Source: Cyclobacterium sp.
Lineage (GTDB): Bacteria > Bacteroidota > Bacteroidia > Cytophagales > Cyclobacteriaceae
Assembly: GCF_014762705.1 (NCBI RefSeq)
Contig: NZ_JABURL010000089.1
Location: 1 to 64,000, forward strand
Length of the DNA stretch: 64,000 nucleotides
Reading direction: 5' to 3'
The translations under genes were made by a program, and so were the position numbers. This document shows positions 1-64,000 of this stretch, piece after piece. The notes under the pieces were generated by a model that was not told the DNA's origin, did no database searches, and worked only from the letters and a program-made list of their open reading frames with translations. The stretch's first letter is position 1. The number at the start of each line of letters is the position of its first letter.

Positions 1-177
1 AAAAAAAAGTTAAAAAATTATCGAAGAATAAAAATTAAATAAAAAAAGTCTTAAATTAAATAATAAGTAAAATATAATAAGTTTAAATAAATTAAAAGAA
101 TATAAAATTGTATAAAAAAGCCATACTATAATGAATAATTACCTTTTAGTTTAAAAAAATAATAGATGGTTTATTTT

Positions 178-205
178 TTTGTTTTCTTTACTGCGTATAT
201 ATTTG
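178..205 (+). promoter_or_regulatory. Candidate Bacteroidota-type promoter for the amide locus
   Basis: TTTG at 178-181 is followed after 16 bases by TATATTTG at 198-205, which fits the TAnnTTTG -7 consensus known for Bacteroidota. The spacing is a little short. If used, it gives a leader of about 210 nt before SusC. Confidence 0.35.
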
Positions 206-334
206 ATCAAGAAGGACTTAGCAGCTGTCGAAATTTAAAGATTTAATTTGACTCAGACGTTATAGCATTGTTGTTTTTGAAGTCTGATTATATCACCTTC
301 TTATCGCCCAATTTTAGCCCCCCCAGAATAATCT

Positions 335-348
335 GTTCAAGCTTGAAC
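335..348. repeat. 14-bp perfect palindrome in SusC leader
   Basis: GTTCAAGCTTGAAC reads identically on both strands. It lies 72 bases upstream of the SusC ATG and downstream of the candidate promoter, a position that suits an operator or an RNA hairpin. Confidence 0.6.
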
Positions 349-365
349 GCAGGATTTCCTGTAGT

Positions 366-387
366 ACTTCCGGTATATTCCGAAAGT
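366..387. repeat. Imperfect palindrome in SusC leader
   Basis: ACTTCCGG, six bases, then CCGAAAGT: the arms match in 7 of 8 positions. It follows the perfect palindrome by 17 bases and ends 33 bases before the SusC start. Confidence 0.4.
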
Positions 388-420
388 GCCGTTCTATCAC
401 ACATTAACCACTAACAAATT

Positions 421-3400
421 ATGAAAAATTTTACTAATTCAAAGGAACGACGTTCCTGGGGAATAAGACCATTTATGGGGATGGTCGTTCTCATCGCCTG
501 TTTCGCATTTCATTCACTTCATGCGCAGGACAAGACTGTAACTGGAAAAGTTATTGACGAAAATGAAGAATCCATTCCGGGTGCCAGTGTGCTGGTCAAG
601 GGTACAACAAAAGGTGTCGCTACAGACATCAATGGTGAATTCTCTTTGAATTTATCGGAATCGGAAAATGAATTGGAAGTGTCCTTTATTGGCTACGATC
701 AAAAGGTAGTCAAAGTAGGGAACCAAAGCAACCTGACAGTATCTTTATCCTCTGAAGAAACGGCTTTATCCGAGGTGGTGGTTACCGCCTTGGGTGTAAA
801 GCGAGATGAACGGGCTTTAGGATACACCGTTCAGCAAGTGGACACGAGAGGTCTGGATGAGGCCAAGGAGACCAACATCGTAAACTCCCTTACGGGAAAA
901 ATTGCGGGGGTCCAAATTTCCAATTCTTCGGGAAATATAGGGGGCTCTTCCCGTATCACCATCAGGGGAATTAACTCTATTTCTGGCAATAACCAACCAT
1001 TATTTGTCGTGGATGGAACTCCTATTGACAATTCCAATTACAATTCTGACGATCAGGTTTCTGGAAATGGGGGTAGGGATTATGGCAATGCCGCTCAAGA
1101 CATTAACCCTGATGATATAGCGTCTATTTCAGTCCTCAAAGGACCCAGTGCATCGGCCCTATATGGATCCAGAGCCTCTAATGGTGTCATTTTGATCACT
1201 ACAAAATCTGGTGAAAACACGAAGGGAATAGGTGTTAGTGTCAATTCATCCACCATGTTTAGCAACGTATTTTTGTTGCCAGAAATGCAGAATGAGTATG
1301 GGGGTGGTTTTGCCCTCACCTTCGATGAGGTGGTAGATCCACTAGATGGACAGACGTATAAGGTGGTCAACACCAACGCGAATAACAGCTGGGGACCCAG
1401 GTTTGATGGTACTTTGGTAAGGCATTGGGACAGCATGTACCCGGGAGAACCCAATTATGGAGAAGTACGCCCATGGGTGGCAACACCCAATAACGTTAGG
1501 GACTTCTTCGAAACCGGGGTGACCCTGTCAAACAATGTTTCCATTAGCGGTGGGGATGATAAGAGCTCTTTCAGGCTTTCTTACACCAATTTGGACCAGA
1601 CCGGGACTATGCCCAATAGTTCGCTGAACCGAAACACCATTGCTGTAAGTGCCAATACACAGCTTTCTGATAAGTTTTCAGCGGGTGCTAAAATCAACTA
1701 CATTCGGACGGAGGCTATAGGAAGACCAGCAACGGGAGATTGGTCTCCGGAGCGGCCGGTAAATGTGTTGACTTACTGGTATGCCTGGACACAGCGGCAG
1801 ATTGATCCTGCAAGAATGAGAGATTATAAATCAGACAGGTATTACCACATGACCTGGAATACCCAGGGTTTGGGACGTCATTTGGAACAAAGTTATAACA
1901 ACAATCCATACTTCACCCTGTATGAAAGTTATAATAATGATTTGAAAGACAGGGTTTTTGGTAACATCAATATTTCCTACCAAATCCTGCCGGAATTATC
2001 TTTGACGCTATATGCCAGGACAGATTTTTATAATGATGTAAGAGAGGACAGGGCCTCAATAGGGGGTTACCTTCAAAACGCCTACGAAAAAGACCTCTAC
2101 AACTTTAGAGAAGATAACCTGGAATTGCTGGGTCAGTACAATACAGAATTTGGGGATGATTTTAGCTTGGGGGTTACTTTTGGCGGAAACATTCGGAAAA
2201 ACACCTTTAAGAATAACTATACAAGGACCCAGGGAGGGTTAAGTGTCCCAAATTTTTACAATTTGATGGCATCCCTTCAGCGTCCTGAGATAAGAGACTT
2301 TACTTCTGAAAGGGAAGTTCACAGTATCTACGCCAGTGGAAACATTGGGTATAAAGACTACCTCTTTTTCGAGGCTTCTTTGCGAAATGACTGGTCTTCC
2401 ACTTTGCCTGTGAATAACAATTCTTATTTGTATCCAGCAGTATCCAGCAGTTTTGTTTTTTCCAATTTGATGACCGGAGCTGATTTCTTCTCATTTGGAA
2501 AAATGAGAATTGGTTGGGCACAGGTGGGAAATGATACCGATCCGTATCGTTTAATCAATACCTATGCTAATGGAGATCCCTATGGAAACACCTCTGTATT
2601 TACTGTAGACGATGTTTTGAAAAATAGCAACCTCAAACCTGAGATTGTTTCCAATCTGGAGGCAGGTCTGGATCTGAGGTTTTTGGAAAATAGGATCGGA
2701 CTGGACTTTACCGTGTATAAGGTAAATACCTTTGATCAGATTTTAGCACTTCCGGTCTCCTCTACCACAGGTTTTCAATCCCTTATCGTCAACGCGGGAG
2801 AAATGGAGAATAAAGGCATTGAAGTCATGCTTAGCGGTACTCCGGTAGAAACAAGTAATTTTTCCTGGGACGTTAATTTTAATATTGCCCGTAATAGGAA
2901 TAAGGTACTGGAACTGGCTGCCGGGCAGGACAATTTTGAGCTTGGAGGAAGAGACGGCACAAACTCTATCAATGCTACTGTAGGACAGCCCTATGGAACC
3001 ATCATCACGCCAAACGTCATCTACCATGAGGAGACTGGTAAACCGATTGTTGGAAGTAACGGGTTTTATTTGCGTAACCCTGGGGAAGTGGTAGGAAATA
3101 TTATGCCTGATGTAACCGGTGGACTATCCAATACCTTTAACTACCGGGGGATCAGTTTAAGTGCCTTGATTGATTTTCAGTCTGGAGGGAGCTTTTGGTC
3201 AGAAACCGTACAAAATGGCATTGCCAATGGGCAGTTTATTGAATCGGTAGGCGACAATGACAGAGGGGTTCCCATGAGAAACCCTGTTGCCGAAGGAGGA
3301 GGAATCAGGGCAGATGCCGTTTTTGAAAATGGAGAACCTAATACGGTTTATTTAGAAGCACAGAATTTTTTAAAGCAACATTATAATTTGGATGGATTGC

Positions 3401-3657
3401 ATGTTTACGATGCCTCCTACATCAAGTTACGTGAGATCAGGCTGGGTTACAGCCTACCTGCCAGAATGTTAAGCAATTTATTTGTTAGAGGAGTCAGACT
3501 TTCTGTTTTTTCCAGGAACGTGGCATTGCTCCACAGTAATGTGCCTCATATTGATCCCTCAGAAATTGCTTATGGGTCAAGTAATGTTCAAGGATTAGAA
3601 GGTGCTTCTCTGCCTGCGCCAAGGGTGGTTGGTTTTAATATCAACCTCAAGCTGTAA
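421..3657 (+). CDS. SusC/RagA-family TonB-linked outer-membrane transporter (amide locus)
   Basis: This is the outer-membrane channel of a SusCD pair, importing a ligand captured by the SusD lipoprotein using TonB energy. The 1078-residue protein starts with a signal peptide ending near LHAQ (about residues 1-36). A carboxypeptidase-regulatory-like domain follows (about 39-110), then the LSEVVVTALG segment typical before the plug. The plug (about 135-265) contains the SusC signatures IRG and QPLFVVDGTPIDN, and a long beta-barrel runs to the C-terminus. SusD follows after 77 bases and seven amide-hydrolase-type genes come after that. The context suggests import of an amide-containing compound rather than a glycan, but the ligand cannot be read from the sequence. 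The family assignment is firm. Confidence 0.95.
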   Translation: MKNFTNSKERRSWGIRPFMGMVVLIACFAFHSLHAQDKTVTGKVIDENEESIPGASVLVKGTTKGVATDINGEFSLNLSESENELEVSFIGYDQKVVKVGNQSNLTVSLSSEETALSEVVVTALGVKRDERALGYTVQQVDTRGLDEAKETNIVNSLTGKIAGVQISNSSGNIGGSSRITIRGINSISGNNQPLFVVDGTPIDNSNYNSDDQVSGNGGRDYGNAAQDINPDDIASISVLKGPSASALYGSRASNGVILITTKSGENTKGIGVSVNSSTMFSNVFLLPEMQNEYGGGFALTFDEVVDPLDGQTYKVVNTNANNSWGPRFDGTLVRHWDSMYPGEPNYGEVRPWVATPNNVRDFFETGVTLSNNVSISGGDDKSSFRLSYTNLDQTGTMPNSSLNRNTIAVSANTQLSDKFSAGAKINYIRTEAIGRPATGDWSPERPVNVLTYWYAWTQRQIDPARMRDYKSDRYYHMTWNTQGLGRHLEQSYNNNPYFTLYESYNNDLKDRVFGNINISYQILPELSLTLYARTDFYNDVREDRASIGGYLQNAYEKDLYNFREDNLELLGQYNTEFGDDFSLGVTFGGNIRKNTFKNNYTRTQGGLSVPNFYNLMASLQRPEIRDFTSEREVHSIYASGNIGYKDYLFFEASLRNDWSSTLPVNNNSYLYPAVSSSFVFSNLMTGADFFSFGKMRIGWAQVGNDTDPYRLINTYANGDPYGNTSVFTVDDVLKNSNLKPEIVSNLEAGLDLRFLENRIGLDFTVYKVNTFDQILALPVSSTTGFQSLIVNAGEMENKGIEVMLSGTPVETSNFSWDVNFNIARNRNKVLELAAGQDNFELGGRDGTNSINATVGQPYGTIITPNVIYHEETGKPIVGSNGFYLRNPGEVVGNIMPDVTGGLSNTFNYRGISLSALIDFQSGGSFWSETVQNGIANGQFIESVGDNDRGVPMRNPVAEGGGIRADAVFENGEPNTVYLEAQNFLKQHYNLDGLHVYDASYIKLREIRLGYSLPARMLSNLFVRGVRLSVFSRNVALLHSNVPHIDPSEIAYGSSNVQGLEGASLPAPRVVGFNINLKL

Positions 3658-3734
3658 AATCCATAGTAAATATTACACAGTGATTGAGGCTAAAATCTCT
3701 TACAACTAATGTTTAAAATCTAAGAGTTATCAAA

Positions 3735-5216
3735 ATGAAAAATAACATAAATAAAAGTTTGATTATGCTGGCAACAGGCTTTTTGCTTCTCTTGTCGGCT
3801 TGTACGGAAGGCTTTGAAGATTTAAATATTGATCCAAATCAGCCTTTGGAAGTGCCAACTTCAAGTCTATTGACTGGTGCACAACGGGAGTTGGTTGCAA
3901 ATATATTCGGGAATCATAGTCAGCTTGATGGAATTGGTCTACCGGGTATGATTTACGCTCAGCAAATGGCTAGTTTGAGGGGTGGGGCCACCGATACATA
4001 TGCGACCGTAGAGGCAGATTTTTCCGCCTTTTACACCAGTGGACTCAGGGATTTGGAGGAAATCATTCTTCTGAACACCAATCCGGAAACCATGGTCAAT
4101 GCAGCCCTTTCAGGACCAAATCAAAATCAAATTGCTGTAGCCCGAATTCTTAAAGCATGGGCCTATCAAAATATAACGGATGTATGGGGGGATATTCCCT
4201 ATGAAGAGGCACTCCAGGGGAATAATTTTCCACTTCCTGCCTACACTACCCAGGAGTTCATTTATATGGATTTGCTCAAGGAACTTTCTGAAGCAGCTGA
4301 AATGATTGATATTGCAGGGGGGGGTATAGCCGGAGATATTATTTTTGATGGTAACATGGACAAATGGTACAGGTTTGCGAATAGCCTGAGGATGAGGGTT
4401 GCCCTTCGCTTGTCCAATGTCGCCCCGGAAGTAGCTGAAAATCACATTTCCGAAGCGTTTACAGCTGGACCAATGGTTTCGGTAGACGACAATGCTTACT
4501 ACAAATTTTTAGAATCCCAGCCAAACAACAATCCATGGTTTTTCCGATTTGAATTAAGTGTCCCCAACTACGGTGTAGGTAGCACTTTGGTGGATATGCT
4601 CAAATCATTAAATGATCCAAGGCTTGAAAAGTATGCAGATGTTGCTTTCAATCAGGATTTGGGAGGAGGATATATCGGGCAGCCTGTGGGGCTTGACGTA
4701 GCTTCTGGAAGTGCTATAAGTGACTTTGCAGTATCCTGGCCAAATGCTGAAAATATCCTACAACCCACCTCAACTTTTACCATCATGTCTTATGCCGAGG
4801 TAAATTTCATTTTGGCTGAAGCGGCTGAAAGGGGTTGGATTTCTGGCAATGCCTCGGATTATTACAATTCGGCAATTTCGGCTTCTATGGAACAATGGGG
4901 CATTTCGGATCCCTCAGCTATAGAAAGTTATTTGTCTCAGGGTGATGTAAGGTATGACAGTACAGATCCATTCAAGTCAATTGGAAATCAGAAGTGGATA
5001 TCTCTTTACATGCAGGGTGTGCAGTCCTGGAGTGAATGGCGCAGATTACAATATCCAGAGCTGGATGTTGCCAAAGATGCCGTTATCGAAGCGATCCCGA
5101 GACGTAGGGGCTATCCGCCAAGTGAAATCAATTTGAATAAATCAAATTATGAGGAGGCCCTGGCCAGACAAGGTTCGGATGATCTGCTAACCAGGGTATG
5201 GTGGGACAGACAATAA
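3735..5216 (+). CDS. SusD/RagB-family surface lipoprotein (SusD-like_2)
   Basis: Substrate-binding lipoprotein that caps the SusC channel. It has 493 residues. The signal peptide ends in the lipobox LSAC with the lipidated Cys at residue 23, and the N-terminal CTEGFEDLNIDPNQP is the usual SusD start. Further SusD features are the central AWAYQNITDVWGDIPYEEA segment and the C-terminal WSEWRRLQYPEL. It lies directly downstream of SusC and 27 bases upstream of the first amidase, so it is probably cotranscribed with both. Oddity: a run of eight G residues at 4317-4324 encodes part of a glycine stretch and could be slip-prone. The ligand is unknown. Confidence 0.94.
   Translation: MKNNINKSLIMLATGFLLLLSACTEGFEDLNIDPNQPLEVPTSSLLTGAQRELVANIFGNHSQLDGIGLPGMIYAQQMASLRGGATDTYATVEADFSAFYTSGLRDLEEIILLNTNPETMVNAALSGPNQNQIAVARILKAWAYQNITDVWGDIPYEEALQGNNFPLPAYTTQEFIYMDLLKELSEAAEMIDIAGGGIAGDIIFDGNMDKWYRFANSLRMRVALRLSNVAPEVAENHISEAFTAGPMVSVDDNAYYKFLESQPNNNPWFFRFELSVPNYGVGSTLVDMLKSLNDPRLEKYADVAFNQDLGGGYIGQPVGLDVASGSAISDFAVSWPNAENILQPTSTFTIMSYAEVNFILAEAAERGWISGNASDYYNSAISASMEQWGISDPSAIESYLSQGDVRYDSTDPFKSIGNQKWISLYMQGVQSWSEWRRLQYPELDVAKDAVIEAIPRRRGYPPSEINLNKSNYEEALARQGSDDLLTRVWWDRQ
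4317..4324 (+). repeat. G8 homopolymer inside SusD
   Basis: Eight consecutive G bases lie within the reading frame of the SusD-like gene (glycine-rich turn, around residue 196). A one-base slip would truncate the protein. Confidence 0.8.
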
Positions 5217-5243
5217 AGAACATTTGAACTAAAAAATAGGATT

Positions 5244-6791
5244 ATGATTTTCAAAAAGAAAAATAGCAGAAGAGATTTCATAAGTTCATCTTTCATGTTG
5301 TTTGGTAAGGGGGGGCTTGGCCTGATGGCCCCCCCTGTTTTTAGCGCAGCCAACAGCATCAATTCCTCCCATTTCTATCAATCCAATTACCATTCACAAG
5401 ACGTTAAGTCTGCCTCTGTTGTGCAGATGGCGCAAATGATCAGGGATAAAGAAATTTCCTCCGTGGAATTGGTTAACATCTTGTACAGTCGGATAGAGGA
5501 GGTAAATCCCCAGATCAACGCAGTGGTTTTGACTTGTAAAGAAAGAGCACTAATGGAAGCTCAAAAGGCTGATGAGATGCTGGCGAAAGGTAATTTGATG
5601 GGCGCTCTGCATGGAGTACCCATGACCATCAAGGACTCTCTGGATACAGCGGGAGTACTCAGTACAGGGGGTACTTTGGGCCGAAAAGATCATATCCCCC
5701 CGCAAGATGCGACCTTAGTAGCCAGACTCCGTTCTCAGGGAGCCATTCTTTTGGGTAAAACCAATACTCCTGAATTTACCCTGTCAGGCACCACGGCCAA
5801 TTTGATTTACGGCATGACGAGCAATCCTTATAAAGAGGGGTACAGTCCCGGGGGAAGCAGTGGAGGTGCCGGAGCCATCGTGGCAGCTGGAGGCTCTCCT
5901 TTCGACATCGGATCGGATTTTGGCGGGAGTATCAGAGGACCAGCTCATTTCAATGGTATTGCAGGTATGAAACCCACTACCGGATTGGTGCCGCGTACCG
6001 GCCATATTGTAGACTACGGAGGATTATTTGATGCCTATCAGGTACTTGGGCCTATGGCCAGATATGTGGAGGATTTGAAACTCATCCTTCCAATCATCAT
6101 GGGGCCGGATCAAATAGATGCAGCCATTCACCCGGTTCCCTGGACAGATCCTGACACCATCCAAATAAAAAACTTGAAATATGCCTGGTTTGTAGAGCAT
6201 GGAAGCACGAAGGATTGCTCAGTGGAAACTGTAGCAGCCATTACCCGAGCTGTAGCATCTTTGGAAACTGCCGGTATTCAAGTTAAAGAAGATGCACCCA
6301 TAAAGGATTTCCAGGAAGCAGAAGAAGTCCGTTATCAGCTATTCAGTGCTGATGGTAGGGCATGGGTAAGTAGGCTCACAGAAAGATACGGTACCAAACA
6401 AACGCATCCCCTTCTGAGGTTATCTGATCCATCGACTGCTATTCCTTCAGTCGAATTTACCGGGTTGGTGGAAAAATTAGACGCTTGCAGAAGTAAGTTA
6501 TTACAATGGATGCAAAATTATGACATTGTCATTTGTCCTGTTCATTTTGATGGTGCAGCGCCAAATCCTACGGTTTTCGAGAGATCTTCAGGAGCTGCTG
6601 ATGAGTATGGATATATGGGAATTTTTAATCTCACGGGTTGGCCTGCTGCAGTTGTAAGAGCAGGGACTAGTAAAGAAGGTTTGCCAATAGGAGTTCAGAT
6701 AGTGGGACAGCCTTTTCAGGATCACAAGGTATTGGCCGTTGCTCAGTATTTAGAAAAAGAACTGGGAGGCTGGCAGGCACCGCCAATATAA
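5244..6791 (+). CDS. Tat-exported amidase-signature hydrolase 1 (type A)
   Basis: Amidase-signature (AS) family enzymes hydrolyse C-N amide bonds using a Ser-cisSer-Lys triad. In this 515-residue protein the triad is readable: Lys130 in GVPMTIKDS, cis-Ser205 in GGSSGG and nucleophile Ser229 in GSDFGGSIRGP. The Ser spacing of 24 residues matches the family. The N-terminus NSRRDFI followed by a hydrophobic stretch fits a Tat signal, so the enzyme should be periplasmic. It is closest to the third amidase of the locus, sharing a short loop before LIYG and the GPDQ-DA segment. A G7...C7 hairpin lies in the signal-peptide codons. The substrate is unknown; the AS family also includes fatty acid amide hydrolase, peptide amidase and the cyclic-amide hydrolase NylA. 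Confidence 0.92.
   Translation: MIFKKKNSRRDFISSSFMLFGKGGLGLMAPPVFSAANSINSSHFYQSNYHSQDVKSASVVQMAQMIRDKEISSVELVNILYSRIEEVNPQINAVVLTCKERALMEAQKADEMLAKGNLMGALHGVPMTIKDSLDTAGVLSTGGTLGRKDHIPPQDATLVARLRSQGAILLGKTNTPEFTLSGTTANLIYGMTSNPYKEGYSPGGSSGGAGAIVAAGGSPFDIGSDFGGSIRGPAHFNGIAGMKPTTGLVPRTGHIVDYGGLFDAYQVLGPMARYVEDLKLILPIIMGPDQIDAAIHPVPWTDPDTIQIKNLKYAWFVEHGSTKDCSVETVAAITRAVASLETAGIQVKEDAPIKDFQEAEEVRYQLFSADGRAWVSRLTERYGTKQTHPLLRLSDPSTAIPSVEFTGLVEKLDACRSKLLQWMQNYDIVICPVHFDGAAPNPTVFERSSGAADEYGYMGIFNLTGWPAAVVRAGTSKEGLPIGVQIVGQPFQDHKVLAVAQYLEKELGGWQAPPI
5309..5335 (+). repeat. G7/C7 hairpin within Tat signal codons
   Basis: Seven G (5309-5315) and seven C (5329-5335) can pair, extended by C5316 with G5328. 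This is a very strong hairpin about 65 nt inside the amidase 1 coding region. Both arms are homopolymers and so also slip-prone. Confidence 0.7.
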
Positions 6792-6828
6792 TCTTGCTAT
6801 GATAATTGACCACTTAACAACTAAATAA

Positions 6829-8421
6829 ATGAACAACCTGAAAAAACAATCATCAAAAAAAGATATTAAGGGAAATACCAGAAGGGCTTTCATGACCAAG
6901 TTTTCGGCTGGTGCTTTAGTGACGGCATGTTTGCCATACATTGCCAATGGGAGTGATAAACGTTTGCTTATCAGGGAATTTGGTCCTAATGCAGAACCTG
7001 CTGAGATTCATTATAAATCTGTGACCTCCATAGCTGAAATGATTCGCAAAAAAGAAGTGTCAGCATTGGAAGTGGTTCAGGCACATATTGATAGAATCGA
7101 TGACATAAATTACCAGCTGAATGCAGTGGTAATGGAATGCTTCGGCAGAGCTCTTGAGGAAGCAAAAACGGCAGATCAGCTTATGGCTAAAGGAGACTCG
7201 TATGGTTTGCTTCATGGCGTACCAATGACGATCAAAGACTCTTTTATGACGAAAGGAGTGGTGAGCACTGGTGGCACTATTGGTAAAATGAACCATGTCC
7301 CTGAAGAGGATGCGACAGTTGTAGCCCGGGTGAGGGAAGCAGGAGGCATATTATTGGGCAAAACCAATACTCCGGAATTCACACTCATTGGAGGTGTTTT
7401 GGGAGTCAACTCTACCAATAACATCATCTATGGCATCAGTAAAAACCCATATGATTTTAATAAAAGTACATCCGGAAGTAGCGGAGGTGCCGGCGCCATA
7501 GTGGCATCTGGTGGAGCTTCATTTGATGTGGGTACTGATTGGGGAGGAAGTGTGAGAGGGCCTTCCTGTACCAATGGAATAGCTGGTATAAAGCCAACAT
7601 CGGTTAGGTTACCCCGCACTGGACATATTGTAGATTATGGTGGGCTTTTTGATTCCTGGCAGCAGCCCGGACCCATGGCCAGATATGTGAAGGACCTGGA
7701 TTTACTTAGCCCTATCATGGCTGGCCCTGATTTTAGGGATGCGGCAGTTGTGCCCATGCCCTGGCCGGATTATAAAGAAGTAGATTTAGGTAAACTTAAA
7801 GTGGCATTTTTCCCGGAAAACGGAATAGCCAATACAGACCTGGCTACCATTGAAACAGTTAAAATGGCTGCAAAATGGATGGATGAGGTAGCCATGGAAG
7901 TCAAAGAGGATTGTCCCAAAGACCTACTGGTTGAGTTGGGAACCATCAGGCGAGAATTGATAATCGGGGATGGCTGGCAATGGCTTAAAAGAGCTACCGA
8001 GCGGGCAGGCTCTAAGACTTATGGAGCCTCTCTGAGAGAAAGACTTGCAGAACAGGGAAATGTGATAAGCACTGCTGAATACACCAAATTATTGGAAATG
8101 CAGGATGCCAACAGGAGCAAGATGCTCCAATGGTTTGCACAATATGATGTGATCATTTGCCCGGCAACTAATTCAGCAGCCGGAGACATTAATAGTGGAT
8201 TTAATGAATCATCAAGGTATATGGATAATCCCGGGGAGAGTTACACCAAGCCTTTTAACACCTGTGGATGGCCCGGAGCAGTGGTCAGGTGTGGACAAAA
8301 TAAAGATGGCTTGCCAATAGGCGTGCAGGTAGTGGCTCAGCCCTGGAGAGAGGATGTGGCCCTGGCAGTAGCCAGTTACCTTGAGTTAAAGTCAGGTGGT
8401 TGGAAAAAACCTCCCATCTAA
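6829..8421 (+). CDS. Tat-exported amidase-signature hydrolase 2 (type B)
   Basis: AS-family amide hydrolase of 530 residues. The triad is Lys136 (GVPMTIKDS), cis-Ser217 (SGSSGG) and nucleophile Ser241 (GTDWGGSVRGP). NTRRAFM followed by an alanine-rich hydrophobic stretch fits a Tat signal. An insert of about ten residues before NIIYG, the GTDWGG motif and AAVVPMPWPD mark it as a close paralogue of the fourth amidase, distinct from the first and third. It lies 37 bases after amidase 1 in the same direction. The periplasmic location is inferred from the signal; the substrate is unknown. Confidence 0.92.
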   Translation: MNNLKKQSSKKDIKGNTRRAFMTKFSAGALVTACLPYIANGSDKRLLIREFGPNAEPAEIHYKSVTSIAEMIRKKEVSALEVVQAHIDRIDDINYQLNAVVMECFGRALEEAKTADQLMAKGDSYGLLHGVPMTIKDSFMTKGVVSTGGTIGKMNHVPEEDATVVARVREAGGILLGKTNTPEFTLIGGVLGVNSTNNIIYGISKNPYDFNKSTSGSSGGAGAIVASGGASFDVGTDWGGSVRGPSCTNGIAGIKPTSVRLPRTGHIVDYGGLFDSWQQPGPMARYVKDLDLLSPIMAGPDFRDAAVVPMPWPDYKEVDLGKLKVAFFPENGIANTDLATIETVKMAAKWMDEVAMEVKEDCPKDLLVELGTIRRELIIGDGWQWLKRATERAGSKTYGASLRERLAEQGNVISTAEYTKLLEMQDANRSKMLQWFAQYDVIICPATNSAAGDINSGFNESSRYMDNPGESYTKPFNTCGWPGAVVRCGQNKDGLPIGVQVVAQPWREDVALAVASYLELKSGGWKKPPI

Positions 8422-8562
8422 AAATTTCATTTCAAAAATACCTTTCCTGGTAATAATTGAAATCACCTCACCATTTTAATCACTCCAAATAAGTCATTAT
8501 CAATAAGGTGAAACAGGAAGGTGTAAAAATAAATATTCCAACCAATACTAATCCAAAGCCAA

Positions 8563-10077
8563 ATGAAAAAACAAACCACCAACAACCGAAGGAAATTTAT
8601 CACCACTCTGGGAATGGGATCCCTGGGCTCAATCTTGCCGGCTTATGGTCAGCTGCTTCCGGAGGGAGTAGTGCTACCTCAGCAACAATTTGTTTCCTCG
8701 GATGAAACAGATGAACTTTTATACATGTCAGCTACAAAAGTGGCTGAAATGATCAGGAATAAAGAAATAAGCAGCCAGGAAGTTGTGGAAAGCTGTCTGG
8801 CAAGAATTGATGAGGTTAATCCCCAAATCAATGCTGTGGTACAGCTAGCCCGGGAACGAGCGCTTTTGGAAGCCAAGGCGGCAGATGAAGCGGTTAAGGC
8901 AGGCAAAACTTTGGGTCTGCTCCATGGTGTGCCTATGACGATAAAAGATTCGTTTGACACGGCTGGAATTATTTCAACCGCCGGTACCTTGGGGCGGAAG
9001 GATTATATGCCAGGCAAAGACGCTACGGTAGTTGCCAGACTGCGGGAGGAAGGAGCCATATTGCTGGGCAAGACCAATACCCCCGAATTTACCATGTCTT
9101 ATCTTACCTCCAACCTAATATACGGTCAGACACTGAATCCTTACGACCTCACCCGTCATCCATCAGGGAGCAGTGGTGGAGCAGCGGCTATTCTTGCATC
9201 CGGCGGTTCTTATTTTGACATAGGAACAGATTCCGGTGGTAGTGTACGGGCTCCTGCCCACGTCTGTGGTTTGGCCAGTATCAAGCCTACCAGCGGAAGG
9301 ATACCTCAAACAGGCCATTTACCGGGTTATGGTGATCGCTATGGTTGTTATCAACAGCCAGGTCCGATGGCCAGAAGAGTGGAAGATTTGTATTTGTTGT
9401 TATCTATACTTTCAGGTCCTGATCAAATGGATGCGAGCATAAGCCCGGTGCCACTTTATGACCCTGCCGAGGTGGATCTTTCAAAACTGAGAATAGCTTA
9501 TTACACTACAAACGATTTGGCAGAGCCTATTCCTGAAATCAAAAAAATGGTGGTTGATTGCGCCAACCAACTCAGATCATCGGTTAGCAGCGTAGACGAA
9601 GCAAGACCACCTGTTCTTCATGAACTTTCCGAAAAAAGGAGTGAGCTAAACAGCGCAGATGGTAAAGCTCACATCAAGCGACTTATTAAGGCTTGCGGTA
9701 CCACCGTAATTTCACCCAATCTCAAAATTTCTGGTGAAGTAGTTTCTGGCTCACAATACACCAAACTGGTGGAGGAGATAGATGCCCTTAAAAGCAAAAT
9801 GCTTCATTTTATGGATGACTTTGATATACTGCTTTGTCCGGTTACCTCCACAGCAGCCATGAAATTGGATGACGAAAGAATACCGGGTCATTGGTATACA
9901 TCAGAATACAATGCCACCGGATGGCCAGCCGCAGTGGTACGTGCAGGCACTTCAAATGAGGGTTTACCGCTTGGAATACAAATTGTCGGAAAGCCCTGGA
10001 CGGAAGATAAAGTGCTGGCGGTAGCTGCTGATTTGGAGAGAAAATTTGGAGGGTACTCCAAACCAGAAAATATATAA
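8563..10077 (+). CDS. Tat-exported amidase-signature hydrolase 3 (type A')
   Basis: AS-family amide hydrolase, 504 residues. The triad is Lys128 (GVPMTIKDS), cis-Ser203 (SGSSGG) and nucleophile Ser227 (GTDSGGSVRAP). NNRRKFI near the start fits a Tat signal. The short loop TSNLIYG and GPDQMDA group it with amidase 1, but it replaces the HIVDYGG segment of the other three with HLPGYGD, which may alter the substrate pocket. It is separated from amidase 2 by 141 bases with no recognisable terminator, so cotranscription is likely but not certain. Confidence 0.92.
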   Translation: MKKQTTNNRRKFITTLGMGSLGSILPAYGQLLPEGVVLPQQQFVSSDETDELLYMSATKVAEMIRNKEISSQEVVESCLARIDEVNPQINAVVQLARERALLEAKAADEAVKAGKTLGLLHGVPMTIKDSFDTAGIISTAGTLGRKDYMPGKDATVVARLREEGAILLGKTNTPEFTMSYLTSNLIYGQTLNPYDLTRHPSGSSGGAAAILASGGSYFDIGTDSGGSVRAPAHVCGLASIKPTSGRIPQTGHLPGYGDRYGCYQQPGPMARRVEDLYLLLSILSGPDQMDASISPVPLYDPAEVDLSKLRIAYYTTNDLAEPIPEIKKMVVDCANQLRSSVSSVDEARPPVLHELSEKRSELNSADGKAHIKRLIKACGTTVISPNLKISGEVVSGSQYTKLVEEIDALKSKMLHFMDDFDILLCPVTSTAAMKLDDERIPGHWYTSEYNATGWPAAVVRAGTSNEGLPLGIQIVGKPWTEDKVLAVAADLERKFGGYSKPENI

Positions 10078-10232
10078 TAACATTACTTTACTTAACTGAT
10101 GGGTATGAATAGCTGTATTGCCAATTCGATTTTATAAATCAATCCGACCAATCCACAGGTTACTAGAGGAATTTGATCATGCCGTCTATCAACCAGCGGA
10201 TAAGTGGAACATTATGTTTTATGCGCTATTCA

Positions 10233-10260
10233 GCATTTGTACTTTAAAAAAAGTAAATGC
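10233..10260 (+). other. Imperfect hairpin between amidases 3 and 4
   Basis: GCATTT-GT-ACTTT, an A-rich loop, then AAAGTAAATGC form a stem with a two-base bulge in the 245-base gap. There is no T-tract, so it does not look like a normal terminator; it could be an RNA processing or stability element. Confidence 0.3.
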
Positions 10261-10322
10261 GAATTTTCAAGATCTACTTCATTAGAATTCAATAGATTAT
10301 AAAATATTAAAAACGTCACCAA

Positions 10323-11906
10323 ATGAAAAAGAATATATTAAAGCAAGCCGGAAGTATTCAGTCAAGGAGAAAATTTTTGTCATTGATTGGTGCTGGTAGC
10401 GCCACGGCAATGACTTTTTCAACTTCTAACCTATCGGCAGCCAGCTTAAATCCCTCTTCTACTCAATACCTTGCTTCAAAAGACAAGACAGATGATTTAA
10501 TCTATATGTCAGCGGTAAAGCTTTCAGAGATGATCAGGACCAAAAAGGTTTCATCAGTGGAATTGACACAAGCCTATATCGATCGCATTGAAGATGTTAA
10601 TTATCACCTCAATGCAGTAGTGATGCAGTGTTTTGACCGGGCCATGGATGAAGCCAAAGCAGCAGACGCAGCATTAAAGAAAAAACAATTAATGGGACCA
10701 CTCCACGGTGTTCCCATGACCCTTAAAGACTCTTTCGAAGCCGAGGGTGTAATCAGTACTGGGGGCACGCTTGGCAGAATCGATTACGTTGGTAAAAAAG
10801 ATGCAACAGTGCTGGCCAGAATGAGAAACAATGGGGCCATATTGATAGGAAAAACCAATACCCCGGAATTTACCCTTGCAGGAGGTGGTATGAGAGGGGT
10901 ACGTACCACAGGTAATATTATTTACGGACTTAGTAAAAACCCGTACGACCTTACAAGAGGTACGTCTGGAAGTAGCGGAGGAGCGGGTTCTATTGTAGCT
11001 GCCGGCGGATCGGGATTTGACATTGGGACAGACTGGGGAGGTAGTGTTAGGTTGCCTTCCAGCACAAATGGAATAGCTGGACTCAAACCTACAAGCGTGA
11101 GATGTCCCCGCACCGGTCATATTGTGGATTACGGAGGCGTATTTGATTCCTGGCAACAGCCTGGCCCTATGGCGCGCAGGGTAGAAGACCTGATCATGCT
11201 TACGCCACTGATGAGTGGTCCGGACGGTATGGACGCAGCTGTAGTACCCATGCCCTGGCCCGATCCTGCGCTAATTGATATCAAAAAGCTTAAAGTCGCC
11301 TTTTATCCCTCCAACCTTATTGCGGATACCGCGGAGGAGACCCAAAATACCATCAGACAAGCAGCCAAATGGATGGAAGAAGCTGGAGCAGAAGTCAACG
11401 AGGATATGCCATTGGAAATTTTTACCGAGCTTGGTGAAATCAGAAGAGAGTTGGTTGCCGGAGATGGTTGGGCATTTCTTAAAAGGGCTGGTGATTTACA
11501 TGGAAGTAAAACCCTTAGTGAATCCATTCAAAATAGACTAGACAATGGAAATCCAATTTCAGCAGATCGTTATTCGGAACTTTTAACGCTTCAGGATAAA
11601 AATAGATCAAGGATGCTTCAGTGGTTTCAAAAATATGATGTGATTCTCTGTCCTACTACTGCCACTCCAGCAGAAGAAATCGACCAGGGTATTGGCAGTG
11701 AGTGGACCAGTAGCAAACCTGGGGCAAGCTACTGTGGACCTTACAATACAACAGGATGGCCTGTAACCGTGGTAAGAGGAGATTCAAATGGCGCTTTACC
11801 CGTAGGAGTTCAATGTGTGGCTCATCCATGGAGAGAGGATGTTTCATTGGCTGTTGCCCAATATCTCGAAAGCAGATCAGGGGGTTGGAGAAAACCTATG
11901 ATTTAG
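10323..11906 (+). CDS. Tat-exported amidase-signature hydrolase 4 (type B')
   Basis: AS-family amide hydrolase, 527 residues. The triad is Lys135 (GVPMTLKDS), cis-Ser217 (SGSSGG) and nucleophile Ser241 (GTDWGGSVRLP). QSRRKFL followed by a hydrophobic stretch is an almost ideal Tat motif. It shares with amidase 2 the insert before NIIYG, DSWQQPGPMAR and AAVVPMPWPD, so the two are recent paralogues. It is the last of the four Tat amidases; the acetamidase-type gene follows after about 200 bases. Substrate unknown. Confidence 0.92.
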   Translation: MKKNILKQAGSIQSRRKFLSLIGAGSATAMTFSTSNLSAASLNPSSTQYLASKDKTDDLIYMSAVKLSEMIRTKKVSSVELTQAYIDRIEDVNYHLNAVVMQCFDRAMDEAKAADAALKKKQLMGPLHGVPMTLKDSFEAEGVISTGGTLGRIDYVGKKDATVLARMRNNGAILIGKTNTPEFTLAGGGMRGVRTTGNIIYGLSKNPYDLTRGTSGSSGGAGSIVAAGGSGFDIGTDWGGSVRLPSSTNGIAGLKPTSVRCPRTGHIVDYGGVFDSWQQPGPMARRVEDLIMLTPLMSGPDGMDAAVVPMPWPDPALIDIKKLKVAFYPSNLIADTAEETQNTIRQAAKWMEEAGAEVNEDMPLEIFTELGEIRRELVAGDGWAFLKRAGDLHGSKTLSESIQNRLDNGNPISADRYSELLTLQDKNRSRMLQWFQKYDVILCPTTATPAEEIDQGIGSEWTSSKPGASYCGPYNTTGWPVTVVRGDSNGALPVGVQCVAHPWREDVSLAVAQYLESRSGGWRKPMI

Positions 11907-12108
11907 TAGCTTTTCAGTCCATGCTTATCAAAATTAAAATCGGCTGAAATACCACTTTAAAAAAAATCGACCATAGTTCTTTCCTGGGCAAATAAATTAT
12001 TCCATTAGGAAAGGAATACGATGGTGCTATTACCGGTTTGACCTAAGGGATTTCGGTCCTTTTGATAAATTTCATTTTCTCGACAAGCGAAATAAAAAAT
12101 AATATAAT

Positions 12109-13263
12109 ATGGAAATTAAAAAAAATTCAAGAAGAGGGTTTTTAGAAAAATCGCTCTACGGGGGTGCTCTTGCCCTTACCGGATTACCAGGTATGGTACT
12201 CGGCAAAGACCTTGCAGAATCACCTGTTAAAAATGGTGTCAATACCTTCAAGAAAATCAAACCGGATAAAGTCCTTCGTTCATTTCCTGAAAACATGGTC
12301 TGGGGTTATTTTGGGGCGGATGTTCCGGCCAAAATCTCCGTAAAAGAAGGTGAAATCGTAGAGATCCATTCGATTAGTACCTCTGGAGTTTCGAGGGAAG
12401 ACCCGGAAGCTTTTTTCAAAGAAAATAACTTGCCTTTAGATGACCATGCAAAAGAGCTTATTGATATCATTAATAATGTTCCCCCAGAGCCCTCAGGGAT
12501 TAGGGGGCATATGCTTACTGGGCCTGTTTATATTGAAGGTGCAATGCCCGGTGATAGTATTGAGATCCGCATTCATGATGTACGGCTGAGAAGTGACTAT
12601 GGGGTAAATCACGTAAGGCCTGGCAGCAGAGATGATGTTCCTTTGGAAATTAAAAACCAGGAAAGCTTTGTTTATAAATACAATAAAAAAAGAACCAGTG
12701 CTCAATTTCTTCCCGGCGTAGAAATTCCATTGAAACCGTTTATGGGGGTAATGGCTCTTTCGCCGCCACCTGAAACGGGACGCGTAAGCTCTATTCCACC
12801 GGATTTTTTTGGGGGAAACCTGGATTTGAAGCATTTGGTCAAAGGTACTTCACTCACCTTGCCGGTGTCTGTAGAAGGCGGACTTTTCACTACCGGCGAT
12901 GCTCATGGAGCACAAGGAAATGGAGAGGTGAGTGGTACGGCCATAGAAACGTCTATGATATTGGTAGCCGAGTTCATTATTCATAAAAAATCCATCCAGA
13001 TGCCAGTAGCCGAAACGCCGGATCATTTCATTGTTTTTGGGCTCAACCCTGATTTGGACGAGGCAATGAAGCAGGCACTTCAACAATCCGTAGTGTTCAT
13101 TCATGAAAAACTCGGTTTTACCTACGAGGAAGCAATGTCAATATCCAGTACCGCAGTTGATTTTGAGGTCACGCAAGTCGTTGATCGCACCGAGGGAGTA
13201 CACGGTATGATACCTAAGTCCATCTTCACCAACAAAAAATTTGATTATTGGTACTCCTCTTAA
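12109..13263 (+). CDS. Tat-exported acetamidase/formamidase-family protein
   Basis: Members of this family (FmdA/AmdA) release ammonia from short amides such as formamide and acetamide. The 384-residue protein shows the family hallmarks: GPVYIEGAMPGDSIEIRI, PFMGVM, GGNLDLKHL and the conserved GDAHGAQGNGEVSGTAIE segment. NSRRGFLEK at the start is a textbook Tat motif, whereas the well-known members are cytoplasmic. Export places ammonia release from small amides in the periplasm next to the larger amidases, as though it trims products of the upstream enzymes (inference). The next gene starts 14 bases downstream. Confidence 0.9.
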   Translation: MEIKKNSRRGFLEKSLYGGALALTGLPGMVLGKDLAESPVKNGVNTFKKIKPDKVLRSFPENMVWGYFGADVPAKISVKEGEIVEIHSISTSGVSREDPEAFFKENNLPLDDHAKELIDIINNVPPEPSGIRGHMLTGPVYIEGAMPGDSIEIRIHDVRLRSDYGVNHVRPGSRDDVPLEIKNQESFVYKYNKKRTSAQFLPGVEIPLKPFMGVMALSPPPETGRVSSIPPDFFGGNLDLKHLVKGTSLTLPVSVEGGLFTTGDAHGAQGNGEVSGTAIETSMILVAEFIIHKKSIQMPVAETPDHFIVFGLNPDLDEAMKQALQQSVVFIHEKLGFTYEEAMSISSTAVDFEVTQVVDRTEGVHGMIPKSIFTNKKFDYWYSS

Positions 13264-13277
13264 AACCCACTTACAAT

Positions 13278-15032
13278 ATGACAACCACCAACCAATTTCC
13301 GATTTCACCTAAATTCGTTTTCTTTCTTCTTTTGATGTTTTCCTACAAGGTAGGCAATGCCCAGGAAAAGCCCCGTATTGCTATTTTTTCAGGCCCTACT
13401 GCAACGATTCAAAATAGTCACCCACTAATCACCAGTAACAAAGCCAGAGAGCAGAACGAACTATCTTTATTGACCAACGATGAAGGCGAAAAGATGCCTT
13501 TTGATCGGTTGTACTATCAAAAGATAGCAGCTCCCGTAACCTTGTACATTGAGATGTTTACTGCCCATCCCCTTGAAAGTGACGTAAAGGAGTTGTATGG
13601 CGCACCTGATGGCTATGTTGATGAAAATGGGAAATTCCGGAAAACCAGGAAATCTCCCTCCGACAAACCCGTATTAAAGGTGGAATTAAAACCAGAAGAC
13701 GGTCTATACCCCTTGCCTTACATGGCAGTTCAGGCCGACGGCAAACCCTGGGATGCCACGGCTGCCTATCCAGGTGCACCGTTTTCAGAGTCCAGACAAA
13801 CTTTCTACCCCAATGCCTCCAGAATTTTAGAAGAGATCGAACGGAATGGCGGTAATATTTATGGGGTAGCAGACTATGACTTCTACAGACCGGCTCCTGC
13901 AGGGGGATATACCAAAGGTTTGCCAGCTGAAGAGCGAACCGATACTGGTGATGGGGATATTCCACCTGAGACCTTGGGTAAGGACTTTTTCACTTATGGC
14001 CCCTACGGAGCCTCTCAAAACCGGATGCAATTGGCAAAAGCCACCAACATGGTGCAGGAGGTTATGGCTTCAGGTGAATACGATGGCTCTATCTGGCTTG
14101 AGGGAAGCCCCAGTATTGAAAATACTTCCTATTGGATGGGTTTACTTATCGATTCGAAAGCCCCACTGGTATTTAATGCTGCGCAACGGATGCGTGGACT
14201 GGTGAGTGCCGATGGAGATCAAAACATCATCGACGGTATCAATTACATTTCTTCCGGGGTATGGGCGGATGAAAATGGGGTAACGCGGGTTGGTTCAGTG
14301 ATGATCCAGGATCAAATAATATTTTCTTCCCGGGAAGTACAAAAGGGAGATGCAAGGCCGGGTGGATATGTGACCACAGGAGGTTATGGCGGAATTATAG
14401 GATCCATGGGCTATGGACCTAAATTGACATTTCTTCCTTTGAGGAAGCATACTCACCTTTCGGAAGTAAACTTCACTAAAATTCCCAATACTGTTCCAGG
14501 TATAACAGTTTCAGAAGCAGGTTCCATTTCAAATGTTGAGGTTGCGGTTAAAGATGCCGGGGGCAAGTTGATTCCTGAGTCTATGCCGATGGTTTCGATC
14601 TTCAAAAGTGCCCGTTGGAAAACGGAAGATGATGGCAGAGATGACCCCTCTGGTGAAATAGATATTCTTGCCAGAATAAACGACAATCTAAAGAAATATC
14701 CGCTAGCTGGCTTTGTTGGAGAGGGAATGGCCCCCTATGGCTCCATGATAGCACCAATGGATGCAGCCTTAGAACTAGCTGCACTGCATGGATATCCAGT
14801 ACTTAAAGCAGCTAGAGGTAATGCAGATGGTTTTATGAATACTGATCCCGATAATTTGTTTATTGAGGGCCACAATACCACATCCACCAAAGGCAGAGTC
14901 CTTTTAATGGCTTGTATCCTTCGATATGGAACTTATCCACCTGCAAAGGATCCGTTAAATCCAACGGCTAAAGAATTGGAGGCCATCAAAGCCAAGATCA
15001 AATTGTATCAGGACGTTTTTCACACCCATTAA
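13278..15032 (+). CDS. Secreted, divergent asparaginase/glutaminase-like protein
   Basis: This 584-residue protein has a Sec signal ending near VGNAQ (about residue 29). By eye its pieces match L-asparaginase: IAIFSGPTATI (34-44) for the first catalytic loop, and EGSPSIENTSYW (275-286) for the HGTDTMEETAYF motif. PLVFNAAQRMRGLVSADGDQNI and SREVQKGDAR (Lys356) match later core segments, and GFVGEGMAPYGSM matches the C-terminal domain. The usual Thr-Asp of the second motif is Ser-Pro, and the first Thr appears to be Ser. About 100 extra residues lie between the two motifs. It may therefore hydrolyse a different amide or bind without cleaving. The start is set at this ATG because the longer reading would overlap the previous gene. 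Confidence 0.7.
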   Translation: MTTTNQFPISPKFVFFLLLMFSYKVGNAQEKPRIAIFSGPTATIQNSHPLITSNKAREQNELSLLTNDEGEKMPFDRLYYQKIAAPVTLYIEMFTAHPLESDVKELYGAPDGYVDENGKFRKTRKSPSDKPVLKVELKPEDGLYPLPYMAVQADGKPWDATAAYPGAPFSESRQTFYPNASRILEEIERNGGNIYGVADYDFYRPAPAGGYTKGLPAEERTDTGDGDIPPETLGKDFFTYGPYGASQNRMQLAKATNMVQEVMASGEYDGSIWLEGSPSIENTSYWMGLLIDSKAPLVFNAAQRMRGLVSADGDQNIIDGINYISSGVWADENGVTRVGSVMIQDQIIFSSREVQKGDARPGGYVTTGGYGGIIGSMGYGPKLTFLPLRKHTHLSEVNFTKIPNTVPGITVSEAGSISNVEVAVKDAGGKLIPESMPMVSIFKSARWKTEDDGRDDPSGEIDILARINDNLKKYPLAGFVGEGMAPYGSMIAPMDAALELAALHGYPVLKAARGNADGFMNTDPDNLFIEGHNTTSTKGRVLLMACILRYGTYPPAKDPLNPTAKELEAIKAKIKLYQDVFHTH

Positions 15033-15039
15033 GAAGATA

Positions 15040-16608
15040 ATGCTACTTACAAAAAAGACAATACAGATTTCATTGATTGGAATGCTGGTTCTGAATGGTT
15101 GTGCTTCACAAGAAGAAAAATCTGCTGATTTTCCTCTTGTGGAGGCCACAATAGCAGGTATTCATGACGCTATGGAAAATGGAGATGTTACCGCAGCATA
15201 TTTAGTCCAGGGATATCTGGACAGAATTGAAGCTTACGATAAACAAGGGCCCTCCATCAACTCTATCATTATTATCAATCCTGAGGCAATGGCTACTGCA
15301 AGGTACCTGGACAGTATCTACAACGAAAGTGGAATGGTAGGTCCTCTCCATGGTATTCCTGTCATCATCAAAGATAACTACGACTATTTTGGAATGCCCA
15401 CCAGTAATGGTACACTGGCTCTTAAGGATTCTTATCCTCCGGATGATGCATTTCAAATCAGAAAGTTAAGAGAGGCTGGTGCCATCATCATAGCCAAGTC
15501 AAATTTGGCCGAATTTGCTTCTAGTGGGGAGTTTTCGGTGAGTTCGGTGTTGCCTGGATATTCACGTAATCCATATGATACCCGTAGAACAACTGCAGGA
15601 TCGAGTGGTGGTACCGCTGCCTCCATAGCCGCAAGCCTGGCAGTCGTGGGTTTGGGGACGGATACCGGAAGTTCAATTAGGGGACCATCTGCTCACCAGG
15701 CCTTGGTAGGTATCAGGTCTACCATGGGGCTAACCAGCAGAGATGGGATAGTTCCACTTGCCCTTACCAACGATGTGGGCGGTCCAATGACCAGGACAGT
15801 GGAGGATGCAGTGAGGGTATTTGATGTTATTGCAGGGTATGATGAGGCTGACCCCGTCACAGAGGCTAGTATAGCATCCAGAGAGGAATCCTATATGTCC
15901 TTTCTTGACCCTGATGCCCTTAAGGGAAAAAGAATTGGTGTGCTCCATCAACTCTTTCCGGAAAACGATTCTGATAGCAGTGTTTATGCGCTTATGTTCC
16001 AGGCTCTCGAAGATTTAAAACTGGGAGGAGCCATTTTAATCGATAGTGTGAAGATCGATGATTTAGACTCTTTAAATGAATCAGGCACCCGTATCCGCCA
16101 ACTCAAAAGAGACTACAATGCCTATCTTGCCAGCCTGGGAGATAGTTCCAGGTTTAAGACGCTCCAGGATATCATTGATTCTGAGGAATATCATCCCTAT
16201 CTGGAAAAGAGGTTACTTGATGCACAGGATGACGTGGATGTCCCTGAAGACCATCCCGATTGGGATAAAAATATGGCGCTAAGACAAACCCTTCGGGATC
16301 GGATTTTGGCAGTTATGGACAGTTTAAATCTGGATGCACTTATTTATCCTTCTTTCACTTATCCTCCAAGGTTGATTGGAGATCTCAATGGTCCCAGGGG
16401 GGATACTAGTGGAAAACTTTCTCCGCCAACCGGTTTCCCGGCTATTTCCGTACCTATGGGTTACTCATACGATAAATATCCAGCAGGATTTCAACTTCTG
16501 GGCAGGCCATTTAGCGAAGGATTGCTTTTTGGTATCGCGTATGGTTATGAGCAGCAGACTAACCACCGTAGAGCACCTGAGGGTTTCGATGAATTAACTT
16601 CAAAGTAA
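15040..16608 (+). CDS. Lipoprotein amidase-signature hydrolase 5
   Basis: AS-family amidase of 522 residues with a lipoprotein signal (lipobox LNGC, Cys21), unlike the four Tat-type amidases upstream. The triad is Lys111 (GIPVIIKDN), cis-Ser188 (AGSSGG) and nucleophile Ser212 (GTDTGSSIRGP). The sequence is far from the other four and looks more like peptide-amidase-type members, with TSNGTLALKDS, VGIRSTMGLTSRDGIVPL and DVGGPMTRTVEDA. It begins 7 bases after the asparaginase-like gene and closes the locus before a bidirectional terminator. Whether it sits on the inner or outer membrane is unknown. Confidence 0.9.
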   Translation: MLLTKKTIQISLIGMLVLNGCASQEEKSADFPLVEATIAGIHDAMENGDVTAAYLVQGYLDRIEAYDKQGPSINSIIIINPEAMATARYLDSIYNESGMVGPLHGIPVIIKDNYDYFGMPTSNGTLALKDSYPPDDAFQIRKLREAGAIIIAKSNLAEFASSGEFSVSSVLPGYSRNPYDTRRTTAGSSGGTAASIAASLAVVGLGTDTGSSIRGPSAHQALVGIRSTMGLTSRDGIVPLALTNDVGGPMTRTVEDAVRVFDVIAGYDEADPVTEASIASREESYMSFLDPDALKGKRIGVLHQLFPENDSDSSVYALMFQALEDLKLGGAILIDSVKIDDLDSLNESGTRIRQLKRDYNAYLASLGDSSRFKTLQDIIDSEEYHPYLEKRLLDAQDDVDVPEDHPDWDKNMALRQTLRDRILAVMDSLNLDALIYPSFTYPPRLIGDLNGPRGDTSGKLSPPTGFPAISVPMGYSYDKYPAGFQLLGRPFSEGLLFGIAYGYEQQTNHRRAPEGFDELTSK

Positions 16609-16655
16609 GATACTTAACTTCTGGATTGGTTCAAAAATAATATATATCAAAAAAA

Positions 16656-16685
16656 ACCAGCCCAAATTTCTTGGACTGGTTTTTT
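16656..16685. terminator. Bidirectional terminator between convergent operons
   Basis: ACCAGCCCAA, five-base loop, TTGGACTGGT (one mismatch) is followed by a T-run on the + strand and preceded by an A-run, so it can work in both directions between the amide locus and the second SusCD unit. Confidence 0.8.
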
Positions 16686-16722
16686 GGTTTTAGCATTTTA
16701 AGAAGTTGTGAATTTTCTTTTT

Positions 16723-17295
16723 CTATTCCTCATTCGGATTTTGTGGATTGGGAGGCCTGACATCCAAAACCAGGGTGCCAAAACCTGGTAAATTGGTGTA
16801 ATATTGGGCATATCTGCCGGTGAAACGCCCATCCAGAGAAGGATTATAATTGTAATATTGACCATATTCGGAATAGGTTTCCCCCTCACTTGTAGTGATT
16901 TCATAGGTAATCCTAAATTCATCCCTGGAAATCCCTGATGCCATAATGGTGGCGGGAGTCTCCCCGAAATAGGCATAGGCTTCTTCCCCGGTCATGGTAA
17001 TGGTGGAAGGAAAGTCGGTATATGTGCCCAAAGAAACCTGGCCGGAGCCCCTGCCAAGAAATAATTCGATGGAAGAAGCAGTATGTACGTCAAAACCTTC
17101 GTAGCTGAGGTCAAAGGATACCTCAGAGCTGGGCAGGTCATTGATGTTAAACCAGTATTTTCCCGGTGCAATGCTGGCCTTTGCAATGATGCCCACTTCA
17201 TAATCGGGCTCCTTGATGGAATCTTCTTCGATGCAACCGGTAAACAATAGGACAAGGGTTGCGGATAGTATTAAGGTATATGATTTAATATTCAT
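16723..17295 (-). CDS. Small lipoprotein in SusCD operon, unknown function
   Basis: Not recognised. This 190-residue protein has a lipoprotein signal (lipobox FTGC, Cys21), giving a cell-envelope location. The rest is polar and aromatic, with YYNYNPSLDGRFTGRYAQYY toward the C-terminus and a Pro/Asn-rich end, consistent with a beta-rich surface domain. The start is placed at the ATG giving a normal signal peptide; the longer reading would run into the SusD gene. It lies 28 bases downstream of SusD, in the position where many SusCD operons carry an accessory surface-binding lipoprotein. That role is only an inference from position. Confidence 0.75.
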   Translation of the reverse strand: MNIKSYTLILSATLVLLFTGCIEEDSIKEPDYEVGIIAKASIAPGKYWFNINDLPSSEVSFDLSYEGFDVHTASSIELFLGRGSGQVSLGTYTDFPSTITMTGEEAYAYFGETPATIMASGISRDEFRITYEITTSEGETYSEYGQYYNYNPSLDGRFTGRYAQYYTNLPGFGTLVLDVRPPNPQNPNEE

Positions 17296-17323
17296 TTTGC
17301 TTTGAATTTTAGTGGATAGACAA

Positions 17324-18952
17324 TCAGGGCTGGCTCCAGAATACCGGCTCAAATGGATCTGGAGAATAATCGGATAGGGCAGGGTTGGTTTCCAGCTCAG
17401 AAACGGGTATAATAAACCTTTGCGGATAGGGAGGATTTCCCATTACCGGGGAGGTCTCTGCAAAATCCGGAAAGCCGGTGCGCCTGTAATTGTTATAGGC
17501 TTCTATTCCGTTGCCCCAAAGGGCCAACTGATATTCCGTAATAATGATATTCAGCTTTTCTTCATCTGTTTCTGCTGCCTCGTATTGGGTGGATACATCT
17601 GCAATATAGGCTGCTATTGCCTCATCTGTCATTTCATAGTCACTTCCGGAGATGGCTGGCATTTCTGTTGCACCAAAATCCCTTACTTTTTCCATGGACT
17701 GAGTAATCCCTTCTCTTAACAGGGTCAGCGGATCCCCTTCAACCGAGGTGGTCAGAGCCATCTCGGCATGCAAAAACTTGATCATAAAAGAGGTAAGCAT
17801 GGGGAAAATCCCTCGCCCGCTTCCATCCGAAGCAGATACAGTTCTGGGTTGATCGGTATCCACAAGGCCGGCTATGGGATACACACCAAAGGTTGCGATA
17901 AGGGCTCCTTCATTGGAAAAAGCCGAAGGATCACCTGCATCTCGTCCCAGGTAGCCGTTTCCGATTAAGCCGATAGGACAACCTCCGCCTGCACAAGTAA
18001 CCACGGATCCGCCCCCATCACCGGGTACCTGACGGAAAATGTAGTACCTCAACCTGGGATCCTGCACGTTCCGGTAAGAAACCCTTTGCCCGGTTACCGC
18101 ACTGATGGTGCCATCATTCAGCAGGTTTGCCATGGTCCAGTTGTCCATCCAATAAGCAGTAGCCTGGTTGTAATGGTTTACATGAAGGGGATGACGGTTT
18201 TGGTTTGGGGTTTGCTCAGATCCGTATTTCAATTGAAAATCATCTGCCAATCCGTTAATCAGCTCGCTATTCAGCATCTGGGTAAATCCTTGCACTGAAT
18301 TTATGGAGTTTTCTTTTCTGGTTTGGACATACATTTTCAATTTTAGGGAATTACCCATTTTGATCCAACTAGCCCTGTCACCTCCATAAATCATATCTCC
18401 CTGAATCATGGCTGAAGACGCATTGAGTTCCTGTATGGCCTGATCTACCTGAAGGAAAAGATCTGCGTAGATTTCCTCTCCCTGATCTATTTCCGGAAAG
18501 GTAATTTCAGGGTTCAAGGCCTCAAAATAGGGCACATCACCGTATAGATCTACCAATATACTGAAAGTATAGGCCTTCAGCAGCCGGGCGATTCCCTTAT
18601 ACCCGGACTCATCCTCCTGGGCACCATCCAAAATGGCCTGCAGGTTAGCCAAAGGTCTGGAGTACAGGTTCACCCATGAATTGCTGTAAGTGCCCTGGTT
18701 TTGTTCGTAGTTCCTGATAGCAGTGGTATACCACATTCTGCTAAAGGAACCTGCATTGGTATTGGGATCATCCAAAAGGTTGGACACAAGTGATACCTGG
18801 GCAAAGGCCAGCGTGTTTGGCAAGGCCAGTTGAGTGGATGTATTGGGGTCCTGATTGATGTCCAGCAGATCCTCACTGCAGGAATTCAGGAGCAGACTGC
18901 TACCAATTATCAAGGAAAGGACGATATTGTATTTAAATTTTAATTTCAACAT
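17324..18952 (-). CDS. SusD/RagB-family lipoprotein (SusD-like_2), second pair
   Basis: Substrate-capturing lipoprotein partner of the upstream SusC. It has 542 residues with lipobox LNSC (Cys25), the SusD-type N-terminus SEDLLDINQDPN and the segment YTFSILVDLYGDVPYFEALNP that marks the family. The C-terminal EAYNNYRRTGFPDF is also typical. It starts 12 bases after SusC. No hydrolase or regulator adjoins this pair, so the ligand cannot be guessed; a nutrient other than a polymer, or one processed elsewhere, is possible. Confidence 0.94.
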   Translation of the reverse strand: MLKLKFKYNIVLSLIIGSSLLLNSCSEDLLDINQDPNTSTQLALPNTLAFAQVSLVSNLLDDPNTNAGSFSRMWYTTAIRNYEQNQGTYSNSWVNLYSRPLANLQAILDGAQEDESGYKGIARLLKAYTFSILVDLYGDVPYFEALNPEITFPEIDQGEEIYADLFLQVDQAIQELNASSAMIQGDMIYGGDRASWIKMGNSLKLKMYVQTRKENSINSVQGFTQMLNSELINGLADDFQLKYGSEQTPNQNRHPLHVNHYNQATAYWMDNWTMANLLNDGTISAVTGQRVSYRNVQDPRLRYYIFRQVPGDGGGSVVTCAGGGCPIGLIGNGYLGRDAGDPSAFSNEGALIATFGVYPIAGLVDTDQPRTVSASDGSGRGIFPMLTSFMIKFLHAEMALTTSVEGDPLTLLREGITQSMEKVRDFGATEMPAISGSDYEMTDEAIAAYIADVSTQYEAAETDEEKLNIIITEYQLALWGNGIEAYNNYRRTGFPDFAETSPVMGNPPYPQRFIIPVSELETNPALSDYSPDPFEPVFWSQP

Positions 18953-18964
18953 GTTGAGGGAATT

Positions 18965-21900
18965 TTAAAAGGTGAAGGATAAGTTCATGCTGTATCTCCG
19001 TGCCGAGGGAACACCAATAAAGTCAATACCTCTCAGGCCTGGGAATGAACTGGTCTCAGGATCAAGATTTAAGCCCTCATGCATATTGGGAGTGATAAAC
19101 CACAGGTTTCTTCCGGATACGCCTACCCTGGCTGTGCCAAAGGGTGTTTTTTCAAGCCATCTGGATGGAAAGTTATAATTTAGGGCTACTTCCCTTAATC
19201 GGAGAACGGTGGCATCAAAGGTGTGAAATTCCTCTGCGGCATTCCATCCAAAGCCTCCCCTGTCATACCACCAGTTGAAATTGGTGATGTTGATTTTATT
19301 TCTGATTTTATTTCCGTTGGCATCTACCGCTGCCTGGTAATTGCCATTTTCATCCCTGACCAGACTGCCATCCTCGTTTCTTGCCGCTATGTAACCGGGC
19401 ATAATTCTGGAAACCATACGGTCACCGGAGTCATGGGTCAGGCCCCTGCCCACGATTTCCCGGTTGGATTTGGAATAAAGATCTCCTCCCTGTACCCAAT
19501 CCAGTACCACAGCTAAGGACAAACCTTTGTAAGAGAAATCATTGGTGACGCCTACCACAAAGTCGGGATTCGGATCTCCGATGATCTGTGGTTCCGGGTT
19601 GTCTATGTATTTGCCATAGGTAGTTCCGGGAAGACCATCGATCAGCAAATTTCCTTCAACGTCCCGGATGGCTCTTCTCCCGATCAAAACACCAAAGGGT
19701 TGACCATTACGGTGGGCAATTTGAACAATCTCGCTGCTACCTGCACTGCTGGTCAACACGATTTGGTCTACCCCTTCCTGTAGCTCAAGTACCTCATTTC
19801 TGTTTCGGGTAAAGGCAGTAAAAATATTCCAATTTAACCCATTGGGTCTTTCCAGAACTTTCAGGTTCAGTCCGATTTCTATGCCCCGGTTCCTTACTTT
19901 TCCGATATTGACCACCTGTGTCGCGGATCCACTGGAGGGGGGCACATCGATGGCGGTGATGCCATTTTCCGTGGTCCTGTTGTAATACGTAAGGTCCAGG
20001 CCTATGCGTTGTTTCAGGAAAAGGAGTTCGGCACCCACTTCTGTTTCGGTAGTAAGTTCAGGTTTCAGTATGGGATTTCCCCGGTTACTGTTGATCGCAG
20101 AGCCATTAATGGTTCCAAATTGATTGTTAAATGGAAACTGTGTTGCTCCTCCTGACCCGTTTACCGGTTGGTTCAAAAGAAAATTATTGTTGGTCAGGTA
20201 GGGATCTGCATCATTACCCACCTGTCCGACTCCAGCACGGATTTTGGCATAATCCAGAAAGTTGCTATTCAGCGACAGCGCATCACTTAAAATGATGGAT
20301 GTGCTGATTCCGGGATAGAAGTAGCTCCTGTTATCTTCCGGTAGAGTGGAAGACCAGTCATTTCTCGCTGTCACATTAACAAATGCCCACTCCTGATAAG
20401 CCAGGGAAATATCTGTGAACAAGCCTGCAAAACGCCTTCTGACAAACCGGTCTTCAATGATAAATTGTGATGATGTATTGGAAAAGGATTGGATTCCCCT
20501 TTCAATGATTCCATTTCCGCCAAACTGGCTGGCGGTATTGGTTCTTTGGTTGATATTCCAGCCGGTTATGGTGCGCAAATAGAAATCATCATTCAGGGCC
20601 TTATTGATATTGATCAGTAAGTTTCCATCCAATTCTGCATTGTAATAGGTGGAGTGGCGCATGAAGCCGGATTGTTCTATGGCGGATCCGAAGCCACCAG
20701 GCTCCATCATGAAAAACCTCCTATCTGTGTAGGCATTGAATCCCAGTTGATAACCAATATTCATCCAATCGGTAATATCGTATCCTACTTTAATATTGCC
20801 GAAATACCGGTCCACATTGCTTTCATTCATTGAATTGTCGGCTACCCAATAAGGGTTGTTCGCAGTTCGGTAATACATGGCTCCTCCATCTTCTTCTCTT
20901 TGATAAGGATAGCCATCCAAATCAAAACTGGTTGGTGCCCACAAGACCAACTGTGAAGCCGACTGGTTGAACCCTCCGAAATTCCCACTACCCAGGGCTG
21001 GGTTAGTTTGTACCGTGCTGACGTAATTCAGTCCTGCACTCAATTTCAACCCGTTGTCCAATGTTGCATTTCCGCCTACATTGGCAGATATCCTGTTCAC
21101 AGATGAATTGGGGATGATACCCGTGTTATCCATCCATGACAAACCTGCGGAGAGATTTGTTTTCTCTCCACCGGATTGAACCGAAATGGCATGTTCCTGT
21201 AATTTGCCGTTGTTGAAAAAATTACGGTATTTGTCGGTAAATGGCTGGTAAAGTACATTGTCTCCTCTGGTAGCTACGTTTTGGTAAGAAGGAGAGTTTA
21301 AATATGGTCCCAGTGCAGGGTTGGTATAAGGGTGGGGGACCGAATCATATGCCGTGTAGGGAGCTCCGAAAGAACCAAAATAATTCTCAATATAGACGTT
21401 TCCATTACCCCCTTGTCCATACTCATTTTGGTAATCAGGAAGTTTGGCAACCTCTTCAATGCCAAAAGAAGTACTGTAATTTACTTCCATACCTTTTTTG
21501 GAAGCACTGCTACCGCTTTTGGTAGTGATAATGACAACTCCGTTTTGAGCTCTGGACCCATACAAAGCTGCCGCCGCGGCACCCTTCAAGACGGTCATGG
21601 AAGCTACATTATTGGGGTCGATATCAAATGCCCGGTTGGCAACGCTGTTTCCTCCCTGGTCGGTATAGCCTTGAGTTGAATTGTCAAAGGGAATTCCATC
21701 CACTACAAAAAGGGGTTGGTTGTTACCGGTAAGTGAGGAACTACCCCTTATGGTGATATTGGTATTTCCCCCCGTGACTCCGCCGGAACCCTGGATCAAC
21801 ACACCTGCCACTTTTCCACTTAGTGCACGGATTACATCAGGTTCTGACCTTTGGGTAATGTCGTCGGAGTCCACTTCCGAAACCGCATAGCCTAAAGCTT

Positions 21901-22249
21901 TCTTTTCCCGCTCTATTTCTATGGCGGTTACGACCACTTCATTCAGGGCATTTATATTTGGGGACATCGATAAATCAATGACAGACCTGCCACCGATATT
22001 TATTTCACTGGTAGCCATTCCGATAAAGGAGAAAACCAGGGTTCCATTTCCCTGTGGTACATCTAAAGCGTACTTTCCGTCCAAATCAGAAACGGTACCG
22101 ATATTGGCACCTTTGACCAATATGCTAACCCCGGGGATTGGGGCATTGTCTTCTGCGGAAACCACCGTTCCGCTAATCTCCTGGGTCTGTGCAAAAGAAA
22201 ATTGCACAAAAAGACCCAATAATAAAATTATTGGTAAATTCTTTCTCAT
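18965..22249 (-). CDS. SusC/RagA-family TonB-linked outer-membrane transporter, second pair
   Basis: 1094-residue outer-membrane transporter. The signal peptide ends near FSFAQ (residue 21). A carboxypeptidase-regulatory-like domain follows (about 24-100), then NALNEVVVTAIE, the plug with IRGSSSLTGNNQPLFVVDGIPFDN, and a barrel ending MNLSFTF with the terminal Phe usual for barrel assembly. It is the first gene of a three-gene - strand operon with SusD and a small lipoprotein. Its leader carries a 9-bp inverted repeat. It is paralogous to, but clearly different from, the SusC at the window start. Confidence 0.95.
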   Translation of the reverse strand: MRKNLPIILLLGLFVQFSFAQTQEISGTVVSAEDNAPIPGVSILVKGANIGTVSDLDGKYALDVPQGNGTLVFSFIGMATSEINIGGRSVIDLSMSPNINALNEVVVTAIEIEREKKALGYAVSEVDSDDITQRSEPDVIRALSGKVAGVLIQGSGGVTGGNTNITIRGSSSLTGNNQPLFVVDGIPFDNSTQGYTDQGGNSVANRAFDIDPNNVASMTVLKGAAAAALYGSRAQNGVVIITTKSGSSASKKGMEVNYSTSFGIEEVAKLPDYQNEYGQGGNGNVYIENYFGSFGAPYTAYDSVPHPYTNPALGPYLNSPSYQNVATRGDNVLYQPFTDKYRNFFNNGKLQEHAISVQSGGEKTNLSAGLSWMDNTGIIPNSSVNRISANVGGNATLDNGLKLSAGLNYVSTVQTNPALGSGNFGGFNQSASQLVLWAPTSFDLDGYPYQREEDGGAMYYRTANNPYWVADNSMNESNVDRYFGNIKVGYDITDWMNIGYQLGFNAYTDRRFFMMEPGGFGSAIEQSGFMRHSTYYNAELDGNLLININKALNDDFYLRTITGWNINQRTNTASQFGGNGIIERGIQSFSNTSSQFIIEDRFVRRRFAGLFTDISLAYQEWAFVNVTARNDWSSTLPEDNRSYFYPGISTSIILSDALSLNSNFLDYAKIRAGVGQVGNDADPYLTNNNFLLNQPVNGSGGATQFPFNNQFGTINGSAINSNRGNPILKPELTTETEVGAELLFLKQRIGLDLTYYNRTTENGITAIDVPPSSGSATQVVNIGKVRNRGIEIGLNLKVLERPNGLNWNIFTAFTRNRNEVLELQEGVDQIVLTSSAGSSEIVQIAHRNGQPFGVLIGRRAIRDVEGNLLIDGLPGTTYGKYIDNPEPQIIGDPNPDFVVGVTNDFSYKGLSLAVVLDWVQGGDLYSKSNREIVGRGLTHDSGDRMVSRIMPGYIAARNEDGSLVRDENGNYQAAVDANGNKIRNKINITNFNWWYDRGGFGWNAAEEFHTFDATVLRLREVALNYNFPSRWLEKTPFGTARVGVSGRNLWFITPNMHEGLNLDPETSSFPGLRGIDFIGVPSARRYSMNLSFTF

Positions 22250-22278
22250 GTTTTAGTTGTTAGTGGAAATTGAAATTT

Positions 22279-22311
22279 ACCTAATGTTAAAAAATATCAA
22301 TCACATTAGGT
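22279..22311. repeat. 9-bp perfect inverted repeat upstream of second SusC
   Basis: ACCTAATGT (22279-22287) and ACATTAGGT (22303-22311) are separated by 15 bases and lie 30 bases upstream of the SusC start. They may be an operator for a dimeric regulator or a leader hairpin. Confidence 0.55.
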
Positions 22312-22783
22312 TGCAATCTGAAGCAAATGGATGAATATTGGTTATAAATAGTTGATAAACAGGTATTTAAATATTAAGCCATTAAATAGCCTTTCAATAC
22401 ATGCTAAATGTCATTATCAGCTTTACTGACAGAATAAAAAATTATGATAATTAAATTTTGAAGATTAATAGAATGAAAATAGCAAAAAAATAAAATAAAA
22501 AAGAATAATTCTATATACATCCCCATGTTGTCGCCTGGGAAATCTTTGTTTTTTAAGAAGTAGAAAAACCCATCCAATAGCTTAAATTATGGTTAGAATA
22601 AAATGGATGTTAAGTCAATATTTGCGAAATAATTATAAAAATGGATTTGAATTCAAAAATTAGCAATAATGGAATTTAATTAAATAAAAAACGCAAAAAT
22701 AATATCATATGATTATGAAAAGGTTAAAAATAAGGCTTCTCTAATAATTAACTCAAAAATGGTTTAAAATAGCATTATTATAA

Positions 22784-22811
22784 AAAAGTGGTCTAATTTA
22801 AGACCACTTTT
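22784..22811 (-). terminator. Terminator of M23 peptidase gene
   Basis: AAAAGTGGTCT, six-base loop, AGACCACTTTT: a perfect 11-bp stem with a U-run on the - strand, starting 3 bases after the stop codon. Confidence 0.85.
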
Positions 22812-22813
22812 GA

Positions 22814-24091
22814 TTAATCATCCAGGCTTGTAAGCAATTCCACGTTTTCTGTGTAGGAGACACTGTCCAGCTGTGCCAATTTTTCCAATTTTACCTTTTC
22901 AAATGCTGTCAGGTTTTCCTTTGCAATAGGTTCGGCGGGGGGGATGTCCTCTCTTAGCCAATCAACTTGTTTGCCGTGCTTCCAGAATCTGAAACAAAGG
23001 TGAGGTCCGGTTGCCAGTCCGGTGCTTCCCACATATCCGATTACCTGTCCTTGTTTCACCCGGGTGCCTCTTTTGATGCCTTTGCCGATTTTTGACATGT
23101 GAAGGTATTGGGTAGAGTAAGTGCCGTTGTGTTTGATTTTAACATAATTGCCGTTGCCTCCGCTATAGCCAGCTTCCAACACGGTGCCATCACCCACAGA
23201 ACGGATCTCTGTGCCCCTTGGAGCAGCATAATCTGTACCCAGGTGGGCCTTATACCTTTTTTGTACCGGGTGAAAACGGCTTAAACTATACCTGGAACTG
23301 ATTCTGGTAAACTTCAGCGGATCCCTGAGAAATGCTTTTTTCAAACTATTGCCTTCCTGATCAAAATAAGAAACAATACCGTTCTGCTCAAAAGGTATGG
23401 CATGGTATCCCTGTCCCATATGTTCGAAATAAGCTGCCTCAATATCCTCTATGCCTACTGTTTGGTTTTCTACCAACTGTTCCTTAAATACTACTTTGAA
23501 TTTATCCCCTTTTTGGAGTCGCTGAAAATCAACCACCCAACCGTACAAATCCGCAAACTGGTCAATTAAATCAGGGGTAAGGCCCAGGCCGACCATGTTG
23601 ACATACAAGGAAGAAGTGATGGTGCCACCAATTTCCCTGTCCTTGATCTCCATTGGCTTGCTTTCCTTGTAAATTTCCGGTTGATCCAGTTTGAAGACTA
23701 CGAATTCGGTTTGATTGGGCTCATAAATAAAAAACTGGGCTTTTAAAGAATCTTTAGGAGTGAGCACCGTGTATTTTTTGTTGAAAGCAATTTTTCGCAC
23801 ATCAAAAATCTCGGATGATTTTTTGGCAATTTCATCGATGATTTGATAAGGCACATTGAAAGGTGCCAATATAGCGGACAAGGTTTGATTTCTTTTGACT
23901 ATCCCTTCTGTAATGTCCAGTTCATCCACGTTGATGCCATAAAGTAAATTCTCTTCAATGGGTATAACCTCTTCAACAATTGCCAGCTCGGGCTCTTCTT
24001 TTTCTACGGGTGAATTTTCTTTCCTTTCAACTACCCAGAATACCATCCCGATAATCAAGAGGATTCCACTGTATGTCCAAAATTTTTTCAT
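22814..24091 (-). CDS. Membrane-anchored M23 (LytM) peptidase-like protein
   Basis: M23 peptidases cut peptidoglycan cross-links using a zinc ion. This 425-residue protein has one N-terminal membrane helix (about 6-22), a long central region with an OapA/LysM-like early part, and a C-terminal M23 domain. The domain includes HLGTDYAAPRGT (zinc His and Asp) and GNYVKIKHNGTYSTQYLHM. In the last motif the usual HxH reads GPHLCFRF, so the third zinc ligand His is Cys. Cys could still bind zinc, and I recall this variant in other Bacteroidota, so the enzyme need not be dead. Likely role: cell-wall remodelling in the periplasm. It stands alone with its own terminator. Confidence 0.88.
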   Translation of the reverse strand: MKKFWTYSGILLIIGMVFWVVERKENSPVEKEEPELAIVEEVIPIEENLLYGINVDELDITEGIVKRNQTLSAILAPFNVPYQIIDEIAKKSSEIFDVRKIAFNKKYTVLTPKDSLKAQFFIYEPNQTEFVVFKLDQPEIYKESKPMEIKDREIGGTITSSLYVNMVGLGLTPDLIDQFADLYGWVVDFQRLQKGDKFKVVFKEQLVENQTVGIEDIEAAYFEHMGQGYHAIPFEQNGIVSYFDQEGNSLKKAFLRDPLKFTRISSRYSLSRFHPVQKRYKAHLGTDYAAPRGTEIRSVGDGTVLEAGYSGGNGNYVKIKHNGTYSTQYLHMSKIGKGIKRGTRVKQGQVIGYVGSTGLATGPHLCFRFWKHGKQVDWLREDIPPAEPIAKENLTAFEKVKLEKLAQLDSVSYTENVELLTSLDD

Positions 24092-24325
24092 AAAATCAAG
24101 TTTAAATAATAAATGTTATGCAAAATAAGTCAATTTTCCTGATAAATTACAATTGAAATTTACTTTTCTTCCTAAAGATACGCTTTTTGGATAAACATAC
24201 ATGAAGCATGTGAATGTTTCAACGGATAAAAAGTCCTGTCTATTGCTTTATCTTCAAGCTAAAATAGCAATCTCTCTTTTGAATGATTATCTTTGGCGAT
24301 TAATTGCAAACAAACATTAAATTTT

Positions 24326-26086
24326 ATGCATAGAACACATACTTGTGGAGAGCTGCGTCTAGAGGATTTAAATAAAACAGTAACCCTGGCCGGATGGGTC
24401 CAAAGGGTAAGAAATAAAGGAGGGCTTGTTTGGGTAGATTTGAGAGATAGGTATGGCATCACCCAACTGATATTTGAAGAGGGGGAAGTGGCTGCTTCCT
24501 TGCTCAAAGAGGCGGGTTCACTAGGCAGGGAGTTTGTAGTTCAGGCAGAAGGTACTGTTATTGAGCGTACAGCCAAGAATGACAGGATCCCAACAGGAGA
24601 TATAGAGATACGGGTTAATGGTTTGAAAGTATTGAATAAGGCAAAGGTGCCTCCTTTTATTATCGAAGACGATACAGACGGTGGGGAAGATTTGCGGATG
24701 AAGTACAGGTATTTGGATTTGAGGAGAAATGTGATCCGCGAAAAATTGCACCTGAGACATAAAATGATGCAGGAAACCCGGAAATACATGGATGCAAAGA
24801 ACTTCATGGAGGTGGAAACACCTGTATTGATCAAATCTACGCCTGAAGGTGCCCGGGACTTCGTAGTGCCCAGCAGGATTCATTCGGGTGAATTTTATGC
24901 CCTGCCACAATCACCACAAACTTTCAAGCAACTGTTGATGGTCAGTGGTTTTGACCGTTATTTTCAGATTGTCAAATGTTTCAGGGATGAAGATCTCAGA
25001 GCAGACCGTCAACCTGAATTTACACAGATAGACTGTGAGATGTCCTTTGTGGAGCAGGAGGATATTTTGGAAATTTTTGAAGGAATGATCAGGCATTTGT
25101 TTCGGGAAGTTAAAGGAGTGGAATTGGAAGAAGTTCCCCGCATGACTTATGCAGATGCCATGAGGTTGTATGGCAACGATAAACCTGATGTAAGATTCGG
25201 TATGCCCTTTTTTGAATTGACGGATTTGGCACAGGGAAAAGGATTCAATGTTTTTGACAATGCCGAATTGGTGGTGGGTATTTGTGCCGCTGGTGCTGCT
25301 GGATACACCAGAAAACAAATTGACGCGGTAACGGATTGGGTAAAAAGACCTCAGATTGGCGCCAGGGGTTTGGTATATGTAAAGTGCAATGAAGATGGTA
25401 CTTTTAAATCCTCGGTGGATAAATTTTATACCCAGGAGGACCTGAAAGCCTGGGCGGATAAAGCAGGGGCAGCAGCAGGGGACTTGATTTTGGTTTTGTC
25501 CGGAGAGCTGAATGCTACCAGGAAACAACTTTCCGAACTCCGGCTGAAGATGGGAGAAGACCTGGGTTTGAGAGACAGATTCACCTACAAGCCACTTTGG
25601 GTATTGGATTTTCCATTGCTGGAGTGGGATGAGGAAACTGCCAGGTTTCACGCCATGCACCATCCTTTTACCTCCCCAAAAAAGGAGGACATCCCCTTAC
25701 TGGATGCCGATCCCGGAAAAGTTAGGGCCAATGCCTACGACCTGGTGATTAACGGAGTAGAAATCGGAGGAGGGTCTATTCGTATCCACGATAAGGCAAC
25801 CCAACAACTAATGTTCAGACATTTGGGCTTTACCGAAGCTGAAGCTCAGTCCCAATTTGGTTTTCTGATGGAGGCCTTTGAATATGGAGCACCGCCCCAT
25901 GGTGGTATTGCCTTTGGTTTTGACAGGCTCTGCGCCATATTTGGAGGTAGTGATTCTATCAGGGATTACATCGCTTTTCCAAAAAATAATGCAGGAAGAG
26001 ATGTAATGATCAATTCCCCAAGCCCTGTTTCTGAAAGTCAACTTGAAGAGCTGTCCATAGCCATCAGGGAGAAAAAAGAACTGTAA
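24326..26086 (+). CDS. aspS: Aspartyl-tRNA synthetase
   Basis: Class II synthetase charging tRNA-Asp, cytoplasmic. The 586-residue length fits the bacterial type. It has the N-terminal OB-fold anticodon-binding domain ([23 protein letters not shown]), the catalytic segment [39 protein letters not shown] with motif 2, and the bacterial insertion domain. MHHPFTSP and motif 3 GIAFGFDRL follow. The ATG is preferred over an in-frame TTG 33 bases upstream because it gives the normal N-terminus [10 protein letters not shown]. It is transcribed alone. Confidence 0.98.
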
Positions 26087-26149
26087 ATTAAACGAGATTA
26101 AGCATATATAGCCTATCGCGACCAGGGGAAAAGCTGAAACTTCAACAAA

Positions 26150-26189
26150 ATCAGTCCCGATCTTCAAATCGGGAATTCTAGGGACTGAT
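26150..26189 (+). other. Competing hairpins downstream of aspS
   Basis: ATCAGTCCC (26150-26158) can pair with GGGACTGAT (26181-26189). The inner TCCCGAT (26155-26161) can instead pair with ATCGGGA (26168-26174). The two folds exclude each other. There is no clear T-run, so this may be a degenerate terminator or a repeat remnant. Confidence 0.4.
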
Positions 26190-26269
26190 TGAAAACAGTT
26201 TTACCTCGTAATACCTGTGTGCGGTGGCGCAGTTAGGCCATGCATGTTTCATTTAACCTACCTGGAAGG

Positions 26270-26995
26270 TCATTTAAATTGTAGCAAATGGCTTCTGATG
26301 CCCATGACAATTAATAGTTGGGCGAGTACATATGATCCCATGATCAATATTTTCCCATCAGGTATAGGAAAAAAGAACTTGTCCATGGCCTGAAGGCCGT
26401 TGGATATAAAAAAGAGGGAAGCCCCCAAAAACACTTGCCAAAAACTGGAATTATTGGTTCTGCCATATCTTTCTCTGGCGATGGTCAGCATCATGACTAT
26501 GGCCAATAGATAAATCACCACAGGAATTTTCAAATCAAAAAGTTGTTTTTGTATCAAAAAGTAGACAAAGGCTGCAAGAATGTAGATGGGCAAGTTGTAT
26601 AGAAACATCTTGATAAAATTTACTTTCAATGGATTGAAAGTATGGTTTTGGGTAAGTTTAAATGCAACAATATAGCAGATGTGTGTCATAAAAAAAGCCC
26701 CTAAACCATACAGGAATAAATGTGGGTATAAAAGTAAAATATCGCCTACAATGGATGAAAATAAGGCCACAGCCACACTTATTCTCAAAAGACTTCCTTT
26801 GATAAGTTTCGTAGAATAAAGGAAATAGCCCAGCAGGGCCGCTACTATCAATGGTTTGGAAAGTATCCTGTAATTGGGCACTGCATGGATGATCAAAGCC
26901 ATGTCTGCCAAAGCAGATAGTAAGAATAGATACAACCAGACAATTCCTTTTTTGTACATTTTATTCGTTTTCGATGGGAATTTTTTTGAATCCAT
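26270..26995 (-). CDS. YhhN/TMEM86-family lysoplasmalogenase-like membrane protein
   Basis: A 241-residue integral membrane protein with about eight hydrophobic helices and the YhhN-type pattern. Near the N-terminus are LADMALIIHA and RILSKPLIVAALLGYFLYS, followed by GDILLLYP and, late, LGASLFFISNGLQAMDKF. Characterised members hydrolyse the vinyl-ether bond of lysoplasmalogens; whether this bacterium makes plasmalogens is not visible here. The start could be the inner MYKKGIVWL Met (about residue 13), which gives a cleaner first helix. It stands alone, convergent with aspS. Confidence 0.8.
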   Translation of the reverse strand: MDSKKFPSKTNKMYKKGIVWLYLFLLSALADMALIIHAVPNYRILSKPLIVAALLGYFLYSTKLIKGSLLRISVAVALFSSIVGDILLLYPHLFLYGLGAFFMTHICYIVAFKLTQNHTFNPLKVNFIKMFLYNLPIYILAAFVYFLIQKQLFDLKIPVVIYLLAIVMMLTIARERYGRTNNSSFWQVFLGASLFFISNGLQAMDKFFFPIPDGKILIMGSYVLAQLLIVMGIRSHLLQFK

Positions 26996-27380
26996 AAGAT
27001 AAAGACTTTAACAGTAAAAATTCAAATCAATGATTGGTAGCATGATTATTTTTGTCCTGTCAATTTTAAGAGAATCTTTTCGGATAAGAATTTGACCGAT
27101 AAGGCGAGGCAGATCATGAAAAAAGCGGATTTAGAACATTTGTAGCGTGTTTTTTTAAATCTCAGTATAAAAAGACTTTTTAAGGATGTATTTGGAGCCC
27201 TTTAAAAAATTTACTTCTAATTTCTAATATTAAGATTTTGTTAACTATTTTTACGGTATCAATTGAAAATATAACAATTCGTCAAAAAAATAGTCTCCAT
27301 ATAGGCTTACCTTTGTACCTGCCCGGATAACCTTATACCTAAATTAAAGTTATTTAATTCTACCAAATTAATTGTTAAAA
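26996..27380. other. Divergent intergenic region
   Basis: No gene is visible between the YhhN gene and the TonB receptor. A TACCTTTG box (27308-27315) could be the -7 element for the receptor, but no good -33 element lies at the right distance. Confidence 0.5.
27308..27315 (+). promoter_or_regulatory. Candidate -7 box for TonB receptor
   Basis: TACCTTTG fits TAnnTTTG and would give a 5' leader of roughly 60 nt. No convincing upstream element supports it. Confidence 0.3.
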
Positions 27381-30300
27381 ATGAGGCAAATACTACAAAA
27401 AATTTTATTGGTTACCCTGTTATTCGTTTTTGCGGTGGGAGCTGTCCAATCGCAGGTTACAACGAGTTTTCTTCAGGGTATCGTCACTGACGGAGAGGGC
27501 GAAACTCTTCCCGGAGCAAATGTTGTAGCGGTACACGAGCCATCAGGTACCCGCTACGGAACAGTTACAAATATTGAGGGCAGGTTTACTTTACCTAACC
27601 TACGAACCGGCGGACCCTATTCCGTCCAAATTAGTTTTGTGGGTTTCAGGTCTCAATCTTACACGGACATCACCTTGAGATTAGGTGAGCCTTATGCCCT
27701 GAATGTTGTCCTTCTGGACGAAAGCGCGGATCTGTCAGAGGTGGTGGTTACAGCCATAAGGTCAAGTGATTTCAGTTCTTCCCGAACTGGTGCAGCTACC
27801 AATATAAGTAACGAACAGGTTAACTCACTTCCGACCATCCAAAGAAGTTTAACTGACTTTACCCGGCTGACACCTCAATCCAATGGAAACAGTTTTGCAG
27901 GTAGAGATGGCAGGTATAACAATGTTCAGATAGATGGTGCGAATTTCAATAATGGATTTGGACTTAGTGACGGCTTGCTTCCCGGTGGAAGGTCCCAACC
28001 CATTTCCCTGGATGCCATTGAAGAAATTACGGTAAATATTGCCCCATTTGACGTGAGGCAAAGTGGATTTACCGGAGCAGGAGTGAATGCGATCACCCGA
28101 AGTGGTACCAATACTTTTAAAGGATCGGCATTCGGGTTTTTCAGGAACCAGGATTTTAATGGCAGGAGAGTTGGTGATCTCGAATTAGATGAACAAGACC
28201 AGGCTTCCACCCGCATTCTGGGTTTTAGACTTGGGGGACCAATTATTGAAAACAAGCTTTTCTTTTTTGTAAATGCTGAGCAAACCAGAAATGAAGGAAC
28301 CAACCCCAATGCGGTCAATTTGTGGAGGCCTTCTCAAGATGGAGTAGCTGTTCCGGATCAAAATATTTCCAGAACCAGGGAATCGGATCTGATTGCTGTA
28401 AGACAGCATTTGATTGACCAATGGGGTTACGATCCGGGAAGGTACCAGGGTTATGCCAATGATGCCGGTGATGAGAGCCTTTCCTTATTTGCCAGATTGG
28501 ATTGGAATATCAACGATAAGCATAAATTATCCGCCAGGTTCAGTAATGTACGTGGTAGCAGATCCTCACTGGTCAACGGGTCCTCTGGCCCCAGACCCAG
28601 GTCGGCTACCAACAGGGTCAGTGACCAGTCCATTGCTTTTGAATCCACTCAGTATGGATTTGATGATATAGTAGATTCCTATGCTGTCGAATTGAGCAGT
28701 TATTTTTCACCAAGGCTATCCAATCAATTTATAGGGTCCTATTCAAAAATTCAGACCACCCGATCTTCATTCAGTGACAGGGTGTTTCCTACCATCGATA
28801 TCTGGTCTGGTGTAGGGACCAATCCGAATACCGGCTTACCAGACGGTGGAAGCAACTATATCACTGCAGGTTATGACCCCTTTACCTTTGGCAATGATGT
28901 TATTAACAATAATTTCAATTTTGTCAATAACCTAACCTACATTGCTGGAAAACACGAAATTACCGCTGGAGCAGCTTTTGAATCCCAAAATTTTGGCAAC
29001 CAGTTTTTGAGGATCGGAGCATCTTATTACCGGTATGCATCTGTTGAGGATTTTTTAAGTACCGGTACGCCCAATGAAGTCTCTCCCATAATGTTCGGAA
29101 TAACGTATCCTTATGAAGGAGCAGACACTTATGGTGGTATTACCTTGGGAACTGGAGGGCTTTACATTCAGGATAAAATAAATGTCAACCAGAAACTGGA
29201 TTTGACGGTTGGATTGCGGGGAGAACTACCATTATTTTTAAACGATCTGACTACCAATCCTGAGATAGACGCTTTGGAATTCCGGTCTATTGATGGAGGG
29301 AGTAAAAATTATACTTCCGGGGAGTGGCCCAAGTCCAGGCTTAACCTCAGCCCCAGAGTGGGCTTCAATTACGATATTACGGGAGATGGCATGCTCAAAC
29401 TCCGTGGTGGTACGGGTATATTTTTTGGAAACATCCCATTTGTTTGGTTTACCAATATGCCGTCAGGAGCAGGTGGATACCAAAACAATGTGGAACCCAA
29501 TGGCTATGACCAGGTAGAAGACTGGATCGAAGGTATCACCTTTAATCCCGACCAATATTATTGGCCAAACAACCCCCCTGCCGGAGCGGAAGATGTGTTT
29601 CTGACCAGTGCTGAAGGCGGAGTACCTGGTACCATTGCCCTGGTTGATGACGAATTCAAAATGCCAAGTGTTTGGAGGACAAGTCTTGGTCTGGATTATG
29701 AAATGCCGACCTTGCCCATTACCCTGACAACAGATTTGATGTATACCAGAGACGTGAATGCGGTTTACCAGTTTCTTGCCAACAGGGCTGAAGCAACTGA
29801 GTTCATGAACAATGGTAACGATAACAGGGAATTTTACCCTGATGGTGCTCCCCGATTCAACCCTGCTGTAGGTGCCAATAATGTATTTATCCTTTCCAAT
29901 ACGGAAGAAAAGGGAAATATTTTCAACGCTACCTTTAGTGCAAATGTAAATGCGGGAAATGGGTTCTTTGGTTCCATTGCATATACCTATACTTATGCAG
30001 ATGAAGTGTCCAGTAATCCTGGGTCTTCCGCAAATTCTGCCTTTGCAGGACCAAATATCAATAATCCCAACCAGCAGTTGTTGTACCCTTCATTTTTCGC
30101 AGTGCCACACAGGGTTGTAGGTAGTTTGTCTTATCAATTTACTTATCTGAACCATGCATCAACTACCTTGTCCTTGTTCTACAGTGGTTCTCACCAGGGT
30201 AGATTTAGTTACAGGTACCTGAATGACATCAATAACGATGGCATCAATTCTGATTTATTATATGTTCCTGCCAACAATAGTGAAATAAATTTCACAGATA

Positions 30301-30752
30301 TCGTCGACGACAACGGAGTTGTACAATTTACTGCGGAAGAGCAGTTGGCAGCTTTCAATGAATACGTGGATAATGATTCCCACTTAAGCTCAAAAAGAGG
30401 AGACTACGCTGATAGGAATGCCAACTTACTTCCCTGGCTCAGCAGGATGGACGTTCGTATACTTCAGGATTTGTTTACAGATTTGGGGAATAGGAAAAAC
30501 ACCCTTCAAATCAGTTTGGATGTGTTGAACGTGGGAAATTTATTGAACTCTGATTGGGGGCTGGCCAAGACACTCAATAATGCCCAGAATTTGTTGGTTC
30601 CTGTTGATGTGCAACAAGATGGTCCTTCTACTTTTAGGATGAATACGGTTACTGAAAATGGAGAAACCATCCTGCCCACCACTCCCTTCAGAAACATCAC
30701 CACTACAAGTACTACCTGGAGCATGCAGGTAGGGTTGAGATACATATTCTAA
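27381..30752 (+). CDS. Oar-like TonB-dependent receptor
   Basis: Outer-membrane protein of 1123 residues. A signal peptide ends near AVQSQ. A carboxypeptidase-regulatory-like domain follows (about 28-105), then DLSEVVVTAIRSS and a plug with the DGRYNNVQIDGANFNNGFGLSD segment characteristic of Oar-type receptors. The long barrel ends in GLRYIF. There is no SusD partner. Oar-type proteins import peptides or other unknown ligands, or act in adhesion and development; the role here is unknown. The ATG was chosen over an in-frame TTG nine bases upstream. It is followed by a clear terminator, so it is monocistronic. Confidence 0.9.
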   Translation: MRQILQKILLVTLLFVFAVGAVQSQVTTSFLQGIVTDGEGETLPGANVVAVHEPSGTRYGTVTNIEGRFTLPNLRTGGPYSVQISFVGFRSQSYTDITLRLGEPYALNVVLLDESADLSEVVVTAIRSSDFSSSRTGAATNISNEQVNSLPTIQRSLTDFTRLTPQSNGNSFAGRDGRYNNVQIDGANFNNGFGLSDGLLPGGRSQPISLDAIEEITVNIAPFDVRQSGFTGAGVNAITRSGTNTFKGSAFGFFRNQDFNGRRVGDLELDEQDQASTRILGFRLGGPIIENKLFFFVNAEQTRNEGTNPNAVNLWRPSQDGVAVPDQNISRTRESDLIAVRQHLIDQWGYDPGRYQGYANDAGDESLSLFARLDWNINDKHKLSARFSNVRGSRSSLVNGSSGPRPRSATNRVSDQSIAFESTQYGFDDIVDSYAVELSSYFSPRLSNQFIGSYSKIQTTRSSFSDRVFPTIDIWSGVGTNPNTGLPDGGSNYITAGYDPFTFGNDVINNNFNFVNNLTYIAGKHEITAGAAFESQNFGNQFLRIGASYYRYASVEDFLSTGTPNEVSPIMFGITYPYEGADTYGGITLGTGGLYIQDKINVNQKLDLTVGLRGELPLFLNDLTTNPEIDALEFRSIDGGSKNYTSGEWPKSRLNLSPRVGFNYDITGDGMLKLRGGTGIFFGNIPFVWFTNMPSGAGGYQNNVEPNGYDQVEDWIEGITFNPDQYYWPNNPPAGAEDVFLTSAEGGVPGTIALVDDEFKMPSVWRTSLGLDYEMPTLPITLTTDLMYTRDVNAVYQFLANRAEATEFMNNGNDNREFYPDGAPRFNPAVGANNVFILSNTEEKGNIFNATFSANVNAGNGFFGSIAYTYTYADEVSSNPGSSANSAFAGPNINNPNQQLLYPSFFAVPHRVVGSLSYQFTYLNHASTTLSLFYSGSHQGRFSYRYLNDINNDGINSDLLYVPANNSEINFTDIVDDNGVVQFTAEEQLAAFNEYVDNDSHLSSKRGDYADRNANLLPWLSRMDVRILQDLFTDLGNRKNTLQISLDVLNVGNLLNSDWGLAKTLNNAQNLLVPVDVQQDGPSTFRMNTVTENGETILPTTPFRNITTTSTTWSMQVGLRYIF

Positions 30753-31132
30753 ATATAGAAATCGAACTAAAAAGCCATCCTTTCTCGAAGGGTGGCTTTT
30801 TTTTATTGTGCTAAAAAATTACATCTGTTTGATGAATTTTATTAGAATTTTGAAAAAACAGGTTTCAAAACAACCAGAAATCTCTTTTTTTTATCACGAA
30901 TATGCCATTGGTGGCTGGGTATCGCCTTTTATATTTTATTGTTTCCTTTCTTTAAAAAACATGATTTATTTTGTTGACAAATGGATTTAAAACCCGTACG
31001 TATTTGTTTATTTGTAAGTCAAAAAGGACTTTTTAAAATTAAATTAAAAAAACATTTCAAGTGAAAACCACTTATTTAATATAGCGATCCGGAATTGCTG
31101 GATTTTGGGAATTATTTACTATTGAGACAGGA
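30753..31132. other. Intergenic region with terminator only
   Basis: Contains the terminator at 30771-30804, then A/T-rich sequence up to the efflux operon. A 60-codon open frame at 30808-30990 has no coding character. No clear promoter could be identified. Confidence 0.5.
30771..30804 (+). terminator. Terminator of Oar-like receptor
   Basis: AAAGCCATCC, nine-base loop, GGGTGGCTTT (one G-U pair) followed by a run of T: a standard intrinsic terminator. Confidence 0.88.
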
Positions 31133-32209
31133 ATGAAAAAACAGACCAAAATTATTTTGATACTTATCATCGTGTTGGTGATAAGTGTTATATTTTTTTA
31201 CCCCAGGATGGATATTTTAACTGGTGGAGAGGAAAAAGCCACCACTTCACAAAATGGGGGAGCCCAATCCAGTTTGCCCGTGAATGTGGTGGAACTCAAA
31301 CAAGAGAAGTTAGAAAATAACCTCAACATCACAGGTTCTTTGATTCCAAATGAAATAGTTACCCTAAGGCCCGAAGTAGCCGGATTAGTGGAAAAAGTTG
31401 CTTTCAATGAAGGCCAGTTTGTGAGAAAAGGAACACCCTTGCTCTACCTCAATGATGAGGAATTGGATGCCCAGCGGGAAAGACTGACTTTTACCAAAAA
31501 ATTGTACGAGAGCCAGGAGAACAGGCAAAAAGAATTGTTGGCCAGAGAAGCCATCAGTCAGGAAGAGTATGACATTGTCCTTAATCAGTACAATACCAAT
31601 CTTGCCGACCTGAGGCTGATAGAGGCACAACTTGACAAAATGGTCATTCGTGCGCCATTTGACGGGGAATTGGGATTCAGGCAGGTTTCTGAGGGAAGTG
31701 TTATCGGTACTTCTGATGTAATTGCCAGTATAGTCAATGTAGACCCCATTAAGATCGAATTTTCTATTCCGGAAAGGTACGCAAATGAAATCAAAGAAGG
31801 TTCTATCATTCATTTTAGAGCAAACAACAGCATTGAGGAGGCAGATGGAAAGGTTTATGCGATTGAACCCAATGTGGATGCAGCCACCAGAACCCTTAAA
31901 ATAAGGGCAATGAGCCCGAATAAGGAAAAGAAATTTTTGCCAGGAATGTTTGTAAGGGTAAGGTTGGTGCTGAACGAAATAGACAATGCCATACTGATCC
32001 CTTCGGAATCCCTGATCCCCGAACTTGAGGGATACAAGGTATATGTAGCCAAAGAAGGAAAAATAGAATCCAGAAAGGTGACAATTGGTCAGCGTTCGGA
32101 CACCAGGGTTCAAATCATAGATGGTCTGGCTCCGGGAGAGCTGGTTTTAACTACCGGAGTATTGCAAGCCCGGGATGGAATGCCTGTAAACGTCAACCAA
32201 ATTAATTGA
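31133..32209 (+). CDS. RND efflux periplasmic adaptor (membrane fusion protein)
   Basis: Adaptor linking an inner-membrane RND pump to a TolC channel. The 358-residue protein has an N-terminal membrane anchor (about 5-24). A split barrel-sandwich lipoyl domain (LRPEVAGLVEKVAFNEGQFVRKGTPLLYL, then MVIRAPFDGELGFRQVSEGSVI) encloses a short helical hairpin. A beta-barrel and a membrane-proximal domain with EGYKVYVAKEGKIESRKVTIGQ follow. The pump gene starts 6 bases downstream and the TolC gene after that, so this is a complete tripartite operon. No TetR-type regulator is present. The substrate is unknown. Confidence 0.94.
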   Translation: MKKQTKIILILIIVLVISVIFFYPRMDILTGGEEKATTSQNGGAQSSLPVNVVELKQEKLENNLNITGSLIPNEIVTLRPEVAGLVEKVAFNEGQFVRKGTPLLYLNDEELDAQRERLTFTKKLYESQENRQKELLAREAISQEEYDIVLNQYNTNLADLRLIEAQLDKMVIRAPFDGELGFRQVSEGSVIGTSDVIASIVNVDPIKIEFSIPERYANEIKEGSIIHFRANNSIEEADGKVYAIEPNVDAATRTLKIRAMSPNKEKKFLPGMFVRVRLVLNEIDNAILIPSESLIPELEGYKVYVAKEGKIESRKVTIGQRSDTRVQIIDGLAPGELVLTTGVLQARDGMPVNVNQIN

Positions 32210-32215
32210 TCATTC

Positions 32216-35200
32216 ATGTCCAGTTTATCCACCATCAGTATCCGAAGGCCGGTATTGTCCATAGTAATGTCCCTGACCATCATGATCTTCGGGATCATCG
32301 GGATATCTTTTCTGGGCATAAGGGAATTCCCAAGCGTGGACCCTCCGGTGGTCAATGTCAGAACCACTTATGTAGGTGCCAATGCAGACGTAATAGAAGC
32401 ACAGATAACCGAACCCCTTGAAGAAGGGATCAACGGCATATCGGGAATCAAATCCCTGACTTCCATCTCTAACGATGGGGGTAGCAGTATTACAGTGGAA
32501 TTTGAAGTTGGAGCTGATATGGAAGCTGCAGCCAATGATGTCAGGGACAGGGTGTCCAGGGCTCAGCGGAATCTTCCCATAGATGCTGAACCTCCCATAG
32601 TTACCAAACAAGATGCCGATACCCAGCCCATAGTTTTTCTAAATGTTCAAAGTGAGCAGCGCAGCCTGCTCGATTTATCCGATATCGCCACGAATATTTT
32701 TAAGGAGCGGCTTCAAACCATAGATGGGGTAAGTGAAATCCGGATTTGGGGAGAAAAAGAGTATGCCATCAGGTTGAGAATGGATCCCTTGAGGATGGCA
32801 TCTTATGGTATTACTCCCCTGGATGTGCTTACAAGGGTGCAAAGTGAAAATGTAGAATTGCCTACAGGGAGCATTGAAGGACAATCCATAGAACTTTCTG
32901 TCAGGACCAGAAGCAGGATGAGTACTCCGGATGAATTCAACAGGCTCATCATAAAGGAAGAGTCCAACAATGTGGTCAGGTTTCAGGACATTGGCAATGC
33001 TGAACTTGCTCCGCTAAACGAGAAGACGGTGTTGAAAAGAGATGGTGTCCCCATGGTAGGGGTGGCACTGGTTCCGCTGCCAGGCTCCAATAGCATCGAA
33101 ATTATGGATGAATTTTACCGGAGGTTGGATTTTATTCAAAAGGATTTGCCGCCGGATATTGAGTTGGGAATAGGTTTTGATACGACCAAATATATCAGAA
33201 GTTCCATCAGCGAGGTACAGGAAACCATTCTGCTGGCATTTGTCCTGGTAGTCTTGATCATCTTCCTCTTTCTGCGGGATTGGAGAACTACTTTTATCCC
33301 TGTACTTACCATTCCCATCAGTTTGATCGGGGTATTCTTTATCATGTACTTTGCCGGTTTTTCCATCAATGTACTTACTTTGCTGGGCATAGTTTTGTCC
33401 ATTGGATTGGTGGTGGATGATGCCATTGTGGTATTGGAAAACATTTACACCAAAATAGAAGGAGGAGAAGATCCCGATAAGGCTGCTGAAAAGGGAGCTG
33501 AAGAGATTTTTTTCGCGGTGATTGCTACCACGGTGGCATTGGCAGCGGTATTCCTGCCGGTAATATTCCTTACGGGCACCACAGGTAGGTTGTTCAGAGA
33601 ATTTGGCGTGGTGGTAGCAGGGGCTGTTATCATTTCCTCATTTGTGGCACTTACCATGACGCCCATGCTCAGTTCCAAATTGCTGAAAAAGAGGGAAAAG
33701 AAAAATTGGCTCTACACCAAAACCGAACCCTTCTTTTTATGGTTGAATGACCTCTATGCAGGAGCCTTATCCGGTTTTATGAAAGTAAAATGGGTTTCCT
33801 TTGTTCTATTGGCCATTATGGGCATGGGCACTTATTACCTGTTCAATGACATTCCATCCGAATTGGCACCTCTTGAGGACAGGGGACAAATTAGAATAAA
33901 CCTGGCAGGACCTGAAGGAGCAACCTTTGGTTATATGGATAGGGTCATAGACGAAATGACCGAGGATCTGATGAAACTAGTACCCGATGCGGAAAGAGCT
34001 GGGTTGATTTCTGTAACTTCTCCTGGTTTTGGCAGTGCCAGTACCAATTCAGGTTTCGTGAGAGTGATTCTCAAAGATGCTTCAGAAAGGGAGAGGTCAC
34101 AGCAAATGATTTTTGATGATGTTTCTGAATACCTGAAAACCAAAACAGCGGTCAGGGCATTTGGAGCCCAGGAACCTTCTATAGGTGACAGGAGAGCCGG
34201 ATTACCCATTCAATATGTTATTCAGGCACAGACACTGGAAAAATTGAAGGAAATAATACCTGTCTTTATGGAAAGGGTAGGTCAAAATCCTGCCTTTAGT
34301 TTTTCGGATGTCAACCTGAAATTCACAAAACCTGAAATTGAAGTAGAGATAGACAGAGAGAAAGCGAGAAATATTGGTGTTTCGGTACAGGAAATAGCCA
34401 GAACTCTTCAGTTGAGTTATTCCGGACAGCGATTTGATTATTTTATCATGAATGGGAAACAATATCAGGTAGTAGGGGAAATGCGATTAGAGGACAGAAA
34501 TGAACCCATTAACCTGAGAATGCTTTATGTAAGGGGAGAGGATGGTCAGTTGGTACAAATGGATAATCTGGTCCGAATTTCTGAAAGGAGTACGCCACCA
34601 CAACTTTACAGGTTCAATCGTTTTGTAAGTGCTACCGTGCAAGCCCAATTGGCGGCAGGAGAAACAGTGGGAACAGGCCTGGAAGAAATGGACAAGATAG
34701 CAGCCGAAGTTTTGGATGAAACCTATTCTACTGATGTGGCAGGATTGTCCAAGGAATACCGGGACAGTTCGAGCAGTTTGGTTTTTGCCTTCATTTTTGC
34801 CCTGGTATTGATTTATCTGGTACTTTCAGCTCAGTTTGAAAGCTTTATGGACCCCCTTACCATAATGTTTACGGTTCCTTTGGCCATATTCGGGGCATTA
34901 TTTTCTCTGTGGTTGTTTGATTTTACACTCAATGTATTTAGCCAGATCGGAATCATCATGCTCATAGGTCTGGTCACGAAGAACGGTATTCTGATAGTTG
35001 AGTTTGCCAACCAGAGGAAAGCCACCGGGATGAGTATTTCCGAAGCTATTGAAGGAGCTGCCGCAGCCCGTTTCAGGCCGATTCTGATGACCAGCTTATC
35101 TACTATCCTGGGTATACTGCCCATTGCCCTGGCTTTGGGAGCCGGGTCCGAGGGAAGGGTGCCTATGGGTGTGGCCGTTATCGGAGGCCTGCTTTTGGCT

Positions 35201-35278
35201 ACTATCCTCACGCTGTTTGTCATCCCTGGAATTTATTCTTATTTGACATCTAAAAAAGGCAGATTGACAAGAGTCTAA
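32216..35278 (+). CDS. RND-family efflux pump inner-membrane subunit
   Basis: Proton-driven AcrB-like transporter of 1020 residues. It starts with the family-typical SIRRPVLSIVMSL helix and has two large periplasmic loops and twelve predicted helices. The proton-relay segment GIVLSIGLVVDDAIVVLENI carries the paired Asp residues. IGLVTKNGILIVEFANQ and the C-terminal RFRPILMTSLSTILGILPIAL complete the pattern. It belongs to the HAE1-type hydrophobe/amphiphile pumps rather than the metal pumps. It is the middle gene of the efflux operon; the TolC gene starts two bases after its stop. Confidence 0.96.
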   Translation: MSSLSTISIRRPVLSIVMSLTIMIFGIIGISFLGIREFPSVDPPVVNVRTTYVGANADVIEAQITEPLEEGINGISGIKSLTSISNDGGSSITVEFEVGADMEAAANDVRDRVSRAQRNLPIDAEPPIVTKQDADTQPIVFLNVQSEQRSLLDLSDIATNIFKERLQTIDGVSEIRIWGEKEYAIRLRMDPLRMASYGITPLDVLTRVQSENVELPTGSIEGQSIELSVRTRSRMSTPDEFNRLIIKEESNNVVRFQDIGNAELAPLNEKTVLKRDGVPMVGVALVPLPGSNSIEIMDEFYRRLDFIQKDLPPDIELGIGFDTTKYIRSSISEVQETILLAFVLVVLIIFLFLRDWRTTFIPVLTIPISLIGVFFIMYFAGFSINVLTLLGIVLSIGLVVDDAIVVLENIYTKIEGGEDPDKAAEKGAEEIFFAVIATTVALAAVFLPVIFLTGTTGRLFREFGVVVAGAVIISSFVALTMTPMLSSKLLKKREKKNWLYTKTEPFFLWLNDLYAGALSGFMKVKWVSFVLLAIMGMGTYYLFNDIPSELAPLEDRGQIRINLAGPEGATFGYMDRVIDEMTEDLMKLVPDAERAGLISVTSPGFGSASTNSGFVRVILKDASERERSQQMIFDDVSEYLKTKTAVRAFGAQEPSIGDRRAGLPIQYVIQAQTLEKLKEIIPVFMERVGQNPAFSFSDVNLKFTKPEIEVEIDREKARNIGVSVQEIARTLQLSYSGQRFDYFIMNGKQYQVVGEMRLEDRNEPINLRMLYVRGEDGQLVQMDNLVRISERSTPPQLYRFNRFVSATVQAQLAAGETVGTGLEEMDKIAAEVLDETYSTDVAGLSKEYRDSSSSLVFAFIFALVLIYLVLSAQFESFMDPLTIMFTVPLAIFGALFSLWLFDFTLNVFSQIGIIMLIGLVTKNGILIVEFANQRKATGMSISEAIEGAAAARFRPILMTSLSTILGILPIALALGAGSEGRVPMGVAVIGGLLLATILTLFVIPGIYSYLTSKKGRLTRV

Positions 35279-35280
35279 TT

Positions 35281-36600
35281 ATGAAGAAATTTTTATTATT
35301 ACACGTATTGATTGTCTTTTCTTTCCCCCTTTTTGCGCAGGAAGAGGAAATATTGACTTTTCAAAAAGCGGTTGAAATTGGATTGGAGAATAACCTGGAT
35401 GTTAAAATAGCTACCAATCAGGTCCTTTTGACGGAAAATGATCGAAAATTAGGCACCAGCCTATTGATGCCTACCATTGACCTAAACAATACCAGGGGTT
35501 ATCGCAGAGAGGATACGGAGCAGGCATTCGTCAGTGACCCGGAAAATCCCAGGATCATTCCAGGAGCGCAGACAAGAACGAATAATTACAGCCTCGTGGC
35601 AATTTATGGCTTTAGTGCAGATGCTGTGGTAGCTTTGCAAAGGTTAGGGAAACTGACAGAGGTCAGTGAGCTTGAAGCCAAAGTGGTCATTGAAAATACA
35701 GTAGCGGCGATAGCTACTGCCTATTACAGATTGGTCCTGGAGCAACAGCGGTATGATGTGTTGAACAATACCCTGGAGCTGTCTGATGAAAGGTTGGAAA
35801 TTGCCAAAGCACAATATGAATTTGGCAGGGCCTCCAAACGCGATTTTTTAGCGGCTCAGGTGGATTACAATGCAGACCTTACCGCTCTGGTAACCCAGGA
35901 ACAGGTCATTCAAAATTCAAGGGTTAATCTCAATGAATTGCTAGCACTGGGCCTGGACGATAATTTCGCAGTAAGGGATACCATTATCATAGAAGAAAAC
36001 CTCTCCATGGAGGAGCTGCGGGAAAATGCCTACAGCCAGAACAAGATGTTTTTGGTGACACAACGCATGGAAAATGTTGCCTACCTGCAGCTCAAGCAAT
36101 TGAGGGCACAGCGACTGCCAACGATTACGCTTAATGGTTCTTACAATGACAATACCCTCAACTCGGATGCAGGATTCCTCTTAAGCAACCAACAACAGGG
36201 AATTAATCTTGGTGCCACCATCAGTTTGAACCTATTCAGTGGACTTTCCCTAAACCGCCAAATCCAAGGGGCCAAAATTCAAATCAACAACCAGCGGCAT
36301 TTGATGGAGCAGTATGAAAACCAAATGCAGGCTGATTTACAGCGGACCTACAATACTTATCAAAACAGCAAACGGTTGTTGGAAATAGAACGCAAGAATT
36401 ATGAAGTGGCTGTAGAAAATGCTGATATAGCCCTGGACAGGTTTCGACTGGGTATAGCCAATTACCTGGAGTTTAGGGATGCCCAGGTAAACCGCCTGCA
36501 GGCAGAAAGCAGATTGATAGAATCTTTGTATACCATTAAGGAAAACGAAATAGAATTAATGAGGATTTCAGGAAAAATATATTTCCCGCAGGATATATAA
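35281..36600 (+). CDS. TolC-family outer-membrane efflux channel
   Basis: Outer-membrane exit duct of the RND system, 439 residues. The signal peptide ends near PLFAQ. Two outer-membrane-efflux repeats follow, with LTFQKAVEIGLENNLDVKIATNQVLL early, and long coiled-coil helices (ATAYYRLVLEQQRYDVLNNTLELSDERLEIAKAQYEFG...KRDFLAAQVDYNADL) appear in each half. It completes the operon and is followed by a strong terminator. Confidence 0.93.
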   Translation: MKKFLLLHVLIVFSFPLFAQEEEILTFQKAVEIGLENNLDVKIATNQVLLTENDRKLGTSLLMPTIDLNNTRGYRREDTEQAFVSDPENPRIIPGAQTRTNNYSLVAIYGFSADAVVALQRLGKLTEVSELEAKVVIENTVAAIATAYYRLVLEQQRYDVLNNTLELSDERLEIAKAQYEFGRASKRDFLAAQVDYNADLTALVTQEQVIQNSRVNLNELLALGLDDNFAVRDTIIIEENLSMEELRENAYSQNKMFLVTQRMENVAYLQLKQLRAQRLPTITLNGSYNDNTLNSDAGFLLSNQQQGINLGATISLNLFSGLSLNRQIQGAKIQINNQRHLMEQYENQMQADLQRTYNTYQNSKRLLEIERKNYEVAVENADIALDRFRLGIANYLEFRDAQVNRLQAESRLIESLYTIKENEIELMRISGKIYFPQDI

Positions 36601-36632
36601 AACATTATTTTCCCTAAATGGGAAATCCGTAG

Positions 36633-36662
36633 AAGCCCGGTAGATAATACCGGGCTTTTTTG
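36633..36662 (+). terminator. Terminator of RND efflux operon
   Basis: AAGCCCGGTA, five-base loop, TACCGGGCTT, then a T-run: a perfect 10-bp stem. Confidence 0.92.
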
Positions 36663-36724
36663 GTTAATTGAGGATAATGGGCTATAATTGATTTGACCAA
36701 CGCCCCAATAGGGAGCTATAAAGT

Positions 36725-38125
36725 ATGAGAAAGACTTGGTTTTTTTTTCTTCAGATCATTTTTTTGCTGCCATTTTTGGATGCATGCCAGTCAGCAGATG
36801 TAGAAGAATCCAAGCCTGATTTTTGGGAGTTTCCGGCAGAGCTTGATTTTGATGCCATTCAAAACAGGGGATTTATCAGGGCCATCGTGGATAATTCTTC
36901 CGCCAGCTATTACATCTATCGGGGAAGAACAATGGGCTACGAGTTTGAGTTGCTAAGAAACCTTGCCAATAGACTGGGAGTAGGTTTGCGGTTGATTGTC
37001 AGGCATGATATAGAGGATGCCTTCAGGTTATTAAACGAAGGAAAGGCTGATATTGTAGCCATTAATTTTGAAGTAAATGAGGAAAGGAAAAAATATGCCG
37101 CTTTTACCCAACCTGTTGGGATGATGAAAACAGTGGTCGTTCAAAGAAAAGACAGGACCCATATAGATAGCCTTGCTGAACTGGACCAAAAGAAAATTTA
37201 TATCAAGAAAGGAACGATATACAAGGATCGCCTGCTTTCTCTTCAGGATTCTCTCCAGTTGAACTTTACTTTGGAAGAAGAAAATACTGGCCTGGAGAAT
37301 CTCATCAATAAAGTGGTACAAGAAGAAATTGATTATACGGTTGTGGATGATGATGTGGCTTTGGTCAATGCGACTTATTATGACAATCTAGATGTTAGCC
37401 TTATGGTTAGTCAGGCAAACCCGGTTTCATGGGCAATAAGAAAAAATGCTCCGGATTTACTAAACCGGATCAATGAGTGGATTGCCCGTATAGACCGAAC
37501 AGGATATAAAGCCATTCTCTATCACAAGTATTTTTTGAACAAGAAAAACAGTTATTACCGTACCTCTTCTGCCTTTTCATCCGTTTCGGGCGGGAGAATT
37601 TCCAAATATGATGATATCATAAAGGATGGTGCGGACCAACTCGGCTGGGATTGGCGCTTGCTTGCTGCGCTGGTTTACAAAGAAAGTCGTTTCAATAATT
37701 CAGCCGTTTCCTATGCCGGTGCCGTAGGTTTGCTTCAATTGATGCCCGTCACCTTACAAAGGTTCGGTGTCAATGATCCCAATAACCCCAATGAGAGCTT
37801 AAGGGGTGGTGTAAGTTACCTCAAATACCTGGATGGATTTTGGATGGAGAGGGTACCGGACAACACCGAAAGGATTAAATTTATTCTCGCCTCCTACAAT
37901 GTGGGGCACGGGCATGTACAGGATGCATGGAGACTGGCTTATAAATACGGAAAAGATACCCGCCGATGGCAAAATGTAGCCTATTACCTGGAAAGGAAAT
38001 CTCAACCCGAAATTTATAGAGATCCCTGGGTAAAAAGTGGCTATGCCAAAGGGCATGTTACAGTAAGGTATGTTCGGGAGGTGTATGGTTTGTATGAGTC
38101 TTACAAGGTATTGGTGGAATCTTAG
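36725..38125 (+). CDS. mltF: MltF-like lytic murein transglycosylase with solute-binding domain
   Basis: Cleaves the glycan strands of peptidoglycan. The 466-residue protein starts with a lipoprotein-like signal (LDAC, Cys21, with an unusual Asp at -2). An amino-acid-binding-type solute-binding domain covers about 50-265, and a C-terminal SLT domain begins at IIKDGADQLGWDWRLLAALVYKESRFN, the Glu of KES being the catalytic residue. AGAVGLLQLMPVT and ASYNVGHGHVQDA follow as in family-1 transglycosylases. This two-domain order is that of E. coli MltF, whose binding domain regulates the catalytic one. Its 3' end overlaps the convergent desaturase gene by 4 bases. Confidence 0.92.
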   Translation: MRKTWFFFLQIIFLLPFLDACQSADVEESKPDFWEFPAELDFDAIQNRGFIRAIVDNSSASYYIYRGRTMGYEFELLRNLANRLGVGLRLIVRHDIEDAFRLLNEGKADIVAINFEVNEERKKYAAFTQPVGMMKTVVVQRKDRTHIDSLAELDQKKIYIKKGTIYKDRLLSLQDSLQLNFTLEEENTGLENLINKVVQEEIDYTVVDDDVALVNATYYDNLDVSLMVSQANPVSWAIRKNAPDLLNRINEWIARIDRTGYKAILYHKYFLNKKNSYYRTSSAFSSVSGGRISKYDDIIKDGADQLGWDWRLLAALVYKESRFNNSAVSYAGAVGLLQLMPVTLQRFGVNDPNNPNESLRGGVSYLKYLDGFWMERVPDNTERIKFILASYNVGHGHVQDAWRLAYKYGKDTRRWQNVAYYLERKSQPEIYRDPWVKSGYAKGHVTVRYVREVYGLYESYKVLVES

Positions 38126-39591
38126 GCTTTGGGAATCAGGTCGCACATGATCCTGGCAGAAAGCAGACATAAGGGTATCCCCCCTCCTGGGTGCACACTT
38201 CCTCCACAGAAATAAAGTCCTTTTATACTTGAAGAAAAATTGGCATGCCGCAAAAATGCAGCGTACCTGTTGTTTGAACTGTTCCCATAAAGTGCCCCAT
38301 TTGCAGAAGACGTTTTAGACTCTATGGTAATGGGATCGAGTATTTCTTCTACCGCAATCAGGGGTTCAATATCTGTATGGAGCGTGCGGTTGATTTTATG
38401 GATGATGGACGCTCTGGCCCTGGCCTTTAACAGTTCCCAGTTTTGCCCCTGGTTATTGGGTACATTGATCATGGTAAACCAATTCATGCAGTTTTCCGGG
38501 GCATCGTCTTTTTTATGAACCGAAGTGATGTTGATGTAAACGGTAGGATCTTCACTAATGCTTTTTTTGTTGAAAATATGGTCAAATTCCCCTGCATAAT
38601 CTTCACTAAACAAGATATTGTGTAGGTCCAGTTCAGGAAATTCTTTCCTGATGCCCCAGTAAAATATCAATGCGGAACTGGATTTGGGCTGTTGCAATAA
38701 CCTGGTGGGCTGATTCTGGTCTTTGAGAATAGTCTTATAGGCATTTACCATATCCATATTATTGACTACCAGGTCTGAAGCCTGAAACCTGCCCTGAACC
38801 ACCACGCCTTTGGTCACTTGCTTTTCAACCACAATTTTATCCACAGGTTTGTTAAATGAAAAACTTACTCCCAGATCAGTGGCAAGCGTATACAGGCTTT
38901 GGGTGATGGCATGCATTCCCTTTTCAGGAAAATAGGCTCCCCTGTTAAATTCCAAATGGGGAATGATGTTCAGGGTAGCGGGTGTTTGGTAGGGATTGGA
39001 GCCATTGTAGGTGGCATATCTGTTAAAAAGTTGCACCAGCTTTTCATTGTCAAAATGATTTTTGTTGGCCTGGTTCATGGTATTGAACAAGCCCAATTTG
39101 CCCAATCTCAGGTAAGCCTTCAAGGCTTTTTTGTTTATCCAGGTGCCCCACTTGTGCAGGGACCTGTGCATGAAAAGCGGAGCGAGGTAATTGTAAATGT
39201 ATGCGGATTTGTCAAGTGCCTTTTTGATATTTTCAGGGTTTTCCCCCAAGTTTTTTTCTACTTCATTTGCAAACGCCTCCCTGTCGGCAAAAGCCCGGAG
39301 ACGGGTGCCATCCTCCCAAAAATAATGGCAATTCACCTCAAGCCGCTTATAGTGAAAATGCTCTCTGGCGGTTTTACCTGAAAGGGCAAACAGTTCATCC
39401 ACCTGTTCGGGTAAGGTGAAAAGGGATGGGCCCATATCAAAGCGATAGCCCTGGATGGAAATTTCAGAAAGTTTCCCTCCCGGGTAGGCATTGGATTCAA
39501 AAACCTGTACCTGATATCCCTTATTGGCCAGCCTGATACTTGCCGCCAGTCCTGCAATTCCCGAGCCGATTACAATTGCTTTTTTTCCCAT
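38122..39591 (-). CDS. CrtI-family carotenoid desaturase (possibly CrtD-like)
   Basis: FAD-dependent desaturase of the phytoene-desaturase family, 489 residues. The N-terminal dinucleotide-binding motif AIVIGSGIAGLAASIRLANKGYQVQVFESNAYPGGK and RFDMGPSLFTLP are diagnostic. The C-terminal GLYFCGGSVHPGGGIPLCLLSARI is the CrtI FAD signature. A second CrtI-family gene sits at the window's right end beside a sigma factor. In Bacteroidota that make 3-hydroxylated or 3,4-desaturated carotenoids, the copy outside the cluster is often the later-step enzyme CrtD, so this copy could be that (inference). It lies 35 bases after a DsbA-family gene on the same strand. Confidence 0.88.
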   Translation of the reverse strand: MGKKAIVIGSGIAGLAASIRLANKGYQVQVFESNAYPGGKLSEISIQGYRFDMGPSLFTLPEQVDELFALSGKTAREHFHYKRLEVNCHYFWEDGTRLRAFADREAFANEVEKNLGENPENIKKALDKSAYIYNYLAPLFMHRSLHKWGTWINKKALKAYLRLGKLGLFNTMNQANKNHFDNEKLVQLFNRYATYNGSNPYQTPATLNIIPHLEFNRGAYFPEKGMHAITQSLYTLATDLGVSFSFNKPVDKIVVEKQVTKGVVVQGRFQASDLVVNNMDMVNAYKTILKDQNQPTRLLQQPKSSSALIFYWGIRKEFPELDLHNILFSEDYAGEFDHIFNKKSISEDPTVYINITSVHKKDDAPENCMNWFTMINVPNNQGQNWELLKARARASIIHKINRTLHTDIEPLIAVEEILDPITIESKTSSANGALYGNSSNNRYAAFLRHANFSSSIKGLYFCGGSVHPGGGIPLCLLSARIMCDLIPKA

Positions 39592-39626
39592 ATTTGTAAA
39601 ACTAAAAGGAAATGGAAGAGTTCAGG

Positions 39627-40274
39627 CTAAATCAGGGATTCCGTTTTCCATTCCTTGAAAGCCTGGGCGAGGGTGTTCTGAAATACTTCGGCTTCCTGAG
39701 CACCGCTAACGGCATATTTCCTGTCAAATACAAAGAATGGAACCCCTTTAATCCCCAATTGCCGGGCTTCCAGGATATCCTTTTTTACCTCAGCAGCATA
39801 TCGGTCTCCGGCAAGTATTTTATCAGCTACTTTCAATCCGATTTCTTCCGACAAATGAATCAGGGTCGATTTGTCGTCAATATTTTTCCCCTCGGTAAAA
39901 TAGGCTTTTAAAAATCGCTCCTTCGCCTGTTGCTGAAGGTTCTGGTCCCTGGCATGGTGCAACAACCTGTGGGCCTGAAAGGTGTTGGCGACAATGGCTT
40001 TTTCCAATTGATAATCCAAGCCGACAGCAGCTGCCTGCCTCCCGACATGTACATTCATTTCGGCAACCTGCTCCAGGGTCATGCCTTTTTCCCTGGCCAA
40101 AAATTCATTGACGGAACTATCAGGATCTGTTTGCATGTCGGGCATTAACTGGAAACTCCTGTAAATTATCTGCAGTTCATCAGACAGCTCAAAAGTCTGC
40201 AAGGCTTTTTCAAATTTACGTTTGCCTATGTAGCAAAAGGGGCAAACAATATCACTCCAAATTTCTATTTGCAT
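39627..40274 (-). CDS. DsbA-family oxidoreductase (FrnE-like)
   Basis: Cytoplasmic thioredoxin-fold protein of 215 residues. It has the active-site motif CPFC near the N-terminus (IEIWSDIVCPFCYIGK), an inserted helical domain, and the cis-Pro loop GVPFFVFDRKYAVSGAQ near the end. These match FrnE/2-hydroxychromene-2-carboxylate isomerase-type DsbA relatives, which act in thiol redox reactions and oxidative-stress defence. No signal peptide is present. The start was set at the Met before QIEIWSD, since a longer reading adds 19 atypical residues. It may be cotranscribed with the carotenoid desaturase downstream. Confidence 0.9.
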   Translation of the reverse strand: MQIEIWSDIVCPFCYIGKRKFEKALQTFELSDELQIIYRSFQLMPDMQTDPDSSVNEFLAREKGMTLEQVAEMNVHVGRQAAAVGLDYQLEKAIVANTFQAHRLLHHARDQNLQQQAKERFLKAYFTEGKNIDDKSTLIHLSEEIGLKVADKILAGDRYAAEVKKDILEARQLGIKGVPFFVFDRKYAVSGAQEAEVFQNTLAQAFKEWKTESLI

Positions 40275-40539
40275 GTCCGTACTTAATTTTAGGGCGAATA
40301 ACATCGAATCCCGAATCCACAGAACAAACAATTGATAGGCTGGCTTCGGTTCAGTCTATGCGGATTATTTAAGAAACCATAAAAGGGTAATAGTAACCTG
40401 AGGTGTACAGGTTTTGGCATTTTAGCCACAGATTTTCACGAAATGGAGGTACTAATCACCTTCAGCAAGGTTTTTGATATAAAATATACTAACTTGATCA
40501 ACCGAATAGCATTTTATTTCCATATAATATTGATGTAGT

Positions 40540-40881
40540 ATGACAGAGATCATTACCACCATTAAAAAATTGATAGAAGTAAGGTTTAAAATCTTAAAAT
40601 CTGAAATCCTGGATGAGATTAGTAGCATTGCTGCGAGGGTAGGCATCTTACTGCTAATGGTTTTGGCAGCGTCCTTTATCCTGTTGTTTGGCAGTATATC
40701 GCTAGCTTTTTATTTTAGCGAACTTCATGGCAGCACTTCCGTGGGGTTTTTATTATTGACGGGAATTTACTTTTTGTTATTCATCATCTTATACCTGGTA
40801 AGGAATGCCAATTTTGTTCAAAAAGGGTTTAAAAATTCACTTTCCCGGTACGTGTTTTTATTCAAGAGTAAAAAGGATTGA
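40540..40881 (+). CDS. Phage-holin-superfamily III / DUF1469-type small membrane protein
   Basis: 113 residues with an N-terminal amphipathic segment (about 1-30, KLIEVRFKILKSEILDEISS). Two transmembrane helices (about 35-57 and 68-90) and a basic tail follow. This is the layout of the small 'phage holin family' proteins common on bacterial chromosomes; nothing here indicates a prophage. It is the first of three closely spaced genes with the next small protein and a GGGP-synthase-like enzyme. Function unknown. Confidence 0.75.
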   Translation: MTEIITTIKKLIEVRFKILKSEILDEISSIAARVGILLLMVLAASFILLFGSISLAFYFSELHGSTSVGFLLLTGIYFLLFIILYLVRNANFVQKGFKNSLSRYVFLFKSKKD

Positions 40882-40883
40882 TC

Positions 40884-41216
40884 ATGGATGAAGCATTAAA
40901 AAGGCAATCTGAGGAATTGGAACAAACCCTTCAGAAGCAGCTGGAGTTGTTGAAGCAGGATTCCAGGGTGTATATCAAAGTAGGAGGTATAGCCCTGATG
41001 GGAGGGCTATTGGCTGTGGGTACCGTCAGGTTATTCTCCGGAAGCGGCAAAAAAAAGCAGGCGATAAAAAAGAGCAAAGGAAAACAAAAAAAGAAATTCA
41101 GCATACTGCGAAATATCAGAAACAGGTTTTTTTGGATGGCCCTTGATTATGGTAAGTCAAGGCTTTTGGAGCAGTTGGTGGCAAAAGCTAGTGAAGAGAA
41201 TGAACCAGGGAAGTGA
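40884..41216 (+). CDS. Small single-helix membrane protein, lysine-rich
   Basis: Not recognised. 110 residues: an acidic/Gln-rich N-terminal helix (MDEALKRQSEELEQTLQKQL), one hydrophobic segment (about 35-53) and a strongly basic Lys-rich stretch (about 56-75). It begins two bases after the previous small membrane gene, and its last 17 bases overlap the start of the GGGP-synthase-like gene, so all three are probably translated together. The paired small membrane proteins may work with each other. Confidence 0.7.
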   Translation: MDEALKRQSEELEQTLQKQLELLKQDSRVYIKVGGIALMGGLLAVGTVRLFSGSGKKKQAIKKSKGKQKKKFSILRNIRNRFFWMALDYGKSRLLEQLVAKASEENEPGK

Positions 41217-41979
41217 ACTAAGAGACCTTCTTCTCCAAAGAAAAAAGGAAGGGTCCAAATGCCTGGCCCTTTTGGTTGATCCTGAAAAAATGGATCAACA
41301 AACTTCTTTTGATGAACTGATCCAAAGTTCTTCTGACTTTGCCATTGACTTTTTCTTTGTGGGTGGAAGTCTGGTAAACCGGGATAAACTGACAGCCTGT
41401 CTTCAACGCGTCAAAAGACTTGCTGCAGGAAGCGTTCCCATCATCCTTTTTCCTGGAAGCGCCATGCAGCTTTCAGAAGAGGCAGATGGTATTTTATTTC
41501 TATCCCTTATATCCGGTAGAAATCCGGAATTGCTGATAGGACAACATGTACTTGCAGCGCCAAGTTTGGCCAAAAGTGCTTTGGAAATCATCCCTACCGG
41601 GTACATGCTGGTCAATGGGGGAAATGCAACCAGTGTGGAATATATCAGTCAAACCATCCCGATTCCCCATGACAAACCCGATTTGGCAGTGGCCACTGCG
41701 CTGGCGGGAAAGTACCTTGGCTTATCCGTGTTTTATTTGGATGCCGGGAGTGGGGCAGAGCTACCGGTTTCTTCTGAAATGATCCATGCAGTAAATCGAC
41801 ATACAGGATGCCCATTGATTGTAGGGGGAGGGATTAATTCTTTGGCCAGGGCAAAGCAGGCCTGGAAGGCCGGTGCTGATGTGCTGGTCATTGGCAATGG
41901 GGCAGAAAAAAACCCCAGCCTGATAGCTGAGGTCCTTCATTATGCCAAATGTTATAATGCCTCACTGAACGTTAATTAA
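41200..41979 (+). CDS. Geranylgeranylglyceryl-phosphate-synthase-like protein (GGGPS/PcrB family)
   Basis: TIM-barrel prenyltransferase family that joins a polyprenyl diphosphate to glycerol-1-phosphate, the first ether bond of archaeal lipids. The 259-residue protein has the family segments CLALLVDPEKM (Asp near the metal), FFVGGSLVNRD, VPIILFPGSAMQLS and GYMLVNGGNATSVEYI. The C-terminal YLDAGSGAELPV and PLIVGGGINS are also present. Bacteroidota carry group II GGGPS, for which activity has been shown in vitro, while the in vivo lipid is unclear. The start is at an ATG overlapping the upstream gene by 17 bases. Its 3' end overlaps the AraC gene by 18 bases. Confidence 0.9.
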   Translation: MNQGSELRDLLLQRKKEGSKCLALLVDPEKMDQQTSFDELIQSSSDFAIDFFFVGGSLVNRDKLTACLQRVKRLAAGSVPIILFPGSAMQLSEEADGILFLSLISGRNPELLIGQHVLAAPSLAKSALEIIPTGYMLVNGGNATSVEYISQTIPIPHDKPDLAVATALAGKYLGLSVFYLDAGSGAELPVSSEMIHAVNRHTGCPLIVGGGINSLARAKQAWKAGADVLVIGNGAEKNPSLIAEVLHYAKCYNASLNVN

Positions 41980-42891
41980 AGATTCTCTCCTTCTCATTTT
42001 ACCGGCAGGAAGTCCATACATCATTTTAAATCTTCTGCAAAAGTAAGCTGTATCCTTATACCCTACTTCCTTGCCTATATCCCGGATGCTTTTTTTGGTG
42101 GTTCTGAGTAATTCTACGGCAGCTTCCATCCTCTGGTATTCGATATAATCCTGTGGGTTGATCCCTGTAAGCATTTTGAAATACTGGCCAACATAGTCTT
42201 CCGAGACATTGGCCACTTTTGCAAGAACCTTGTTAGAAAGGTCTCCTCCAATGTTCTTTTTGATGTAATTAAACATGTCAATAAGCCTGGGATCTTTGAA
42301 ATAGGTGCTATTTGTGGACAATTCCTCAACAAAAAGCCTGTTTTTTAAGATATGCCTGACAAGTTCTACTACCAGCAGTTCGGTATATAACTTGATCACC
42401 CTTTCCTTACCTGGGGTAGCTTGTTCGGATTCTTTTACCACATCTTCAATGATAGATGCGATCCTGTCATTGAAACGGATTACAAATGCAGGAATCCCGA
42501 GAGAATTAAAAAAATTAACCACATCAAATACCTTCGCTTCAAAGGAAAGTGAGGTGATGCAGTCATTTTCCTCATTTTTAATGTCTTTAAAACTTATGGT
42601 TTGGAGGTACTTCTTTTTGTTCTCCAGGAAACTTTCATTGTTAGTTTCGTTCCTTTTGGTGACCGTACCAAAAGAAACCTTCGTAGACCTGGCAGCAGGA
42701 ATAAAAAGTATTTCTCCCTCATTTACAGACTCTTGGTCCTCTCCAAAGTTTAAAGAACCCCTGTGAAGAAGGATGGCTGTGTTTTCAGAATCTGAATAAT
42801 CGGTGATGGTAACGGGCCGTTCTATTTTAAAGTTGTTTCCTTTAACGTACCTAACTCCAACCGACTCGATCACCTTATTGTAATATTCCAT
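41962..42891 (-). CDS. AraC-family transcriptional regulator
   Basis: DNA-binding regulator of 309 residues. The C-terminal AraC domain (about 205-300) has two helix-turn-helix units: NKVLAKVANVSEDYVGQYFKMLTGINPQDYI and SIRDIGKEVGYKDTAYFCRRFKMMYGLPAGKMRR. The N-terminal part (about 1-110) looks like a cupin-type sensing domain (ILLHRGSLNFGEDQESVNEGEILFIPA). Neither its effector nor its target is clear. It is flanked by unrelated genes and converges on the GGGPS-like gene with an 18-base overlap. A TACTTTTG -7 box lies 27 bases upstream. Confidence 0.9.
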   Translation of the reverse strand: MEYYNKVIESVGVRYVKGNNFKIERPVTITDYSDSENTAILLHRGSLNFGEDQESVNEGEILFIPAARSTKVSFGTVTKRNETNNESFLENKKKYLQTISFKDIKNEENDCITSLSFEAKVFDVVNFFNSLGIPAFVIRFNDRIASIIEDVVKESEQATPGKERVIKLYTELLVVELVRHILKNRLFVEELSTNSTYFKDPRLIDMFNYIKKNIGGDLSNKVLAKVANVSEDYVGQYFKMLTGINPQDYIEYQRMEAAVELLRTTKKSIRDIGKEVGYKDTAYFCRRFKMMYGLPAGKMRRRESLINVQ

Positions 42892-42917
42892 GATTAGTGC
42901 CTTTAGGTTTACTTAAG

Positions 42918-42925
42918 CAAAAGTA
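42918..42925 (-). promoter_or_regulatory. Candidate -7 box for AraC regulator
   Basis: On the - strand TACTTTTG fits TAnnTTTG, 27 bases before the start codon. The nearest TTG upstream is 24 bases away, longer than usual. The same flanking sequence, AATATACTTTTGC, occurs in the panC promoter. Confidence 0.4.
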
Positions 42926-43031
42926 TATTATTTTTTTGATTTGTTAGGACAATTATAGATAAAAAATTAGAATAAACTAAATTTCGATATGAAAATTAAT
43001 ATATTTTTTTAAAAATCCATAGCTTATGCAA

Positions 43032-44171
43032 TTATCTTAAAATACTCCGGGATATAACTATTTTTTGAATCTCTGAAGTGCCTTCATAAATCTGGGTGAT
43101 TTTGGCATCACGCATCATGCGTTCTACATGGTATTCCCTTACATATCCATAACCTCCATGGATTTGTACCGCCTCTGTTGTGGTTTCCATGGCAACTTTT
43201 GAGGCATACAGTTTGGCCATGGCACTGAGTTTGGAATAATCTTTACCCATATCTTTGGTTTTTGCAGCTTTCATGCAAATCAGTCTTGCTATTTCAATTT
43301 CCATATCCATATCAGCCAGTTTGAACTGGATGGCCTGATGTTCTGAGATGGGTTTTCCAAAGGTGTATCTTTCCCTGGCGTATTGCAATGACCTTTCAAA
43401 GGCTCCTGAAGCCAGTCCCAATGCTTGAGCCGCTATGCCGATCCTACCTCCGTTCAGGGTCTCCATGGCAAATTTAAACCCAAAACCCAGGTCCCCTATC
43501 CGGTTTTCTTTGGGTATTTTTACATCCGAGAACATCAGTGAATGAGTGTCTGATGCCCGGATACCCATTTTATCCTCTTTTTTGCCAATTTCAAAGCCAG
43601 GCCAGCCTTTCTCTACAATAAAAACAGAAATACCATGATGGCCTTTTGTACTGTCCGTTTGGGCAATTACCAGGTAAATGTCTGCGGTATTCCCGTTGGT
43701 TATCCAATTTTTGGTACCATTGAGCAAATAATGGTCTCCCATGTCAGTGGCAGTGGTCTTCTGAGAGGTGGCATCTGATCCGGCTTCTGGTTCTGATAAT
43801 GCAAAAGCCCCCAATGATTTTCCGGAGGCCAGCGGCTTTAAATACTGTTGCTTTTGCTGGTCATTGCCATATTTTTCCAAGCCCCAGCAAACCAGGGAAT
43901 TGTTGACAGACATGATGACAGCAGCAGAGGCATCGATTTTGGAAATTTCCTCCATGGCCAAAACATAAGAAATGGTATCCATGCCCCCTCCTCCGTATTC
44001 CGGACTGCTCATCATGCCCAAGAAACCCATTTCCCCCATTTGGAGAATAAGCTCCTTCGGGAAGGTTGCTGCAATGTCTCTTTCAATGACACGAGGTAAC
44101 AATTGGGTAGTGGCAAAATCTCTGGCAGCTTCCCGGACAGCCAGTTGCTCTTGGGTATATTCGAAATCCAT
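43032..44171 (-). CDS. Acyl-CoA dehydrogenase
   Basis: FAD enzyme oxidising acyl-CoA to enoyl-CoA in beta-oxidation or branched-chain amino-acid breakdown. It has 379 residues, the usual length. Visible features are the N-terminal helical domain, the flavin-contacting ALSEPEAGSDATSQKTTA and LNGTKNWITNG. The C-terminal QIHGGYGYVREYHVERMMRDAKITQIYEGTSEIQ includes the position of the catalytic Glu. Sequence alone suggests a short-chain type, but chain length is not certain. A terminator from the upstream metallopeptidase gene separates it from the pan unit. Confidence 0.93.
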   Translation of the reverse strand: MDFEYTQEQLAVREAARDFATTQLLPRVIERDIAATFPKELILQMGEMGFLGMMSSPEYGGGGMDTISYVLAMEEISKIDASAAVIMSVNNSLVCWGLEKYGNDQQKQQYLKPLASGKSLGAFALSEPEAGSDATSQKTTATDMGDHYLLNGTKNWITNGNTADIYLVIAQTDSTKGHHGISVFIVEKGWPGFEIGKKEDKMGIRASDTHSLMFSDVKIPKENRIGDLGFGFKFAMETLNGGRIGIAAQALGLASGAFERSLQYARERYTFGKPISEHQAIQFKLADMDMEIEIARLICMKAAKTKDMGKDYSKLSAMAKLYASKVAMETTTEAVQIHGGYGYVREYHVERMMRDAKITQIYEGTSEIQKIVISRSILR

Positions 44172-44221
44172 GTCTGGTCAGTTAAAAGTCAAAACCTGGA
44201 TAATATACGCTAAAAAATAAA

Positions 44222-44244
44222 AAAGGGGCAATTTATGCCCCTTT
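44222..44244 (-). terminator. Terminator of the pan/metallopeptidase unit
   Basis: AAAGGGGCA, five-base loop, TGCCCCTTT: a 9-bp stem with a U-rich tail on the - strand, 23 bases after the metallopeptidase stop. Confidence 0.85.
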
Positions 44245-44267
44245 AATTCATATAGTTTCGAATTGGG

Positions 44268-44960
44268 TTATTCTCTGCCACCAAAGAAAATAAAGAAATA
44301 ATACGCCAAAGTGGCCATGGAAGCAATTGCTGCCACCACATAGGTCATCGCGGCCCATTTCAATGCATCTTTTGACATACCATATTCCTCAGGGGTGACA
44401 ATATTACGTTCCTGCACCCAGGCGAGAGCTCGTTTACTGGCATCAAATTCAACGGGTAATGTTACCAGACTAAAAAGGGTCAGCATACTGTAGGCTCCTA
44501 CGATGACTACTCCCACTGCCTCATAAGGTAGCCCCAACAAAGCAATCCCTCCAAACAAAGAGGCAATCAGTACAAAATTCAGAATTTTACCACTGACGTT
44601 TTGAATTGGCACCAGGGTAGACCTCAATTGAAGCCAGGTGTAAGATCGGGCGTGTTGTACCGCATGTCCGCACTCATGAGCTGATACGGCTGTTGCCGCA
44701 GCATTTCGGCCATAGTAGACATCAGGACTAAGATTTACCGTTTTGTTCATCGGATTGTAATGGTCAGACAACTGGCCTTCGACGCAGTTTACCTTTACAT
44801 TATGGATACCATGATCTGCCAACATCAATTCTGCGATTTCTTTTCCGGAAAGATTGGCCTTTAAGGCGGTCTGAGAATATTTCCTGAATTTATTCTTGAG
44901 CTTATTGCTCACCACATAACCAATGATCCCAAATACAACTACAATTAATATGATTCCCAT
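44268..44960 (-). CDS. Membrane zinc metallopeptidase (YugP family)
   Basis: 230-residue membrane protein. It starts with a transmembrane helix (about 2-18), followed by the catalytic HECGH motif (VSAHECGHAVQHA), preceded by YYGRNAAATA. Two or more further helices (about 125-175 and 205-226) follow. This is the DUF230/neutral zinc metallopeptidase type; the substrate is not known. It is the last gene of a - strand unit after panC, panD and a flippase-like gene, and ends at a terminator. Confidence 0.9.
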   Translation of the reverse strand: MGIILIVVVFGIIGYVVSNKLKNKFRKYSQTALKANLSGKEIAELMLADHGIHNVKVNCVEGQLSDHYNPMNKTVNLSPDVYYGRNAAATAVSAHECGHAVQHARSYTWLQLRSTLVPIQNVSGKILNFVLIASLFGGIALLGLPYEAVGVVIVGAYSMLTLFSLVTLPVEFDASKRALAWVQERNIVTPEEYGMSKDALKWAAMTYVVAAIASMATLAYYFFIFFGGRE

Positions 44961-44999
44961 TTTCTTTTTATAATTATTTTTTGCTACATAAACGAACCA

Positions 45000-45995
45000 T
45001 CAATGCTGAAGGTTGCTTTCTTTTTTACTCGCTAAAAGAAGCAAACTTAGCCCTCCCAAAGCCATTATGGTCAGCATTTGTGAGGCATGAACGATCATTG
45101 CAAATATCTTGCCCTGCTCTTCAGATATGCCATAAAACAAGAGTATAAATGCCACCATGGCGTGGAAAGTTCCTATACCACCCTGTACCGGGGCCACCAT
45201 TCCTATACTCCCCATTACCAATACCATCAAAACCGAAGATGCTGATAAAGAGCTTGTTGAGGGAATTGCTAGTGCGATCCAATACATCATGAAAAAATAT
45301 ATTATCCAGATCAATACAGAGACGGCCCAAAATCCGAACTGTTTTTTCATTTGAAAGACCGTTTCCAGACCACTGACAAATTGTCGTAAAAACTGTCTTA
45401 CCTTCCCTACCCATCCGGACTGCCTGTACCTGCGGAACGTAAAGTAAACAAGTCCCACTCCCCCTGCCAGAATAACCAGGCCTATGGAGAAATAATTGTT
45501 CATGAAGGCTGTCAATGCGGGAACAGAAACCAGCAAGCCGAAAATTTCCAGAAATATACCTCCTTGAAGTAAGAAAGCCAGGGCAATCATCAAGAACATG
45601 AAGACCATGTCTATGCTTCTCTCCAAAACGACGGTGCCAAACAATTTTCCTATTTTGATAGGGTAGGTCTTGTTTATTGCTCCACACCTGGCCAATTCTC
45701 CTGCTCTGGGGATTAGCAAGTTCATGAGGTAACCAAACATTAAAGCCCAAAAAACATTGCTTGTGCTGACAGGGATTTTTTCACCGGTTTCAATAAGGAT
45801 TTTCCACCTCCATGCACGCAACCAGTAACCCAGAATGCCTACCAATACCGAGGAAGTCAACAAAAGCAAATCTGTGTTTCTAAGAGAGCTCAGGATGGTA
45901 TCCTTATCAATGTCCCGGTACAAATAATAAAAGATGAATACCGCAATAAGCAGGGACACGGTTACCTGAATTCCCTGTTTTATATTTTTGCTCAA
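45000..45995 (-). CDS. Flippase-like integral membrane protein (LPG synthase TM / UPF0104 family)
   Basis: 331 residues with about eight transmembrane helices and the family motifs [28 protein letters not shown] and a late [12 protein letters not shown]. It belongs to the lysylphosphatidylglycerol-synthase transmembrane-domain superfamily but lacks the catalytic synthetase domain. A role as a lipid or polyprenyl flippase is therefore possible and not shown. Its start overlaps the panD stop by four bases (ATGA), so translation is coupled to panD, a combination seen in other Bacteroidota. Confidence 0.88.
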
Positions 45996-46339
45996 ATCAA
46001 TTGATTTTGATCGTCCGGAAATATGACGATGGGATTGTAGCCTTTGGCTTCTTCAAAATCCATGGATGCATAGGAGATAATGATCACAACATCCCCCACC
46101 TGGGCTTTTCTGGCAGCGGGTCCGTTCAGGCAGACTTGTCCGCTACCTCTTTCCCCTTTAATGACATAGGTTTCCAATCTTTCGCCATTATTGATATTGA
46201 CAACCTGTACTTTTTCATTGGGAATGATATTGGCAGCATCCATAAGGTCTTCGTCTATGGTAATACTTCCCACATAATGAAGTTCTGCCTGGGTGATTTT
46301 TACCCGATGTATCTTTGATTTTAAGAGTTGGATGTGCAT
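45992..46339 (-). CDS. panD: Aspartate 1-decarboxylase
   Basis: Makes beta-alanine for pantothenate and CoA. The protein is 115 residues, near the usual 125. The self-processing site is visible as Gly24-Ser25 in HYVGSITID, where Ser25 becomes the pyruvoyl group. [24 protein letters not shown] and [20 protein letters not shown] complete the double-psi barrel. It lies 16 bases after panC, so the two steps leading to pantothenate are cotranscribed. Confidence 0.97.
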
Positions 46340-46355
46340 GGCAATTTATGTTGAG

Positions 46356-47204
46356 CTATTCGCCTATAACAAGATTGTCTATCAGGCGGATATTTTCTAT
46401 GTTGGCGGCAATACATATAGCAAAGGGCGTTCCGTTTACCGGCTTGTACGTCAAAGAGAACCTTTTTAACTCCACCAACTCCAGGTATTCCGGTTGTATG
46501 GCTGCAGGCAAAAGCTCTTCTTCAATAACTTTCTTTCGTATGCTAAACCAATCTCCTCCATTTAAAAGTTCAGTCTTACACTTTTGAAGTGCCTGGTAAA
46601 GTTTAGGTGCCAGGGAACGGCCGTTTTCAGAGAGCCTCAGGTTTCTGGAGGATAAGGCCAATCCATCCTCCTCGCGGACGGTGGGGATCATTTCAATGCT
46701 GGTATCTATAGACAAGTCTTTTGTAAGCCTGCGAATAATGGATACCTGCTGCAGGTCTTTTTGGCCAAAAAAGGCAACATCTGGTTGAAGTATGTGAAAT
46801 AGCTTGGCCACTACAATTGCCACCCCGTTAAAATGCCCGGGTCTGAACCTTCCCTCCATAACTTGCTCCATGGGCCCAAAATCAAATTCAGTGGTAATGG
46901 CTTCCGGGTACAATTCTTTTTCGTTGGGAACAAACACCAGGTCAGTACCTTCGCTGGAAAGAATTTCCAGATCAGCAGATAAAGTACGCGGATATTTTAA
47001 CAGGTCTTCCGGGTTATTGAACTGAATGGGGTTGACAAAGATTGAAACCACAGTAATGTCTGAAACCTTTCTGGAACTTCGGATCAACTCAATATGCCCT
47101 CTGTGCAGGGCTCCCATAGTGGGTACCAATCCAATAGACTTGCCCTGGCTCTTCAAATGCTTAATTTGTTGCCTTACAGCGGGTATGGTTTCAAATTTTT
47201 CCAA
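46356..47204 (-). CDS. panC: Pantothenate synthetase
   Basis: Joins pantoate and beta-alanine using ATP. The motifs are VPTMGALHRGHIELI (nucleotide-binding HxGH), VSIFVNPIQFNNPEDL, FFGQKDLQQ and DGLALSSRN. With the TTG start used here the protein has 282 residues beginning MEKFETIPA, a normal PanC N-terminus, with AAGGAAG six bases before it. An upstream in-frame TTG lies inside the promoter's -7 box and so cannot be the start. It is the first gene of the panC-panD-flippase-metallopeptidase unit. Confidence 0.96.
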   Translation of the reverse strand: MEKFETIPAVRQQIKHLKSQGKSIGLVPTMGALHRGHIELIRSSRKVSDITVVSIFVNPIQFNNPEDLLKYPRTLSADLEILSSEGTDLVFVPNEKELYPEAITTEFDFGPMEQVMEGRFRPGHFNGVAIVVAKLFHILQPDVAFFGQKDLQQVSIIRRLTKDLSIDTSIEMIPTVREEDGLALSSRNLRLSENGRSLAPKLYQALQKCKTELLNGGDWFSIRKKVIEEELLPAAIQPEYLELVELKRFSLTYKPVNGTPFAICIAANIENIRLIDNLVIGE

Positions 47205-47237
47205 AGGCTTCCTTGAGATGGTGTAGCAAAATAGGTG

Positions 47238-47266
47238 CAAAAGTATATTATTTTGATTAAAAACAA
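47238..47266 (-). promoter_or_regulatory. Promoter of the panC unit
   Basis: On the - strand TTG (47266-47264) and TACTTTTG (47245-47238) are 18 bases apart, matching the Bacteroidota -33/-7 arrangement. Transcription would begin near 47231, some 27 bases before the TTG start of panC. Confidence 0.6.
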
Positions 47267-47288
47267 TGGGAATTCCTTATTTTTTTTG

Positions 47289-47296
47289 TAATTTTG
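47289..47296 (+). promoter_or_regulatory. Candidate -7 box for starch-synthase-like gene
   Basis: TAATTTTG fits TAnnTTTG, 37 bases before the ATG. No clear -33 element is seen at the right distance. Confidence 0.35.
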
Positions 47297-47332
47297 TAGT
47301 CCCGTTATATCCCTTAACAAAACACACTAGAT

Positions 47333-48145
47333 ATGTCTAAACTTCGTATCCTTTACGTAGCAAGTGAAATCAATCCATTTCTTCAAACCTCAGAGGTTGC
47401 CAATTTTGTAAGGGCACTGCCTCAGGCCATGCAGGAAAAGGGAATGGAAATCCGTATCCTGGTACCAAGATTCGGTTTGATCAATGAAAGAAAGAACAGG
47501 TTGCATGAGGTAGTAAGGCTTTCCGGAATCAATATTTCAGTGGGAGAGGAAGAAAAACCCCTGATCATCAAGGTGGCCTCTATCCCCAATGCGAAGCTTC
47601 AGGTTTATTTCATAGATAATGAAGACTATTTTCAAAGGAAGAGCGTTTTCTTTGACAAGCAGGATAAGTTTTACGAAGACAATGACGAAAGGGCGATATT
47701 CTTTTGCAAAGGTGTATTGGAAACCGTAAAAAAATTGGGTTGGGCACCGGATGTAGTGCACTGCAATGACTGGATGACCAGCCTGATTCCGTTGTATCTA
47801 AAAACAACCTACAAGAATGAACCGCTTTTTAAGGAAACAAAATCTGTGTTTGCCATTTATAATAACGGATTTAGTCATAAATTTGGGGACGATTTATTTG
47901 AAAAAATCAAAATGGTAGATATTGATGATAAACTGCTTGCTCCATTAAAATCCAAAGATTATGAGGGCTTCCTTAAACTTGGGATGGAGTATGCAGATGT
48001 AGTCGTCAAGGGTGAGGATATTTCTGAAAGCCTTACTACCATGATTAAAGAAACATCTAAAGACAAACAGTTTGAAATTAATAGTGAAGAAGAAGGTCAG
48101 CTTTTTGAAAGTTATTACAACATCTACACCGACCTGGCAGGCTAA
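47333..48145 (+). CDS. Truncated starch/glycogen-synthase-like protein (GT5 N-terminal domain only)
   Basis: 270 residues matching only the N-terminal Rossmann half of glycogen synthase, which normally has about 480. RILYVASEINPF at the start, MEIRILVPRFG and VHCNDWMTSLIPLYLKT in the middle align with the family. The KxGGL sugar-nucleotide motif reads QTSEV, and the whole C-terminal nucleotide-binding domain is absent. It therefore should not make glycogen. It may be a regulatory or structural relative; I recall similar short proteins beside panC in other Bacteroidota. It is divergent from panC, and its 3' end overlaps the next gene. Confidence 0.8.
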   Translation: MSKLRILYVASEINPFLQTSEVANFVRALPQAMQEKGMEIRILVPRFGLINERKNRLHEVVRLSGINISVGEEEKPLIIKVASIPNAKLQVYFIDNEDYFQRKSVFFDKQDKFYEDNDERAIFFCKGVLETVKKLGWAPDVVHCNDWMTSLIPLYLKTTYKNEPLFKETKSVFAIYNNGFSHKFGDDLFEKIKMVDIDDKLLAPLKSKDYEGFLKLGMEYADVVVKGEDISESLTTMIKETSKDKQFEINSEEEGQLFESYYNIYTDLAG

Positions 48146-49487
48146 GATTTTCGGGATATTATTATCCGTCATTTTATTCACCGGTGCCTGTTCCGATCCT
48201 TCAGAGATAGGTTTGGTACTGGATCCGGACTCTAATCAGATAGGGGTTTTCTACGAAGAAATACCCCTTTCTTCTTATTTGGTGCTGGCAGATTCTTTCA
48301 ATACCACCAGCCAGGGAAGGATGGTGGTAGGTGGAGACCAAAGCGATCTGTTTGGGACTACCCGATCCATTGGTTACAGCAGGCTCTCCTTCAATCCAAA
48401 CGGGATACCTCCCGAGGAAGAGGCGATTTTCGACTCGGCGATTTTTACCATGAATGTGGTAGACCTTATAGGAGAGGATTTTGACGAGGAAAAAACTTTC
48501 AGTGTTCACCGGCTGACCGAACCTATTCTGGATACCGCCTATTATAATTTTAGCCAGTTGGAATTTGAAGAAGAGGCCAACATAGCATCGGGCTCCTTTT
48601 TATTGGAACCAGATACAGCCAACCTTTTAAGAATGCAGGTTAATCCGGAACTTTCTGCTGATTTTTTCAATAAGCTTAAATCAGATGATCCGGTATTTGA
48701 CAATATTTTTGCCTTCCGGGATTATTTCCCGGGCATCGTGATCACCGGAGAGCCAGAACAGAACACCTCGCTTTCATTGGCAACGGGTAGTGGTACAGGT
48801 ATGACACTTTATTATCATTATGATGGAGATACCGTGTCCACGGCCTATCCCATCAATACCATTCAGTCCCGGCATTTTACAGGGGTGATCAGTGAAAGGC
48901 AGGGATCAGGAATTGATGCTGTCTCTGAAAGAGGAGAAGCATATGAAGTGACCGGGGATCGGCTAGGTGTAAAAGCCGGTCTGGGATTAATGGTGAAATT
49001 AGGCATGAGTCCACTACATGACTTTCTGGATACCCTGGAGAATATTACCTTTAATCAGATCATGCTGGAGGTAGGTCCAATAGAAACCTACCCGGAATTT
49101 AAGGCACCTTACAACGCATTGGTGATGTATTTTGCTACAGCAGACAATAAAATCTACCGTCGCTTTGATGGATCGGAAGTAGCTGTACAGGCCGAAGGTG
49201 GCAATCATACCGGGTTGGATCAGCAAGGAAACGTCGTGCCCACAACGAATAACCAGACAGGTTTGGCATTTAATACTGAAAACAGGGTTTATGCCAACCA
49301 AATCACCTCTTACGTGAATGCCTTGTACCGCTCCGGATTGGTCAGAACAGACTTGTTCCTATATCCCAATACCCCAAGTACGGAAAGGGCGCCGGTAAAC
49401 TCTGATGCATTTAAAAGATCACTCAGGGAGTTTGTAGTCGATAAAAACAATATCAAATTAAAAGTATACTATACCAAAATCAGGTAA
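48105..49487 (+). CDS. DUF4270-family lipoprotein
   Basis: Bacteroidota-specific envelope lipoprotein of unknown function; 461 residues from this start. A signal peptide ends in lipobox FTGAC, then SDPSEIGLVLDPDSNQIGVFYEE, the usual DUF4270 opening. The body is beta-rich with paired tyrosines. There is no ATG: the reading frame offers TTG at 48105 with AGAAGG eight bases before it, or GTG at 48084. Either choice overlaps the upstream starch-synthase-like gene by 41 to 62 bases, suggesting coupled translation. The start is uncertain; the family call is good. Confidence 0.85.
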   Translation: MKVITTSTPTWQAKIFGILLSVILFTGACSDPSEIGLVLDPDSNQIGVFYEEIPLSSYLVLADSFNTTSQGRMVVGGDQSDLFGTTRSIGYSRLSFNPNGIPPEEEAIFDSAIFTMNVVDLIGEDFDEEKTFSVHRLTEPILDTAYYNFSQLEFEEEANIASGSFLLEPDTANLLRMQVNPELSADFFNKLKSDDPVFDNIFAFRDYFPGIVITGEPEQNTSLSLATGSGTGMTLYYHYDGDTVSTAYPINTIQSRHFTGVISERQGSGIDAVSERGEAYEVTGDRLGVKAGLGLMVKLGMSPLHDFLDTLENITFNQIMLEVGPIETYPEFKAPYNALVMYFATADNKIYRRFDGSEVAVQAEGGNHTGLDQQGNVVPTTNNQTGLAFNTENRVYANQITSYVNALYRSGLVRTDLFLYPNTPSTERAPVNSDAFKRSLREFVVDKNNIKLKVYYTKIR

Positions 49488-49497
49488 CAAGTGGGAA

Positions 49498-50334
49498 TCA
49501 ATGGGTTTTGCTGAATAGTAAAGCAGCCCATTGGTTGTTGCTTTTTTTGTCTTTGTAAAGCAGCCCGCATTTTTCGGCTTCCTTTCTGATATCGGCAATA
49601 TCAGCTTCATAAAAACCGCTTAATACCAGGTATCCCTCTTTGTCCAGGACCTGGGCGTAAGTGTCCATTTCATCCAATAATACATTTTTATTGATATTGG
49701 CAAGTACCAGGTCATAATACCTTTCTTTATTTACGGTTCGGACATTTCCCTTTTGCATGCTGATGTTTTGCAAGCCGTTGATTTCAAAATTTTCATTGCC
49801 GTTGGCCACACTCCAGTCGTCAATGTCAAATGCAGTAATTGTTTCTGCACCAAGTTTTTTGGCCATAATGGCCAGAATACCCGTGCCTGAGCCAGCATCC
49901 ATCACCTTTTTATTTTGGTGGTCAAGGGACAATTGCCAGGTCAACATCAGGTAGGTAGTGGCATGGTGTCCCGTTCCGAAAGACATTTTTGGATTGATGA
50001 TGATCTCATGGGCAAAGGCCGATGCTTTGGATGGATGGAAAGTAGCTCTCACATAAACTTTGTCCATCACCGTTATTGGGTCATAGTGCTTTTCCCATGC
50101 TTCATTCCAATTGACCTTTGGCAATATCCCTTCACAGATCTGAATGCCTGCCGGGCCTGTGTACTGGGCAAGCAGCTCTTTCCACTCGTTTTTATCCAGG
50201 TCCCCAGGGAGAATATAGGCATCAAATCCTTCTTCTGTTTCCAAAAATGAATCAAAACCAATTCCGGCCATTTCTGCCATTAGAATTTCTCTGTAGGCTT
50301 CCTTGCAGGTAATTTTGAATTCCAGGTATTCCAT
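49498..50334 (-). CDS. prmA: Ribosomal protein L11 methyltransferase
   Basis: SAM-dependent methylation of ribosomal protein L11. It has 278 residues. The N-terminal substrate domain is followed by FGTGHHATTYLML, SAM motif I DAGSGTGILAIMAKKLGA and the DLVLANINKNVLLDEM motif. The ATG giving MEYLEFKITC is chosen over a TTG 27 bases upstream. It lies downstream of tpiA on the same strand with a strong hairpin between the two, and converges on the DUF4270 gene with 10 bases between the stops. Confidence 0.93.
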   Translation of the reverse strand: MEYLEFKITCKEAYREILMAEMAGIGFDSFLETEEGFDAYILPGDLDKNEWKELLAQYTGPAGIQICEGILPKVNWNEAWEKHYDPITVMDKVYVRATFHPSKASAFAHEIIINPKMSFGTGHHATTYLMLTWQLSLDHQNKKVMDAGSGTGILAIMAKKLGAETITAFDIDDWSVANGNENFEINGLQNISMQKGNVRTVNKERYYDLVLANINKNVLLDEMDTYAQVLDKEGYLVLSGFYEADIADIRKEAEKCGLLYKDKKSNNQWAALLFSKTH

Positions 50335-50364
50335 GTGAATGGTTTTTTGATTCGGTTTCAATAC

Positions 50365-50399
50365 AATTATGCCCGGACCAATTTAGTCCGGGCATAATT
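50365..50399 (-). terminator. Hairpin between tpiA and prmA
   Basis: AATTATGCCCGGAC, seven-base loop, GTCCGGGCATAATT: a perfect 14-bp stem 13 bases after the tpiA stop. It lacks a proper U-run on the - strand, so termination may be partial and let some transcript through into prmA. Confidence 0.6.
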
Positions 50400-50411
50400 A
50401 TGGCACCTGTT

Positions 50412-51173
50412 TTAGAATGATTTGACAATGTCTACAAAATCCCTTGACTTCAGTGATGCTCCGCCTATCAATCCGCCGTCTACATCTGGCTTGGAGAAGA
50501 TCTCTTTGGCATTGTCTGGTTTACAACTTCCCCCATAAAGGATGGAAATTTCATTGGCTACAGATTCTCCGTATTTACTTGCCAGGTGTTTGCGAATAGC
50601 AGCATGCATCTCCTGTGCCTGTTCTGCCGAAGCAGTTTTTCCGGTTCCAATGGCCCAAATGGGTTCATAGGCTATGACAATGTTTTTGATTTCATCCTCG
50701 GAGAAGCCAAATAAACTTTCGGTAAGCTGATTTTTCACATAGGCCTCATGGGTATTGGCTTCCCTTATTTCTAAAGGTTCACCGCAACAGAAAATGGGGA
50801 CCAGCTTATTGGCAAGTGCCTGTTTGGTTTTTTCAGTCAGCAAAGCATTGGTTTCCTGAAAATACTCCCGTCTTTCACTATGACCGATGATAACATAACC
50901 TGCTCCAAATGAAGCCAGCATTTCGGCTGAGATTTCACCGGTAAAAGCTCCGGAGGCTTTATCGGAACAATTTTGCCCCCCCAAATGTATATTTTTAACA
51001 CCCGATATCAATTTATTGACCCCATGAAGATGAACAAATGGAGGATTCAAAACAACAGTTACATCCATTGAGGGCTCATCCCTGATCATATTTACAATCT
51101 CAGAAGTAAGCTTTTGCCCCTCTTCCTGAACACAATTCATTTTCCAGTTTCCGGCAACAATTTTTTTTCGCAT
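50412..51173 (-). CDS. tpiA: Triosephosphate isomerase
   Basis: Glycolytic interconversion of dihydroxyacetone phosphate and glyceraldehyde-3-phosphate. It has 253 residues with the active-site groups in place: Asn and Lys in AGNWKMN, His in IGHSERRE, Glu in [13 protein letters not shown], and phosphate loop [11 protein letters not shown] with GGLIGGASL. It is divergent from recX with about 70 bases between starts. Confidence 0.98.
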
Positions 51174-51246
51174 GATATATTAGTTAAGATTTATATATTT
51201 GGTCAGGATTATCCCGTTCATTTACCAAAGGTTAAAATTACGTAAA

Positions 51247-51753
51247 ATGTCAGTTCCAGAAAAAGAAAATTCGGATCCAGGTACAAAAAAGAAGCTGGGT
51301 TATTCCACTGCCCTAAAAAAAATAGCTTCGTTTTGTGCCTACCAGGAGCGTAGTCTTTTTGAAGTTAGGGGTAAATTGGAAGATTGGGGTTTGCATGCAG
51401 AGGAGGTTGAGAAGTTGATTTTCCGTTTGGTGGAACAGGATTTTCTAAACGAAAAAAGATTTGTGGATAGTTTTGTCAAAGGAAGGTTTGGGTTAAAGAA
51501 ATGGGGAAAGGTAAGGATACGTCAGGAATTGAAAATGCGGCAAATACCCAATGAAATGATCCTGGAAGCTCTTGAGGCATTGGATGAAAGGGAATATGAG
51601 GAAACGTTAAATTTCCTTGCGGAAAGAAAGTGGAAATTGACCAAAGAGTCCGACTTGTATAAAAAGAAAGCCAAGGTATCCCGTTTTTTGTTGTTCAGGG
51701 GCTTCGAACCGGACCTGATTAAGGAAGTGGTGGACAGGCTGGCTATTGCTTAG
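51247..51753 (+). CDS. recX: RecX regulatory protein
   Basis: Modulates RecA filament activity. 168 residues of three-helix repeats: ALKKIASFCAYQERSLFEVRGKLEDWG, then FLNEKRFVDSFVKGRFGLKKWGKVRIRQELKMRQI and a third copy ending FRGFEPDLIKEVVDRL. It starts at the ATG giving MSVPEKENS; a longer reading of 16 residues is unlikely. recA is not in the window. Its 3' end overlaps the convergent AlbA_2 gene by 11 bases. Confidence 0.92.
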   Translation: MSVPEKENSDPGTKKKLGYSTALKKIASFCAYQERSLFEVRGKLEDWGLHAEEVEKLIFRLVEQDFLNEKRFVDSFVKGRFGLKKWGKVRIRQELKMRQIPNEMILEALEALDEREYEETLNFLAERKWKLTKESDLYKKKAKVSRFLLFRGFEPDLIKEVVDRLAIA

Positions 51754-52378
51754 GGATAAACCGGTCTTCCGATTCCTGCGGAATGACATCTATGACATTG
51801 GCCAATACCAATTTGACCAGTGTCCTGGAGGCGATATAAATGGGGATTTTCGCCATGGACATGTATTCTTTCAAGGTAATGTGCGATCGGACGGCCAGTT
51901 CTTTCATCAGCAATTCTTCTTTTTTGCCGTATTTGAAGATAATATCCTCTTGTCTTTGTTTTCGCTTCATAATTTCCCACATTTCCCTGCTGGCTTGTAT
52001 GCTTTTATCGGCTACCCTGATATACGCCTTCTTTCGCTTATCATCCCATATGAAATGCGGACCTGACTTACTTTTTTGAATTTCATAAACCGCAACCCCC
52101 TTTTTCGGGTTGAGGTGGACGACATGTTTTTTTATTTGTATGGAAGGTAGGATCAAGTCCTGAATGGCCTTGTCCATGGCATAAACCTCTTCTTCAATAT
52201 AGCGCTGACCACTTACAGTGCCATCATCATCCACTCCAATGAGCAGGTGTCCACCATCCGTATTGGCCATGGCCACGATTTCCTTAACAATTTTTTCAGG
52301 GTGGGCTGCTTTTTTTTTGAATTCCACATGCAGACCTTCTCCTTTTCTGGCTATTTTCCCAATTTCCTGAATTGTCAT
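51743..52378 (-). CDS. AlbA_2/Schlafen-type ATP-binding domain protein
   Basis: 211 residues. The N-terminal AlbA_2 domain (about 15-125) shows GLHVEFKKKAAHPEKIVKEIVAMANTDGGHLLIGVDDDGTVSG, the pattern of proteins annotated as 'ATP-binding/divergent AAA' or Schlafen-like. The C-terminal 80 residues are basic and charged, with a winged-helix-like part (LAVRSHITLKEYMSMAKIP). The function is unknown; nucleic-acid binding is plausible. It is third in a - strand unit after uvrB and a small outer-membrane-type protein, six bases downstream of the latter. Confidence 0.85.
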   Translation of the reverse strand: MTIQEIGKIARKGEGLHVEFKKKAAHPEKIVKEIVAMANTDGGHLLIGVDDDGTVSGQRYIEEEVYAMDKAIQDLILPSIQIKKHVVHLNPKKGVAVYEIQKSKSGPHFIWDDKRKKAYIRVADKSIQASREMWEIMKRKQRQEDIIFKYGKKEELLMKELAVRSHITLKEYMSMAKIPIYIASRTLVKLVLANVIDVIPQESEDRFIPKQ

Positions 52379-52384
52379 TGCCTT

Positions 52385-52821
52385 TCATCTTATTAAAACC
52401 GCCAGCGTTATTCTCGCCCCAAGTGTCTGGTTTTGTACATAATAATCTGCCATTCCTTCCAACCGCATCCGGTAAGTAAAATTGTAGGTATATCCGGCTC
52501 CCAAGCCTAAGTCAGCGTTGTTGCCCACCAGGGCCCGGGCACGAATGAATGCCGCCTCCAACGGATAAAACCTCAGACCACCTGTAATTTGGTTGGGTCC
52601 TTCTGTATTGTATTCATATCCGCCCGAAAAGGACAAGTGGTGCAGGTGAAAATAATTGATTTCGGCACCAATTTGAGCCTTTTGGAATATTCCCCTGACA
52701 TCAGACCTGATAAGATCCATTCCCCCACTGATTAAAAAACTGCCGGCAGCCTGCTGGGCATGCCCAATTGTGATTCCGCCAAGTAACAGCAATAAACAAA
52801 GAGTGGGAATCAGTTTTTTTT

Positions 52822-52825
<4 letters not shown>
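52385..52825 (-). CDS. Small secreted beta-barrel-like protein
   Basis: Not recognised by name. 146 residues: a signal peptide ending near IGHAQQ, then alternating hydrophobic strands ([61 protein letters not shown]) and a C-terminal ITLAVLIR, which suggest a small outer-membrane barrel. Its start overlaps the uvrB stop by 4 bases, an unexpected coupling of an envelope gene to a repair gene, probably just operon compaction. Confidence 0.75.
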
Positions 52826-54861
<2,036 letters not shown>

Positions 54862-54916
54862 ATAATTTTAATTTACTTAGATACAACGCCCATAAGGCAG
54901 GAAATAGTTTTCGGAA

Positions 54917-56137
54917 TCAGGTACTTTTACCCAAACGATTGAATATGTTGAGGTTATAATACAAGAAATTGGTGCGTATAATAATGATGAGCAGTAGGGG
55001 AAGAATACTGGGATGAAAGGATTGGAAATTTAAAATCCAGATAACCAAAGCAAGATCAGCAAGGATCATGGCCCCCAGCAACAGTTTTCTTACCAAGGCC
55101 TGTTGGGAATTGAGGGCTAATTTTAGGGCCAGATAAAGGTGCAGGGGAAAGGCCCAGAAAATATTCCAGTTATTTTTAGTCTGAGAATGCTCTGTGAAAA
55201 ACCAAAGAAAAACCAACAGTAGCCCCAACAAGCCCAAAACCGTAAACAGGCCAATATCAAAACCCAAATAAAGCCTTTTCCTTTTAAAGCCCAGAAAGGT
55301 GAGCAATACTGTGGCGATGGCCAACGCCCAAAAAACCATATAGGGGTTGAAAACACTCCAGTTTTGTGAGCCATCATCCGGAAATTCGTAAACGGTGTTG
55401 TTTTGGCTGACCAGGGGCCTTTCCGGGCCATCCCCGATGATGCTGGCACTTTCAAAGGCAGCCTCCAGATAATCCGGCAGAAACATTTTCTCTGTTTCAT
55501 CGGCCTTCCGGTCGATTACAGCCCCCAAGGCAAGATCAATTCCCAGATCTGACCAGGGAAGGGGGTAAACATATTCATCTATGAGATTTCGAAAACTTTT
55601 TTCAGGCCCTTCCGCGCTCAGGTTCCACTTAAGGGAGGAACCCAGGACGGTTTCCATCATTTCCCTGATTCTGGTCGAACAGTTGTCAAAGAAAAAGTCA
55701 TACCGGTACTTTCGGTTTTCAGGTCTGTAATTTTCCTGCAAAAATGCAACTATTGCTTTAGCCTGGTTATTGGAGAGGTTCAGTTCCTGTTCCCTGACGT
55801 TTCGTTTGAAATAATTGTATTCATAAAGGAATTGCTCTGTGGTGGTAAGTGACAATTGGTAATCCAGGGTCCTGCGGACAAACTTGACATAGAAAAAGGG
55901 TGTATTGAAATCAAATGTGCCATAATTGAAAACCAGATCTTGTCCTGAATCCAGTTCCCGTATTCGGATGGCACTGTGTCCAAAGGTAGAATACAGTTCA
56001 TCTCCTGGATCACAGGTGAGCAGGCTGATTTTATATTGCTGTGCCTGGGAGGGTATCGCAGCTACCAGGAGCAAAAAAAGCCCCATGCTCATCATACAGG
56101 TTTTTAAGGAGGTAATGGGAGAAAAAGCAAGTTGCAT
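54917..56137 (-). CDS. DUF4105 family membrane protein
   Basis: 406 residues. A signal peptide ends near PSQAQQ. A periplasmic domain (about 35-230) has CDPGDELYSTFGHSAIRI, FDFNTPFFYVKFVRRTLDYQL and DFFFDNCSTRIREMM, the pattern of the Lnb/DUF4105 domain in which a His and a Cys look papain-like. Five to six hydrophobic helices fill the C-terminal half. The family is presumed to be a membrane-attached hydrolase, unproven. It lies 55 bases upstream of uvrB on the same strand and divergent from the T9SS cargo gene. Confidence 0.88.
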   Translation of the reverse strand: MQLAFSPITSLKTCMMSMGLFLLLVAAIPSQAQQYKISLLTCDPGDELYSTFGHSAIRIRELDSGQDLVFNYGTFDFNTPFFYVKFVRRTLDYQLSLTTTEQFLYEYNYFKRNVREQELNLSNNQAKAIVAFLQENYRPENRKYRYDFFFDNCSTRIREMMETVLGSSLKWNLSAEGPEKSFRNLIDEYVYPLPWSDLGIDLALGAVIDRKADETEKMFLPDYLEAAFESASIIGDGPERPLVSQNNTVYEFPDDGSQNWSVFNPYMVFWALAIATVLLTFLGFKRKRLYLGFDIGLFTVLGLLGLLLVFLWFFTEHSQTKNNWNIFWAFPLHLYLALKLALNSQQALVRKLLLGAMILADLALVIWILNFQSFHPSILPLLLIIIIRTNFLYYNLNIFNRLGKST

Positions 56138-56348
56138 AGGTGTATATCAGGTAAAACCATTTCGACAGGCCAAATTTACTGGTTTAATTCCGTTTTCCGA
56201 TAAGGGTTTAAGTAAATCCTGTTTGGTAACTTTTACGTGAAAATATTGGTTTGAAACAAAAAAAATGAATTTTACATAAAAATATACGAATTACATACTT
56301 TGAATTTATTTGGGGAATAATTATTTTTATCATCTATTCATTTTTATT

Positions 56349-58694
56349 ATGGATATTTTTTATAAAAAAAATTCCCTCAAAGACCTTCACTGGCTTTTAT
56401 TGGCCAGGGCGGTTGCGGTGTTTGGCTTGTTGTTGGTATTAGTGCTTTCGGCAGAAGCGCAGATTCCCTTATCAACACTGAGCTATAAATCCAATCTGCC
56501 TGAAGGTGGTGTTGGTGACTGGGATGATCCTGGCAGCTGGCTGGTTTATGATGGCACGGGCTGGGTGGCTGCTGCCATTTCACCCAATAGGGATCACGAT
56601 GTTTTCATAATCAAAAAAAATGAAATCAGATTGACGGGAAATGAAGAAGTCAATAACCTTTATTTATTTGGTGCAGCTGACGCTGGGAAAAAATTGAATC
56701 TTCAAAATTTCGATCTGGACATTTACGGGAGTCTCCATAGTTTTGATAGGGATGAAAATGACTTCATATTATATGGTAGTGCCTGGTTGGGAGACGATTG
56801 GATTTATCCTGAGGAGGGCAGGATTGTTTTCAAAGGCGATTCAAGAATTGTTGTGGATAGGAATTCCTGGAGCGGGCAAAACCTGGCTAGCAGGTATGCT
56901 GTGGTATTTGATCCAAATCCGGGTCAGGAACTCGTTGTAAACGCAGTGTTTAAAGCAAGCAGTTTTTTGATACAGAATGGTACAGTAAGACAAACTGTTA
57001 ATACCGAAGGAACTCCTGCCTCATCCACCTTTTCTTTCACAACCGACGATGTATTTGGGACAGGAGATTTTGGGGAATTTCGAATTGCAGCAGGGGCAAC
57101 GCTTATTTCAGAAGCTACCCGTGAGTTTAACCAATTGATTAGAAGGTCAGATACCAAACCCGCAAGCTCTTTTATCCTGGAGGAGGGGGCTAGCCTTGTG
57201 ATGTTGGGAGAGGAACCCGTCATCGATGCGGTCAATGTGGTATTGGATGGTGATGTTTATTATAAAGCTGACGGGGCCTCACAGGAGTTTTTACAAGCCT
57301 CCATGGCCGACTCCCAATCAGATTTCCCGTACCAAAACCTTTATTTCGAGGGACTGGCTACCAAAAATCTTCCGGAGGAGCTTTCAGTTCAGGGGGATAT
57401 GGAATATCTTTTCGGTGGGCAGGTCAATGGGCTAGACACCGAACTGCAACTGACGGGAAGCATGGATCAGGAATTGAAAGTGCCAGGATTGGAATTGTCC
57501 GGATTGTATTTGGATAAAGCATCGGGTACAGTGAATGTAAGACATAGGTTAACCATTTTTGATTCCTTCAGCCAGGTGGCTGGAACGGTAAATTTTCATG
57601 ACCAGGATTTGACCCTTGATTTTGGGGCTACAGGAAGTTACAGCTACTCAGGAGGAAATTGGCTCAACCTGGGACAATTGCATTATGGAAACCTGCCCTT
57701 GTTTTTGGATGCCACAAATGCTACTTTCCCCATTTTTGATACGGTTTTTGATGCGCCAAGACATTTGTTGCTGGAAGGTAATTTATCCACCCCCGGACAG
57801 ACTATGGAAATCAGTTTTACGGAAGCTCCCGGGGTGACTTACGATCCTGAATTCTCTGATGGTGGGGAAGTGGTTGTGTATCATTTAAACAGCTTTTTTC
57901 AGCTTAATGGGATCGGCGCTGATACCGATCAGCTAAGTGCCTGGATACTTGCCGAGGATCTGGCGGTACAGGATATCAATCACCTTCGGATAGTGGGGGC
58001 AGGTGAGCAAGCCATTGGAAACCACGTGCCCGCCTCACTTAAAGGTGGCATGCTATGGGCCGGCAGGGTTTTTGACTTTGATGAGACTCAAAGTAGTTTT
58101 CTTACTATTGGAAGCATTAGCGAATTAAGCGTATTGCCGGTCGAATGGTTGGATTTTGAGGCCACTTTGTTAGGAGACAGGGTAAGGCTTACCTGGAAGA
58201 GTACATCTGAAAGTTTGATTGATTACACCATCTCAAGAACCAATGGGGAAAAACCTGAATTTTTCCCTATCGGTGATATTCAGGAAAGCCGATACGGAAT
58301 TACAATCACATTCGAAGACCTTTCTTTTCCCAAACATCAGCCATATTGGTACTATCAGGTGTTGGCAAAAGAAGGCCAGGCTGAAGTCAGTTATAGCCCG
58401 GTGCTCAGGGTTTCCAACCCCTTTTATTCCGGACAAAATCCTAAAATATATCCTAACCCCTATTACTCAGGTTCTGTACAAATTAATTTTGGCAATTGGA
58501 ATTCAGGGGACATTACCAGTTTGAAGATATGGAACATGAAAGGAGTCAATCACCAAAGCCTTGATTTTCAACAAAATTTTAATCCGCTTATTTTAGAAAA
58601 ACATTTGAAATTGCTCCCTTCCGGAACCTACCTGATTCAACTGGAGGGCTCAGGCAAAGCATATACCCTTAAATGGCAAAAGAACAACCAATAA
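56349..58694 (+). CDS. Large secreted protein with T9SS C-terminal sorting domain
   Basis: 781 residues. A hydrophobic N-terminal signal (about 19-38, ending SAEAQ) is followed by a long beta-rich region without recognisable catalytic motifs. The first part, PEGGVGDWDDPGSWLVYDGTGW...NRDHDVFIIKKNEIRLTGNEEVNNLYL, looks like a right-handed beta-helix or G8-like module. LPVEWLDFEATLLGDRVRLTWKSTSE, common before the sorting domain in Bacteroidota, follows. The end, IYPNPYYSGSVQINF...LPSGTYLIQLEGSGKAYTLKWQK, is a type A T9SS sorting domain, so the protein is exported across the outer membrane and may be surface-attached. The ATG was preferred over an upstream in-frame start. Confidence 0.85.
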   Translation: MDIFYKKNSLKDLHWLLLARAVAVFGLLLVLVLSAEAQIPLSTLSYKSNLPEGGVGDWDDPGSWLVYDGTGWVAAAISPNRDHDVFIIKKNEIRLTGNEEVNNLYLFGAADAGKKLNLQNFDLDIYGSLHSFDRDENDFILYGSAWLGDDWIYPEEGRIVFKGDSRIVVDRNSWSGQNLASRYAVVFDPNPGQELVVNAVFKASSFLIQNGTVRQTVNTEGTPASSTFSFTTDDVFGTGDFGEFRIAAGATLISEATREFNQLIRRSDTKPASSFILEEGASLVMLGEEPVIDAVNVVLDGDVYYKADGASQEFLQASMADSQSDFPYQNLYFEGLATKNLPEELSVQGDMEYLFGGQVNGLDTELQLTGSMDQELKVPGLELSGLYLDKASGTVNVRHRLTIFDSFSQVAGTVNFHDQDLTLDFGATGSYSYSGGNWLNLGQLHYGNLPLFLDATNATFPIFDTVFDAPRHLLLEGNLSTPGQTMEISFTEAPGVTYDPEFSDGGEVVVYHLNSFFQLNGIGADTDQLSAWILAEDLAVQDINHLRIVGAGEQAIGNHVPASLKGGMLWAGRVFDFDETQSSFLTIGSISELSVLPVEWLDFEATLLGDRVRLTWKSTSESLIDYTISRTNGEKPEFFPIGDIQESRYGITITFEDLSFPKHQPYWYYQVLAKEGQAEVSYSPVLRVSNPFYSGQNPKIYPNPYYSGSVQINFGNWNSGDITSLKIWNMKGVNHQSLDFQQNFNPLILEKHLKLLPSGTYLIQLEGSGKAYTLKWQKNNQ

Positions 58695-58771
58695 AATTAA
58701 TTCCCAGGTTTTTCAGTACCGAATAGGCATTTAGCAGAATATGCTGTAATTTTTGGATTCATTTTGAATTC

Positions 58772-60097
58772 ATGATGACTATTATATTTGTCGCCCTCAG
58801 TATTCTATTGCTGGTTTTGATGATCGTTTGGATTAAGGTGGAGCCTTTTATCGCCTTTTTGATTACTTCCATCATAGCCGGATTATTTTTGGGAATTCCC
58901 ATGGAAACCATAGCCACTTCCATTCAAGACGGCATAGGGGACCTGATGGGGGCCCTGGTAATCGTCATTACCCTGGGTGCCATGTTGGGTAAAATTGTGG
59001 CTGACAGCGGGGCTGCCCAAAGGATAGCCCTTTTTCTCATGAAACAATTTGGGGAGCGGAGGGTACACTGGGCCATAGCTTTAACCGCTTTTATTGTTGG
59101 TATACCCTTATTTTTCAATGTGGGTTTTGTATTACTCGTACCTCTTGTTTTCTCCGTCTCCTACCAATATAAAATTCCGGCCATGGCAATAGGTATTCCC
59201 ATGTTGGCGGCTCTTTCTGTAACCCATGGTTTATTACCACCTCATCCGGGACCGGTTGCTTTGGTGGCACAGTTTAACGCAGATATGGGAACCACACTGA
59301 TTTATGGTTTTATCCTGGCCATACCCATAGTGATTTTAGCGGGCCCGCTTTTGGGAAAATGGCCTTATTTTCAAACCATGAAGGTGAAGCCTCTGGAGGT
59401 TTTTAGTGCCAAACCCAAGCCGGTTGAAGAACTGCCGGGTTTGTTAAACAGTCTTTTCACGGCTTTGCTTCCCGTATTTTTGCTCATTACTTTATCCCTG
59501 GTTAAATTAAACGTTGCCGAAGAAAGCTGGGGTTTCGATTTTATGGTATTTATTGGTAATCCGAATGTAGTGATGTTGGTTTCCCTAATCTGGGCCACTT
59601 TTAGCCTGGGGATAATAAAGGGAGTTAAGATCACCAAAATCATGGAGGGATATTCTGGAGCAGTGAAGGATATCGCATTGATCCTGTTGATCATTGCCGG
59701 AGCCGGGGCGTATAAGGAAATTTTGGTGGATAGCGGGGTAAGCAGTCAGATAGGAACTTCCCTGGAAGTTTTACCCGTAAATCCTTTATTGCTGGGTTGG
59801 TTGATTGCTGCGGTTATCCGGGTATCTGTTGGATCGGCCACTGTGGCGGCATTGACAGCTGCCGGCATAATCGCCCCTCTGGTTACTTCAGGGCAGTCCG
59901 ATCCTGAGTTAATGGTATTGGCTATTGGAAGTGGAAGCCTGATATTCTCCCATGTTAATGATGGAGGTTTTTGGTTGGTCAAGGAATATTTTAATTTGAG
60001 TATCAAGCAGACTTTTTTATCCTGGACTTTGTTGGAAACAATTGTTTCCATGCTGGGATTAGCAGGAGTTTTGATAATGGATTTGTTTGTTTCATAA
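58772..60097 (+). CDS. GntP-family proton symporter
   Basis: Inner-membrane permease of 441 residues with about twelve helices, in the GntP family (gluconate, D-serine and related carboxylates). Typical features are TLGAMLGKIVADSGAAQRIA, LTAFIVGIPLFFNVGFVLLVPL, LSVTHGLLPPHPGPVALV and HVNDGGFWLVKEYFNLS. The family includes DsdX, the D-serine permease of E. coli. Followed after 21 bases by a RidA gene and a D-hydroxyamino-acid lyase-like gene, a D-serine/D-threonine-type substrate fits better than gluconate (inference). Confidence 0.92.
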   Translation: MMTIIFVALSILLLVLMIVWIKVEPFIAFLITSIIAGLFLGIPMETIATSIQDGIGDLMGALVIVITLGAMLGKIVADSGAAQRIALFLMKQFGERRVHWAIALTAFIVGIPLFFNVGFVLLVPLVFSVSYQYKIPAMAIGIPMLAALSVTHGLLPPHPGPVALVAQFNADMGTTLIYGFILAIPIVILAGPLLGKWPYFQTMKVKPLEVFSAKPKPVEELPGLLNSLFTALLPVFLLITLSLVKLNVAEESWGFDFMVFIGNPNVVMLVSLIWATFSLGIIKGVKITKIMEGYSGAVKDIALILLIIAGAGAYKEILVDSGVSSQIGTSLEVLPVNPLLLGWLIAAVIRVSVGSATVAALTAAGIIAPLVTSGQSDPELMVLAIGSGSLIFSHVNDGGFWLVKEYFNLSIKQTFLSWTLLETIVSMLGLAGVLIMDLFVS

Positions 60098-60118
60098 TTT
60101 TCATAAAAAATTTTAGAT

Positions 60119-60583
60119 ATGTCAGCAGAAGGAAAGTTAAAAGAAATGGGATTGGTTTTACCCCCTGCTCCGCCTCCCGGGGGCGTTTACCGGCCTGTAA
60201 TCATTACTGGTAATTTACTCTACCTTTCAGGACACGGACCTGTTCGTGAAGATGGTAGCCTTATCAAAGGAAAGGTAGGAATAGATCTGGATAAGGATCA
60301 GGGTAAGGACGCCGCCAGACAGGTGGCACTGACCATGCTGTCTACCCTGCAGGCCCAGCTGGGTAGTATCAATAAAGTAAAGCGGGTAATCAAGGTATTG
60401 GGAATGGTCAACAGTAGCTTGGATTTTGAGGAGCATCCCTATGTTATCAATGGCTGCTCGGAACTTTTCAGGGATATCTGGGGAGAGGAAAATGGCATTG
60501 GATCCAGGAGTGCTGTGGGTTTTGGTTCCTTGCCAGGAAATATTGCGGTTGAAATTGAAGCTACCTTTGAATTAAATCAATAA
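60119..60583 (+). CDS. RidA-family enamine/imine deaminase
   Basis: 154 residues. Members hydrolyse reactive enamines such as 2-aminoacrylate released by PLP-dependent dehydratases. It has VIITGNLLYLSGHGPV, the central AARQVALTMLSTLQAQLGS and a C-terminal GSRSAVGFGSLPGNIAVEIEATF with the conserved Arg (about 130). The somewhat longer N-terminus with a Pro-rich loop (PPAPPPGG) marks a subgroup distinct from E. coli RidA. It sits between the GntP permease and the PLP lyase, five bases before the latter. Confidence 0.92.
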   Translation: MSAEGKLKEMGLVLPPAPPPGGVYRPVIITGNLLYLSGHGPVREDGSLIKGKVGIDLDKDQGKDAARQVALTMLSTLQAQLGSINKVKRVIKVLGMVNSSLDFEEHPYVINGCSELFRDIWGEENGIGSRSAVGFGSLPGNIAVEIEATFELNQ

Positions 60584-60588
60584 ATCCC

Positions 60589-61701
60589 ATGAGCGAAAAA
60601 TGGTACGCACTCAATCATCCTGAAAACATTGATAGTCCGGCCCTTTTGGTATATCAGGACAGGGCACGGGAGAATATACAAAGAGCCATTGATGTGGCAG
60701 GTTCTCCGGATCGCTTGAGACCACATGTGAAAACAAATAAATCCATAGAAGCCTGCCGGATGATGATGGAGGCTGGAATAAAAGCCTTCAAAGGAGCTAC
60801 AATAGCGGAAATTGAGATGTTAACCCTGGCAGGTGCCCGGGATATACTATTGGCCTATCAGCCAGTAGGACCAAAAATTGACAGGTTTTTAAATCTGGTA
60901 AAAAGTCATCCGGATATACAATTCCATTGTTTGACAGACAATGAACAGGCAGCTAAGGCAATCGATTTAAAAGCCCGGGAAAAGGGGCTGGAAGTGTCGG
61001 TTTACATTGACCTGAATGCGGGAACTAACCGAACCGGGGTAAGTCCGGGTGAAAAGGCGGAAATACTTTTTAAGGCCATTAGGCTCCTGAAAGGTTTGCG
61101 CATTACAGGATTTCACCTTTATGACGGGCATTTGAGAAATCCCGTATTCGATATTCGAAAAAAGGAATGCGATGCAGGTTTTGAACCCATATCCGCCATG
61201 CGGAAGCGTTTGGAGGAAGATCATGGTCTTTCATTGGAAATCATTGCAGGGGGTACCACTACTTTTCCTATTCATGCGAAAAGAGAAAGGGTGACCTGTG
61301 GTCCGGGAACCTTCATTTACTGGGACGATGGCTATGCAGCAACCCTTCCGGAACAGGAATTTTTGTTTGCGGCACTGCTAATCAGCAGAGTGGTTTCTTT
61401 TCCTGCTGAAAACCTGATCTGCGTGGATCTTGGGCATAAGGCCATCGCTTCTGAAAACCCGCTGGATAAAAGGATCCGATTTATCAATGCCAATGACCTG
61501 ACAGCGGTGAGCCAAAGTGAGGAGCACCTTGTTTTACAGACTTCTCCGGAGCATGATTATCAGATTGGGGATGTATTTTATGGTGTTCCTTATCACATCT
61601 GTCCTACTGTTGCCTTGCATCAGGAAGCTGTGGTTATCCGGGATGGTGATGAAGTGGGCAGGTGGAAGACCATTTCCCGGGACCGGAAAATTTCAATTTA
61701 A
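60589..61701 (+). CDS. D-serine dehydratase/D-threonine-aldolase-like PLP enzyme (DSD1 family)
   Basis: Alanine-racemase-fold enzyme, 370 residues. LRPHVKTNKS carries the PLP Lys48 (family consensus HVKTHK, here Asn replaces the second His). FHLYDGH and IAGGTTTFP follow, then the C-terminal metal pair His336-x-Cys338 in VPYHICPT. From memory His-x-Cys is the zinc pair of D-serine dehydratases, while classic D-threonine aldolases have His-x-Asp, so dehydratase activity is favoured. The adjacent RidA gene, which would handle the aminoacrylate product, supports that. The exact substrate is not proven. Confidence 0.87.
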   Translation: MSEKWYALNHPENIDSPALLVYQDRARENIQRAIDVAGSPDRLRPHVKTNKSIEACRMMMEAGIKAFKGATIAEIEMLTLAGARDILLAYQPVGPKIDRFLNLVKSHPDIQFHCLTDNEQAAKAIDLKAREKGLEVSVYIDLNAGTNRTGVSPGEKAEILFKAIRLLKGLRITGFHLYDGHLRNPVFDIRKKECDAGFEPISAMRKRLEEDHGLSLEIIAGGTTTFPIHAKRERVTCGPGTFIYWDDGYAATLPEQEFLFAALLISRVVSFPAENLICVDLGHKAIASENPLDKRIRFINANDLTAVSQSEEHLVLQTSPEHDYQIGDVFYGVPYHICPTVALHQEAVVIRDGDEVGRWKTISRDRKISI

Positions 61702-61729
61702 TGTTTTCAATCAAGTAAAGAAACGATTC

Positions 61730-62803
61730 ATGTTTACAATAGATGCCCACCTTGACCTCAGTATGAATGCGCTGGAGTGGAACAGGGATTTGACGCTTTC
61801 GGTAAAGGAAATCAATGCCAGAGAGGAAGGATTAACAGATAAACCTGACAGGGGAAATGCCACGGTTTCATTGCCTGCTTTGAGGGAGGCAAGCATTGGG
61901 ATGGTGGTGGCTACCCAAATTGCCAGGTATGTGGCTCCCGGCAATCCTTTACCAGGATGGCATAGTCCGGAGCAGGCATGGGCCCAGACGCAGGGGCAAT
62001 TGGCCTGGTATGAAGCCATGCAAGAAAAGGGGGAGATGATTCAGATCAGGGATAGGGAAAGCCTGGAGGCTCACATCAGCCTTTGGCAAAATGGGGAGTC
62101 TCAGGAAAAAAGGCCCATTGGTTATATGCTATCTTTAGAAGGGGCAGATTCCATCATCAATTTGAGCTACCTGGAAAAATCCTATGAAAAAGGTTTGAGA
62201 GCCCTGGGACCTGCGCATTATGGTCCCGGGAGGTATGCCCAGGGTACAGATGCCTCCGGGCCTCTCGGGCCTAAAGGAAGGGACTTGCTAAAGGAAATGG
62301 AACGCTTGAATATAATATTAGATGCTACCCATTTGTGTGATGAAAGTTTTTGGGAAGCCTTGGATCATTTTAACGGGCCCGTTTGGGCGAGTCACAATAA
62401 TTGCAGGGCCCTGGTTAATCATAACAGGCAATTTAGTGATGAGCAATTGAAGGAATTGATCAATAGGGGTGCGGTAATTGGAGGTGCTTTGGATGCGTGG
62501 ATGATGGTACCCAATTGGATAAAAGGTGTATCCATGCCCAGAGAAATGAATTGTGATCTGGAAAAGGTAATCGACCATATGGACCATATTTGTCAAATTG
62601 CCGGTAATGCCAGGCATATTGGCATTGGTACCGACCTGGATGGAGCCTATGGCAGGGAGCAAAGTCCCTACGATCTGGAAACCATTGCGGATATAAGCCG
62701 CATTCCGGGAATGCTGGAAAAACGGGGCTATGGCGAAGAAGATATTCGTTTGGTGATGCATGGTAACTGGCTAAGGTTCCTAAGAAAGGCCTGGTCAGTA
62801 TAG
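61730..62803 (+). CDS. M19-family membrane dipeptidase-like protein
   Basis: Zinc dipeptidase family that accepts dipeptides with a C-terminal D-residue. It has 357 residues without an evident signal peptide. Likely zinc ligands are the His and Asp of IDAHLDLSM, the Glu of MLSLEGADS, the His of DATHLCDE and the His of WASHNNCRAL. GTDLDGAYG at the end carries the conserved Asp. It starts 28 bases after the PLP enzyme and ends the operon before a long terminator. It could release D-amino acids for the upstream enzyme. The ATG chosen is internal to a longer frame overlapping the previous gene. Confidence 0.9.
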   Translation: MFTIDAHLDLSMNALEWNRDLTLSVKEINAREEGLTDKPDRGNATVSLPALREASIGMVVATQIARYVAPGNPLPGWHSPEQAWAQTQGQLAWYEAMQEKGEMIQIRDRESLEAHISLWQNGESQEKRPIGYMLSLEGADSIINLSYLEKSYEKGLRALGPAHYGPGRYAQGTDASGPLGPKGRDLLKEMERLNIILDATHLCDESFWEALDHFNGPVWASHNNCRALVNHNRQFSDEQLKELINRGAVIGGALDAWMMVPNWIKGVSMPREMNCDLEKVIDHMDHICQIAGNARHIGIGTDLDGAYGREQSPYDLETIADISRIPGMLEKRGYGEEDIRLVMHGNWLRFLRKAWSV

Positions 62804-62860
62804 TTTGTTAACGAAATAGAATTAAAATTAAACAAAAAGTATAAATAGAGAGAAAGTCGC

Positions 62861-62911
62861 AACAACCAAAAAACCCCTTTTAAATATCTTAAAAGGGGTT
62901 TTTTGGTTGTT
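62861..62911 (+). terminator. Perfect 23-bp terminator hairpin after the D-amino-acid operon
   Basis: The arms 62861-62883 and 62889-62911 are perfect reverse complements with a five-base loop. The right arm carries a T6 run, so it is probably an intrinsic terminator; it separates the operon from the carotenoid unit. Confidence 0.9.
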
Positions 62912-62926
62912 ACCATAAAGTGTAGG

Positions 62927-62985
62927 GTTTTATTGTTTAATAAAAAATTAAAAAAACTACACAAAATGTTTGTTTTATTGTTTAA
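62927..62985. repeat. 14-bp direct repeat in promoter of sigma/crtI unit
   Basis: GTTTTATTGTTTAA occurs at 62927-62940 and again at 62972-62985, 45 bases apart. The second copy lies between the candidate -33 and -7 elements. A related inverted TTAAACAA follows just after the -7 box. Candidate binding sites of a carotenoid regulator. Confidence 0.7.
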
Positions 62986-63000
62986 CAAATATTAGCTTTG
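62969..63000 (+). promoter_or_regulatory. Promoter of sigma factor-crtI unit
   Basis: TTTG (62969-62972), 20 bases, TAGCTTTG (62993-63000), matching the Bacteroidota -33/-7 pair; the start codon is 21 bases further on. Confidence 0.6.
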
Positions 63001-63021
63001 ATTAAACAAAAAACAAAAACC

Positions 63022-63534
63022 ATGACGACACTTGAATTTAGCTACTCCTTAAATAAGTTAAGTAAAACTTTAAAGCCTTTTGCCTTGAAATTAACCAGAG
63101 ACATGGATGATGCCAATGATCTTTTACAGGATACCATGGTCAAGGCTTTTACAAACAAAGACAAGTTTGCCGAAGGCACCAATCTTAAAGCATGGTTGTA
63201 TACCATTATGAAAAATACTTTTATTACCAATTATCAAAGAATGGTGCGTAGGGGTACTTTTGTGGATACTTCCGATAACTTACACTTTATCAATTCGGGA
63301 TCAGTGGTCATTGAAAATGATGCGTTTGGTGAATTTGCCATGAAAGACATCACAAGAGCCATAGATAATCTGGATAGCGTGTATAAAACACCATTTATGA
63401 TGCATTATAAGGGTTTCAAATATCATGAGATTGCTGAGAAATTGGATATTCCGATAGGAACGGTAAAAAACAGAATTCATATTGCACGCAAACTATTAAA
63501 AGACGAACTTCAGGTGTACATTACCAAAAATTAA
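63022..63534 (+). CDS. ECF-type RNA polymerase sigma factor upstream of crtI
   Basis: 170 residues. Sigma region 2 (FALKLTRDMDDANDLLQDTMVKAFTNKDKFAEGTNLKAWLYTIMKNTFITNYQR) and region 4 (YKTPFMMHYKGFKYHEIAEKLDIPIGTVKNRIHIARKLLKDEL) are both present. No anti-sigma gene follows; instead a CrtI-type desaturase starts three bases after its stop. Such sigma-crtI pairing is common in Bacteroidota, suggesting that it governs carotenoid synthesis, perhaps in response to light or stress. The ATG is the most likely start. Confidence 0.92.
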   Translation: MTTLEFSYSLNKLSKTLKPFALKLTRDMDDANDLLQDTMVKAFTNKDKFAEGTNLKAWLYTIMKNTFITNYQRMVRRGTFVDTSDNLHFINSGSVVIENDAFGEFAMKDITRAIDNLDSVYKTPFMMHYKGFKYHEIAEKLDIPIGTVKNRIHIARKLLKDELQVYITKN

Positions 63535-63537
63535 AAA

Positions 63538-64000
63538 ATGATACATCGCAAAGTTGTAGTTATTGGTTCGGGTTTTGCCGGATTATCTACAGCCACTCAC
63601 CTGGCAGTTGAAGGCCAGGAAGTACTGTTATTGGAAAAAAACAACACCCTTGGTGGAAGGGCGAGAATGTTCGAGGCCGAGGGTTTTACTTTTGATATGG
63701 GGCCTAGTTGGTATTGGATGCCGGATGTATTTGACAGGTATTTCAATAAATTTGGCAAAAAGACCAGCGACTATTATGACCTTATAAGGCTAGACCCCTC
63801 TTATGCCGTGATTTTTGGTAAAGACGACTTCATGGATATTCCGGCCAATCTTGATGAATTGAAAAAATTGTTTGAAGGCCTGGAGCCGGGATCTGGTAAG
63901 CGGCTGGATGATTTTTTAAATCAGGCAGCTTATAAATACCAGAAGGGAATCCATGATTTGGTGCATCGCCCCAGTCTTTCATTGATGGAATTTGCAGATT
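63538..64000 (+). CDS. crtI: Phytoene desaturase (CrtI), 5' part, cut by window end
   Basis: The first 154 codons of a carotenoid desaturase are visible. The FAD-binding motif VVVIGSGFAGLSTATHLAVEGQEVLLLEKNNTLGGRARMF and FTFDMGPSWYWMPDVF are diagnostic for the CrtI family. Phytoene desaturase converts colourless phytoene to lycopene or neurosporene at the membrane. It is cotranscribed with the sigma factor. The reading frame stays open to the last base, so the gene continues past the window and its C-terminus could not be checked. Confidence 0.88.
   Translation, partial: MIHRKVVVIGSGFAGLSTATHLAVEGQEVLLLEKNNTLGGRARMFEAEGFTFDMGPSWYWMPDVFDRYFNKFGKKTSDYYDLIRLDPSYAVIFGKDDFMDIPANLDELKKLFEGLEPGSGKRLDDFLNQAAYKYQKGIHDLVHRPSLSLMEFAD

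Follow-up and report, generated by a model that had tools for sequence, protein, structure and literature searches.

A four-gene operon in the genome of Cyclobacterium sp. (positions 58772-62803 of the window, the 64,000-nucleotide stretch of DNA that was analyzed) is best read as a system for the uptake and catabolism of N-acylated amino-sugar aldonates, an interpretation to which we assign a probability of roughly 0.5. In its logic the operon appears to match the ong pathway, although it is built from different parts. The candidate substrates, 2-acetamido-2-deoxy-gluconate or -galactonate, would amount to D-alpha-amino acids that carry a beta-hydroxyl and a sugar tail; an oxidised amino sugar from glycans would thus be the most likely substrate, rather than free D-serine. 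The sugar acid would be taken up by a GntT/IdnT-like permease, a role suggested by its clade, and the N-acyl group would presumably be cleaved by a cytosolic M19 enzyme to give the free 2-amino-2-deoxy-aldonate. The beta-hydroxyl would then be lost as water through an HxC-metal PLP enzyme, a type of chemistry supported by the motif, and a Rid protein, with residues that support this step, would convert the enamine or imine to a 2-keto-3-deoxy acid and ammonia. The remaining steps would fall to a kinase and a KDPG(al) aldolase whose genes lie elsewhere in the genome. The features are:

58772..60097, + strand: GntP-family permease of the GntT/IdnT-like clade, 441 aa (PF02447, GntP_permease, 496 bits)
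60119..60583, + strand: Rid-family imine/enamine deaminase-like protein, 154 aa (PF14588/PF01042)
60589..61701, + strand: DSD/D-TA family fold-III PLP enzyme with H336-x-C338, 370 aa (PF14031 and PF01168)
61730..62803, + strand: M19 amidohydrolase ('membrane dipeptidase'), proposed cytosolic N-deacylase, 357 aa (PF01244, Peptidase_M19, 167 bits)
62861..62911, + strand: likely transcription terminator at the operon end, 3' of the M19 gene, a 23-bp hairpin with an internal T run

The first-pass annotation had placed these four genes in one operon, which was confirmed by their common direction and intergenic gaps of 21, 5 and 28 nt. The Pfam matches of all four proteins exceed the Pfam cut-offs. 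The start given to the M19 gene by the ORF tool was a GTG at 61517, inside the PLP enzyme gene, but translation is likely to begin at the ATG at 61730. The hairpin has an RNA fold of -32.4 kcal/mol (z -8.35), with equally stable shuffles in 0/200, and was missing from the output of a consensus terminator scanner. The complete set was recovered at 20 of the 67 compared loci, a comparison that excludes the own-genome paralogue L048, and order and strand were identical in 20/20; co-occurrence of the four genes thus exceeds chance. At least one of the four was missing at 47/67 loci, and at 10/67 the PLP enzyme was found without the other three. In fourteen genomes the fetched stretch contained the PLP enzyme but no M19, and 12 of these 14 encode this M19 elsewhere (each E <= 1e-120). 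No kinase, aldolase or glycosidase gene was found within the window's own four-gene operon, which, like the loci with the PLP enzyme alone, counts against the amino-sugar reading.

The PLP enzyme matched the Pfam D-ser_dehydrat domain with 65.7 bits and Ala_racemase_N with 56.1 bits. Its metal motif HxC (H336, C338), which is of the dehydratase type, was present in 60/60 aligned sequences, as were the PLP-binding lysine K48 and the carboxylate-binding arginine R148. The metal pair of chicken D-serine dehydratase, whose structure (3anu) aligned to the PLP enzyme with 65 bits, is described as His and Cys (PMC4401734). Zn-dependent D-serine dehydratases (yeast DSD1, chicken DSD, bacterial DSD1) share both the combination of PF14031 with Ala_racemase_N and the HxC pair, but are distant, and the enzyme here belongs to a Bacteroidota family tied to M19 and Rid. 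An AlphaFold model of the PLP enzyme, built from 9 sequences, had a mean pLDDT of 66 and was too weak for use. In the Rid protein (YjgF_endoribonc 48.9 bits, Ribonuc_L-PSP 39.6 bits; closest solved relatives 3d01 and the PA0814 Rid), R130 and E145 were kept in 41/41 sequences, no row having been dropped from either this alignment or that of the PLP enzyme. By motif we take R130 to be equivalent to Arg105 of RidA, which binds the substrate carboxylate. The Arg/Glu pair supports a fit for enamine or imine hydrolysis and, together with HxC in the PLP enzyme, makes water elimination followed by imine hydrolysis well supported at the level of sequence; the elimination chemistry and the clearance of its intermediate by RidA, both proposed in the first-pass annotation, are upheld to this extent.

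The fourth protein had been assigned to the M19 family, and this assignment agrees with the presence of the metal and catalytic residues H7, D9, E137, H201, H222, R233 and D302 in 46/46 sequences (identified by alignment to 3neh and 3fdg, in a set without the 319-aa L067, which fell below the length filter). Their roles are presumably those in renal dipeptidase. The M19 family belongs to the amidohydrolase superfamily and cleaves amides that adjoin a free carboxylate and release a D-amino acid as the amine, for example dipeptides ending in D-residues; we know of no M19 enzyme that acts on amino sugars. While the enzyme shares its metal and catalytic residues with M19 dipeptidases (DPEP1, Lmo2462, Rhodobacter M19), it differs from them in its sugar-acid setting in some relatives and in the absence of a signal peptide by eye. 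For the latter reason it probably works after import, which is compatible with N-deacylation of an imported compound. Across a class-wide sample, M19 was found in 26/395 genomes (E <= 1e-60), and M19 without the PLP enzyme (E <= 1e-30) in G035, G050 and G091, the latter again counting against the amino-sugar reading.

The permease had been likened to the D-serine permease DsdX, an analogy that its position in the tree ruled out. It scored 493 bits against the TIGR00791 gntP model, over the cut-off, and 261 bits against the DsdX model, for which the cut-off is 618, and shares 44-46% identity with IdnT and GntT of E. coli vs 35% with DsdX. In a tree including seven E. coli members, 27 operon-family permeases (a set without the truncated L013 and L127 and without L126, at 44% identity) formed one clade, sister to GntT/IdnT/GntP; DsdX fell outside this grouping, but on a long branch. 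Import of a sugar acid is suggested by this clade.

Gene surroundings in several relatives point towards sugars. A GH20 and GH29 pair lies immediately 5' of the permease gene in L050, L051, L053, L056 and L058, and in L049, which lacks the permease, the pair lies upstream of Rid-DSD-M19 with three genes intervening; in L049, L053, L056 and L058 the pair is in turn preceded by a SusD-like gene. Pfam assignment covered the GH20 and GH29 proteins of L056 and the SusD of L053, and the other GH20, GH29 and SusD calls are members of the same BLAST clusters. Thus GH20, which the window's own operon lacks, occurs upstream in 6 relatives and adjoins the permease in 5. In L087 the complete set lies in one run with genes for L-fucose dehydrogenase, a fuconolactonase-like protein, a UxaA-like protein, FAH, FucP and RhaM, and the L-fucose gene set of L087 is also in one run with DSD in L075 and L085. 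L054 and L059 contain a DSD-Rid pair without M19, and the M19 genes of those genomes are found in L132 and L176, within a co-directional series of PQQ dehydrogenase, DgoK, KDPG(al) aldolase, galactonate-type MFS transporter, 3HCDH, M19, FecR, SusC and SusD. In L132 the series is only a candidate single operon since its gaps, of up to 244 nt, fail the 150-nt run rule. A seven-row M19 set (100/97) comprises L132, L176, the DSD-adjacent L074, L081 and L082, and L174 and L175. KdgA/KdgK homologs were detected by BLAST only in L132 among 68 loci, and in L176, outside that count; besides L132, L054 gave a weak KdgK match (51 bits). Many relative loci have no recognised sugar gene alongside. L049 also holds a SelA-like PLP enzyme, an amidohydrolase and a second Rid, considered as a swapped module.

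At the genome level, GH29 was present in 66/69 genomes with DSD vs 69/222 others, the control GH43 in 63/69 vs 100/222, and GH29 among GH43-positive genomes in 62/63 vs 54/100, all uncorrected for kinship and genome size. Both phylogeny and genome size probably exaggerate the association of GH29 with DSD. Two PF01081 aldolases were found in the genome of the window. A search for AA10 LPMO genes returned 0 in this genome and 1/291 in the order, which makes GlcNAc1A from the organism's own AA10 chitin oxidation unlikely, and an AA10 LPMO of its own was ruled out as the source.

The ong pathway is described as converting GlcNAc1A to KDG with OngA (GH20), OngB (deacetylase), OngC (PLP deaminase) and an essential RidA protein, OngD, and as occurring in Gammaproteobacteria and one betaproteobacterium (PMC9537276). 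As reference sequences we used the Klebsiella plasmid relative L165, standing in for the Pseudoalteromonas prydzensis cluster (Jiang et al., 2022). Both systems combine a permease, an N-deacylase, a fold-III PLP deaminase and a Rid protein, and the OngC-type enzyme of L165 carries HxC too. Their parts are nevertheless different: OngB is of the D-aminoacylase type and the permease OngIT of the SSS family, whereas M19 and the GntP permease here did not significantly match their L165 counterparts, a D-aminoacylase (E 0.073) and an SSS protein (E 7.2), respectively, and the Rid protein resembles the RidA of L165 only weakly (26% over 69 aa, E 0.007). Orthology of the PLP enzyme to OngC was ruled out by its identity of 24% (70 bits) with the OngC-type enzyme of L165 and by differing scores against 3gwq, the top solved relative of the latter (368 bits vs 51 bits for the window's enzyme). 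The GH20 of ong is found here only in relatives, the KdgK/KdgA of L165 have their counterpart in the genes beside M19 in L132/L176, and, unlike in ong, the four genes are not accompanied by a regulator and the genome lacks an AA10 LPMO. The dsdCXA system of E. coli similarly sets a GntP-superfamily permease beside a PLP enzyme whose reaction eliminates water and ammonia, but has no Rid or M19 alongside, and the permease here is outside the DsdX position. DsdA has a different PLP fold. DSD1 is also described as distinct from DsdA (PMC6965332).

Import of D-serine, D-threonine or their dipeptides, followed by release by M19, dehydration by the DSD1-type enzyme and clearance of the imine by Rid, would be another explanation of the operon, and one we consider possible but unlikely. 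Cleavage of dipeptides with a terminal D-residue is known for M19 enzymes, the PLP family and HxC motif suit a D-serine dehydratase, and the incomplete loci (47/67), together with the many lacking a recognised sugar gene, are also in its favor. For marine D-serine users, DSD1 is named among the key enzymes, with two DSD1 genes reported up on D-serine and two others not (PMC6965332). This explanation is at odds, however, with a permease outside the DsdX position, and it accounts neither for the DgoK-aldolase-M19 series nor for the neighboring genes of GH20, GH29, SusD and L-fucose oxidation. D-serine and D-threonine, the substrates originally proposed, do fit as beta-hydroxy D-amino acids, but they are one such kind only, the neighboring genes in several relatives speak for sugars, and OngC is reported to accept glucosaminate in addition to D-serine and D-threonine (PMC9537276).

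An amide of a PUL-released sugar (e.g. uronic acid) with a hydroxy amino acid, or glycopeptide remnants, from which M19 would free the amino acid for degradation by the PLP enzyme and Rid, appears improbable as the substrate. It would agree with the PUL and fucose settings, with the presence in L170 of a PNGase F gene 3' of M19 and with the cleavage by M19 of amides beside a free carboxylate, but a carbohydrate with such an amide was not met in this analysis, and it would give no reason for M19 to adjoin a KDG(al) kinase and aldolase in L132/L176. An operon for a D-threonine aldolase, 3-hydroxy-D-aspartate aldolase or racemase is more doubtful still. The PLP enzyme shares its fold family and overall alignment with D-threonine aldolase and BhcC; its highest-scoring solved relatives are aldolases (82 bits), its top NCBIfam match is the BhcC aldolase model, and NCBI calls plasmid homologs 'D-TA family'. 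The BhcC score (102 bits) is far below the cut-off of 690, however, and aldolase identity was rejected because the four solved aldolases carry HxD in place of HxC and the position aligned to their base His193 is His in just 3/60 sequences. The nearby His181, which is His in 56/60 and counts in favor of an aldolase or racemase, makes a base of another role possible.

As a tentative extension of the amino-sugar reading, with odds somewhat short of even, an AA10-independent amino-sugar aldonate route may be common to Bacteroidota from Cyclobacterium to Parabacteroides. Amino sugars would first be oxidised in the periplasm (by a PQQ dehydrogenase in some genomes), imported via GntP or a galactonate-type carrier and N-deacylated by M19, and DSD-like water elimination followed by Rid hydrolysis would yield the 2-keto-3-deoxy sugar acid. 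If this extension is true, M19 would gain a carbohydrate de-N-acylase branch and a widespread 'D-amino-acid' annotation would be wrong; if the amino-sugar reading itself is right, an M19 subfamily would have moved from peptides to sugars, and Bacteroidota would hold a second ong pathway, put together independently of the first. Literature searches on glucosaminate dehydratase/deaminase names, on glucosaminate paired with D-threonine aldolase and on two or more NCBI product names of the operon together returned no match. The present annotation names would mask a shared pathway: in a public Parabacteroides record they read gluconate:H+ symporter, RidA, 'D-TA family' enzyme and 'membrane dipeptidase'.

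The four genes lie on one strand with intergenic gaps of 21, 5 and 28 nt, bearing out the co-directional, closely spaced operon of the first-pass annotation:

58772-62803, + strand: GntP permease, Rid, DSD/DTA-type PLP enzyme and M19 amidohydrolase (Pfam, each above its cut-off)
62861-62911, + strand: 23-bp hairpin (RNA fold z -8.35)

The hairpin, which was absent from the output of a simple terminator scanner, probably ends the operon transcript ahead of a sigma-factor gene. Beyond it lies a separate unit (62998-63999): a gene for an ECF sigma factor and, next, one for an amine-oxidase-family flavoprotein that is cut off by the window edge. The PLP enzyme of Cyclobacterium plantarum (L008) is 98% identical to that of the window, whose host is probably a Cyclobacterium too. 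In L008, an additional gene upstream of GntP (L008:4455-6098) encodes a 547-aa protein with a type IX sorting domain; it is missing in the window (58695-58771) and in L009, an indel among close relatives.

The PLP enzyme has H336-x-C338 in all 60 aligned rows (the window and all 59 loci holding the enzyme; HIC in 43, HVC in 17), whereas the four solved aldolases in the alignments have HxD. The chicken dehydratase described in PMC4401734 has His and Cys where the aldolase has His and Asp, and lacks His193, the base of the aldolase; 3 of our 60 rows have His at the corresponding aligned position. On the question of dehydratase versus aldolase raised in the first-pass annotation, the motifs favor dehydratase. 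R148, the counterpart of carboxylate-binding Arg157, occurs in 60/60 rows, and H181, three positions from the His193-aligned site, is His in 56/60, so the enzyme may still have a base acting in some role. R130 and E145 of Rid (41/41 rows) and the metal and catalytic residues of M19 (46/46) are likewise intact. No signal peptide was seen by eye in M19, Rid or the PLP enzyme.

The operon is widely conserved. The PLP enzyme was found in 69 of 291 genomes (order-wide search, E ≤ 1e-30) and M19 in 26 of 395 (class-wide search, E ≤ 1e-60). The 68 compared loci comprised 8 from a separate homologue search, 39 of the 69 order-wide places outside the window plus the own-genome paralogue L048, and 20 of the 29 class-wide M19 places outside the window, own-genome paralogue L135 included. 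With L048 (26% identical) excluded from the counts (n = 67), the full set was present at 20 loci, with identical gene order and strand in 20/20; the remainder held PLP enzyme and M19 (10), PLP enzyme alone (10), GntP, Rid and PLP enzyme (8), Rid, PLP enzyme and M19 (8), M19 alone (7), Rid and PLP enzyme (3) or GntP, Rid and M19 (1). Leaving six separate-search loci aside, 15 loci in 14 genomes had the PLP enzyme but lacked M19 within the retrieved stretch; in 12 of these 14 genomes this M19 (52-65% identical) lay elsewhere. A Parabacteroides distasonis record labeled as a plasmid carries the operon as well, plus one DUF4833 gene, and a Hymenobacter plasmid has it minus the permease. A glyoxalase-family gene lies near the PLP enzyme in L072, L077 and the Emticicia-type L010-L015, in the latter between Rid and the PLP enzyme.

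The window permease shares 46% identity with GntT, 44% with IdnT and 35% with DsdX. A tree of 37 sequences placed the 27 operon-family permeases (that of the window and those from 26 of the 29 loci holding one) in a single clade (100/100) next to E. coli GntT, IdnT and GntP; DsdX fell outside, and both it and E. coli GntP had long branches. NCBIfam models agreed with this placement, which points to a sugar acid as substrate, though the clade alone does not fix it. Another own-genome GntP paralogue (contig 26, L152:8318-9974) adjoins a KDPG aldolase and a DgoK-like kinase.

The operon, its conservation, its motifs and intact residues, the permease clade, and the PUL and KDG(al) settings of some relatives are read from sequence; substrate, transport direction, product and the N-deacylase role of M19 are inferred. 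In the favored reading (probability about 0.5), the operon would act on an amino-sugar aldonate, with M19 as putative N-deacylase. This single reading would account for the permease together with the glycosidases and DgoK/aldolase neighbors of relatives. The use of D-serine or D-threonine proposed in the first-pass annotation accounts for the enzyme families but leaves the gene setting unexplained, and we regard it as a less likely rival. An analogue of the amino-sugar-aldonate route is the ong pathway, in which, according to PMC9537276, OngA (GH20), OngIT (SSS permease), OngB (a D-aminoacylase-type GlcNAc1A deacetylase; structure described in PMC12017989) and KdgK accompany OngC, a fold-III PLP enzyme converting GlcN1A to KDG and ammonia that also accepts D-Ser and D-Thr, and OngD, an essential RidA. 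The complete pathway is reported there from Gammaproteobacteria, a single betaproteobacterium excepted. A Klebsiella plasmid (L165) carries an ong-type cluster, assigned by gene content, whose PLP enzyme has HxC like that of the window. The two PLP enzymes (24% identity, 70 bits) and the two Rid proteins (26% over 69 aa) are not orthologues, and neither window M19 against the L165 D-aminoacylase nor window GntP against its SSS permease gave a significant match. The window operon plausibly works like ong, then, yet is no ong cluster. Two points weaken the amino-sugar-aldonate reading: M19 occurs without the PLP enzyme in three genomes (G035, G050, G091), and no AA10 LPMO was found in the window's own genome, so the aldonate would have to come from cross-feeding, from other oxidases or from the PQQ dehydrogenase that relatives encode.

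Some relatives place these genes in a glycan-utilization setting. GH20 hexosaminidase and GH29 fucosidase genes lie directly upstream of GntP in L050, L051, L053, L056 and L058, and upstream with three genes between in L049, which has no GntP. Ahead of the pair, L049, L053, L056 and L058 also have a SusD-like gene. All twelve glycosidases of these six loci have signal-peptide-like N-termini by eye. Pfam was run for GH20/GH29 on L056 and for SusD on L053, the other members being BLAST-cluster assignments. Cluster members also occur further off in L118 (both glycosidases) and L126 (GH20). In L087 the four genes belong to a longer run that also contains SDR, FAH, UxaA-like, fuconolactonase-like, L-fucose dehydrogenase (365 bits, cut-off 300), FucP (498, cut-off 280) and RhaM genes, and in L075 and L085 these fucose genes form one run with the PLP enzyme. 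Many loci had no recognized sugar gene, the Pfam scans covering a chosen part of the neighbors. In raw counts that ignore phylogeny and genome size, GH29 occurred in 66/69 genomes with the PLP enzyme vs 69/222 without, the control GH43 in 63/69 vs 100/222, and GH29 among GH43-positive genomes in 62/63 vs 54/100.

Two genomes (G029, G059) keep M19 apart from the PLP enzyme and Rid. The latter two are at L054 and L059, and M19 is part of a series of genes in one direction at L132 and L176: PQQ dehydrogenase, DgoK (PF05035), KDPG/KHG aldolase, MFS, 3HCDH, M19, FecR, SusC and SusD. Gaps reach 244 nt, and a single transcript is putative. L132 was annotated with Pfam and NCBIfam, its SusD by BLAST; L176 was labeled by BLAST to L132, except for the first gene (753 aa) and FecR, which were assigned from their position. 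The best model for the MFS protein was a D-galactonate transporter, below cut-off. In the M19 tree, the M19s of L132 and L176 fall in a seven-row set (100/97) that also holds L174, L175 and the PLP-enzyme-adjacent M19s of L074, L081 and L082. As annotated, the series brings together upstream oxidation, sugar-acid import, and a 2-keto-3-deoxy acid kinase and aldolase, the steps that would have to flank deacylation and deamination in an amino-sugar-acid pathway. Counting against generality, only 1 of the 68 loci had KdgA/KdgK homologues, besides a weak KdgK match in L054.

Other M19 genes have different neighbors. Sister to the window M19 in the tree are those of L121, L123 and L124 (71-73% identical), whose genomes belong to the same family and gave no PLP enzyme at E ≤ 1e-30; these M19s adjoin tetrapyrrole-methylase-like genes, with PEGA-domain genes also beside M19 in L121 and L123. 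The second own-genome M19 (contig 66, L135:703-7068; 56% identical) lies in a run of AKR, GFO-like, SDR, SDR, RidA, M19 and ceramidase-like genes. Related runs of RidA, 3HCDH, class III aminotransferase, 3HCDH, M19 and ceramidase-like genes occur in L134, L179 and L180, and in L177 with an MFS gene inserted. There, a D-aminoacylase-like gene (L177:5001-6641; 36% to the Klebsiella ong-type deacylase) adjoins the ceramidase-like gene, and therefore one cluster can hold both deacylase types. Downstream of a 3HCDH-M19 run in G290, a PNGase F-type N-glycanase gene (L170:12949-14622) hints at an N-glycan link.
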